Shown in pieces: positions 1 to 41,052 of a stretch of 41,052 nucleotides of DNA; positions within the stretch are counted from its first letter, which is position 1; each line of letters begins with the position of its first letter. Source of the stretch: Anaerolineae bacterium (GTDB lineage Bacteria; Chloroflexota; Anaerolineae; UBA4142; SHND01); the NCBI GenBank assembly GCA_020851635.1, contig JADZCJ010000013.1, forward strand, positions 1 through 41,052. Direction: 5' to 3'. A program made the translations under genes and the position numbers. The notes beneath the pieces are model-generated. The model saw nothing but the letters and a program-made list of their open reading frames with translations. It was not told the DNA's origin and did no database searches.

Positions 1-131
1 ATCTCGCGCACGGAAAAATTTGGGCGCAAAGCAGGGCGCGCAAACTCGCCCAACAGAGAGGTTGCATTCCAAGAGTCGTTTGGCATAAACGTAAACATTG
101 CATATGGATTATATGCGACGCATGGTAAAAC

Positions 132-163
132 AAAAAACGCCGTGCCACGCGGCACGGCGTTTT
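132..163 (-). terminator. Rho-independent terminator of the sigma/anti-sigma operon
   Basis: A perfect stem of 13 pairs (134-146 with 151-163) encloses the four-base loop ACGC. Read on the minus strand the stem is followed by a run of six T. It lies just past the stop of the anti-sigma-like gene (200-1429), so it ends that minus-strand operon. I see nothing gene-like in 1-131. Confidence 0.85.
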
Positions 164-199
164 GGAGCTTGAGGTTCCAGCTTGTGTTTCTGTCAATCG

Positions 200-1429
200 T
201 TACGGCTCGGGCGTCTCTGTAATGTCGGGCGCAATCGGTTCGTCAGAGTCTCGGGTTGGCACCGGCGCGGGCTTGTCGGTCGGCGTTTCGGTCGGCGTCC
301 TGGTTGGCGTAGAGTCATTAACAGATGTTTCCGTCGGTTCGGGGACCTGTGTCGTCGGCTCATTTTCGGTCGTGATGGGTTCCTGTGGTTCATAAACGGG
401 CAAGCTGTTTATCGGCGGGTCATGCTTGACAAAGAGCGCACCGATCCAGCCAATGCCGGTTTCGAGATTTTGCGGATACTCGATGACCAACCACGCACTG
501 CTCTCGTCACGCCCCAGGATTTTTACAATATCCCCGCTTTTCAATTCTCCGATGGGGGGATATTCGATGCCGGGACCGGTGCGCACACGCAGCTGCGTCG
601 CAGTGATGATGCCCCCGACGGCGACCGCGCGCGTGGTGCGCTGTGCGTTGGATTCCGATGTCGCGGGTTGAGGTACGGGCGTGTTTTGATTCAGCACGCT
701 GCCTGCTGCCGAAGCATCGGTGGTTTCGCGAACAGCCGTCGGCGTTGGCGGCGCAAGTTCTGCGCTGACAGCGACTGTTGGTTCCGGCGGAGCGGCAGCC
801 GGAAGCGGAGCCTGCGCGGGCGCAGAGGGCAATCCCGTAGGTTGTGCCTTGTTTGATTCGGCAGGGACCGGCGCGAGAGTGGATACAGGTTCGGGTGTAT
901 CGGTGGGTGGTTCGATGGTAATCATGATCGGCGAAGCTGTGGGCAGCGTCTGTGTCACTACCTGATCACTTTGTGACTGCGCCGGAAAGGTTGGAAGCGG
1001 TGTAGGCGCAAGCGCGATCATCACGGACGGCGATGGTTGAGCAGCCGCCATCGGCGCGGCTTGCTCGAGCGCCTGATTCGGACTAGTTTGACGAAACAGT
1101 GTTGCGGTCAACAGCAATACGAACGCCGCGGTGGCGGCAACAGCAACTCCGCGCAGTCCCCATACGAGCCATGCGGGGGTCGCGCGCGCCGGCGCGTGTG
1201 ATGTGACCGGCAGAGTGAATTGGCGCGGCAGCACGGGCGCGGACGTTTGCTTGAGCAAGCTGACCGTGTATTGCAGTGACTCGTAAGACGCGCGGGCGCG
1301 CTCGCTAGAAGCCAGGTGAGCTTTGACAATTTCTTGCTCTTGGTCGCTGAGCGTTCCGTCCAGAAAATCGGACAGACGCTCTTCGACATAAGCATCCATA
1401 TCTTGAATCTGATTTTTTCGCTTAAACAT
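200..1429 (-). CDS. Membrane anti-sigma-like regulator with extracytoplasmic SH3 domain
   Basis: The 409-residue protein probably holds the sigma factor encoded just upstream and releases it on an envelope signal. The first ~70 residues form a charged helical segment (VEERLSDFLDGTLSDQEQE) like the cytoplasmic part of anti-sigma factors, but without the His/Cys zinc ligands of the ZAS family. One membrane segment follows near residues 85-110 (WLVWGLRGVAVAATAAFVLL). A long Pro/Thr/Ala-rich stalk leads to a bacterial SH3 domain at about 270-345 (TQLRVRTGPG, GIGWIGALFV), a fold that often binds peptidoglycan or peptides. The tail is again Pro/Thr-rich. The start overlaps the sigma gene's stop by 8 bases, which indicates translational coupling. 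The SH3 call is firm; the anti-sigma role is inferred from position and topology. Confidence 0.8.
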   Translation of the reverse strand: MFKRKNQIQDMDAYVEERLSDFLDGTLSDQEQEIVKAHLASSERARASYESLQYTVSLLKQTSAPVLPRQFTLPVTSHAPARATPAWLVWGLRGVAVAATAAFVLLLTATLFRQTSPNQALEQAAPMAAAQPSPSVMIALAPTPLPTFPAQSQSDQVVTQTLPTASPIMITIEPPTDTPEPVSTLAPVPAESNKAQPTGLPSAPAQAPLPAAAPPEPTVAVSAELAPPTPTAVRETTDASAAGSVLNQNTPVPQPATSESNAQRTTRAVAVGGIITATQLRVRTGPGIEYPPIGELKSGDIVKILGRDESSAWLVIEYPQNLETGIGWIGALFVKHDPPINSLPVYEPQEPITTENEPTTQVPEPTETSVNDSTPTRTPTETPTDKPAPVPTRDSDEPIAPDITETPEP

Positions 1430-2054
1430 TCTCTACTCGGAGATCTGGACTCTCCCCCGTTCTATGCTTTAGACGTAACGAATCGGGCAAAAGTTCCTGC
1501 TGCTGGAGGAGGAATTCTCGCATGTGAGCGCGGGCACGCGAAAGGCGTGATTTTACGGTCCCAACATTGGTAGCTGTGGCAGTGGCGATTTCTTCATAGG
1601 CGAAACCATCAATGTCCGAGAGCACCAGTGTAATGCGTTGGTCATAAGGCAGGGTTTGCAAACCCTTGTTAATCCAGAGGGCGAGCTCTGAACGTTCGGC
1701 ATGGTCGTGGGGAGATTCTTCTTGCGCTTCGCCCAGCCCGGGGGCAGGGTTGTCGGGGTCAATCAGCAGGGCGTCGAGTGACGCCGTTGGCTTGCGCTTT
1801 TTGGCGCGCAGCTGGTCGTAGCATGTGTTGGTGACAATGCGCAGCAGCCATGCCTTGAACGAGCCGCCGCGAAAAGAGCGGATATTCTTGTATGCGTTGA
1901 TAAACGCATCCTGTGTCGCGTCGGACGCGGCATCGCCATCGCCCAACACTCGGTATGCCGTGTGATAGACGATGGTTTGGTAGACGCGGACGAGTTGATT
2001 AAAGGACGGCACGTCGCCTTGCTGTGCCGCGACGATCATGTCGGGTTCGTTCAT
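1422..2054 (-). CDS. ECF-type RNA polymerase sigma factor
   Basis: This 210-residue protein has the two-domain layout of extracytoplasmic-function sigma-70 factors. Region 2 covers about 25-95 (DATQDAFINAYKNI, FKAWLLRIVTNTCYDQLR) and would bind core polymerase and the -10 element. Region 4 covers about 140-195 (LPYDQRITLVLSDIDGFAYEE, GTVKSRLSRARAHMREFL) and would bind the -35 element through its helix-turn-helix. An acidic, Pro-rich linker separates them, as is usual. The downstream membrane protein overlaps it by 8 bases and is its likely anti-sigma partner. Targets are unknown and I found no convincing ECF promoter upstream. A second, different ECF factor lies at 39387-39971. Confidence 0.93.
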   Translation of the reverse strand: MNEPDMIVAAQQGDVPSFNQLVRVYQTIVYHTAYRVLGDGDAASDATQDAFINAYKNIRSFRGGSFKAWLLRIVTNTCYDQLRAKKRKPTASLDALLIDPDNPAPGLGEAQEESPHDHAERSELALWINKGLQTLPYDQRITLVLSDIDGFAYEEIATATATNVGTVKSRLSRARAHMREFLLQQQELLPDSLRLKHRTGESPDLRVENV

Positions 2055-2169
2055 ACAATCAGGGCGCGCGACGCTGGACCGATGAAAATTGCGGGCGGCG
2101 CGCGTGCCATCTTGTGACCGTAACTTGTTTCATGCGCGCACTTGATTCTCTACCGGGGGTCCAAAACAG

Positions 2170-2197
2170 TTGACATTTGGGTTTTTCGCGATATAGT
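2170..2197 (+). promoter_or_regulatory. Sigma-70 type promoter of tRNA-Leu
   Basis: The -35 box TTGACA (2170-2175) matches consensus perfectly. A 16-base spacer leads to TATAGT (2192-2197), which matches five of six -10 positions. Transcription would start a few bases before the tRNA 5' end at 2208. Confidence 0.75.
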
Positions 2198-2207
2198 AAT
2201 GACACTT

Positions 2208-2292
2208 GCCGAAGTGGCGGAACTGGCAGACGCGCACGACTCAAAATCGTGTGAGGTTACTCCTCTTGGGGGTTCGACTCCCCCCTTCGGCA
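2208..2292 (+). tRNA. tRNA-Leu (anticodon CAA)
   Basis: The 85-base cloverleaf has a perfect acceptor stem (GCCGAAG at 2208-2214 with CTTCGGC at 2285-2291) and discriminator A at 2292. The anticodon stem CACGA/TCGTG encloses the loop CTCAAAA, giving anticodon CAA, which reads UUG leucine codons. A long variable arm, as expected for class II tRNA-Leu, precedes the T arm with its GGTTCGACTCC core. The CCA end is not encoded. Confidence 0.97.
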
Positions 2293-2478
2293 CTCGCACG
2301 ATTATAATGGTATCGGCACGTTAATCCAAACATTTTGCCTGGTAATCCTCGCACGCACTCCCACTTTTGTGTGCGATCCAGACGCCTCGCGTCATTGCGG
2401 CGACCTCGAACGCCGTCTTGAACAATGACGCCCATACCGCAATGCGTTGGAATCCCACTCTAGCGCGCGGTTCTCAAC

Positions 2479-3420
2479 ATGTCAGATCAAGGGCGGTTTC
2501 CGCGCCGGCATGATGCGCGCGCGACAGACCCCGCACAGGCGGGCTTGCCGCGCCACCGAGGCAACACTGACTCTGCGTATCGCCCACTCTTGTTTAGTTG
2601 GCTGCTTGCTTTGCTTGCCGGTATCGGCGTCGGACTCTTTATCGCGTGGTATGTTTTTCCGGTGAGTTATACCGATGCTCAGCCGTATGATCTCGGCGCG
2701 AGTGACAAGGATGAAATGCTCCGTATGATTGCGTCCTCGTATGCGGTCGAGAATGCTTTTGAACTTGCCAATCGGCGGCTCTATTATCTGCAGCTGCCTG
2801 ACGTCAAAGCGCGTCTGTCCGAGCTGGCGCAGACCGAATCCAACGTCTTGACACAGCAAGCGCTCGTCAAGTTGCGTCTGGACCTTGACGGACCCCGGGC
2901 CGCGCTCGCGCGTCCCACGTCCACGCCTCGCCCAACCCGCGACCTTACGCCGGTCCCGCGTGTCACGGTTATAGTTCTGGAGCCCACTGCCATCGTTCCC
3001 ACCACCGTGCCGCCGACCCCGTTCCCCACCCCGCTTCCGCCCACCAGCGAGCCAAACCCGAACGCTCCATCCTTTGAGTTGGTCTCGCGGCGCGCGCTGG
3101 ACTGTGCGGCGGTCGGAGGAGGGGCGGCGATCTGGGTGGAGGTCCAGGATGTCGCCGGAAATGGGCTGGCGGGGGTTGGTGTGGAGGTCAATTCCGGGCT
3201 GGGAAATGAGCAATTTTTCACAGGTCTAAAGCCCGAACGGGGACCCGGCTTTGGGGATGTGACCGTGACGCCGGGCACATATTCCTTGCATTTGTTAGAA
3301 AATGCTAAAAGCGCCGTCATAAATGATTTGCGGATAGATGCAAATGTTGTAGAATGTGGCTCCAACCCTGCGGCGACGCAGGGCTGGCACCTGGTTTTTC
3401 GCCAAGTTGGGGCGCCGTAG
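2479..3420 (+). CDS. Membrane-anchored protein with Pro/Thr stalk and C-terminal beta domain, function unknown
   Basis: I do not recognise a named family for this 313-residue protein. The first ~35 residues are hydrophilic and Arg/His-rich, followed by one membrane segment near 36-60 (LFSWLLALLAGIGVGLFIAWYVF). Residues 65-135 look helical (YAVENAFELANRRLYYLQL). A Pro/Thr stalk at about 145-195 leads to a C-terminal domain that looks like a small beta-sandwich (GNGLAGVGVEVNSGL, VTPGTYSLHLLE) with two cysteines that could form a disulfide. It ends in WHLVFRQV, resembling the end of the next gene's product (YRLIFQRV), so the two may share an outer domain type. The topology is probably N-in/C-out. 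The ATG at 2479 has no clear ribosome binding site. Confidence 0.7.
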   Translation: MSDQGRFPRRHDARATDPAQAGLPRHRGNTDSAYRPLLFSWLLALLAGIGVGLFIAWYVFPVSYTDAQPYDLGASDKDEMLRMIASSYAVENAFELANRRLYYLQLPDVKARLSELAQTESNVLTQQALVKLRLDLDGPRAALARPTSTPRPTRDLTPVPRVTVIVLEPTAIVPTTVPPTPFPTPLPPTSEPNPNAPSFELVSRRALDCAAVGGGAAIWVEVQDVAGNGLAGVGVEVNSGLGNEQFFTGLKPERGPGFGDVTVTPGTYSLHLLENAKSAVINDLRIDANVVECGSNPAATQGWHLVFRQVGAP

Positions 3421-3548
3421 GGCGTTCCTATCGAATCGAGGTCACCCGGACCTCCCAGGTCAAAAAGTCCTGATCGCAGTGGCGCGATGTGACAAATTTT
3501 GGCATCTGGCAGGATTTGTCCGCCGGGACTTGAGGAAACCGACAGCTC

Positions 3549-6428
3549 GTGATACCACAACCGCTTGACCAAGTACCGTTATTTGCCCGACTATCCGAAG
3601 ACGAGCGCGAACTTTTGAGCAGCCGTCTTCGTCATCTCGAATACAACACCAACAGCATTATCTTTTCCGCAAATAAACCGGCGGAGCTCTTGGCCATTAT
3701 CGTTCAGGGCTGGGTCAAATTGGAAGGCGAGACCGCCCAGGGACCCATTGCGCTGGCAAATCTCGGCGCAGGCAGCGTGATTGGCGAAGTGGACATGTTG
3801 TTGAACCGCCCCTACTCGACTTGCTCGCGGGCGGCGACAACCTGTAGTCTGCTCGCCCTTTACCGCAACGATTTGAACGACCTCATTCTGCAATATCCCT
3901 CTATCGGGTTGAAATTCAGCGCGGCGCTCGGCACACGCGTCGCCCACCTCGACGAGTATCTCGTCACCCAACGACTCTCGTCCAACTCTTTGTTGACCTC
4001 TCTATCTGATTCTGATGCGCGTGCCCTGGCTCGACGCCTGCAGTTCCGCGCGTTTGCGCGGGGCGAGTCCTTGTTCGAGGCGCACGACGAGCCCGAAGCC
4101 GCGTTTCTCATCGAAAGCGGCGTGGTGCGGGTCATCACCGCCACGCGAGAGGGCGAAACCTATGAGGAACTGGGGGAAGGCGAACTGGTCGGGCATACGG
4201 TGCTGATTACGGGTAAACCGTTTCCCGCAACGGGTTTTGCCGTGACGGATGTGAACGCCTGGGTGCTGGCACGGAATGATTACCTCGACCTGATCAATGA
4301 GCAGCCGACGCTCAAGTTGGCATTCTCGCGCGCGATGGCAGAGCGTCTCGGCGTTCAGGACCAAGCCGGCGCCGTAGAGCGCCTCCACGCGCTGCCGTTG
4401 TTTCAGGATGCCGACCGTGAGGCGTTGGATGCCATAGCGCAACGTTTGGTCTTGCGGCATTATCCGGCGGGCGAATTGGTGTATGCAGAGGGCACCCCGG
4501 GCGACGCCATGTATTTTTGCGAATCAGGGCGCGTCAAGTTGATTTCGGATGCGGCGACCGAAGCGGAACTGCTTCACCGCATCGGTTCGGGCGAATCGTT
4601 CGGCGAGATGGCGCTCTTGACGGGGCGCACTCGCGCCGAAGCTGCCAAGGCGATTGACGACACGACTCTTTGGGTCCTCTACAAGACTGAATATGACGAG
4701 TTGATCGTTCAACATCCCGCCTTGTCGCTCGCGCTCTCGCGTGCGCTTTCGTCACGTCTGGGCAGCGCCGAGGGTGACGGGATCGAACGGCATTTGCGCC
4801 AATTGAGTCTGTTTAGCGGGCTTGCGCAAGCCGAACTGCGCCAGGTGTCGAAATATGTGCAGCCCCTGCGCATGCGCGCGGGCGAAACGGTTTGTATGGC
4901 GGGACAGCCCGCTCAATTTGTTTACATTGTCGAATCCGGCGAAGCGCGTGAGATTGCCCAGGGACCAAATGGACAGACAATCGTTCTGGATTTGCTCGGA
5001 CCACAGCAATCGTTTGGCGAGCAGGCAGTTGTCCAAAACAGTGTCTATCCTGTAACGGTACAAGCCGTCGGCGATTTGGAATTGTGGACGATCACCAAGC
5101 CCGATTTTGACCGCATGCTGGCAACGTATCCCGCGCTGGCATTGAGCGTCACGCGACGGATGGCACAAGAATTGGAGCGCGCGACCAAACGCGTCCAGCG
5201 CCCGCAATCGGCGCAATCGGTGCGTCCGGCTCAACCGCAATATGCCCAACCGGCATATGTCAAGCCCCAGCCAGTCCCACAGAAATCTTATGCGCCGCGC
5301 CCTGCGACCGGTAATGGTGGAAATGGAAACGGAGGGAATGGTCACAGCACCTATGCGCCGCGTCCCGCTGTGCCTCAAGCCCCGGCACAAGCCAAAGCGC
5401 AAGCCGCGCCACTGCCGGGAACGGCGGTTGGCGTACGTCCTGCTCCGTCAAAGCCGTGGGAGCGCACGGGCAACGTGGTGCGCCCGATGCCTGCCGCGAC
5501 GGCGCGACCTGTGCAGCCCCGCGTTGGAGCCGCGCATCTTGCAAGGGGCACGCGCAACAGCCGCCCCGGTTTCTTGACATGGTATTCAAACTTGAGCGTT
5601 GGGAACAAGATCGCATCGGTGCTCGTGGCGTTGTTTGCGTTGTGGATTGTGGTGATGCTGCCGTTGTGGCTGATCTATGCTGTCGTCACCGCCGGAGCAG
5701 GCGGCGGCAACAACAATGGCGCACCCAGCCAGGAACTGCCGATCACCAACGTGCTTAGGCAGCCGATCTTTGGCATAAAAATCGCGCAAGCGGTGAAAGA
5801 ACCGACCGCGACACCCTTGCCACCGACCGCGACGCCCGTTCCGCCGACGCCTGAACCAACTGCTGTTCCCGTTCGCAAGGCGGTAGCGGCGCCCGTGGAA
5901 TCAAGCCCCGAAGAACAGGCAGTATCGCCCGAGGCATTGATCCTGGCAGGTCCGGCGGCGGCAAATATTCCGCCTCTCCCGCCGCGCGAATGGGACCCGC
6001 GCGTAGGTCCGACCGCGTCAGATGCTCTTTTGACAGGAGTTGGGTTTACCGAAGCTGTTGTGCCCAGCGGACAAAAGTACTGGCGCCTGGTCAGTATGAA
6101 GTTTGAAGCCCCTGGTCAAGAGTCGGGCGATGACCACAATATTTACGTTTCACTCGTAGACGAAGAAGGCAAGCGGGTCGAAGACAAAGTCGTCGAGATC
6201 TCATGGGATGACAGTGGGACCGTGCAGATGGAACGGCTCGACATGTACTCGGATCAAAAACCCAAGGGTGACTATTGCGAGTGCAATTACAACTGGCCCA
6301 TGTATGGCGCGGGGTATCGCGCGCGCATTGACGATTCGATTCCAAGCGACCGCGTATATGGGATGATTATGCCCATGAAGCGGCACGTCAATTATCGCCT
6401 TATCTTTCAGCGTGTTACTATGCCTTGA
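3549..6428 (+). CDS. Four-fold cyclic-nucleotide-binding-like transmembrane protein
   Basis: The 959-residue protein starts at GTG 3549. Four CRP/FNR-type cNMP-binding-like domains follow each other at about 1-135, 136-275, 276-410 and 411-550. Only the third keeps the full phosphate-binding signature (FGEMALLTGRTRAEA); the first keeps GE, the second has GH instead of GE, and the fourth has FGE without the arginine. No CRP-type helix-turn-helix follows. A Gln/Pro/Ala/Gly-rich linker (about 550-670) leads to one membrane segment near 685-712 (IASVLVALFALWIVVMLPLWLIYAV), then a Pro/Thr stalk and an outer domain to the end. The layout suggests that a cytoplasmic nucleotide or protein signal is passed to an extracytoplasmic domain, or the reverse. 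The domain assignment is firm; the function is unknown. Confidence 0.85.
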   Translation: MIPQPLDQVPLFARLSEDERELLSSRLRHLEYNTNSIIFSANKPAELLAIIVQGWVKLEGETAQGPIALANLGAGSVIGEVDMLLNRPYSTCSRAATTCSLLALYRNDLNDLILQYPSIGLKFSAALGTRVAHLDEYLVTQRLSSNSLLTSLSDSDARALARRLQFRAFARGESLFEAHDEPEAAFLIESGVVRVITATREGETYEELGEGELVGHTVLITGKPFPATGFAVTDVNAWVLARNDYLDLINEQPTLKLAFSRAMAERLGVQDQAGAVERLHALPLFQDADREALDAIAQRLVLRHYPAGELVYAEGTPGDAMYFCESGRVKLISDAATEAELLHRIGSGESFGEMALLTGRTRAEAAKAIDDTTLWVLYKTEYDELIVQHPALSLALSRALSSRLGSAEGDGIERHLRQLSLFSGLAQAELRQVSKYVQPLRMRAGETVCMAGQPAQFVYIVESGEAREIAQGPNGQTIVLDLLGPQQSFGEQAVVQNSVYPVTVQAVGDLELWTITKPDFDRMLATYPALALSVTRRMAQELERATKRVQRPQSAQSVRPAQPQYAQPAYVKPQPVPQKSYAPRPATGNGGNGNGGNGHSTYAPRPAVPQAPAQAKAQAAPLPGTAVGVRPAPSKPWERTGNVVRPMPAATARPVQPRVGAAHLARGTRNSRPGFLTWYSNLSVGNKIASVLVALFALWIVVMLPLWLIYAVVTAGAGGGNNNGAPSQELPITNVLRQPIFGIKIAQAVKEPTATPLPPTATPVPPTPEPTAVPVRKAVAAPVESSPEEQAVSPEALILAGPAAANIPPLPPREWDPRVGPTASDALLTGVGFTEAVVPSGQKYWRLVSMKFEAPGQESGDDHNIYVSLVDEEGKRVEDKVVEISWDDSGTVQMERLDMYSDQKPKGDYCECNYNWPMYGAGYRARIDDSIPSDRVYGMIMPMKRHVNYRLIFQRVTMP

Positions 6429-6433
6429 TGCTA

Positions 6434-6468
6434 CAGAGCAACGAACCAAATTCGTTGCTCTGTTTTTT
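6434..6468 (+). terminator. Rho-independent terminator after the four-CNB gene
   Basis: The arms CAGAGCAACGA (6434-6444) and TCGTTGCTCTG (6452-6462) pair perfectly over 11 bases around a seven-base loop and are followed by six T (6463-6468). It starts six bases after the stop codon at 6428. Confidence 0.9.
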
Positions 6469-6482
6469 ATGCGGTAGCGGTT

Positions 6483-6765
6483 CTTGCCGCCCCAAAAGCG
6501 GCAGGACTTGCGTCGCCGGTTGCGAACAAGCGGGTCGCGGGCATCCCTTTCCGGGCATCTTTGACGGAAAGGGGACCATGATGTCCCCCGTTGACACTCG
6601 ACGCCGAGTCGTCAAAACACTCGCCCTCCAGCGCCGGCAAAGCCATGAGGCAGATTCAAGGGTTCCCTGCATGGGGAATCGGCGATTCTGCCTCACCCAG
6701 GACGAATTCGGCGTCATCCTTGAAAATCGGGGGTGGCGCCTCTTTTTTCCCCCCCCCCTTTTTTT
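6483..6765 (+). ncRNA. Candidate structured RNA: cluster of consecutive hairpins
   Basis: This stretch has no credible protein gene but is dense in complementary arms. The hairpins are: 6483-6505 (TTGCCGC with GCGGCAG); 6545-6573 (CCCTTTCCG with CGGAAAGGG); 6571-6588 (GGGGAC with GTCCCC); 6591-6615 (TTGACACTCG with CGAGTCGTCAA, one bulged C); 6646-6695 (TGAGGCAGA with TCTGCCTCA, with an inner stem 6661-6667/6674-6680); and a terminator-like end at 6729-6765. It lies between two terminated units. It does not match tmRNA, RNase P RNA, SRP RNA or a riboswitch class I can recall. It could be a small RNA, the rnz leader, or an assembly of repeat elements. Confidence 0.35.
6729..6765 (+). terminator. 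Terminator-like G-run/C-run hairpin with T tract
   Basis: GGGGG (6729-6733) can pair with the ten-C run at 6749-6758, directly followed by seven T (6759-6765). A palindrome GGCGCC (6735-6740) sits in the loop. It could end a transcript running through the hairpin cluster. The homopolymers make the pairing register uncertain. Confidence 0.4.
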
Positions 6766-6828
6766 ATCTGCGCCCCGGACCTGACAGTCTCATTGGCGCG
6801 TTTATTTTTCCTTGCGCGTGTTTATCGT

Positions 6829-6834
6829 TATAAT
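6829..6834 (+). promoter_or_regulatory. -10 box of the ribonuclease Z gene
   Basis: A perfect TATAAT lies 38 bases before the ATG of the ribonuclease Z gene, in a locally AT-rich patch. No good -35 box is found at 16-18 bases distance, so this is a partial promoter call. Confidence 0.4.
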
Positions 6835-6872
6835 GAGACCTTGCCACACCGAGTGGCAGATTCTCATGGCAT

Positions 6873-7796
6873 ATGTTTGAACTTGTCTTTCTCGGCACGT
6901 CAGCGTCGGCGCCCAGCGCGGAACGCAACCTGACCTCTACGCTGCTCATACACGAGGGGACGCGCTTTATGCTCGACTGCGCAGAGGGCACACAGCGCCA
7001 GATCCTCAAGAGCGGCGTGGGGTTCAAGGACCTGCGCCGCATCTTTTTGACGCACGGGCATTTGGACCATATTCTGGGCATCGGCGGGCTGGCATCCACG
7101 CTCAGCCAATGGGATGTGCCTGTTGACTCGAAACTGGAAATTTATGGCGGACGGTGGGCGCTGGACCGCGTGCGCGATCTGATGAAGGTCGTCATGCGGG
7201 GCAAAGAGGTTGAAATTGATATCGAGTTTATCGAGATCAAGCCCGGCGTACTGGTGCGGGAAAAGAATCTCAAGGTCAGCGCGTTCAGCGTCCTGCATCG
7301 GGGGACGGGCAATTTCGGCTTTGTCTTTGAAGAATTGTCCAGACGCCCCTTTTTGGTCGAGCGCGCCCAAGAGTTGGGCGTGCCGGTGGGACCCGAACGC
7401 AAGCGTCTGGTGGCGGGCGAAAGCATAACCCTGGCGGATGGGCGGGTGGTAAACCCCGAACAGGTGCTGGGCGACCTGGTGCCCGGCACCAAGTTCGTGT
7501 ATGTGGGCGACCTGGCGCGCAGCAACGAGGTCATTGAGCCAGCGCTAAATGCGGATGGGCTGGTGATGGAAGCGACCTATCTATCGCAAGACCGTGATAT
7601 CGCGCGCAAACATGGTCACATCACTGCCGCCGAAGCCGCCATGACCGCGCGCGAGGCAAATGTCAAACAGCTCTTTCTCACGCATATTTCCCGCCGCTAC
7701 AATGGGCAGGCGGTCCATGCCGAAGCAAGCGCGATTTTTCCAAATACGGCCGCATGCAATGATCTTGACCGGTTTATCGTAAAACGGGACAAGTAA
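6873..7796 (+). CDS. rnz: Ribonuclease Z (tRNA 3'-processing endonuclease)
   Basis: Ribonuclease Z cuts tRNA precursors after the discriminator base, which matters for tRNAs that lack an encoded CCA, such as the one at 2208-2292. The 307 residues match the short bacterial form. The protein opens with the metallo-beta-lactamase strand FELVFLGTSASAPSAERN, followed by FMLDCAEGTQRQIL. The zinc motif THGHLDHILGIGGL sits near residue 62. Later features are FVYVGDLARS with the metal-bridging Asp, EATYL, and the final His region LTHISRRY, all in family order. No Shine-Dalgarno sequence precedes the ATG at 6873. The gene appears to have its own -10 box and lies 109 bases before the acyltransferase gene. 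Confidence 0.95.
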   Translation: MFELVFLGTSASAPSAERNLTSTLLIHEGTRFMLDCAEGTQRQILKSGVGFKDLRRIFLTHGHLDHILGIGGLASTLSQWDVPVDSKLEIYGGRWALDRVRDLMKVVMRGKEVEIDIEFIEIKPGVLVREKNLKVSAFSVLHRGTGNFGFVFEELSRRPFLVERAQELGVPVGPERKRLVAGESITLADGRVVNPEQVLGDLVPGTKFVYVGDLARSNEVIEPALNADGLVMEATYLSQDRDIARKHGHITAAEAAMTAREANVKQLFLTHISRRYNGQAVHAEASAIFPNTAACNDLDRFIVKRDK

Positions 7797-7905
7797 AAAG
7801 CCGAGGTTAGAGATGACTCTCGGGGAGACAGGGGAACGACGAAACATGTAGCGGCAAAGCAGTCAATGGCTTGTTTTTTGGTATTCCTCGTCATCTGGTT
7901 GACCC

Positions 7906-8520
7906 ATGCTCCTTTGGCTCATCGCGTTCGGTTATCTCATCGGTTCGGTCCCCGTCGCCTGGCTGCTGACGCGGTTGGTGAGTGGGCAGGATTTGCGCGA
8001 TCTGGGGTCGGGGAATGTTGGAGTATTGAATACGGCGCTGTCGGTCCATCGGTGGACGGCGGCGCTTGTTTTTTTGCTCGAGGCGGCAAAAGGCGTCGCG
8101 GCGGCGCTTGTCCCGCGCGCGCTGGGAGCGAGCGATTTTGAGATTGGCTGTACGGTGATAGCTGCCTTTGCCGGGACGCGGTGGAGCGTTTGGCTCGGTT
8201 GGCGCGGGGGACGGGGAAACACGCTTGGGGCGGCGGCGTTGGCGGTCTATTCGCCGCTCTCGCTTGTCATCGTGACGCTGATTTATCTCGGCGCGCGGAT
8301 GATCACCCGCAGCAATTTTCTTGCCATGCGCGTCGCGCTGCTGTTTTTGCCGATTGTAATGGGTCTGGTGATGCAAATGTGGGCGGCGGCGCTGTTTGGC
8401 GCGATCTTTGCGCTCTTGTTCTTGACGTCACACAACCCTGAAACGGACGATCATTTGCTGCTGAAATCGCGCTTTCCGACATTGTGGGCGTTTCTGACTG
8501 CGCCGCCACGCAGAAAATAA
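7906..8520 (+). CDS. Divergent PlsY-like glycerol-3-phosphate acyltransferase
   Basis: PlsY enzymes move the acyl group of acyl-phosphate to glycerol-3-phosphate in the first step of phospholipid synthesis. This 204-residue membrane protein has PlsY size and topology, with about five to six membrane segments. It keeps the opening YLIGSVPVAW, motif 1 (LRDLGSGNVG) and a modified motif 2 (GWRGGRG where FKGGKG is typical). The histidine usually found in GHxxPVF before motif 2 is absent (GTRWSVWLG), Asp is replaced by Glu in LLEAAKG, and the usual C-terminal HRxNI segment reads TSHNPETDD. It may be a paralog with altered substrate or a weak enzyme. ATG 7906 is chosen because the conserved N-terminus starts there. 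A terminator follows at 8554. Confidence 0.75.
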   Translation: MLLWLIAFGYLIGSVPVAWLLTRLVSGQDLRDLGSGNVGVLNTALSVHRWTAALVFLLEAAKGVAAALVPRALGASDFEIGCTVIAAFAGTRWSVWLGWRGGRGNTLGAAALAVYSPLSLVIVTLIYLGARMITRSNFLAMRVALLFLPIVMGLVMQMWAAALFGAIFALLFLTSHNPETDDHLLLKSRFPTLWAFLTAPPRRK

Positions 8521-8553
8521 GGTCAATTGCTGCCAATTCTATGTCTGTTCCCA

Positions 8554-8579
8554 CCGCACACTTGATGTGCGGTTTTTTT
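8554..8579 (+). terminator. Rho-independent terminator after the PlsY-like gene
   Basis: CCGCACA (8554-8560) pairs perfectly with TGTGCGG (8566-8572) around the loop CTTGA and is followed by seven T (8573-8579). Confidence 0.85.
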
Positions 8580-8684
8580 GTGCCATTGAAGCAATTTCAT
8601 CAAAATTTTCCGGAATGGCGGAATTTGGCGGCTGTGAGTGTGCCATTGGCAGTGCAAACGAGGTGAAATTATGACGTCTCATGA

Positions 8685-9023
8685 CAGAAATTTGCTTCAG
8701 AGAAACTGCCGGGCGTTCGCTTGATCTTTTATGACCCCAACTTTGGGATTCGCTTTGACGAGACGCTCGACAATTTTGAAACCATCGAGCCCGCGCGCCG
8801 CAGTCCGTATGCGATTGAAAGCTCCTTGACAAACGTGCGCACAGCAGAGCAGCTCCAGCGTCTGCGCGAGACCAACTGTATTGCCGTCGCGCCGGAGATC
8901 GAATCGTGGTCAGACTATTCGAACAAGGCGGGGGTGGGCAAAGCTGCGGCGCGGGAAAAAATGGAGCGCATCGTCGGACAATTTGTATCGCTTTTGACAT
9001 TTCCGGATCTGATTGTGAGGTAA
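8685..9023 (+). pseudogene. Remnant of a radical SAM protein gene
   Basis: The plus-strand frame from 8685 to the stop at 9021-9023 encodes about 112 residues that resemble the middle part of a B12-binding-type radical SAM protein. It reads KLPGVRLIFYDPNFGIRFDE, then IESSLT, then APEIESWSDYSNKAGVGKAA. The family's CxxxCxxC cluster motif should lie upstream, but a stop at 8682-8684 and a terminator hairpin precede this stretch, and the C-terminal half is missing. No start codon with a ribosome binding site is present; the only candidate is a TTG at 8721. I read it as a decayed internal fragment. The alternative is a small new gene made from such a fragment. Confidence 0.6.
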
Positions 9024-9087
9024 AATCCCCCTATCGGGGAGCGGCGAAACATCTCTCCCGCATTAGAAAGAGCGGCAGGACATTACG

Positions 9088-10950
9088 ATGCTGACACTCA
9101 GTTCCCTTACGACGACTGTCAGTCTGATCGCGCTGGCGATCTCGCTTTGGCTGGGGCTGTATGTGACGACACGCAGTCGCACGAGCGTGACGGCGTGGCT
9201 CGCCGCCTGTACGCTCTGGGTGCTCGCCGCGTATTTTTTTCAGAGCGCGCTCGCGCTCAACATGCCAGAGAGTCCGTTCACCTGGATGCGGGCGCTCATT
9301 GTTTTTATCGTCCCGCTGTGGATTCACCTGACCTTTTTGCTGCTACCCTCGAACTTTCGCGCCAACTGGATGCGGTGGGGTATTGTGCCGCTCGGCTATC
9401 TGCTCGCGACTGTGATTGCGTCGCTTGGCATCTTTACCGATCTGCTGTTTGGCGCGCAGGTCGCGGACCCACTCTATACCAACACCCGCGTCTCCGGTCC
9501 CGCCTATTATTTGATATTGCCGCTGCTGGTATTGGGTTTTGGGATTTCGCTGTGGAATTTGTGGCACGCCCGCAAGGCAAATCTGAATCCCAATCTGGAG
9601 GGACAATTCAATGCGCTGATCGCCGCGACGCTGCTTGAGGCGCTCGCCGGCGCGATCGTGGCATTCGGAACGCTCATTGTGTTGGGTATTCCGTTTCTCA
9701 TTCCCGATATCGGATATTTTGCCGGGGTGTTTCTGTTTGGTTATACCGTGGCGCGCTATAACGCGACGCTCGAAGGGCGACCGATTGACCGAGATTTTTT
9801 GTATACGCTGCTTGTCGTAGGGTCGCTGACCGTGTTTTATTGTTTGGTCGTTTGGGGATTCTATCTGGCGGGACAGGTCCCCTTTCTGGTGCTCGCGTTG
9901 ACGGTGGTCGGCACCGTGATGGCAAATTCGCTGTTTGACCGTCTGAGGTTGACACTGGACCGTGTGTTTTACCAAAGGCAGTTTCAACGCCTACGCTCGA
10001 ACTTGCGCGGGCTGGCGCGGGAAGCAGGGGCGGGGCAGACGCTCAACGAACGGCTCAATACGATTCTCAATTCCTTGTGCCGCGTGTTGCGCATCCGGCG
10101 CGGCTTTATTGCGGTGCGGCGCGGCGATCAATTCGTTGTGGAAGCGACGCATGACGCGCACGCGTTTGCCCAGACCTTTCCCCAACAGACCCTCGCGGCG
10201 ACCGAGATCATTGGACTGGTCCTGCCCGCGCGCAAGAATCTGCAAGACATGAAGCTTTTGATTCCGTTGTTTGCCGACGGCACACAGATTGGCGCGATCG
10301 TGCTGGGAGAGCGCGAAAGCGCGACACCCTACAACGAGGCGGACCTGGAGTTGTTGGAAGATCTGGGCGACCAGGTGGCTCGTGTGATTCATGGCGTCGC
10401 GGCGCAAGAAGAAAATGCGGCGCGCTTGAACGAGCTGGTGCAGGACTTTCGAACGCGGGAACGGACACTGCAGTTGCAAGTGGACCGCATGTTGGCGGAG
10501 CGGGCGATGCCGCAGCCGACACGGGCTGAGGGATGGGACGAGGAAAAACTGGTGCCGCTGGTCGAGGATGCCCTGCGCAACTTGCATGATTTGCCATATC
10601 TGGGCGAGCACGAATTAGCGCAGCTGCGCGTGGTGCAGACGCGAGTGCAACAGAGGCGAGACGGCTCGCCGGTCACGTTTCTGGATCGGGGGAAAGCGCT
10701 GGGTGAAACCTTGACGGAAGCGGTGAGCGAGCTGCGTCCCGATACACCCTTGCCGAAAGGGTTGCAGGTGCCGCCGCGCGAATGGCACCTCTATATCATC
10801 TTGCACGATTCGTATGTCGAGGGTGAAACGAACCGAGATATTATGTCCAAGCTGTATATCAGTGAGGGCACGTTTAACCGGACGCGCCGCCGCGCTCTGC
10901 GTGCCGTCGCCAAGTCGCTCGCCGAGCTGGAGGCGAATCTGACGACATAG
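9088..10950 (+). CDS. Multi-pass membrane sensor with GAF domain and C-terminal HTH-like domain
   Basis: This 620-residue protein is a probable membrane-bound signal receptor. About nine hydrophobic segments fill residues 5-295, resembling the 7TM input modules of some histidine kinases. A GAF-like domain follows at about 310-450 (LNTILNSLCRVLRIRRGFIAV; LLIPLFADGTQIGAIVLGER), then a coiled coil at about 450-490. The C-terminal ~120 residues end in a helix-turn-helix-like segment (TNRDIMSKLYISEGTFNRTR followed by Arg-rich RRALRAVAKSL). There is no phospho-accepting His box or HATPase domain, so it is not a complete histidine kinase. It may act as a one-component regulator that binds DNA from the membrane. 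AGGA eight bases before ATG 9088 supports the start. The DNA-binding role is inferred. Confidence 0.75.
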   Translation: MLTLSSLTTTVSLIALAISLWLGLYVTTRSRTSVTAWLAACTLWVLAAYFFQSALALNMPESPFTWMRALIVFIVPLWIHLTFLLLPSNFRANWMRWGIVPLGYLLATVIASLGIFTDLLFGAQVADPLYTNTRVSGPAYYLILPLLVLGFGISLWNLWHARKANLNPNLEGQFNALIAATLLEALAGAIVAFGTLIVLGIPFLIPDIGYFAGVFLFGYTVARYNATLEGRPIDRDFLYTLLVVGSLTVFYCLVVWGFYLAGQVPFLVLALTVVGTVMANSLFDRLRLTLDRVFYQRQFQRLRSNLRGLAREAGAGQTLNERLNTILNSLCRVLRIRRGFIAVRRGDQFVVEATHDAHAFAQTFPQQTLAATEIIGLVLPARKNLQDMKLLIPLFADGTQIGAIVLGERESATPYNEADLELLEDLGDQVARVIHGVAAQEENAARLNELVQDFRTRERTLQLQVDRMLAERAMPQPTRAEGWDEEKLVPLVEDALRNLHDLPYLGEHELAQLRVVQTRVQQRRDGSPVTFLDRGKALGETLTEAVSELRPDTPLPKGLQVPPREWHLYIILHDSYVEGETNRDIMSKLYISEGTFNRTRRRALRAVAKSLAELEANLTT

Positions 10951-11037
10951 TGAATAGCGGTTGGCATCTTTGCACTCGAAAATTTGATTGTTTCCGCGAA
11001 ATCCGTGCTCCACAGGTTACGGCAATCGAACGTGGGT

Positions 11038-11043
11038 TATAAT
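11038..11043 (+). promoter_or_regulatory. -10 box placed for a leaderless transcript
   Basis: A perfect TATAAT ends eight bases before the ATG at 11052, so transcription would start at or next to the start codon. No clear -35 box is visible, and no Shine-Dalgarno sequence would fit in the leader. Confidence 0.5.
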
Positions 11044-11051
11044 CACCCTCG

Positions 11052-12443
11052 ATGAAATTCACGTTCGCCTTGCTCTCTTTTCTACTCTTGCTGACCGCCT
11101 GCTCTGTATTCGCTCCCACACCGACCCCCACCCCCGTTCCCACCTCGACCCCGATTCCTTCAACGCGCGTGCCCGCGCTCGCGGCGCACATTCTGCCTGA
11201 CGCCGAAAAATCGTATAGACAGGTTTCGGGTCGCGCTCCTTTTACTGTCACATTCTCTACCGAGGTCACGGGTGGGACGCCGCCGTATGCGTACGAGTGG
11301 GATTTTGACGGGGATAACGCCGTTGACAGCGCCGACGCCGCTCCGGCGCCCTTTGTCTTTCAAGACGCGCAGGCATATAACGCCGCGCTTGTTGTGACCG
11401 ACTCGGCGGGGCAGGATGTGCGCGTCGCCCGCCGTATCGTCGCGTTTGACGCGCCGCAAATGCCCGATTGGAAATATGGGGTTACCGCGCATTTGGAACG
11501 ACGGCGGTCGCCGTATTATCCGACGCTCGACGATGTGGAACGCGCCGCGCAGTTGATGCAAGAAGCGGGGATTCAAGCGGTGCGGATGGATTTTAACTGG
11601 GATATGTTGAATCCCACGCCTGACGAATGGAGATTCGAGGACTATGATCGTGTGGTCGAGATTGTGCGGGCGCACGATCTGGAAATGATGGGGATCATTG
11701 ATTACGTCAGCTGGTGGGCGTCGTCGGCGCAGGAATCGAGCGACTGGCGCGTGCGGTTGTATTCCGAACCGTTGCATAATTTTGACTATGCGCGCTATAC
11801 ATACGCGGTTGTGGACCATTTCAAGGATGAGGTGCGCGTCTGGCAGTTGTGGAACGAGCCAAACACGGCGAGCTTTTGGAAACCCGAGCCAAACCCGGCG
11901 CGGTATGTCGCTCTGATACAGGAAGCGTATCTCGCCGCCAAGTATGCAGACCCCAACGCGGTCGTGATCATGGGGGGAATGAGCAGCAACGGGGTCGAAG
12001 GGAATGACGATTCCGGGCTTGCGAGTAATTTTATCGAGCGCGTGTACGAGGCGGGGGCGCGCGGCTATTTTGACGCTATCGCCATCCATCCTTATATGCT
12101 GCCGAATGGGGGGATCGAGACCCTGCGGACCAAGATCGCGGCGACACGCGCCGTAATGACCAAGTTTGACGACGAGGGTGTGCCGCTGTGGCTGACAGAG
12201 TTGGGTGTGCCCACCGACGCGCCCTGGTGGCAGACGGCGCCGATACAGACAGAAGGGGACGCGGCGAAATGGCTCGAGCTGGTGTATACGCAATTGTGGG
12301 ACCTGACGCCGACAATCTTTTGGTATCAACTGCAGGACCGCAACGCGGGGAATGACCCCAAAGGACATTTTGGGATTGTGCGCGCCGACTATGCGCTCAA
12401 ACCCGCATATGAGGTGTTGCGGCAGCTCATTCGGGGGGAATGA
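11052..12443 (+). CDS. Lipoprotein with PKD domain and clan GH-A glycosidase domain
   Basis: The 463-residue protein is exported, lipid-anchored and probably cleaves glycans outside the cell. The signal peptide ends in the lipobox LTAC (Cys near residue 17). A short Pro/Thr spacer is followed by a PKD-like beta domain at about 55-140 (PPYAYEWDFDGDNAVDS). The remainder is a TIM-barrel hydrolase resembling GH39/GH5 enzymes. It has VRMDFNWDMLNP on an early strand, WQLWNEPN with the likely acid/base Glu, and PLWLTELGVP with the likely nucleophile Glu. The substrate cannot be read from sequence. It follows the sensor gene by about 100 bases and has its own -10 box. Confidence 0.85.
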   Translation: MKFTFALLSFLLLLTACSVFAPTPTPTPVPTSTPIPSTRVPALAAHILPDAEKSYRQVSGRAPFTVTFSTEVTGGTPPYAYEWDFDGDNAVDSADAAPAPFVFQDAQAYNAALVVTDSAGQDVRVARRIVAFDAPQMPDWKYGVTAHLERRRSPYYPTLDDVERAAQLMQEAGIQAVRMDFNWDMLNPTPDEWRFEDYDRVVEIVRAHDLEMMGIIDYVSWWASSAQESSDWRVRLYSEPLHNFDYARYTYAVVDHFKDEVRVWQLWNEPNTASFWKPEPNPARYVALIQEAYLAAKYADPNAVVIMGGMSSNGVEGNDDSGLASNFIERVYEAGARGYFDAIAIHPYMLPNGGIETLRTKIAATRAVMTKFDDEGVPLWLTELGVPTDAPWWQTAPIQTEGDAAKWLELVYTQLWDLTPTIFWYQLQDRNAGNDPKGHFGIVRADYALKPAYEVLRQLIRGE

Positions 12444-12458
12444 GAAAAGGGCAAGGGG

Positions 12459-12548
12459 GCAAATCGGAGATTTGCGGCCCCGCGGTCCTGGGGGAGGGGG
12501 CAAATCAGAGATTTGCGGTCCCAGGGAGGGGTCAAGTCGGAGATTTGC
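12459..12548 (+). repeat. Three tandem-spaced copies of a 17-base hairpin repeat
   Basis: Copies lie at 12459-12475 (GCAAATCGGAGATTTGC), 12500-12516 (one base different) and 12532-12548 (left arm degraded to TCAAGTC). Each is followed by CGG(C/T)CC, and G-rich tracts separate them. The first two are inverted repeats with 7-base arms (GCAAATC/GATTTGC). They resemble REP-type intergenic elements. They sit between a gene end and a promoter, so the first two could also act as weak terminator or processing hairpins. Confidence 0.75.
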
Positions 12549-12569
12549 GGTCCCGGGTTTGTGCCCCCA

Positions 12570-12598
12570 TTGACGCCCCCCCTAATTCGAATTACACT
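12570..12598 (+). promoter_or_regulatory. Promoter of the ATP-grasp gene cluster
   Basis: The -35 box TTGACG (12570-12575), a 17-base spacer and the -10 box TACACT (12593-12598) match sigma-70 promoters at five and four of six positions. The -10 box ends eight bases before ATG 12607, which predicts a leaderless or nearly leaderless mRNA. Confidence 0.55.
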
Positions 12599-12606
12599 CG
12601 CTCTTG

Positions 12607-14094
12607 ATGAGCAGCCGCCCAAATTCACCCTTTAGCCCCGATGAATATGGTCTGCGTGGTGTCTCGCTGGACCTGTATCTGCGACAGATTTTTGCCGCGC
12701 TGCCCGCGGAGGAGGTGCGCGCGCTGAGCCGGGCGGTGCATGACGAATCCAAACGGCGAGAGCTGGTCTATTATCACGACGGCAATATTGAAGTGATCAA
12801 TGTGCTCCTGCGCCCCGTCGCCGTTTTTTCGGAGCAGTTGAATTATCTGCATTACGTGTCTCAGACGCTGCTGGGCGCGCTCAAGCGGATGCCGGAGCTG
12901 TATCTCAAAGATTTCCAAGTCCGCCGGATTGTGCCTCTGGAAGAGGGCGAAGCCAAATGGTTGTGGGATACGTGGGGCGCGAGTCACAATCAGTTTCACA
13001 CCGTCTTTGGACGGTTGGATGCAATCGCCGATTTTACGGCCGCATTCGCCAAGGATTCGCTATCGTTCATCGAGCCGAACCTGGTGGGGGCAGGGGGGAT
13101 TCATCTCATCCCCGCCTCTGAAGACACCATTCTGGGCACTGTCGTGCCAATGATGGAGCGGGCTGCGCCCGATTTGGAACTGCACAAGACGGATGACCTG
13201 CGGGAAACGTTTATGCAGGAAATTATGGACCATGCCGAGGCGACGGGGCGCAGTGGGCGCGCGATTTGTTTTATTGACCCCAAGTATGAAGGTGATGGTC
13301 CGAATGAACAAGAGTCCCTGATGCATTTCTATCGCGGGCGCGGCATCGAGGTCTATCACGCCGATCCCGAAGAGTTGTATATTCGCAACAATGAGGTCTA
13401 TTACGAAAACCACTTGATTGACGTCGCCTATCGCGATTATGAAGTGCGCGAGCTGGCAGAGATGGAACAGGACGGGATGAATGTGCGCCCGATGAAGCAT
13501 CTCTTTCGACAGAATCAAATGGTGAGTTCGATGGCGGGCGAATTCGACCACAAGTCGTGCTTTGAAATTTTCACCGACCCGCAGTACTCGCAGCACTTTA
13601 CGATGGACGAACGGAACATGTTTCGACGCCATGTGTTGTGGACGCGTGTGCTGCGCGATACTCGAACTACCGACCCTATGGGCGAGCTTGCAGGACTGTT
13701 GGAATTTACGCGCGAGAACCGCGAGTTTTTGGTGATCAAGCCAAACCGATCATACGGCGGTGAGGATGTGTTGATCGGTCCATCCATCACGCAGGGCGAT
13801 TGGGAGGCGGCGATAGAACGCGCGGTAGGCGAGCCGGGCGCGTGGGTTGTCCAGCGACTGGCGCGCATTCCGGTGTACGAATTTCCGGTGCTGGCGATGG
13901 ATGGGACGGTGCAAACGACGCCCTTTTATGTGGTGTATGGACTGGCACCCACCAAATATGGACTGGCGATTCTGGGGCGCGCATCACAAAAACAGGTAGT
14001 AAATGTGGCGCAGCGCGGGGGCATGGTGGCGGTGCTGGTCGGACAACACAAACATCAAATTCCCGCGCCACAAATGCCCAAAGACAATTCATGA
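12607..14094 (+). CDS. ATP-grasp ligase-like protein
   Basis: The 495-residue protein looks like an ATP-grasp enzyme, a fold that forms amide bonds through an acyl-phosphate. The C-terminal half holds the recognisable nucleotide-binding part: EFLVIKPNRSYGGEDVLIGP with the ATP-binding Lys and Gly-rich loop, then WVVQRLARIPVYEFPVL. The N-terminal half holds FIEPNLVGAGGIHLIP and ICFIDPKYEGDGPNEQE, followed by an acidic stretch. The order resembles circularly permuted ATP-grasp proteins of the glutathionylspermidine synthase type, but I cannot name the family or substrate. ATG 12607 is preferred to the adjacent TTG 12604. The stop overlaps the next start (ATGA), so the two proteins are probably made together. 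Confidence 0.7.
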   Translation: MSSRPNSPFSPDEYGLRGVSLDLYLRQIFAALPAEEVRALSRAVHDESKRRELVYYHDGNIEVINVLLRPVAVFSEQLNYLHYVSQTLLGALKRMPELYLKDFQVRRIVPLEEGEAKWLWDTWGASHNQFHTVFGRLDAIADFTAAFAKDSLSFIEPNLVGAGGIHLIPASEDTILGTVVPMMERAAPDLELHKTDDLRETFMQEIMDHAEATGRSGRAICFIDPKYEGDGPNEQESLMHFYRGRGIEVYHADPEELYIRNNEVYYENHLIDVAYRDYEVRELAEMEQDGMNVRPMKHLFRQNQMVSSMAGEFDHKSCFEIFTDPQYSQHFTMDERNMFRRHVLWTRVLRDTRTTDPMGELAGLLEFTRENREFLVIKPNRSYGGEDVLIGPSITQGDWEAAIERAVGEPGAWVVQRLARIPVYEFPVLAMDGTVQTTPFYVVYGLAPTKYGLAILGRASQKQVVNVAQRGGMVAVLVGQHKHQIPAPQMPKDNS

Positions 14095-14414
14095 AACGAC
14101 ACGCATTGATAATCATTGGTCAGCTCAGACCGCAGTGGGCAGAGTTGACCGAAGAAGAACAGGCGGGATTTGCGGCGCGGGTCCGTCGCGCGGCGAGCGC
14201 GGCGGGGGTCACGGCGGCGCTGGGATATACTCTCACCACCAAAGGTTCCTTTATGGAAATCTGGGAGGCGGAAGACAAAGCCACGCTGGAAGCTTTCAAG
14301 CACAAATTGGACGCGCTGGGATATAAAAAGTATTATAAAGAGGTGTTGATGTTGGGCGAACGCGAGGCCGAATGGGTTGCTCCCGCGCTACAAGAGAAAC
14401 GCGCCGACAGTTAA
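14091..14414 (+). CDS. Small protein coupled to the ATP-grasp gene, function unknown
   Basis: The 107-residue product begins at ATG 14091 inside the ATGA overlap with the ATP-grasp gene, a strong sign of coupled translation. The N-terminal strand KRHALIIIGQL, two amphipathic helices and a second strand pair (GSFMEIWEA, YYKEVLMLGERE) suggest a compact alpha/beta, ferredoxin-like fold of the dimeric barrel kind. No catalytic motif is evident. A longer reading in the same frame starts at 13800, but that part only shadows the ATP-grasp gene. It may be an accessory subunit or substrate-handling partner of the ATP-grasp protein; that is inference. Confidence 0.75.
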   Translation: MKRHALIIIGQLRPQWAELTEEEQAGFAARVRRAASAAGVTAALGYTLTTKGSFMEIWEAEDKATLEAFKHKLDALGYKKYYKEVLMLGEREAEWVAPALQEKRADS

Positions 14415-14445
14415 GAGGAGGTGCCGCCCGAACATTATCTGCAAA

Positions 14446-15945
14446 ATGACCGTCCAGACTCGTCCCATCCCCACCTCTTCCAATTTGCCGCTTGCCCTCG
14501 CCCCGCGTTGGATTGCCCTCGGTCTTGCTCTGATTGTTCTGTTGACCCGTATTCCGCTGCGTGCCCGATTCCTATATCATTGGGATTCGGTGAATTATGC
14601 GCTGGCGATGGAAAAGTTCAATATCCTGGCGCATCATCCGCATCCTCCCGGATATGTTCTGTATGTGGCGCTTGGGCAGTTGGCGCTCTTGATTACCGCC
14701 GACGCCAACGCGGCATTTGTGTGGGTCAGCGTGATTGCCAGCGCGATCGCGGCGCCGTTGATTTACCTGCTGGCGCGGGACATGTATGGTGCGCGCGTCG
14801 GGCTTTGGGCAGGGCTGTTTTTGTTGACGAGTCCGCTCTTTTGGTTCTATGGAGAGGTAGCTCTGCCATACACGCCCGACATTGCGATTGCACTGGGGAT
14901 CGCGTGGGCATGTTATCGGACAATCAGGGGACAGAAAAATGCGATGTGGGTGGCGGCGGCGTTGATGGGTCTGGTTGGTGGAGTGCGACCCCAAACGACC
15001 GTCATCCTCTTTCCGCTATGGGTGTATGCGGTGTACAAGCAAGGTTGGGTGCGCGTTCTGCTCGGGCTGGTTGTGATGGGGCTGGGCGCGCTTGTCTGGC
15101 TGGTCCCGCTGGCGCTGCTGCATGGAGGACCGGCGAGGTATTTCAGCATTTTGGCCTCCTATTCTGCGAACCTGGGCAGTTATTCGCCGCTTCAATCCCT
15201 CGAGAGCTTTGGCAGCAACCTTGTCCGCGTGGTCGCGTACCTCTTGTATGGCTTGACTTTGGGTCTGCCTGTGTTGCTCTATGTGGGGCTGCGACGTATC
15301 TCTGAATGGCAGAGATGGATTTCGGACGAGCGGGTGCGGGTGCTGCTGCTGTGGTTGATTCCCGCACTCGGATTCTATACGCTGGTCCACCTGCAGCAGC
15401 CCGGACACCTGATGATCGTGATGCCGCCGCTGATAATTTTGCTCGCGCAGACAGTGGCGAGTCAAAGAGCCAGGGTAGAGCGTATGCTGGGCGGAGCAAT
15501 CATTGTGACAGGCGTCTTGTTTTTTCTCATGGCGCCCGCGCGTCTCATGTCGCTCCCCGAGAGTGTGCTGATAACACCCACCTGGCAGGCACTGCACACG
15601 CGCGACACATTTCTCGCCGAAAGCATCGAGACCATGCGCCGCGAATTTGACCCGCAAACTACCGCACTGTTGGGCGTTTCGCAGGCATATCATCAGCCCG
15701 AGTTTTATCTGCGCGAATACAGGAGTTTTACCGAACAAGCGGCGGACGCCAAGAAACGGATTTTTGTGCCGCGGCGGTTTCGAAAGCTGGTCCTCTTTGG
15801 CGACCCCAACGAAGGAGACTGGCAGCCCGCCGCCAATCTGCAATTTGTGCCGATGGAGCACAGCCGATTGTATTATTTGGAGGCGCAGGATGGCGAACAA
15901 ATCTATATTGACCGGCAGGGCGTCGGGGTGGTCCGCGTGCCATGA
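14446..15945 (+). CDS. GT39-like multi-pass membrane glycosyltransferase
   Basis: This 499-residue protein has about ten or more hydrophobic segments and the early luminal acidic motif typical of GT-C enzymes (FLYHWDSVNYALAMEKF), so it probably transfers a sugar from a lipid-linked donor outside the membrane. A HPHPPGY motif follows, then LARDMYGARVGLWAGLFLLTSP, as in many GT39-like proteins. The soluble C-terminus covers about 400-499. ATG 14446 is chosen because MTVQTRP starts just before the first membrane segment. A strong AGGAGG lies further upstream (14415-14420), so a non-ATG start closer to it is possible. It overlaps the methyltransferase gene by 4 bases. Confidence 0.8.
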   Translation: MTVQTRPIPTSSNLPLALAPRWIALGLALIVLLTRIPLRARFLYHWDSVNYALAMEKFNILAHHPHPPGYVLYVALGQLALLITADANAAFVWVSVIASAIAAPLIYLLARDMYGARVGLWAGLFLLTSPLFWFYGEVALPYTPDIAIALGIAWACYRTIRGQKNAMWVAAALMGLVGGVRPQTTVILFPLWVYAVYKQGWVRVLLGLVVMGLGALVWLVPLALLHGGPARYFSILASYSANLGSYSPLQSLESFGSNLVRVVAYLLYGLTLGLPVLLYVGLRRISEWQRWISDERVRVLLLWLIPALGFYTLVHLQQPGHLMIVMPPLIILLAQTVASQRARVERMLGGAIIVTGVLFFLMAPARLMSLPESVLITPTWQALHTRDTFLAESIETMRREFDPQTTALLGVSQAYHQPEFYLREYRSFTEQAADAKKRIFVPRRFRKLVLFGDPNEGDWQPAANLQFVPMEHSRLYYLEAQDGEQIYIDRQGVGVVRVP

Positions 15946-16763
15946 GCGATCTCATTTCGAGCCGCGCAAACCCACTGATCAAAGAGTTGCGCGCACTGCA
16001 GCAGAAAAAGTATCGTGAACAGCGCGGCGAATTTCTGGTCTATGGGATTCAACCTGTGCTGCAGGCGATTCAGAGCGGCGCGCCTCTGCGGATGCTCGTG
16101 ACCGCGCCGGATATCTTGACGAGCAAGACCGCGCGGCAAATCGTGCGACAGCAAGAGCGCGCCGGGACGCGCGTGGTGCAGGTCTCGCGCGAGGCGCTGG
16201 AGGCGGTGACCGGGGGTGAACATGCGACTGGACTGGCGGCAGTGGTCAAGATCGTGCCGCGCACGCTCGACGAATTGCGAGTGGACGACGCGGCAGTTTT
16301 CGTGGCGCTCGATCAGGTCAGCAATGCCGGAAATCTCGGGGCGATCCTGCGGACCGCGGACGCGGTGGGGACACGCGGGGTGATTATGAGCGGCGCGGCG
16401 ACGGACGCCTATGCGCCAGCCGCGGTGACTGCGAGCCGCGGCGCGATTTTTTCTGTGCCCCTCGTCCGCGTCGAGACCATCGGCGAGGTCCTGGGGTGGA
16501 GTCGGGCACATGCGGTGCAAATTGTGACTACCTCTGACCGCGCCCCAACGCCGGTCTGGGATGCCGAATTGACGCGCCCGCTGCTGCTTGTTTTTGGAAA
16601 TGAAGGCGAGGGGCTGGACGCCGAGATAGTGGCGCAGGGGCGCGCGGTGCGAATCCCGATGGCGGGGGCGGTTGATTCGTTGAATCTCGCCGTCGCGGCG
16701 GGTGTGTTATTATATGAATGTGCGCGCAGACAGCACAGCAGCGACGCTCAAAATCAGACGTGA
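15942..16763 (+). CDS. TrmH/SpoU family RNA 2'-O-methyltransferase
   Basis: The 273-residue SPOUT enzyme methylates a ribose 2'-OH in rRNA or tRNA using S-adenosylmethionine. An N-terminal substrate-binding domain (ISSRANPLIKELRALQQKKYR; EFLVYGIQPV) is followed by the knotted catalytic domain from about residue 120. All three SpoU motifs are visible: motif 1 NAGNLGAILRTADA, motif 2 LVFGNEGEGL and motif 3 IPMAGAVDSLNLAVAAGVLLYE. This layout resembles 23S rRNA G2251-type enzymes and their TsnR relatives, but the exact target cannot be set. The start ATG overlaps the stop of the GT39-like gene (ATGA), and the M32 gene follows after 10 bases. Confidence 0.92.
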   Translation: MSDLISSRANPLIKELRALQQKKYREQRGEFLVYGIQPVLQAIQSGAPLRMLVTAPDILTSKTARQIVRQQERAGTRVVQVSREALEAVTGGEHATGLAAVVKIVPRTLDELRVDDAAVFVALDQVSNAGNLGAILRTADAVGTRGVIMSGAATDAYAPAAVTASRGAIFSVPLVRVETIGEVLGWSRAHAVQIVTTSDRAPTPVWDAELTRPLLLVFGNEGEGLDAEIVAQGRAVRIPMAGAVDSLNLAVAAGVLLYECARRQHSSDAQNQT

Positions 16764-16773
16764 CGTTCTTTCC

Positions 16774-18288
16774 ATGACCATGAGTGAATCTCTAGACGAA
16801 CTCAAGACATTGCTTGCCCAAGTGGACGATCTGGGCAAAGCGGCAGCGGTCCTTTCATGGGACCAGCAGTCATACATGCCGCCCGGCGGCGCGCCCGCGC
16901 GCGCCAGTCAGCTTGCAACCCTATCGCGGCTGTCACATGAGCAATTTACCGACGAACGCGTAGGGCGGCTGTTGGACGATCTCGCGTACGAGACGCGCGA
17001 TTTGCCCTATGACGATGATACCGCGTCGCTGGCGCGAGTGGTCAAACGCGACTATGAAAAAGCAATACGACTGCCCTCGGCCTTTGTCGCCGAGTTGGCG
17101 GAAGCGAGCGGGCTGGGCACAACAGCATGGGCGCGCGCGCGCAGTGAAAACAACTGGGCGGGTTTCCAAGACCATCTCAAGCGGATGATCGAATTGAAAC
17201 AGCGCGAAGCGGAATACATTGGCTATCAAGACAGGGTCTATGACGCGCTGCTGGACAGTTATGAACCTGACATGAAAACGTCGCAGGTTGCCGAGATTTT
17301 CCAAGGCGTGCGGCGCGAACTCGTGCCGCTGGTGCGCGCGATCGTCGAAAACGCGGACCGCGTGGACGATGCGGCGCTTTATCGTTCGTATGATCCCGAG
17401 GGACAGTGGGCTTTGGCGCAACAAGCATTGTCCGCCATCGGTTATGATTTCGAGCGCGGGCGCATGGACAGGGCGCCTCACCCGTTTTGCACGTCGTTCT
17501 CGAATCATGATGTGCGCGTGACCAATCGCATCTTGCCCAATTTTTTCAATTCTGCGTTTTATGGCGCGCTCCACGAAGGCGGACATGCATTGTACGAGCT
17601 TGGGTCGCCCGACCGATTCGAGCGGACGGGGCTGGGCGGCGGGACTTCGCTGAGCGTGCATGAATCGCAGTCGCGCATGTGGGAGAATCTGGTCGGGCGT
17701 TCGCGCCCGTTCTGGCAATACTTTTTTCCCAAATTTCGCAAGGCGTTTCGCAAAAATTCGGCGGATATGGATGCGGAAAAAATGTATCGCGCCGTCAGCG
17801 CCGTCAAACCCTCATTTATTCGCGTCGAAGCGGACGAGGTGACGTACTCGCTGCACGTGATGCTGCGTTTTGAAGCCGAAAACCTGATGCTCGAAAACAA
17901 GTTGAATGTTTCGGATTTGCCGTCGTGGTGGGACGAAGCCATGTCGTCGTATCTGGGTGTGACGCCGCCCGATGTGGCGCACGGCGCGCTGCAGGATGTG
18001 CATTGGTCAATGGGGCTTTATGGTTATTTCCCGACATACTCGCTGGGGACGATTCTTTCGGCACAGCTGTTTGAAAAGGCGCGCGAGACGCTTGCCGATA
18101 TGGACGAGCAATTTGCGCGCGGTGAGTTTACGCCGCTCCGCGAATGGCTGACGGACAATATTTATCGGCACGCCCGCAAATTCACGTTGAATGAATTGGC
18201 GGTGCGGATTACCGGCGAGCCGCTGCAGACACGGTCGTATATTGCGTATTTGAAGCAAAAGTATACCGAGCTATATGGATTGACGTGA
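16774..18288 (+). CDS. M32 family metallocarboxypeptidase (carboxypeptidase Taq type)
   Basis: The enzyme removes C-terminal residues from peptides in the cytoplasm. Its 504 residues match the usual M32 length of about 500. The N-terminal region has AAVLSWDQQSYMPPGGAPARASQ, characteristic of the family. The zinc motif HEGGHALYELG lies near residue 267, with the third ligand region HESQSRMWENLVGRS about 30 residues later. The C-terminal part has VTYSLHVMLRFEAE and DVHWSMGLYGYFPTYSLGTI, also family hallmarks. ATG 16774 (MTMSESL) is preferred; an ATG two codons later is nearly as good, and an upstream in-frame ATG at 16702 lies inside the methyltransferase gene. Confidence 0.95.
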   Translation: MTMSESLDELKTLLAQVDDLGKAAAVLSWDQQSYMPPGGAPARASQLATLSRLSHEQFTDERVGRLLDDLAYETRDLPYDDDTASLARVVKRDYEKAIRLPSAFVAELAEASGLGTTAWARARSENNWAGFQDHLKRMIELKQREAEYIGYQDRVYDALLDSYEPDMKTSQVAEIFQGVRRELVPLVRAIVENADRVDDAALYRSYDPEGQWALAQQALSAIGYDFERGRMDRAPHPFCTSFSNHDVRVTNRILPNFFNSAFYGALHEGGHALYELGSPDRFERTGLGGGTSLSVHESQSRMWENLVGRSRPFWQYFFPKFRKAFRKNSADMDAEKMYRAVSAVKPSFIRVEADEVTYSLHVMLRFEAENLMLENKLNVSDLPSWWDEAMSSYLGVTPPDVAHGALQDVHWSMGLYGYFPTYSLGTILSAQLFEKARETLADMDEQFARGEFTPLREWLTDNIYRHARKFTLNELAVRITGEPLQTRSYIAYLKQKYTELYGLT

Positions 18289-18296
18289 GCTGACAG

Positions 18297-18319
18297 CTGA
18301 AATTAGCTGGCAATTTCAG
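18297..18319 (+). terminator. Possible weak terminator or stem-loop after the M32 gene
   Basis: CTGAAATT (18297-18304) pairs perfectly with AATTTCAG (18312-18319) around a seven-base loop, nine bases after the stop codon. Only a short T-poor tail follows, so termination strength is doubtful. Confidence 0.35.
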
Positions 18320-18354
18320 ATTTGACGGATGTGCGTCACGATTTTGCCCCGTAA

Positions 18355-18422
18355 GGAACGAACGCCGTTTCGTTCCCTGTCCGGCGCGCGGCGACGAGCG
18401 TGCTGGAAACGCCGTTTCGTTC
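18355..18422 (+). repeat. Direct repeat with embedded hairpins
   Basis: The 15-mer AACGCCGTTTCGTTC occurs at 18361-18375 and again at 18408-18422. The first copy forms the hairpin GGAACGAA/TTCGTTCC (18355-18362 with 18369-18376). The second forms a short hairpin GAAAC/GTTTC. The pair lies in the gap between the M32 and RsmI genes. It could be a small intergenic repeat element or a paired protein-binding site. Confidence 0.6.
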
Positions 18423-18520
18423 TCTTGACCAAAAATATGACGCATACCAGATTTGACAGGGCGATTGACAGATTGATTGCCTCGACTTGCTCGAAATAGA
18501 CCGTGTCAAAAAGGATAGCT

Positions 18521-19384
18521 GTGTCTTTACTGTATTTGGTCGGAACGCCGATCGGGAACCTGGAAGACATTTCACCGCGCGCGCTGGAAACGCTGCGCGG
18601 TGTTTCATTGATCGCGGCAGAAGACACGCGGACGGCAAAACAGTTGTTGAACCATTTCGGGATTCACACACCCGTCACGTCCTTTTTCGAACACAGCAAG
18701 AGCTCCAAGATCGAACAGATCCTCGCCGTTTTGGACGAGAACGACGTCGCGGTGGTTTCGGAGGCGGGGATGCCGGGCATCAATGATCCGGGCTATGAGC
18801 TGGTGAGTCGGGCGATTGCGGCGGGGCATCGCGTCTCTCCCATTCCCGGACCGAGCGCGGTGTTGACGGCGCTGGTCGCGTCCGGGATTTCCGCCAACGC
18901 GTTCTACTATGTCGGTTTTCTGCCGCGCGAACCTCAAGCGCGGCGCAAGTTTCTAAGAGAACTGGTGGACGAGCCCGACACGCTGGTAATGTTTGAAACG
19001 CCGCACCGGTTGAACGCCGCGCTGGCAGATATGGAAGTGATTTTTGGGGCAGAGCGCGAGATTTGTGCGGCGCGCGAATTGACCAAGCTTTTCCAAGAGT
19101 TCCAGCGAGGGACGCTGGCAGAGGTGCGGGCGCATTTTCTGGCGCACGAACCGCGCGGCGAATTTACGTTGGTCGTGCAAGGACGCGGGGCGAGAACAAG
19201 GCGCGGACAAGCCAAAGAAATCGAGTGGAATGAGGCGCGCGTGCGCGCCGAATTTGCAAAACTTGCCCGGAACAATCTGCCGCGTTCCGAGGCGGTAAAG
19301 CAAATTGCCCGCGCGTCGGGTTGGGACCGCCGGCGGGTGTATCGGCTGACGCTGGCAGTCCGGGGAAACCAAGAGCCCGAGTGA
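18521..19384 (+). CDS. rsmI: 16S rRNA (cytidine1402-2'-O)-methyltransferase
   Basis: RsmI methylates the ribose of C1402 in the decoding centre of 16S rRNA using S-adenosylmethionine. The 287-residue product starts with SLLYLVGTPIGNLEDISPRA, the hallmark of the family. It continues with LIAAEDTRTAKQLLNHFGI, VAVVSEAGMPGINDPG, IPGPSAVLTALVASG and FYYVGFLPR, then FETPHRL and the RELTKLFQEFQRG segment, all in normal order. The C-terminal helical domain is present (EAVKQIARASGWDRRRVY). GTG 18521 is chosen because AAGGA sits seven bases upstream and the conserved N-terminus begins there. A GTG at 18503 in the same frame would place that site inside the gene. Confidence 0.95.
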   Translation: MSLLYLVGTPIGNLEDISPRALETLRGVSLIAAEDTRTAKQLLNHFGIHTPVTSFFEHSKSSKIEQILAVLDENDVAVVSEAGMPGINDPGYELVSRAIAAGHRVSPIPGPSAVLTALVASGISANAFYYVGFLPREPQARRKFLRELVDEPDTLVMFETPHRLNAALADMEVIFGAEREICAARELTKLFQEFQRGTLAEVRAHFLAHEPRGEFTLVVQGRGARTRRGQAKEIEWNEARVRAEFAKLARNNLPRSEAVKQIARASGWDRRRVYRLTLAVRGNQEPE

Positions 19385-19415
19385 CGCGGTTTTTGTTTCT
19401 CTCGCTCAAATTGTT

Positions 19416-19444
19416 TTGACCCGCGTTTTGCGGCGTGTTATACT
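19416..19444 (+). promoter_or_regulatory. Sigma-70 type promoter of the CBS/cysteine synthase gene
   Basis: TTGACC (19416-19421), a 17-base spacer and TATACT (19439-19444) match five of six consensus positions each. The predicted start is near 19451, giving a leader of about 34 bases without a Shine-Dalgarno sequence. Confidence 0.75.
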
Positions 19445-19484
19445 TTTTCCCAATTCGCGACGAACGACACAGGCATCTTGATCT

Positions 19485-20906
19485 ATGGAACCGATGATAT
19501 TTGCAGAGGACTCGCTCCGAGTCTATGACGATGTTGTACAAGCTATCGGAAAAACGCCGCTGGTGCGATTGAACAAGGTGACGCGCGGCGTGCGCGCAAA
19601 AGTGTACGCCAAGCTGGAATTTATGAATCCCGGCGGGTCGGTCAAGGACCGCATCGGGCTGGGCATGATCGAACGCGCCGAGCGTGAGGGGACCATCAAA
19701 CCCGGCGGCACGATTGTCGAAGGGACGAGCGGCAACACGGGGGTGGGACTTGCGATTGCCGCCGCCATCAAGGGCTACAAATGTATTTTTGTCATGCCCG
19801 ACAAGATGAGCGAAGAGAAAATTCGACTTTTGCGCGCGTTCGGCGCGCGGGTGGTGATCACGCCGACCGCCGTCGAACCGGAAGACCCGCGCTCGTACTA
19901 TTCGGTCTCGAAACGTCTCTCGGAGGAGACTCCGAATGCGATGCTGGCGGGACAATATTGGAATCCGGCGAATCCCGAAGCGCACTATTTGACGACGGGT
20001 CCCGAAATCTGGAAGCAGACGCATGGCAAGATTGATATGCTGGTCTGCGGGATGGGAACGGGCGGCACGATTACGGGCACCGCCAAATATCTCAAAGAAA
20101 AGAATCCGAATATACAGGTCATCGGCGTTGATCCCATCGGCTCGCTGTTGTATGCGACGTTCAAAGCGGGGGGCAAGCTTCCCGAAGGCGCATTCCCCAA
20201 GGTGTACAAGATCGAGGGGATTGGCGAGGATTTTCTGCCGACCGCGCTCGACCTGAACTATGTGGACGATGTGGTGCAGGCGGGAGACCGAGAATCGTTC
20301 TTGATGACGCGGCGGTTGGTGCGCGAGGAGGGTCTGTTCTGCGGCGGGTCGTCCGGTTCGGCGGTCTATGGTGCGTTGCAGGCAGCCAAGACGCTGGACG
20401 CCGACAAGACAGTGGTGGTTATTTTGCCCGACTCGGGTTCGCGATACTTGTCCAAAGTGTTTAACGACGATTGGATGCGCGAGTCCGGCTTTTTGGATTA
20501 TCCGCTCGCGGAGGGGCGTGTCGAGGACATTATGGCGCACAAGCAGATGGAGATTATCACGCTGCGAAAAGCTGACCTCAAGACTGAGGTAGTCAAGCGC
20601 ATGAGGCAATACAATATCTCGCAGCTCCCCGTGGTCGAACAAGATGGGCGTTATGTCGGGATGGTGACAGAGCTCGATTTGCTCAACCATTTGCTGTCAT
20701 CAGACCACAAGCACGACGCAGATGAATCCATCCAGGACATTATTGACCGCGAATCGGCTGAAGTGATAGGTCCCGAAACCTCACTGGCGGTGCTCTCGGA
20801 GGTGTTCCGGCACGGCAAAGTGGCGGTTGTCTGTCAAGATGACAAGGTGACGGGGATTGTGAGCAAGATTGACTTGATCGAGTATCTCGCGGGGCGGGTG
20901 CAGTAA
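19485..20906 (+). CDS. Cystathionine beta-synthase/cysteine synthase with two CBS domains
   Basis: This PLP-dependent fold-type II enzyme condenses an activated serine with homocysteine or sulfide. Residues 15-330 form the catalytic core. It has GKTPLVRLNKV, the PLP lysine in NPGGSVKDRIG, the substrate loop EGTSGNTGVGLA, and the phosphate-binding loop GTGGTITGTAKYL. SSGSAV near the end of the core is the Ser that contacts the PLP pyridine. A pair of CBS domains follows at about 345-473 (VEDIMAHKQMEIITL; ISQLPVVEQDGRYVGMVTE), probably regulated by an adenosyl ligand as in animal CBS. The N-terminal heme domain of the animal enzyme is absent. At 473 residues it fits bacterial CBS. The next gene starts five bases after its stop. 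Confidence 0.92.
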   Translation: MEPMIFAEDSLRVYDDVVQAIGKTPLVRLNKVTRGVRAKVYAKLEFMNPGGSVKDRIGLGMIERAEREGTIKPGGTIVEGTSGNTGVGLAIAAAIKGYKCIFVMPDKMSEEKIRLLRAFGARVVITPTAVEPEDPRSYYSVSKRLSEETPNAMLAGQYWNPANPEAHYLTTGPEIWKQTHGKIDMLVCGMGTGGTITGTAKYLKEKNPNIQVIGVDPIGSLLYATFKAGGKLPEGAFPKVYKIEGIGEDFLPTALDLNYVDDVVQAGDRESFLMTRRLVREEGLFCGGSSGSAVYGALQAAKTLDADKTVVVILPDSGSRYLSKVFNDDWMRESGFLDYPLAEGRVEDIMAHKQMEIITLRKADLKTEVVKRMRQYNISQLPVVEQDGRYVGMVTELDLLNHLLSSDHKHDADESIQDIIDRESAEVIGPETSLAVLSEVFRHGKVAVVCQDDKVTGIVSKIDLIEYLAGRVQ

Positions 20907-20911
20907 CAGAT

Positions 20912-21757
20912 ATGCCCACGGACAAGATTTTGGAATGTTTCCCGAACGCCGGGGCAGACCACGCGCTGCGCGGGTTGTATTTGTCGCATAACGTTGGGGA
21001 GTTGGCGCGCTCCCGGCGGACGCCCTTTATTTACGCGAACTTTGTAACGAGTCTTGACGGGCGCATTGCGATCAAACGCCCGCAGGGCAAGGGCATGATG
21101 GTCCCCGGAAACACGGCGAATGATCGTGACTGGCGATTGTATCAAGAGTTGGCGTCGCAGGCAGACCTCTTTTTGAGCACGGGGCGATATTTGCGTGATT
21201 GGGCGGCGGGCAAGGCACAAGAGATATTGCAGACGGACGATCCAAGATTCGCAGACTTGCGCGAGTGGCGCGTTGCCCGTGGCTTGAAAGCACAGCCCGA
21301 CATTGCGATCATCAGCGCCAGTCTGGATTTTCCTCTGCCCGCCTTGCTGACGGCGAACGGGCGCGAGGTCGTATTTTTTACAGCCGCCGAGCCGGACCCC
21401 AAGCGCGTGCGCGAGCTCGAGGCAAAAGCGGGACCTGTGATTCCGGCGGGACAAGAGCGCGTCAGCGGCGTTCTACTCCAACAACGAATTCAAGAATTGG
21501 GCTATCATACGGTATATTCGGGCGCGGGCCCGCGGGTGCTGCACTTGTTGTTGGAAGGTGGTGTGCTGGACCGGTTGTATCTGACGTATGTAAATCGGAT
21601 CCTGGGCGGGGAAGAGTTTGATTCCATCGCCAAGGGACCGCTCCTCAAGCCCGCCGCGGATTTCAATCTGAATACTTTATATTTTGACCCGCAAGGGGTG
21701 GATGGGCTGGGGCAGTTGTTTGCGAGTTACAATCGTATAGCGCCGGACGTGAAATGA
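20912..21757 (+). CDS. RibD C-terminal/dihydrofolate-reductase-like reductase
   Basis: The 281-residue protein has the RibD-C fold, whose members reduce a pyrimidine riboside in riboflavin synthesis or related substrates with NADPH. The signature FIYANFVTSLDGRIAI near residue 40 matches the RibD-C opening. A DRDWRLYQELASQADLFLSTGRYLRD segment follows. AIISASLDFPLP matches the cofactor-domain strand, and the C-terminal YSGAGPRVLHLLLEGGVLDRLYLTYVNRILGG matches the closing part. No deaminase domain is attached. The gene begins five bases after the CBS gene, so the two are probably co-transcribed. Whether it serves riboflavin synthesis or another pathway is open. Confidence 0.85.
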   Translation: MPTDKILECFPNAGADHALRGLYLSHNVGELARSRRTPFIYANFVTSLDGRIAIKRPQGKGMMVPGNTANDRDWRLYQELASQADLFLSTGRYLRDWAAGKAQEILQTDDPRFADLREWRVARGLKAQPDIAIISASLDFPLPALLTANGREVVFFTAAEPDPKRVRELEAKAGPVIPAGQERVSGVLLQQRIQELGYHTVYSGAGPRVLHLLLEGGVLDRLYLTYVNRILGGEEFDSIAKGPLLKPAADFNLNTLYFDPQGVDGLGQLFASYNRIAPDVK

Positions 21758-21945
21758 AATCGAATTCGAATTCGACCCGGATCATTGAGGATTTTCGCGG
21801 TAAGACGCTTGTGCCACCTGCGCTGCTGCGCGCCATCACGAAACGTATTGTCGAGAATATTCATCTCGAAAAGGTTATCTTGTTCGGCTCGTATGCCTAT
21901 GGTGAGCCAACGCTGGACAGCAATAGAAATCCAAAATCTGTGTGA
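21754..21945 (+). pseudogene. Truncated MNT-type nucleotidyltransferase
   Basis: The 63-residue frame encodes the start of a minimal nucleotidyltransferase of the kind often paired with HEPN toxins. It includes LEKVILFGSYAYGEPTLDS, where GSxxxGxxxxxSD is the family signature. The signature breaks off before the first catalytic Asp pair (expected S-D-x-D); the frame instead reads NRNPKSV and stops. No partner toxin follows. Its start overlaps the reductase stop (ATGA at 21754) and its stop overlaps the helicase GTG start. I read it as a gene truncated when the downstream region was joined to it; translation may still be useful for coupling. Confidence 0.7.
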
Positions 21946-24233
21946 CTCCCACTCAATTCCTCACCGCGCTCAAGTCCGAAAAGCATTACGCCAACCAAAT
22001 TATTCATCTGGAACATATCGCCGCGCGCGCGGCGAAATTTGCGCGTCTGGAGACGCCGCTGCATCCCGCGCTGCAAGATGCGCTACGCGCGCAAAAGATT
22101 GACAAGTTCTTTTCTCATCAGGCGCACGCGATCAACGCGGCGCGCGACGGGAATGACGTGGTTGTGGCAACGAGCACCTCGTCGGGCAAGACGCTCTGCT
22201 ACAACATTCCTGTTTTGGAAGCGATTCTCGAAACGCCGCGGGCGCGGGCATTGTATCTGTTTCCGACCAAGGCGCTGGCACAGGACCAGCTGCGCTCTTT
22301 GAACGAACTGACGCACGCGCTGGAAACCAACAAGCAGATCGTTTTCGACACCTATGACGGCGACACCAAACGCGAGGACCGGACGAAACTGCGGCGGCGG
22401 GGCAATATTATTCTGACCAACCCCGACATGCTTTCAATGGGGATTTTGCCCAATCATTCGTTGTGGTCGGACTTTATTGCAAACCTGCGCTATATCGTAA
22501 TTGACGAGGCACATATCTATCGCGGCGTGTTTGGGTCGCAGGTGGCGTGCGTGCTGCGTCGTTTGCGCCGATTGTGCGAGTATTACAGCGCGAACCCCCA
22601 GTTTATCTTTTGTTCGGCAACGATCGCAAACCCGGGCGAGCACGTTCACCGCCTGTCGGGTCGCCGCGCTCACGTGATTGCCGAGGACGGCGCGCCGCGC
22701 GGACAGCGCGAGTTTGCATTGTGGAACCCGCCGTTTATTGACAAGACGCGCACGACGCGGCGCAGTCCCAATTCCGAAGCGGCATATCTTTTCTCGTCAC
22801 TGGTGCGTCAAAAGATGCGGAATATTACGTTCGTGCGGGCGCGCAAGCTCGCCGAGCTGGTGCTGCTCTATGCGCGCGACAATCTCAAACGGACCGACCC
22901 CGATCTGGTGGACAGGGTGAAATCCTATCGGGCGGGCTATCTTGCGGACGAACGGCGCTCGATCGAACGCGATTTGTTCGGCGGCAAATTATTGGGGGTG
23001 ACAGCGACAAATGCGCTCGAATTGGGCATTGATGTGGGGCATCTGGATGCGACGGTGGTGGTCGACTTTCCCGGCACCATCGCTTCGCTGTGGCAGCAGG
23101 TCGGACGTTCGGGGCGCGGGACGCGCGACGCGCTTTCCATTCTGGTGGGGATGGATGACCCGCTGAACCAGTTCTTTATGCGGCATCCCGAAGTGTTGTT
23201 TGCAAAACCTGTGGAACATGCGCTCATTTATCCGGACAACCCCTATATCCTCGAAAAGCATTTGCCGTGCGCGGCGTACGAGCTGCCTTTGACCAACGCC
23301 GACGAGGACTTGTTTGGACCGGGGTTTGTTCAAGCCATGATCCGGCTCGAACGGAACGGGACGCTCGAATATCGGAACGAGCAATGGTATTTCCACGGGT
23401 TGGGGTATCCCGCCGAAAAGGTCAATATTCGCTCCGTATCGGACCAGATCGTCTCGCTGGTGGATGTTTCCAGGAATTTCAAGACGATCGAAGAAATCGA
23501 AGCGACGACCGCGATGCAAAGATGTTACGAGGGCGCAATTTCTTTGCACCAGGGCGATTCGTATCTGGTCACCAAGTTGGACCTGGAGGCGGGCGCGGCG
23601 CATGTCAAACCCGTGGACGTGGACTATTACACCGAAGTGCGCGAGAACGGCGAGACGCGGATTTTGAAAACCCTGCGTCAACGTGAGGTGGGCGATACGA
23701 TTGCATATTACGGCGATGTGCGCGTGACCGAGCAGATTGTGGGTTTTCGTCGCAAGCGGCAGTTCACCGAAGAGGTGCTCGCAACGGTGGATTTGGATTA
23801 CCTGCCGCAGTTGTTTGACACAAAAGCGGTATGGTGGGACATTCCCGAGCCGTTGATTCGGACGATTTCGCGCCAAGGATGTGATCTGGCGGGGTCACTG
23901 CACGCGGCGGAACATGCCTGCATCGGTTTGCTGCCGTTGTTTGCCATGTGCGACCGCTGGGATATCGGTGGTCTTTCGATTGTGATTCATCCCGACACGG
24001 GCAAGCCGCAGATTTTTATCTATGACGGGTTTCCCGGGGGCATTGGGATTGCGGAAAAAGGGTATGCGCTATTGGAATCATTGTGGCGGGCGACATTGGA
24101 AACGATCGAACAATGCCCGTGCGAATTTGGCTGCCCGTCGTGCATCCAGTCGCCCAAATGCGGCAACAACAACGAGCCGCTGGACAAAAAAGGCGCGATG
24201 GTGTTGCTAAAGGGAGTGCTGGGGAAAGTGTAA
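21942..24233 (+). CDS. DEAD/DEAH-box helicase with DUF1998 domain (MrfA/YprA-like)
   Basis: The 763-residue protein is a superfamily 2 helicase of the MrfA type, a family linked to repair of mitomycin-like DNA damage in Bacillus. Visible motifs in order are the Q region FFSHQAHAINAA, motif I ATSTSSGKTLCYN near residue 80, motif Ia YLFPTKALAQDQ, motif II VIDEAHIYRG, motif III FCSATIANP, motif IV/V VTATNALELGIDVG and motif VI QQVGRSGRGTRD. The C-terminal DUF1998 part ends with the likely zinc-binding cluster CPCEFGCPSCIQSPKCGNNN. The GTG start at 21942 overlaps the stop of the truncated nucleotidyltransferase by four bases. The assignment is by family; a specific damage substrate here is inference. 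Confidence 0.92.
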   Translation: MTPTQFLTALKSEKHYANQIIHLEHIAARAAKFARLETPLHPALQDALRAQKIDKFFSHQAHAINAARDGNDVVVATSTSSGKTLCYNIPVLEAILETPRARALYLFPTKALAQDQLRSLNELTHALETNKQIVFDTYDGDTKREDRTKLRRRGNIILTNPDMLSMGILPNHSLWSDFIANLRYIVIDEAHIYRGVFGSQVACVLRRLRRLCEYYSANPQFIFCSATIANPGEHVHRLSGRRAHVIAEDGAPRGQREFALWNPPFIDKTRTTRRSPNSEAAYLFSSLVRQKMRNITFVRARKLAELVLLYARDNLKRTDPDLVDRVKSYRAGYLADERRSIERDLFGGKLLGVTATNALELGIDVGHLDATVVVDFPGTIASLWQQVGRSGRGTRDALSILVGMDDPLNQFFMRHPEVLFAKPVEHALIYPDNPYILEKHLPCAAYELPLTNADEDLFGPGFVQAMIRLERNGTLEYRNEQWYFHGLGYPAEKVNIRSVSDQIVSLVDVSRNFKTIEEIEATTAMQRCYEGAISLHQGDSYLVTKLDLEAGAAHVKPVDVDYYTEVRENGETRILKTLRQREVGDTIAYYGDVRVTEQIVGFRRKRQFTEEVLATVDLDYLPQLFDTKAVWWDIPEPLIRTISRQGCDLAGSLHAAEHACIGLLPLFAMCDRWDIGGLSIVIHPDTGKPQIFIYDGFPGGIGIAEKGYALLESLWRATLETIEQCPCEFGCPSCIQSPKCGNNNEPLDKKGAMVLLKGVLGKV

Positions 24234-24288
24234 AGAGTTGTTGTGGTTTTGTTTATTGAAAAGAGATTATTTCGACAAGAAGAGGGAA

Positions 24289-24711
24289 TTAGATGATGCC
24301 AAGTGCCGCCTGTCTGCCGATTTCGGCGATTTCCATGTCCTCTTGTTCGGGGAGACCGCTGATGGCGACCGCGCCGATGACCTCGCCTTCGATGACGATG
24401 GGCAAACCACCACCCCAGGTGGTGTAGCGCAGTTCGCCAAAATTGGTCATGGGGAACCCGCGTTCGGGGTTGCGCGCTCTTTGCCCCAGTTCGTATGAAG
24501 GGATGCGCTCGCGCGCGGCGGTGTATGCCTTGTTCATGGCGATTTGGACGGACGAATAGGGCGCGCTGTCCATACGCAGCAGGGCGATGAGCTCGCCGTG
24601 CGCGTCTGTGACGACGAGCACGCCGCCTTTGCCCCGCCTCTCACATTGGGCGCGCATGGCGTCAATGGCGCGTTGGGCATCCTGATGAGAAAGGGTGATG
24701 ATTTGCCGCAT
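24289..24711 (-). CDS. GlcG/HbpS-like (DUF336) protein
   Basis: This 140-residue protein belongs to the GlcG/HbpS family, small alpha/beta proteins found with glycolate genes or as heme-binding or heme-degrading proteins. Typical features are GVLVVTDAHGELIALLRMD, SVQIAMNKAYTAA, the Gly-rich TTWGGGLPIVIEGEVIGAVAISGL and the terminal helix EDMEIAEIGRQAA. There is no signal peptide. On the minus strand a good -10 hexamer TATAGT (24758-24753) lies upstream but without a matching -35 box. It is convergent with the helicase gene and separated from the secreted protein gene at 24841 by a terminator, so it appears to be a single-gene unit. The ligand is unknown. Confidence 0.85.
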   Translation of the reverse strand: MRQIITLSHQDAQRAIDAMRAQCERRGKGGVLVVTDAHGELIALLRMDSAPYSSVQIAMNKAYTAARERIPSYELGQRARNPERGFPMTNFGELRYTTWGGGLPIVIEGEVIGAVAISGLPEQEDMEIAEIGRQAALGII

Positions 24712-24794
24712 AATAGATTCGAGAGCACTTGAAAAGCGGGTCTTGTTTTTTCACTATATCACATGTGCCGAAATTGCGCGCATTCGGCAGACGA

Positions 24795-24834
24795 GAAAAA
24801 ACCGCCGTGAACGACCGTTCACGGCGGTTTTTTT
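24795..24834 (-). terminator. Strong terminator downstream of the first beta-propeller gene
   Basis: AACCGCCGTGAAC pairs perfectly with GTTCACGGCGGTT around the loop GACC, flanked by A and T runs on both sides, so it can work in both directions. It lies seven bases past the stop of the minus-strand gene at 24841 and ends the surface-glycan cluster. Confidence 0.92.
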
Positions 24835-24840
24835 GATGAC

Positions 24841-26454
24841 TCAGCGTAGAATGTTGAACCCGTCAACGGGCACGAAATTCTTGGCGCCGTCGGTGCAGCC
24901 GGCTCGCCCGACGGCGACGATCTTGATGCTGTGTGGGGTGTTGGCGTTGCCCGTGAGGATATAGGTGCGGACGCCAAATTTCGGTTTCGCGGAATCGCGA
25001 TTCAGCGCGCAGAGGTCCACCACCTCAAATGCTTTGCCGTCCAGATACACGTCCGCCCTGCCATAGTTGTTGGCATACGCGGTTTCCCACTCGATCCGGT
25101 TGCCGCCGGTAAAGACCAACTCGGCGGACGAGTTTTGCTTGCAGCTGCTGCCCTTTTGGCAGCGCGCAAAATTGTCCTCGCTTGCTTTGAGAGCGTCATA
25201 GGTCTGCCAGCCCTTGGTATAGATGATGCGGGCGTCGTGGTTGGGTATGTGCTCCCAGCCCTCGGAAGGGGCGGTGGGGAACGCCGTGGGCGCCGGTGTG
25301 GGGTCGCCGTAGCAGACCGAATTCAATTCACCCTGAATGGCTTGCACTGAATTGTTGTCGGCGATGTAATAGGCAATGGCAATGAAATTGGTTGCCGAAA
25401 TCACGGGCGCGGCGTCATCCGTGTCCGCTTCGGTCACGCGTTCAACGGCAGAGAACATTTCGTCGGCAGGATTGAATACACGGTGATACACGTTCCAATC
25501 GGTCTGGATGAGTCTCTGCCGTTGAAACACCAGGTGAAAGCGTCCGCCGCAATCTACCGCCACGCGCGGGCGACGCATGATGTCGTTCCCTCCGGTGATT
25601 TTGTCACGGCGAAAGAGTCTGTCGCCGTTCTTGTAAAGGGCGAACGAAGCCAGATCATTCCGCCGCGTTTCCCAGACAATGCCGACGCGGTTGGTCTTGC
25701 GGTCTATCGCGAGGTCAGGGGCTTGCGCCTGATTTTGGTCCGCAACCAGAATCGGCGCAACAAAGCTGCCGTCGGCAGTTTGATATGTATACTTGACGCG
25801 CGATGGAGTGGTCGCCGTATTCCAGACCATGTGAGCGCGCCCGTTCTTGTCTGTCGCGACGCGCACATTGCGCCCCGCCGCGGCAAAGTCCGATGCCTCC
25901 GCGCGTTCCAGCTCGATCAGCTGCAGAGTGTTGGAACCACCGCCGCGCGTGCTGTGATAAATCCCGCGCCCGTCGCCCTCGACGCTCTCGTACACAATGT
26001 GCTTGACCCCATCGCCGCCGATGGCGATATCAGGGAGTATGCTTTTGGGATGGTCCGAAACGCGTTTGGGTTTGGTCCAGCTCCCGCCTCCGCGGCGAGA
26101 GTACATGATCGCGCTTTTGCCGTCTCTGTGTTGTTCCCAGACAACGTTGGGGCGGCCCTGGGCGTCCAGCGCGAGCGCGGGCGCGTATGCCTCGCCGTCG
26201 AGCACGGGCAATTTTTCCACCGGTCCGCACGTGGTTGGATCGGAGCAAAAGCGGTATTGGATGCGCGCGCGTTTGGGGTTCCACCAGACAAAGTGCAAGC
26301 CGCCGGAGGAATCAATCGCAACCTTTGGATTTTTGCCCGGCGTGTCAATGCCAAAGGCGTTGCCCCACGCGGTTGCAGATGCGGAAAGCGTAAACAAGAA
26401 CGTGATTATTGCCGCGAGGGCGACCGCCGCGCCTATCAAGTAAAATCGCCGCAT
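24841..26454 (-). CDS. Secreted beta-propeller (BNR-like) protein with C-terminal sugar-binding-like domain
   Basis: The 537-residue protein has a signal peptide (residues 1-27, ending SASATA). Residues 30-360 form repeated beta-propeller blades of the BNR/sialidase-like kind (NPKVAIDSSGGLHFVWWN; APALALDAQGRPNVVWEQ; DIAIGGDGVKHIVYES). A short Pro/Thr linker follows, then a C-terminal beta-sandwich at about 385-537 (ADVYLDGKAFEVVDL, HSIKIVAVG, VPVDGFNI) like carbohydrate-binding modules. No sialidase catalytic set (Arg triad, Asp box with Tyr/Glu pair) could be confirmed, so a binding or structural role is more likely than catalysis. GGAGAGG nine bases before ATG supports the start. A similar protein is encoded at 31289-33115. 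Confidence 0.8.
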   Translation of the reverse strand: MRRFYLIGAAVALAAIITFLFTLSASATAWGNAFGIDTPGKNPKVAIDSSGGLHFVWWNPKRARIQYRFCSDPTTCGPVEKLPVLDGEAYAPALALDAQGRPNVVWEQHRDGKSAIMYSRRGGGSWTKPKRVSDHPKSILPDIAIGGDGVKHIVYESVEGDGRGIYHSTRGGGSNTLQLIELERAEASDFAAAGRNVRVATDKNGRAHMVWNTATTPSRVKYTYQTADGSFVAPILVADQNQAQAPDLAIDRKTNRVGIVWETRRNDLASFALYKNGDRLFRRDKITGGNDIMRRPRVAVDCGGRFHLVFQRQRLIQTDWNVYHRVFNPADEMFSAVERVTEADTDDAAPVISATNFIAIAYYIADNNSVQAIQGELNSVCYGDPTPAPTAFPTAPSEGWEHIPNHDARIIYTKGWQTYDALKASEDNFARCQKGSSCKQNSSAELVFTGGNRIEWETAYANNYGRADVYLDGKAFEVVDLCALNRDSAKPKFGVRTYILTGNANTPHSIKIVAVGRAGCTDGAKNFVPVDGFNILR

Positions 26455-26660
26455 TACTGTTCACCTCTCCAGGAAACTATCTCGGAATAACGGGCTATAG
26501 ATGTTCAGAGAATAATTTTGACTGGTAGCTGCGATCCGAGTCGCTTGTTGACAACCAGAGTCGTCACTACGAGTCCAAATCATTTTCCAAAGAACTCTAG
26601 CTTTGCATCTTTGATAACATGTCCTGGGGCGCGACGTCAATAGACCGTTGGGGCGTCCGC

Positions 26661-26674
26661 AGAAACCGGTTTCT
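26661..26674. repeat. Perfect 14-base palindrome at the end of the flippase gene
   Basis: AGAAACCGGTTTCT directly abuts the stop codon of the minus-strand flippase gene. It could be a weak stem or a protein-binding site; no T run follows. Confidence 0.5.
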
Positions 26675-28213
26675 TTACAGCCAATTTATGACTTGATGCT
26701 TGAAGGGGATTGGCAGGGTAAGGATGCGCTGCTTGTCGCGCTCTTCCAGTCCGCCGAGTCCCTTGAAAAGAATGGCAAAGGTGACGAGACCCGCGCCGGT
26801 CGCCACCGCGAGTTTGAGGATGTTTTCAAAGGGGGTCGAGGAACCGATAAACCAAAGGGGAATGAGCATGACCGCGCCCATGACAAGCGAAATGAGGAGA
26901 ATGCGCGCAAAAAAAGCCGTGGGAAAGCGCAGTTGATACTCGCGCCCCGCCATCAAGGTCGAGGCGAGCTGCGCCGCCAGACGCGCGATGCCGATGGCGA
27001 ACGCGGCGCCGACCGCGCCAAAACTCGGAATGGCGACGAGCAAGAAAGGAATGCTCAGCAGGGCGAGGGCGCGCGAGACCAGGACAGGGCGGTAGCGGTC
27101 ATTGACCAGCAAGACAATTTGCGCGGGGCTAAAGAGCGATTCGGCAAAGAGAAAGATGGCAAGCACCGCCGCCGCGCCTGCCGCCTCCACATAGCGCGCC
27201 TGGAAAAAAAGGACGATCAGCGGACGGGCAAGGACCGCCAGCGCGATGGACGAGGGAATGAGCCACAGGCACATAAAGCGCACGAGCGTCTGGTATGCGT
27301 CTGCCTGTTTCGCGGAATTGTGTTCGGCGCGAATGCGCGCAAACATCGGCATCTGGACGCCGCTGAGGGGTGTAAAAACTATGCGCAGCGCGGGCATGAC
27401 GATTCTGCCAAACGCGACGCCAAACAACGCCACCCCCGCCAGGTCGTCATAGTATGTGAGCATAAGGATTACGAATGGCAGATCGTAAAAGTACGTCGTG
27501 AGATTCATGCCATACGACAACGCCGAGAGTTTTGCGAGGCGTTTGTAAATGCTGTGCCAAGTCACCGCGAGCGTCGGGCGCACATCCACCTTGCGAAAGG
27601 CGCGCGTGACGATCCACGCGCCCAATACAACATTGAGCAGTGTCGAAAGTGTCAACGCCAGCAGAGCGCCATACACGCCGCCGCGCGTCACCAGGACGAC
27701 AAGCAGCCCCGCCTGCGCGAGCGTGGTCACGACTTCAAGTGTGTTGCGGCTCCCCAGACGGAAAAAGGCGACGAGAAACTGATACAGCACGTCCGAAAAC
27801 GCGCCGAGCACGAGGAGCACACAAACGAGGGGAATGAGCGAGCTATCAATCGCGTCCCACCGAAAAAAGCTCATCACCGATTGCGAGCGCAAGAGCAGGA
27901 CCAAGATGACGGGCGCAAGGACGAGCAGCTTGACGCCCATCGTGACCGCGAAAAACTGCCACAAGCCGCGCCGCCCGTAATTTTTTTCCACTTCGGGGAC
28001 GAACCGCACCAGACTCCGCTCGATGCCCAGGTCCACATACAATCCGATAGTTGCCAACAACGCCGTCACCTGCACAAAGACTGCAAAGTCGTCCTGGGTC
28101 AGCGTGCGGACCAGGACGACATTGGCGACGAACGAGGCGATGGTGCGGAGTGGCATAAAGACCGTGTTCCACATCATGCCGCGCGTGACTTGAGTTTGCA
28201 GGTTGGAGGACAT
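26675..28213 (-). CDS. Polysaccharide/oligosaccharide flippase (MOP superfamily)
   Basis: The 512-residue protein has about 12-14 membrane segments over its whole length and the N-terminal pattern of Wzx-type flippases (VTRGMMWNTVFMPLRTIASFVANVVLVRTL, then DFAVFVQVTALLATIGLYVDLGIERSLVRFVPE). Such proteins move lipid-linked sugar chains across the membrane. It lies in the minus-strand surface cluster between a GT39-like gene (53 bases upstream) and a secreted propeller gene (220 bases downstream), which fits export of a lipid-linked glycan made or used by its neighbours. A 536-codon open frame on the opposite strand is a composition artefact. The substrate is unknown. Confidence 0.87.
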   Translation of the reverse strand: MSSNLQTQVTRGMMWNTVFMPLRTIASFVANVVLVRTLTQDDFAVFVQVTALLATIGLYVDLGIERSLVRFVPEVEKNYGRRGLWQFFAVTMGVKLLVLAPVILVLLLRSQSVMSFFRWDAIDSSLIPLVCVLLVLGAFSDVLYQFLVAFFRLGSRNTLEVVTTLAQAGLLVVLVTRGGVYGALLALTLSTLLNVVLGAWIVTRAFRKVDVRPTLAVTWHSIYKRLAKLSALSYGMNLTTYFYDLPFVILMLTYYDDLAGVALFGVAFGRIVMPALRIVFTPLSGVQMPMFARIRAEHNSAKQADAYQTLVRFMCLWLIPSSIALAVLARPLIVLFFQARYVEAAGAAAVLAIFLFAESLFSPAQIVLLVNDRYRPVLVSRALALLSIPFLLVAIPSFGAVGAAFAIGIARLAAQLASTLMAGREYQLRFPTAFFARILLISLVMGAVMLIPLWFIGSSTPFENILKLAVATGAGLVTFAILFKGLGGLEERDKQRILTLPIPFKHQVINWL

Positions 28214-28266
28214 TCAGTTGACGATAGTGTTGTCTGGCGCAGATTCTGCTTGGGTTGAAGAGTGCG

Positions 28267-29988
28267 TTATGGCGCGGCGTAAAGAAAAGCGCCCCAGCCA
28301 TTTGCCAGCGGTCGTTCCGAGACCTCGGTGAAATGCTCCAGCCCCGTTTCCGCCAGCGCGGCGGGATAATAGACCGGGTCGAGATTGACAAACATGACGT
28401 ACATTTCGCGCTCGCCGCGCTGGCGCGCAAAATAGTCGGCGGTATATTCTGCTAGTTCGGCGGTCTCGCGGTCGGAATACCATGCCAGCGCGTTCTGTCT
28501 GCCATAGGACGCTCCGGCGCGCCAGATCAAGACGATTGCATCAGGGGGCACGTTTTCGCGCAGCCAACGACCCATTTGACGATATTGGCGGTCGAGCATC
28601 TGCCCATTCTCGGTAGTTTGCAGGACCGTCCTGAGAGTGAACAAGCCAAAGACAAGCGTCACGATGGCAATGACGAAAGCGGGCTTGTTCATGAAACCCA
28701 GACGCGCGGACACGCGCTTCCATTTGAGAGAGTTCGCGCGCAGCACAAATTCCGCCACAAGAACCAGCAGGACCGGCAGATAGCCGTAAAAATGTCGCCA
28801 GCGTAGCGTTGTGACGGCACCGAGCGCAAATCCGCTCAGGATCGTCGCATAAATCATCCAGCGAAAGAGCCGCTGCTGCTGAGTTTCACCGCGTCGCGGA
28901 ATGAATGCCCCGAGCAGCAAGAGAATGATCTGGATGGCATCCACCACCGTCGGGGTTTCGGACAACCCGCCGTTCCACAAGAAACCCAACTGCTGGGGCA
29001 CTTGATATGTGACTTTGTTCCACAACTGGTCGGGATGAGTCAGGATATATTCGGGCGCAGTCCAGTCGGGCGCCACGTCAGAGAGAAATTCTTTGGTCTT
29101 GCCCGCGAACGCGTCGGTGTTGAACACGAGGGCATACATGCTGTTGATATTGTAGAGCGGATTGCCGAGGGTCTGGTACGCGCGAACAAAGTTTGGGGTC
29201 ACGACCAGGAGCATGCCAAGGAGGAAAGGCGTCAGCCGCAGGAAAATGTCCCGGCGCGCGAGATAAATTATTTGAAACAGACGCACATGACGCCCAAACA
29301 AACTCCTGGCGGCAAGCGGCGCAAGCGCCACAAAGAGCAGCACCCAGGGCAAGGCAGCTATAGTGTTGGAACGAAACACCCAAAGCCAGCCAAACAACGC
29401 GCCTGCCAAAAGGAGCATCCAGCGATTGCGCGCCACATAAAGCGTCAGCAGGAAAAGCGTCATGAAAAAGGCATAGGGCATTTCCGAAAGCCCCGTGACG
29501 CTGTAGGTGATGAGTTGGATGTTGATCAACGCGAGCAGGGCAGCCAGGACGCCGATAGCTTTGTTGTAAAGCCGCATCCCGAGGAGAAATGTCAGAGGCA
29601 CGGTGAGGATATAGCTGATGCCGCCCGTCCAGCCGACTCCTTCGGCATCACTGCCAAAGAAATACATGACAAATCCCATCCACAACGGCAGACCGGTGTC
29701 ATGATGGACATAGGGTTGGGGGACGCCGAAATCACGGAGGAGAAAAGTATCGAGCACATAGGACGCGGTGGTTACGAGACCGCGTCCTTCACTGACATTC
29801 TTGGCGGCGACGGCATATTCGTATGTATCGGGCCACCAGGCGGGCATTCCTCCGTTCAGAACAAAAAAATTCAAGGCGAAAATGCAAAGGGCAGCAAAGG
29901 CGAATCCAAAGGCAATGACAAAAGAAAAAGCAAGAATCGAGCGCCAGGAGGGTTGAGTAACATTTGTCAGGGTGAGATCTGTCTGCAT
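28267..29988 (-). CDS. GT39-like multi-pass membrane glycosyltransferase
   Basis: The 573-residue protein has about 11-13 membrane segments. An early loop holds WWPDTYEYAVAAKNVSEGRGLVT, with the Asp/Glu typical of GT-C transferases, followed by HHDTGLPLWMGFVMYFFG. It probably uses a polyprenyl-phosphate sugar at the outer membrane face. The C-terminal ~120 residues are soluble, with WLRENVPPDAIVLIW and DRETAELAEYT. ATG 29988 (MQTDLTLTNV) is preferred to an in-frame start at 30039 because the latter adds a segment encoded within the neighbouring gene. The preferred start overlaps the end of the GT4 gene by 22 bases. Confidence 0.83.
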   Translation of the reverse strand: MQTDLTLTNVTQPSWRSILAFSFVIAFGFAFAALCIFALNFFVLNGGMPAWWPDTYEYAVAAKNVSEGRGLVTTASYVLDTFLLRDFGVPQPYVHHDTGLPLWMGFVMYFFGSDAEGVGWTGGISYILTVPLTFLLGMRLYNKAIGVLAALLALINIQLITYSVTGLSEMPYAFFMTLFLLTLYVARNRWMLLLAGALFGWLWVFRSNTIAALPWVLLFVALAPLAARSLFGRHVRLFQIIYLARRDIFLRLTPFLLGMLLVVTPNFVRAYQTLGNPLYNINSMYALVFNTDAFAGKTKEFLSDVAPDWTAPEYILTHPDQLWNKVTYQVPQQLGFLWNGGLSETPTVVDAIQIILLLLGAFIPRRGETQQQRLFRWMIYATILSGFALGAVTTLRWRHFYGYLPVLLVLVAEFVLRANSLKWKRVSARLGFMNKPAFVIAIVTLVFGLFTLRTVLQTTENGQMLDRQYRQMGRWLRENVPPDAIVLIWRAGASYGRQNALAWYSDRETAELAEYTADYFARQRGEREMYVMFVNLDPVYYPAALAETGLEHFTEVSERPLANGWGAFLYAAP

Positions 29989-31208
29989 AAATCCATCAAC
30001 TGCGAGGCGACAACCTGCGAAGAAAATTGCCGCGCCCATTGTGCGCCGCGTGCGCCCATCTCTGCGCGCGCGGCGGGGCTGTTTAATAATAGTGTCAAAC
30101 GGTCCGCCAACAAAGCCGGGTCATTCGGCTCGATCAATTCGGCGAGGCGGGCATCCGTCATCAATGCCGCGACTCCTGCTGAGCGGGTGACAACCGAGGG
30201 TGTGCCGACAGCTGCGCCTTCAACCGCGATCTTGTTCATGCCTTCGAGAAAGCTGGGGACGGCGATCACGTCGGCGGCGGCGAGGTGTGGGCGCATTTGG
30301 TCGTGCGGCACGGCACCTGTAAACAGGATTCTTGGCTCGATTCCACAGTCTCTCGCCAGTCCGGTCAGATATGCCTGATAGTCGCCCACGACCGGGTCTA
30401 TTCGGTTGGGTCCGATGAGCAAAAGCCGGGCGTCCGCGTGGGCGCTTTTGAGCAAAGCCATTGCCCGAATCAAAATGTCGAACCCTTTTATCGGCAGCAA
30501 CCGTCCGGCGCTCACAATCAGCGGCGCGTCGCCGGTTTGATAGCGTGCGGCAATCGCCGCGCGGCTGGCGCGACGATACTCTTCCAAGCTAACGTCGAGC
30601 GGGGGATAACAATACGCGGCAATATTGCGCGGAATCACAGCGATCTTGCCGGGGTCTGCGCCGAGCGCCAGCACGCGTTCGCGCACGAGCGGCGTGGTAA
30701 CGCGCACGAATGCCGCGCGTTGAAACGCATATTTCATCAGCGAACGCGCCGCGCGAAATCGTCCATAGCCATAATTGCGAGCGCGGTCATCAATAAAATC
30801 TCCGCCCGCGACTGTGATCCCCAGCCGGGGACGGCTGCCGTTGCGCGCCAGCGCCGCCATTGCTCCAAAGGGATATGCCCCCTCGGAAAGGACCAAATCA
30901 ATTTCGGGATGTTGGTCGAGATAGCGGCGCAAGGTCAGCCAGCCCATGCCAAAGCGATCATAGTGCAGCCAGGGGCGCGTGACCGCGTTGACGGCATTGG
31001 GCACGAACTGACCTGCCGTGAGCGCGCGATGAACGGGGATTGATTCCTCGATTGTGTCCGCAGGCGGATTGAATTGGTCGCGCGAACTCGCCAGCGCAAA
31101 GACGCGAAAGGTGTGGCCCTGTTGTTGAAACGCGTGACCGATTTCGCGATGGATAAGATTGCCCAGATATTGGGGTCCATACATCGCGATCAAGTACAGG
31201 ATGTTCAT
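29967..31208 (-). CDS. GT4-family glycosyltransferase
   Basis: The 413-residue GT-B enzyme transfers a sugar from a nucleotide donor to an acceptor in the cytoplasm. The N-terminal domain opens with NILYLIAMYGPQYLGNLIHREIG and has the acceptor-side segment VLSEGAYPFGAMAALA. The donor half shows VSAGRLLPIKGFDILIRAMALL, FTGAVPHDQMRPHLAAADV and the phosphate-binding EX7E-type motif SFLEGMNKIAVEGAAVGTPSVV. ATG 31208 (MNILYL) is chosen because this strand begins the fold; an in-frame extension to 31265 crosses a strong hairpin. The next gene overlaps its end by 22 bases, indicating one operon. Donor sugar and product are unknown. Confidence 0.92.
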   Translation of the reverse strand: MNILYLIAMYGPQYLGNLIHREIGHAFQQQGHTFRVFALASSRDQFNPPADTIEESIPVHRALTAGQFVPNAVNAVTRPWLHYDRFGMGWLTLRRYLDQHPEIDLVLSEGAYPFGAMAALARNGSRPRLGITVAGGDFIDDRARNYGYGRFRAARSLMKYAFQRAAFVRVTTPLVRERVLALGADPGKIAVIPRNIAAYCYPPLDVSLEEYRRASRAAIAARYQTGDAPLIVSAGRLLPIKGFDILIRAMALLKSAHADARLLLIGPNRIDPVVGDYQAYLTGLARDCGIEPRILFTGAVPHDQMRPHLAAADVIAVPSFLEGMNKIAVEGAAVGTPSVVTRSAGVAALMTDARLAELIEPNDPALLADRLTLLLNSPAARAEMGARGAQWARQFSSQVVASQLMDLCRQISP

Positions 31209-31215
31209 CAGAATG

Positions 31216-31245
31216 CAACGCGGCTCGGTGCACCGAGCCGCGTTG
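31216..31245 (-). terminator. 13-bp hairpin between the second propeller gene and the GT4 gene
   Basis: CAACGCGGCTCGG (31216-31228) pairs perfectly with CCGAGCCGCGTTG (31233-31245) around the loop TGCA. It lies 44 bases past the propeller stop and ends seven bases before the GT4 start. No T run follows on the minus strand, so it may be a Rho-dependent stop, an RNA-stability element, or a fold that limits GT4 translation. Confidence 0.5.
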
Positions 31246-31288
31246 TTGGGTGTTGCAGCAAGCACAAAGGACGAACGCTGTCTTGTTC

Positions 31289-33115
31289 CTACGGATAGAT
31301 CGTCAAGACGTCAATGGTGGTATCGCCCGTGACCCCGGGTTTGGGTCGAATCACAATCTTGTGCTCGCCCTGGGGCAGAACGGGTGAGATCCAGGATTCG
31401 CACTTGAGCTTGTTCGCATTCATGTTCAGACTCGCATTGACCATTTGCTTGTCAATGAGGATTTGGGCGGCGCCCATGTCCGGTCCGGCGAGATACCAGA
31501 GTTTGACGCGGGTGCCGTTAAAGACATGGATGGCGCGGTTCTTTTTTGGTTTGGTGGCTTTGTGATAGGTGTTTGGGTTTTCGGGATACAAACAAGACGG
31601 ACCGTCAGTCAACGCAGTCCACGCGCCCCGATAGTCAATGGCTGCCAGGTCGGCGTCATCAATATATACTTTAGGCCCCGGCGTGTTGGTTGGAGTCGGT
31701 GAAGGACCATCGGTGGGTGTCAATGTGACGGTTGGCGTGTGTGTGACCGTTGGCGTGTTTGTAACGGTTGGCGTTGCCGTGTCTGTCGGGGTCTTGGTCT
31801 TTGTCGGCCCGACCTGCGGGACATCCTGAGAATTGAAAAAGATGTCGTAATCGCCGCCGCAGCTGTTTGCATGAAACACAACGCCTATTTTCGTTGACCC
31901 GGCTGAAATAAAGGGCGACTTGGCTGAACAGGTGTTGCCCATGGGTGATGCGCCCGGCTGCCAGACGCCATTACGGAACTGATAAAAGCCGATGGCTGAG
32001 CTCCCATCAAAGCGTTCCTGAAAGACAATATCAACGGTCCCATTCGGTTCGACCGCGATTGCCGGATAACTCGCCGAGCCGCCAAAGGCAACTGTAGAAC
32101 CGACCCAGGAATCTCCGTTGTTTTTCGAATAATTGAATTTGATGGGTCCGGTATTCGTATCGGCATCTACGACATATATTCTCTTTTTGCCATCCGTGGC
32201 GAGATCGTTTCGCTCGGAGGTGGTTGGGTTGGTGGAAACAATGACCGCGCCGGTCCACGAGGCGCCATTATCGCCGGAGCGCGTGTAAAAGAGGTCATCC
32301 GCATTGTTGCCGCTGTTGGCTGCCGCAATCACATGGACATAGCCGACACCCTGCTTTTTTGTGTATGCAATACTTGGAAAGCGGGGATGGGGTTTGAAAC
32401 CTGCGTTGATATGCTGCTCGGCTGACCATACAGTGCTGCCGGCAGGACGCATTCGAAAGCCAATCGCCGAATTGCCTTTGTTGTAAACGACAAAGACATC
32501 GCCGGCCGGGCTTACCGCGAGCGCGGGCGTGTAACGGGGGATGCCGTCATTGGGATGACCCGGCTGCAATTCCAAAGCAGACGACCAGGTGGCGCCGCCG
32601 TTCGTTGACTCGGTAAAGAAAATGTCGGCCGGACCATTACCATATCCACTCCTGTATGCCTGAAATACGACATAGAGATGAAGCGGGTTGCCTTGCCCTT
32701 CGATCCGAACTTGCTCGCGCATATCCGCCGATCCGCCGATTGGCACTCCCTCGGGAGAGTATAGTTCATTATTTGTGTCCGAAAGACCAAATGGTCGGGC
32801 GTCAATCCCTTCACTCAGGTTTGCGGACCGCGAAAAGAACCCATTCACATTATTTGAATAGGTGATAGTCCAGCGACCGTTTGATTGGGCTTGGCCCCAA
32901 ACGATATGACTCTTGTCATCCGTCTTGTTGACGAAAATGGAGGGGTAGTAATCCCCGGCGCCGGATTGAGAGACATCGGTGGCGGATGGATTCCAGGCAT
33001 TGAGGACCGCGGTTGTCATCAGCATGACAACTGCCCCTACGACGATGCACAGAGCAAGGACAAATCGCTTGTTCCTGTTTGCCTGAATCTCCGGAACGGC
33101 ATGTTCACGTGGCAT
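31289..33115 (-). CDS. Secreted beta-propeller (BNR-like) protein with Thr/Pro stalk and C-terminal sugar-binding-like domain
   Basis: The 608-residue product has a hydrophobic signal or anchor near residues 18-40 (FVLALCIVVGAVVMLMTTAVL). A beta-propeller follows at about 45-430, with repeated blades such as YYPSIFVNKTDDKSHIVWGQ, YTPALAVSPAGDVFVVYNKG and SYPAIAVEPNGTVDIVFQE. A mucin-like stalk near 440-480 repeats TxTPTVT units and is a likely target for O-glycosylation. The last ~125 residues form a beta-sandwich (VYIDDADLAAIDYRG, HKIVIRPK) similar in plan to the end of the protein at 24841-26454. The start at 33115 is set by AAGGAG four bases upstream; an in-frame extension to 33205 would place that site inside the gene. 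Confidence 0.8.
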   Translation of the reverse strand: MPREHAVPEIQANRNKRFVLALCIVVGAVVMLMTTAVLNAWNPSATDVSQSGAGDYYPSIFVNKTDDKSHIVWGQAQSNGRWTITYSNNVNGFFSRSANLSEGIDARPFGLSDTNNELYSPEGVPIGGSADMREQVRIEGQGNPLHLYVVFQAYRSGYGNGPADIFFTESTNGGATWSSALELQPGHPNDGIPRYTPALAVSPAGDVFVVYNKGNSAIGFRMRPAGSTVWSAEQHINAGFKPHPRFPSIAYTKKQGVGYVHVIAAANSGNNADDLFYTRSGDNGASWTGAVIVSTNPTTSERNDLATDGKKRIYVVDADTNTGPIKFNYSKNNGDSWVGSTVAFGGSASYPAIAVEPNGTVDIVFQERFDGSSAIGFYQFRNGVWQPGASPMGNTCSAKSPFISAGSTKIGVVFHANSCGGDYDIFFNSQDVPQVGPTKTKTPTDTATPTVTNTPTVTHTPTVTLTPTDGPSPTPTNTPGPKVYIDDADLAAIDYRGAWTALTDGPSCLYPENPNTYHKATKPKKNRAIHVFNGTRVKLWYLAGPDMGAAQILIDKQMVNASLNMNANKLKCESWISPVLPQGEHKIVIRPKPGVTGDTTIDVLTIYP

Positions 33116-33119
33116 AATA

Positions 33120-33125
33120 CTCCTT
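33120..33125 (-). promoter_or_regulatory. Ribosome binding site that sets the second propeller start
   Basis: AAGGAG on the minus strand lies four bases before the ATG at 33115-33113. It is one of the few clear Shine-Dalgarno sequences in the window and argues against the longer in-frame start. Confidence 0.8.
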
Positions 33126-33276
33126 GGATTCTTTTCTACCGCGCGTTTGCGGTTGTTTACTGTGATGCCAAAAAATTTCAACCGAATTGACAAGTTAAGC
33201 GGCAAAGATTAGGACAGGGTTAGCCAAATATTACATAATGGTGGTATTGAACAGATGAATGACGTGATGTCCGGAG

Positions 33277-34959
33277 CTATCGCAGCTTGAAGATGCTCAC
33301 CGGATTCGTATCCTGATTGGGCCGAGGGATAGTGTGAATGACTGTCATCACGTCTTCAAGAGGTCGCTTTAACGCGGTAGTTTGCTGATCATCCAACGAC
33401 AGAATCACCGGAATGCCGACGCTTTGGGCGACCAATTTCAAGTAGATCGAGATGTGATCAAGCGGAGACAATTCGTGATGCGGCGGCTCCGACGAAAAGG
33501 ACGCCTCATACCGGGCAAACCGGCGCTCGATTTCACCCCTGGTTTCGACCAAATACTCTATCCGATTGGCAGCAAGATAATCCAACAGCTCTTGTTTCTC
33601 AAAAACAGGCACCATCGCCATATTCAATTTCCCATCCAGATTCATGACAATTCGCCCCGAATAGTATTGATAGATCCCCGAATTGACTGCGCCGAGTCGC
33701 GCTGTGGAAGGCAGGTTGTCTTTGATCCATAATGCTGCCTGATACATCGCGGGTTGAGTCAATGACGGAGAGGATGCCGCGCGTATATAGTTTGTGTATG
33801 GGTCAATCGTGTTGAGAAACAGGAGAGCGACCAAGAAAACGCCCACCGCAGCCCGAGCCAGAGGGCGGGGATTAGAGAGCCAGATTTTACGCGCGACAAC
33901 ACCGATCAATACGAACAGTGGGATTGCGATCCCAACGTAATATCGCGAAACATTATGTTGCAGGACATAACCATAATAAAGAATCACCAGCCCAACAAAG
34001 AGAAACATCGGAACAAACTCGAGCAATTGCGTGCGCGAAAGTGTGCGCCAGACCACAATTGCAAGCGCCAGGAGAATCACCAGCTTGATCAGGAGCGAAT
34101 TGATAAAGACAAGATTCAACGCCGGAGTAGCAAACAATATATGAAAACCGATGGTGGGAGCGAATGACTCGGCGTACGAATGCAGATAGGACAATGCTCG
34201 CGAGCTGGACGGTTGAATAGAGCCAAATTGGGTAACGTTTATATAAAAATAGGGAGCGAGCAGAATCAAAACCAGCCCGACATAGCCGGTCCACCCGGCA
34301 AGCGCGCTGTAATCCCTTGTGCGCCAGCCGTTTGCCAGCCGGCGGATGCCTTCGGTCAAGCTGATTGTGCCAAAGGCAATCAACGCGTCAAGCCGCGCCA
34401 GGATCGCAAAAACGGTCAAAACAGCGAGCCAAAGGATGCCTCTCCAGCGTGTCAAGTCCAGGTTGTAATAGGCATAGAACAAGACCGTCAAGAGCAAAAG
34501 CCCGAGCGATGTCTCCATCGCGTTTACGCTGACCCGAATGAGAAACGGATTGAGCGCAAAAAGCAGTGCGCTGAGCAGCGCGCCCTTTTCATCCGTAAAA
34601 TGGCGCGCCAAGCCATATAACGGCAGGACGACCAGCGCGTTCAGCACAGCTGTCAGGACAAGTGAAAGTGTAAAAGCCAGGTTGAGGTCATGCGGCGCAA
34701 GGACCCAGGGCAAAGCGCCAATCGTCAAAGGATACAGGGGTTGAAACCCGTTCGTCGGATTCAATCCATCGGCAGTGATGCCCATTCCCGCAACAAAGTT
34801 GCGAGAAATTGCCGCCACCATCCAGGCGTCGTCTTCCAGCAGGACCAAATGAAAAGAGAGTGGCAGTAGGGCAAATGCCAATCTGAGGAGCAAGCCAAGC
34901 GCAAACAAGAGTCCGAGCGTTCTAGACACAAATTTAGGGTCGTCGCCGAAAGAGAACAT
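33277..34959 (-). CDS. GT39-like multi-pass membrane glycosyltransferase
   Basis: The 560-residue membrane protein has about a dozen hydrophobic segments. The first outer loop carries the acidic motif LLEDDAWMVAAISRNFVAGMG followed by TNGFQPLYPLTIG, as in a subset of GT-C proteins. The C-terminal ~130 residues (from about 425) are soluble, with ALWIKDNLPSTARLGAVNSGIYQYYS, a pattern also seen at the ends of related proteins. Its start overlaps the end of the DUF2079 gene by 26 bases, so the two are translated together. Donor and acceptor are unknown; neighbours suggest a surface glycan or glycoprotein. Confidence 0.8.
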   Translation of the reverse strand: MFSFGDDPKFVSRTLGLLFALGLLLRLAFALLPLSFHLVLLEDDAWMVAAISRNFVAGMGITADGLNPTNGFQPLYPLTIGALPWVLAPHDLNLAFTLSLVLTAVLNALVVLPLYGLARHFTDEKGALLSALLFALNPFLIRVSVNAMETSLGLLLLTVLFYAYYNLDLTRWRGILWLAVLTVFAILARLDALIAFGTISLTEGIRRLANGWRTRDYSALAGWTGYVGLVLILLAPYFYINVTQFGSIQPSSSRALSYLHSYAESFAPTIGFHILFATPALNLVFINSLLIKLVILLALAIVVWRTLSRTQLLEFVPMFLFVGLVILYYGYVLQHNVSRYYVGIAIPLFVLIGVVARKIWLSNPRPLARAAVGVFLVALLFLNTIDPYTNYIRAASSPSLTQPAMYQAALWIKDNLPSTARLGAVNSGIYQYYSGRIVMNLDGKLNMAMVPVFEKQELLDYLAANRIEYLVETRGEIERRFARYEASFSSEPPHHELSPLDHISIYLKLVAQSVGIPVILSLDDQQTTALKRPLEDVMTVIHTIPRPNQDTNPVSIFKLR

Positions 34960-36436
34960 AATCCATGTCTTGTGAAATCACCTGCCAGCGCTCGTCTTGG
35001 GTCAGAGTTCGAATTGCAGTCTGTGCCTGCGTATTGGTATCCTGTCGCAAATCAACAACAATATAGTCAACAAGATTCGAGTCAAAAGGATAAGATCTAT
35101 TGCCGGGGAAAAAATATAAAGCCCGGCGTTGCGCAAGATGAGGTCCAACAAAAAGACTGGCGGCGACCGGGGCATCTGAGGGAATCAGCTGCATGATCGC
35201 CTGAATTGCAGTCTGCCGTTCCGGCGGTTCGGGACGTGAAAGCGCGCGCAGCGCGAGATTGTTCCAGGTCAGGTTGAAATAAATGCTTGCGGCGAGCAAA
35301 ATCAGAACGACGCCAACTTGAATTCTCTTGGCGTTACGCAGAGAGAGGCGCGGCAGCACGTCCGCCATGCCATAGATCGTCGCGAGATAGAACGCCCCAA
35401 TCACAAAGGGTTGATAACCATATAGCACGCTGTGCTGGACCGGTGAAACTGCCAAAAGATTCATCATCAGGTTGGGCACAGCGAAAATGAGCAACTGGGG
35501 ACGCAGCAAGGGCAAAAAGAGCAGCAACAGCAGAGACTCGTAGAGATATTTGATTTTTCCGGGCACAAGCGCATTTTGCGCCACAAACAACGGGCGCGTC
35601 ACTAGAGTGACGAACATTTCGCCGAAATTGTTCCCCAGCCAGTTATAGCCATACGCCCCGCCAATCAAGTTGCCGGGGGCATAATTTGGCAGAACAAAGC
35701 CAAAAACAAAGGCAAAATATCCGATGCCCATGGCGATTGGCGTAACGATCCAGCGCAGGGATTTGCCGGTCAGCCAACCGTAGATTCCGAACATGGGAAC
35801 GGTCAAGGCGACCTCGCTCTTGACCGAAAGCATGAGCGCGGCAAAGAGCACAAAAAGCCCAAAACGATTCTTGTCAAAAAAGTAAAAGCCAAAAAGGAAG
35901 AGCGGCAGGACGAATGAGCGCAGCTGGAACTCGTACATGTTCATCCGCGTCACGGTGACGTGAAACAGATACGACAGCGCGATGCCCAGAGCAACCCAGA
36001 CATTCATTTTTTCGCGCGCAAGCATAAAGAGGGGGATTGCCCCGCTTGCCAGCGCGAGAGATTGCAAAAACAGAAGCGTAAATGTGCCGGGAAAGAGCGC
36101 GTACGGAATTGCCAAGAGTAATTCGAACGGGACGATGCCATCGTCAAAGTCATGTCGGAGGGTTACAAACGGAGAACTCTCGAACCAGCGACCCTGTGAA
36201 GTATTCCAGATCGTCTGTTCATTCTGCGCCAAATCAAAGCCCTGCCGAAAGGTAACAAATTTGAACGAAGATGTAAAAGTATAAAACGCGACATAGGCGA
36301 AAAGAGCCAGAGCTAAAACAAAAATTGCCGTTCTCGCCGTTATTCTGTCTGAAAACCTGGCGCAAGCGGACGCGCCCGTCGCATTCTCTGACCATCGCGT
36401 GCTGGACGCGGTGGAGGGTGTCGGGTTCTTGATCAT
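34934..36436 (-). CDS. DUF2079 multi-pass membrane protein
   Basis: The 500-residue protein matches the DUF2079 pattern: an early outer loop FRQGFDLAQNEQTIWNTSQGRWFESSPFVTLRHDFDDG followed by PFELLLAIPYALFPGTFTLLFLQSLALASGAIPLFMLAREK. About ten membrane segments and a short soluble tail follow. DUF2079 proteins look like GT-C glycosyltransferases, but their reaction is not established. ATG 36436 (MIKNPTP) is preferred to the GTG five codons upstream. The start of the GT39-like gene lies inside its 3' end. It is the first gene of the minus-strand surface cluster. Confidence 0.85.
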   Translation of the reverse strand: MIKNPTPSTASSTRWSENATGASACARFSDRITARTAIFVLALALFAYVAFYTFTSSFKFVTFRQGFDLAQNEQTIWNTSQGRWFESSPFVTLRHDFDDGIVPFELLLAIPYALFPGTFTLLFLQSLALASGAIPLFMLAREKMNVWVALGIALSYLFHVTVTRMNMYEFQLRSFVLPLFLFGFYFFDKNRFGLFVLFAALMLSVKSEVALTVPMFGIYGWLTGKSLRWIVTPIAMGIGYFAFVFGFVLPNYAPGNLIGGAYGYNWLGNNFGEMFVTLVTRPLFVAQNALVPGKIKYLYESLLLLLFLPLLRPQLLIFAVPNLMMNLLAVSPVQHSVLYGYQPFVIGAFYLATIYGMADVLPRLSLRNAKRIQVGVVLILLAASIYFNLTWNNLALRALSRPEPPERQTAIQAIMQLIPSDAPVAASLFVGPHLAQRRALYFFPGNRSYPFDSNLVDYIVVDLRQDTNTQAQTAIRTLTQDERWQVISQDMDYVLFRRRP

Positions 36437-36517
36437 GATTGCGCCGCCCACAATACCGGGCAGCCGCGCCGATTTTAGCGGAAAAGGAGGTATCGGACAA
36501 ATCGCAAAATGCCCAAG

Positions 36518-37603
36518 TCAGCAAGAATAAAGTTCAAAGTCGTTGACGCACGGGTTGCCGCGCGCGAGCCACATTTGGCGGGTCGTCAGGTCAATGAGGG
36601 TCGAAAAGACCGTGACGCTTTGTCCCGCGTGTTTGCACACGCTCCACGGCGCATACACATGGTCGCGCACAAACCTCTGGCAAATTTCAAAATCAATCAC
36701 GCCGTGATATTTGCGGGCATAATCCAGGGCGCGCGCACAGCGCGATGCGGACATGGCGATATTCTCCGGGTCCGCCTCAAAGACAAGCATTTCTGGGTCG
36801 AGATAGTGATTGGTGTGCGCGACGACGCCGCCCGTTTCGCTGCTCCACGTGAGCGCGACGGCGCCGGCGGAACCCTCGACGTTTACGATGCGTCCATCGC
36901 CCGACGAAATGATGTTGTTGTAGCTCGAGGCGCGTTCGGGCAGCAGAGCGGACGCAAGCGCGCGGTCAAGATCGGTCTGCACCAGGATATCGCGCACGAT
37001 ATACAGACGGGGGACGCCGATGCGCGAGTCGTTGGCGTTCAACTGGTTGCCCGTCAGGCCAAGTCCCGCGCTGTTCATGCCCACGCTGATAAAGATGCCT
37101 CCGACGGTCACGCCAAGAATTTCCGGCTCGCCATCTACGCGGAAACGTGTGACAAAGAGCTGGTCCGCGGCGCTGATTCCGAGGTCATTGTTGTGGGCGA
37201 GCCAAATGTGCCCGTCGCGCGTGGCGGGCGGGGCGGCGGCAAGGTCGGAACAGCCCTTGCCGCGCTCGGTTGCCAAATTCAAGTCGGGCGCACGCGCCGG
37301 GTCGCCGGAGCTGCGCACCTCATCGTACAGCAGTTCCTCGACTCCCAACAGAAACAAATCGTCGAACGGGATTTCCGCGCCGGTTGCGCAGCCCTGCAAT
37401 TCGAGCATGACTTTTGGCAGATGAATCTGTGTTTTCTCTTGAAAGGGGCGGCTCTCTTGCAACAGCGTCTCCCACCGCTCCCCGTATTCGGAGAGAGCTT
37501 GGCGATGCATGTCATGAATGGCGTCGCGCGCGGCGACACCAATCCGGCGCCCAACCTCGTATGGGCTCCCGCGCGTTTCAATGACTGGAATAGGTCCCGG
37601 CAT
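36518..37603 (-). CDS. C45-type acyltransferase/peptidase-like hydrolase
   Basis: The 361-residue protein resembles the C45 family (isopenicillin-N acyltransferase type), N-terminal-nucleophile hydrolases that act on amide bonds. The N-terminal part has ETRGSPYEVGRRIGVAARDAI. The likely nucleophile is the Cys in ERGKGCSDLAA near residue 117, where self-cleavage between Gly and Cys would free it. HIWLAHNNDLGI and VGMNSAGLGLTGNQL follow as in the family, with HTNHYLDP near residue 255. No signal peptide is seen. A terminator separates it from the polymer-forming-like gene upstream, so it is transcribed on its own or with the DUF2079 gene. The substrate is unknown; amide-bond hydrolysis of acylated amines or peptides is plausible. 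Confidence 0.88.
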   Translation of the reverse strand: MPGPIPVIETRGSPYEVGRRIGVAARDAIHDMHRQALSEYGERWETLLQESRPFQEKTQIHLPKVMLELQGCATGAEIPFDDLFLLGVEELLYDEVRSSGDPARAPDLNLATERGKGCSDLAAAPPATRDGHIWLAHNNDLGISAADQLFVTRFRVDGEPEILGVTVGGIFISVGMNSAGLGLTGNQLNANDSRIGVPRLYIVRDILVQTDLDRALASALLPERASSYNNIISSGDGRIVNVEGSAGAVALTWSSETGGVVAHTNHYLDPEMLVFEADPENIAMSASRCARALDYARKYHGVIDFEICQRFVRDHVYAPWSVCKHAGQSVTVFSTLIDLTTRQMWLARGNPCVNDFELYSC

Positions 37604-37623
37604 GGTTCAGGATATCAATACAT

Positions 37624-37658
37624 CAAAAGCCGCCGAGAGTCCAGGACTCCGGCGGCTT
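37624..37658 (-). terminator. Terminator of the second ECF sigma operon
   Basis: On the minus strand AAGCCGCCG (37658-37650) pairs with CGGCGGCTT (37635-37627), with extra inner pairing AGT/ACT, and TTTTG follows. It lies three bases past the stop of the gene at 37662. Confidence 0.78.
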
Positions 37659-37661
37659 GGC

Positions 37662-38870
37662 TCAGCCAATGGGTTTCGAGCCGCCCATGTCGGTTGGCGG
37701 CGAATCCGGCAAAGGGGTGTCGGCGGGCGGAGCTGCGGAGGGCGGGACCTCGAGCGCAGAGGGAGTAGACGTCTCGCGCGCTTGTGCCTGCCGTGCCCTG
37801 TCCTCCCATGCAGCCACGTCCACAGCACTCGGCGTGTAGGCGCCGGGAACATTCGGACCTGCTCCCGCCGCAGCAGAAATAGGAGTCATCATCATGCCGG
37901 GCGCAGGAGGATATGCGCGTGTGCCAAAACGCGTCAGCACGATTGCGCCGATGCCCAAAAGCCCGCCGACGAATGATACGAGCCAGCCAACAAACCAGAT
38001 TTGACTTAGAAGCGTGAGGATGATGACGCCGACAATTACGGCGACCACCGGCAGCACGTCACGCGCCTTGAATGCCTGCAGAATCTTTTCGCCGGTCATG
38101 TAGCCGATTGCAATCCAACCAAAAAGCCATGCCACAAATGCTGCCAGTCCCAGAATCAAGGCGACCGGGATTCCGATGAGTGTGATGATGAGAAGCACCA
38201 TCAGAATCGGCAAGACAATATACGTCAAGCAGCCGACGCCTGCCACGTTCAGAGGTTTGGCTTGGACGGCGTTGCCGACGCGGCGAGTGGGTTCGGGAGC
38301 AAAGATCACCACCAGCGCGCCCAGAGCTGCAAAGGCGAGTGCGGTGATGAATCCTCCAACGAGATTCCAGCCAAAATCAAAGACGTTTGAAAAGGGACCG
38401 ACAGGCGCGGCAGGGGCGATTGGCGCGATTGGCGCAACGGGGCGAATCAGCGTCCCAAAATCACGTCCAACCCCGTTGATCCCACCCTGCACGACGGCTC
38501 CCGGTGCGCGGCTCACATTCCCGCCGAAATGCGTGATTTCGCCGTTGACAACGGCGGTCTCGGCAAGAGAAATATTTCCGCCAAAACTCGCGATGTTGCC
38601 GCCGACGGCGCCTGCAATCGCAACATTGCCACCAAACGCGGCAAGGTCGCCGCTGACAGTCGCCCCTTGCTCGATGCTGACATTGCAACCCAACGAGAGC
38701 AAACTCTCGACAGTGTCGCCTGCGCTCAACGTTATGTTATCACCGGCGCAGAGTCGTCCGGGACCGAGCTGGTGCGACGCCGCCCGGGCAGGGGTGGCGC
38801 CAAACAATCCGAGCGCCAGGACAATCAGCGCCACCGCGAAAAATTTGCGGGGCAAAAGGAATTTTGACAT
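37662..38870 (-). CDS. Membrane protein with polymer-forming (bactofilin-like) repeat domain
   Basis: The 402-residue protein has a signal-like hydrophobic start (FFAVALIVLALGLFGATPARA). A right-handed beta-helix-like domain at about 35-125 is built of short repeats (VSGDLAAFGGNVAIAGAVGGNIASF), as in bactofilins and the polymer-forming DUF583 family. Four to five membrane segments follow (about 160-330), including ILMVLLIITLIGIPVALILGLAAFVAWLFGW, and a Pro/Ala-rich tail. The repeat domain would face outside, unlike the cytoplasmic bactofilins. ATG 38870 is chosen for the signal sequence and a GGAG seven bases upstream; an in-frame extension to 38933 overlaps the anti-sigma gene. It lies 14 bases after that gene, so it is part of the same operon. 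Confidence 0.78.
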   Translation of the reverse strand: MSKFLLPRKFFAVALIVLALGLFGATPARAASHQLGPGRLCAGDNITLSAGDTVESLLSLGCNVSIEQGATVSGDLAAFGGNVAIAGAVGGNIASFGGNISLAETAVVNGEITHFGGNVSRAPGAVVQGGINGVGRDFGTLIRPVAPIAPIAPAAPVGPFSNVFDFGWNLVGGFITALAFAALGALVVIFAPEPTRRVGNAVQAKPLNVAGVGCLTYIVLPILMVLLIITLIGIPVALILGLAAFVAWLFGWIAIGYMTGEKILQAFKARDVLPVVAVIVGVIILTLLSQIWFVGWLVSFVGGLLGIGAIVLTRFGTRAYPPAPGMMMTPISAAAGAGPNVPGAYTPSAVDVAAWEDRARQAQARETSTPSALEVPPSAAPPADTPLPDSPPTDMGGSKPIG

Positions 38871-38884
38871 GCTCGTACTCCGAA

Positions 38885-39397
38885 TTACTTGATGTTGTGA
38901 GAAGGGACCCAGCTGCCGCTGACGCGCGCCCACAGCACGGTGAGCGCCAAAACAATCAGCGCATACAGCAACAGGGGACCATGCCCGACAAATTGAATCA
39001 GCGCAAACAAAAAAACAATAGCCAGTGGAATGACAAGAACCAGCGCGCTGACAAGTTCAATCGCCGTGTTGACCAGCGCGCCCGCATTAGCCAAGAACCA
39101 AAAGAGCGCGGCGAAGGACCCTAAAAAAAAGAGCAAGAGGGTCAAAAGCCATTGGATTCGCGAGCGGTGTTTTTCATACGCTTCGACGCGCGCCAGGACA
39201 CGCAGGGGAAAACCCTCATCGGGCAAGACCATACCGGTGCGCTTGAGCAACGCATCAAATTCACGCAAGCCGTCGGCGGCAACGCGGATGGCGAGGGAAT
39301 TTTGCATCGCCGCATCCACCAGCGCTTGTTCCGGTGCGGTCAACGGCTCATCAATGGATTTGGCGATCAGTTCGATAATTCGTTCGTTATCCTGCAT
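38885..39397 (-). CDS. Probable membrane anti-sigma factor
   Basis: The 170-residue protein has an N-terminal helical cytoplasmic part (about 1-80, [28 protein letters not shown]) that resembles anti-sigma domains, including a spacing like [16 protein letters not shown] in ZAS-type factors but without zinc ligands. Three to four membrane segments follow ([58 protein letters not shown]). It starts inside the 3' end of the sigma gene (11-base overlap), the usual position of a cognate anti-sigma factor. ATG 39397 is preferred to the in-frame extension at 39424, which overlaps the sigma gene further. The role is inferred from location and topology. Confidence 0.7.
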
Positions 39398-39971
39398 GAC
39401 GCAGCTCCAGGCGGGGATTGCCATTTGCGGCGGCAGTCAGGTGTTTGCCGAGCATTTGGCGGGCGCGAAATAATTTGACTTTGACGGTGCCCACATTATC
39501 GCCGGTGATTTGCGAGATTTCTTCCAGCGACATTTCGTTCCAGTATTTCAAGACCAACACCATCCGATATTGAGGGGATAATTTCAAAAGCCCTCTTTGA
39601 ATTTCCTGATCGCGTTCGTTCGCCAGCGCGCTTGCTTCGGGTGACGGGAGGTCCGAGATCAGCGAAGGGGCGGATTCGTCCCAACGGGGGTCGTCGAATG
39701 AGAGCCACTGGAATTTCCGGCGGCGCAGCCGGTCAATGCAATAATGCGCGGCGACGGACAAAAGCCAGGTGCTAAAGCTCTGGTTGGTGTCGTAGGTCTT
39801 GAGTTGGGCATAGGCGCGGAGGAACGTCTCTTGAGCGGCATCCTCTGCGTCATTGCGATTGCCCAGCATCCGATAGGAGAGGTTAAAGACAGGTGTTTGG
39901 AACTCTGCCACAATTTGGGCGAACGCTGCCTTGTTCCCCGCTTGTGCGGCAGTGATAATCTGTTGTTCCAT
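39387..39971 (-). CDS. ECF-type RNA polymerase sigma factor
   Basis: The 194-residue protein has ECF sigma layout. Region 2 covers about 20-90 ([49 protein letters not shown]). Region 4 covers about 125-180 ([40 protein letters not shown]). It is followed by a membrane anti-sigma candidate (overlapping 11 bases) and a polymer-forming-like membrane protein, which suggests control of cell-envelope functions. Two 9-base direct repeats lie about 100-125 bases upstream. It is clearly different in sequence from the sigma factor at 1422-2054. Confidence 0.94.
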
Positions 39972-40073
39972 GCGGCTGGCAGTGCCTCAACATAGATGGC
40001 AGAGGTCAACGCGACCTACCCCCTAATGCCGTGACACCGGGTTCCGGTACCAAATACGGGATTGACAACAAAC

Positions 40074-40094
40074 GGTTACAGGTAAGGTTACAGG
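40074..40094. repeat. 9-base direct repeat upstream of the second sigma gene
   Basis: GGTTACAGG occurs at 40074-40082 and 40086-40094, a centre distance of 12 bases, in the gap between the phosphodiesterase stop and the sigma start. The spacing is near one helical turn, so it could be a binding site of a regulator of the sigma operon. Confidence 0.45.
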
Positions 40095-40124
40095 AAAATG
40101 GGGGAAAATCAAGGAGGCGTAATC

Positions 40125-40901
40125 CTACACCCAACCGAGCAAAGCCAGAGCGCGTTTGGTGAGGGCGGGATGGTTGGTGAGGAGGACGGGCGCGCCGATT
40201 CGGCGGTAGAATCTCAGGCGCGGCTCGGGTTCGGGGTCGAGGGGACAGGCGATGCGCTTGCGGCGGCGCGCCCAAACAAAATAAAGAGGGTTGAGGTAGA
40301 GCAGCAGATAAAGTGGTCCCATCAATTCCGTGTCATACAGCGGAAACGGGTTCTTGAGGGTGATGATGCCGATGGGGAGTTGGGGCGCGAGGTGTTTGCA
40401 GGCGCGGACCCGGGCGCCGTTGAACGAGAGCAGGGCAGTGCGGTCCAAAGCGCCGCCCCGCGCAAGCGTCTCTATCAACAGTTCGCCACCCGCCCGCTCG
40501 ACAAAGCGGTCATCTTTGAGTTCCAACGCGATGGGGACGTTCATCGCGGTAGTTGCTTGCAAAAATTCGGCGAGCGTGGGAATCTCACCGTCGCCGAGGA
40601 CCTGGGGTTTGCCAAATGACCGGACGACGCGATACTTTTTGATCTCGCGCAGGGTCATTTCCGCAACTGCGCCCCTGCCGGTGGTCGTGCGGTCCAGCGT
40701 CGCGTCGTGCATCAGGATAATTTCATCATCGCGGGTGAATCGAATGTCGCATTCGAGGACGTCCGCGCCCTGTTCGAGCGCGCGCCGAAACGCCTCCAGC
40801 GTATTCTCCGGCAGTTCGTTTGACGAACCGCGATGCGCCATCAGCAAAGGCGGCGCACCGCGCGGGCGTTCGAGGACGGTCTGCCAGTTGAGTGGAGGCA
40901 T
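40125..40901 (-). CDS. Glycerophosphodiester phosphodiesterase
   Basis: This TIM-barrel enzyme hydrolyses glycerophosphodiesters to glycerol-3-phosphate and an alcohol. The 258 residues match the family length for single-domain forms. Visible motifs are the catalytic MAHRGSS near residue 22, PENTLEAFRRAL, the metal ligands in LECDIRFTRDDEIILMHDATLDRTT, then IPTLAEFL and IALELKDD. The C-terminal part includes PVLLTNHP, the usual late-strand region. There is no signal peptide, so it acts in the cytoplasm. It lies about 150 bases upstream of the ECF sigma operon on the same strand; co-transcription is possible but not shown. Confidence 0.93.
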   Translation of the reverse strand: MPPLNWQTVLERPRGAPPLLMAHRGSSNELPENTLEAFRRALEQGADVLECDIRFTRDDEIILMHDATLDRTTTGRGAVAEMTLREIKKYRVVRSFGKPQVLGDGEIPTLAEFLQATTAMNVPIALELKDDRFVERAGGELLIETLARGGALDRTALLSFNGARVRACKHLAPQLPIGIITLKNPFPLYDTELMGPLYLLLYLNPLYFVWARRRKRIACPLDPEPEPRLRFYRRIGAPVLLTNHPALTKRALALLGWV

Positions 40902-40980
40902 ATTTCAGCGCGATGTGGTGCCTATTGCATCATTAACAAAGTATTTGTGAGAACATCGAGATGGTGCTATGGTGTGCGGT

Positions 40981-41052
40981 ATGCTACCACCACTCTTTGT
41001 CCGAGCACTCACCCGCGCCGAGCGCAAGGCGCTGAAAAAGGGCTTGCGCTAC
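40981..41052 (+). CDS. Start of a probable IS630-type transposase (cut by window edge)
   Basis: The frame from ATG 40981 to the window end encodes 24 residues (VRALTRAERKALKKGLRY in its main part). This resembles the start of helix-turn-helix transposases of the IS630 group, which open with a similar LTxxERxALxxGLR stretch before the DNA-binding helix. A candidate promoter lies just upstream: TTGTGA (40945-40950), 17 bases, then TATGGT (40968-40973). Its gap to the ATG (seven bases) would make a leaderless transcript. No terminal inverted repeat can be established without the other end. With only 24 codons, this is a tentative reading. Confidence 0.4.
   Translation, partial: MLPPLFVRALTRAERKALKKGLRY

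Follow-up and report, generated by a model that had tools for sequence, protein, structure and literature searches.

A putative circularly permuted ATP-grasp amide ligase of Anaerolineae with a DUF6616-like protein as a possible optional helper

In a 41,052-nucleotide stretch of contig JADZCJ010000013.1 from an Anaerolineae bacterium (this whole stretch is hereafter the window), a gene for a predicted ATP-grasp enzyme runs directly into a second gene for a small protein, which raises the questions of what reaction the enzyme might catalyze and whether the small protein is its partner. The account that we favor, with a probability of about 0.6, is that the larger protein is a carboxylate-amine ligase of the GspS/YgiC/Cp1B type and that the smaller, DUF6616-like protein serves as an optional helper in the window genus.

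Table 1. Coordinates in the window of the gene pair, its predicted promoter and the diagnostic motifs of the ligase
Feature	Position	Strand	Basis
Circularly permuted ATP-grasp ligase (P0001), 495 aa	12607..14094	+	ORF; weak CP_ATPgrasp_2 match; invariant catalytic residues
DUF6616-like protein (P0002), 107 aa, predicted dimeric alpha/beta-barrel (ferredoxin-like) fold	14091..14414	+	ORF, homologs, model, fold matches
Predicted promoter TTGACG-17-TACACT, near-leaderless transcript	12570..12598	+	Consensus match; kept in L033 and L035, with an altered form in L032
RxD motif, codons R136-L-D138	13012..13020	+	Invariant in 41 sequences; HMM alignment with YgiC/YjfC; equivalent to R139/D141 of Cp1B
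ExN motif, codons E156-P-N158	13072..13080	+	Invariant in 41 sequences; equivalent to E163/N165 of Cp1B
ATP-grasp nucleotide-binding segment KPNRSYGG, codons K378 to GG384-385	13738..13761	+	Invariant; aligned to 3n6x

Both ORFs are real protein-coding genes: they are 77-84% (ligase) and 57-71% (small protein) identical to their genus-mate homologs, and their NG86 dN/dS values of ~0.05-0.09 and 0.11-0.37, respectively, denote purifying selection. A sequence-only reading of the locus had described an ATGA overlap between the two genes and a promoter giving a leaderless transcript, and both features withstood comparison. The tetranucleotide at 14091-14094 is indeed common to the two frames. The 3' end of the predicted promoter, a sigma-70-like one, lies 8 nt 5' of the ligase ATG and 5 nt 5' of an alternative in-frame TTG start at 12604. 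Taken by itself the consensus match is not above chance, with about one match expected in a region of equal size; nevertheless, hexamers and spacing identical to those of the window precede the ligase ATG in L033 and L035, and a variant, TTGTCC-17-TATAAT, precedes the GTG start of the ligase in L032. Because the promoter recurs in these genus mates, a leaderless start appears to be a reasonable prediction for the window genus. The ligase genes of the sister family (f83) mostly have an AGGAGG-like Shine-Dalgarno sequence before the start instead. Just upstream of the ligase promoter the window also carries three imperfect 33-nt direct repeats (12449-12554), whose core, CAAATCGGAGATTTGCGG, contains a small palindrome (CAAATC..GATTTG), is absent from the rest of the window and is possibly a REP-like element.

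The earlier reading could name no family for the larger protein, but profile analysis places it among the circularly permuted, glutathionylspermidine-synthase-like (GspS-like) ATP-grasp enzymes typified by CP_ATPgrasp_2, 3n6x, Cp1B and YgiC/YjfC. On its own P0001 matches the Pfam model CP_ATPgrasp_2 (PF14403) with an E-value of 1.2e-4 and 21.6 bits against a cut-off of 32, and is hence no formal member of that Pfam family; its relatives and its residues place it in the superfamily. Its homologs across the phylum are ~470-aa proteins that are recovered with E-values of 1e-20 to 1e-27 over most of their length and themselves match PF14403. Among the scanned family members, all 18 match this model at E <= 0.01 and 11 of the 18 match PF04174. 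Searches of the PDB with a profile of the whole family recovered 3n6x (5.6e-15), Cp1B (9cjn; 4.3e-6) and YgiC/YjfC (0.0006 and 0.0013), and the profile of the window clade by itself recovered 3n6x at 4e-4. In an alignment of 41 sequences R136, D138, E156 and N158 show no variation whatsoever, and H315-K316, W345-T346-R347, K378 and GG384-385 are likewise invariant. The RxD...ExN residues are N-terminal to the nucleotide-binding K...GG segment, which is the order seen in GspS-like circularly permuted ATP-grasp ligases. The corresponding residues of Cp1B are R139, D141, E163 and N165, and their replacement with alanine abolishes or greatly lowers activity (PMC12568646). An AlphaFold model built from an alignment of 12 close sequences is poor (pLDDT 42), so that the assignment of the ATP-grasp fold rests on sequence; searches with NCBIfam and PADLOC recovered nothing useful for either the ligase or the small protein.

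These family matches and invariant residues offer good support for the circularly permuted GspS-like assignment, and for the earlier proposal that this ATP-grasp protein makes amide or peptide bonds. Given the invariant residues and their alignment with those of Cp1B and YgiC/YjfC, the large protein is most likely an active acyl-phosphate amide ligase that joins an acid to an amine. Such an enzyme would bind ATP-Mg and use R136, D138, E156 and N158 to activate a carboxylic acid by phosphorylation; the acyl group of the resulting acyl-phosphate would pass to an amine to form the amide, with the release of ADP and phosphate.

Whole-genome searches divided the relatives of the ligase into two groups, namely a close clade with ~44-85% identity to it and a wider family with ~25% identity. 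In the phylogenetic tree the 27 members of the window clade are monophyletic, with 100/100 support and long stems. The clade is present in 28 of the 396 genomes sampled from the class, and appears to have been inherited vertically within this one Chloroflexota class. It has invariant positions of its own, among them an aspartate (D277) where the wider family has an arginine. The two groups also differ in their gene neighborhoods: a GCS2 ligase gene (PF04107, 7e-68) adjoins the ligase in 22 of 33 loci of the wider family, but in none of the 29 window-clade loci. The separate clade, its own invariant positions and the lack of GCS2 linkage thus suggest, as the best account of these sequence comparisons, that it is a new and distinct subfamily of the GspS/YgiC/Cp1B-like amide ligases. 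As it has parted from the GCS2-associated branch, it probably uses substrates other than those of that branch. Circularly permuted ATP-grasp ligases have previously given new amide-forming chemistry (YgiC/YjfC and Cp1B), and a highly conserved, uncharacterized clade with intact catalytic residues and distinct invariant positions is therefore a sensible target for substrate screening.

Beyond the clade, the window genome itself has a second CP-ATP-grasp paralog of the wider family on contig C32, which scores above the PF14403 cut-off (36.9 bits). It is clustered (L136, G000:C32:27000-36000, at 1722-5795) with genes for an LMW phosphatase, a GCS2 ligase and a 305-aa protein that has no Pfam match, and a further ATP-grasp gene lies ~2 kb beyond this cluster. 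A distant relative of the ligase is encoded on the Pantoea plasmid pNBBC01-5 (L073, 4503-13209) among ectB, ThiF, TauD, GNAT, CapA, ATP-grasp and purD genes, an uncharacterized cluster that looks like a biosynthetic one.

Certain CP-ATP-grasp proteins belong to a predicted peptide-tagging or synthesis system together with Alpha-E and transglutaminase proteins (the COG2307/COG2308 type). Membership of the same Pfam family, CP_ATPgrasp_2, could link our ligase to this system, but neither Alpha-E nor transglutaminase neighbors were found among the genes scanned, and the window genome as sequenced lacks an Alpha-E domain, which two control genomes do give. An Alpha-E system is thus ruled out for the window genome as sequenced, and a function of the ligase in one appears highly improbable. 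Nor does any other gene accompany the ligase universally: its upstream and downstream neighbors vary between families and include genes for a GH-like lipoprotein, an S9 peptidase, a GT4 glycosyltransferase, a KAP NTPase, TPR proteins, a CHAT protein and TldD, none of which hints at a substrate of the ligase. In five genomes from three families an S9 (prolyl oligopeptidase family) gene adjoins it (L038 750-2984, L040 4079-5950, L042 4066-5865, L098 4977-6863 and L106 8754-10769), an adjacency that we regard as a lead only. It might be taken to mean that ligase and hydrolase work with or against each other as a pair that makes and breaks an amide, and the adjacency is seen though each tested genome has only 1-10 strong S9 matches. 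However, the window genus lacks a close homolog of this S9 enzyme, the S9 orthologs of family f3 are mostly unlinked to the ligase, the gene orientation in L098 differs, and the enzyme of L106 has only ~25% identity with the rest; this makes such a pairing an unlikely explanation of the clade.

Turning to the small protein, the ferredoxin-like fold predicted for it by the earlier reading is borne out by a structural model with a pLDDT of 83, which displays the beta-alpha-beta-beta-alpha-beta topology of the dimeric alpha/beta barrels. A fold search with this model recovered, with Z-scores of 8-10, the domains of coproheme decarboxylase, the small conserved proteins 3lo3 and 2fiu, OAC and others; a single-sequence search of the PDB with the small protein returned only noise. 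It had also been described as devoid of known motifs, but it does belong to a recognizable family: P0002 itself is a borderline match to DUF6616 (PF20321; E 7.8e-6, 26.6 bits against a 27-bit cut-off), and 9 of 10 members of its sequence family match this model at E <= 0.01. The assignment as a DUF6616-like protein with a predicted dimeric alpha/beta-barrel fold is thereby supported. This fold is common to many unrelated functions, and DUF6616 is not named in the literature that was searched. The sequence family was detected in 15 of the 20 genomes of the window order, and the remainder of the 396-genome class sample yielded no member of it.

The claim that this protein is a dedicated partner of the ligase did not survive the examination of gene neighborhoods across the clade. 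Among the 27 testable clade members the small gene lies beside the ligase in 6, and it is absent from that position in the 21 other clade loci that have downstream sequence; the locus of G353 ends at a contig end and falls outside this count. Within the window genus (g1) the genes occur together in all five ligase-bearing genomes: they overlap by ATGA in the window genome (G000) and G305 (L032), are 42 nt apart in G302, and are separated by an inserted 23S_rRNA_IVP gene in G301; in G304 they lie on facing contig ends with 10 nt in common, the linkage being a likely one across an assembly gap. The inserted gene of G301 (L034 7476-7841) codes for a four-helix bundle and has tandem GGATGAA repeats upstream. 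Outside the genus the two genes are together only in G307, again with an ATGA overlap (L041). Across the 20 genomes of the order both genes are present in 10, the ligase alone in three (G309, G312 and G314), the small gene without a detected clade ligase in five (G306, G308, G310, G315 and G319) and neither in two, a co-occurrence not beyond chance (Fisher p = 1.0). As some of these genomes are incomplete, single absences are to be treated as soft. As a rule, then, the small protein is not a dedicated partner of the ligase.

In the sister family f83 the small gene resides in a different setting. In eight genomes it lies upstream of the gene for a conserved 102-aa protein, beyond which come genes for EamA, homocysteine S-methyltransferase and SBP5, and ssb lies upstream of the small gene where visible; in one of the family's genomes, G306, it overlaps the 102-aa protein gene by 4 nt, and in a ninth genome, G319, it adjoins ssb. 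The Cys-containing 102-aa protein (L123 5845-6150, with equivalents in L118-L125) is present in 18 of the 20 order genomes and has no Pfam match; its gene is usually located between the DUF6616-like gene and the EamA/homocysteine S-methyltransferase genes. Given this home cluster, it is quite possible that the ligase functions as proposed and that the small protein is an unrelated passenger, the overlap being a matter of chance packing inherited within the genus. The cluster of the nine f83 genomes, with its own 4-nt overlap in G306, is consistent with this alternative, as are the chance-level co-occurrence of the two genes and the gene that splits them in G301. Against it stands the identical ATGA junction in a second family, in G307, where the small gene is no longer part of its customary cluster: the ssb, 102-aa protein, EamA and homocysteine S-methyltransferase genes of this genome (a fragmented MAG, 88% complete) form an intact cluster without it. 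The G307 small protein is nested inside the f83 branch (f83 stem 100/100; nested fork 94/88). This descent of the G307 copy from the cluster, combined with its ATGA overlap with the ligase, suggests that the coupling probably arose twice, independently, even though one common origin of the linkage withstands testing at the 5% level (AU p = 0.073).

Coupling that arose twice would argue for some functional link, and the overlap or adjacency in the window genus, together with its apparently independent counterpart in G307, makes a facultative link between ligase and small protein plausible. Of the ligating pair envisaged by the sequence-only reading, the amide ligase is thus retained, the obligate pairing is not, and a facultative one in these lineages is plausible. 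Under the account favored here, the DUF6616-like protein of the window genus would be made by translation coupled to that of the ligase and might bind the substrate or product of the latter or process the product further. A bolder version, in which the barrel protein and the ligase constitute a two-component amide-ligase system, the small gene having been captured twice, that makes a Chloroflexota metabolite or peptide modification with the barrel protein handling the product or substrate of the CP ATP-grasp enzyme, strikes us as rather doubtful. The apparent repeated coupling in any case offers a testable context for a DUF6616-like protein.

Comparisons with known systems place both proteins at a considerable distance from their characterized counterparts. 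The small protein shares its fold with DUF6616, GYD and other dimeric alpha/beta-barrel proteins (the coproheme decarboxylase domain, OAC, 3lo3 and 2fiu; Z up to 10.0), but it is only ~10-20% identical to the solved barrel structures, and the fold alone implies no common function. For the ligase the best solved match is 3n6x, a putative glutathionylspermidine synthase to which both halves of the protein can be aligned, albeit with low identity. The E. coli peptide-spermidine ligases YgiC and YjfC (PDB 7uk8 and 7uk6) are aligned by profile along the RxD...ExN segment, but the match (E 0.0006-0.0013) covers this N-terminal segment only, and there is no sign of a polyamine substrate for the window ligase. 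Cp1B (PDB 9cjn), the fungal ATP-grasp ligase of E-64, is likewise recovered by profile, and its R139/D141/E163/N165 correspond in pattern to R136/D138/E156/N158 of the window ligase; it is nonetheless distant (E 4.3e-6 even with the whole-family profile), and the setting of the window ligase does not point to epoxysuccinate or amino acids, the substrates of Cp1B. The GCS2-linked CP-ATP-grasp family, found in Chloroflexota and others and annotated on rhizobial plasmids as 'glutathionylspermidine synthase family protein', resembles the window clade in its length (~450-490 aa), in possessing all the catalytic residues and in being ~25% identical along most of the sequence; it is the sister group of the window clade, from which it is separated by a very long branch.
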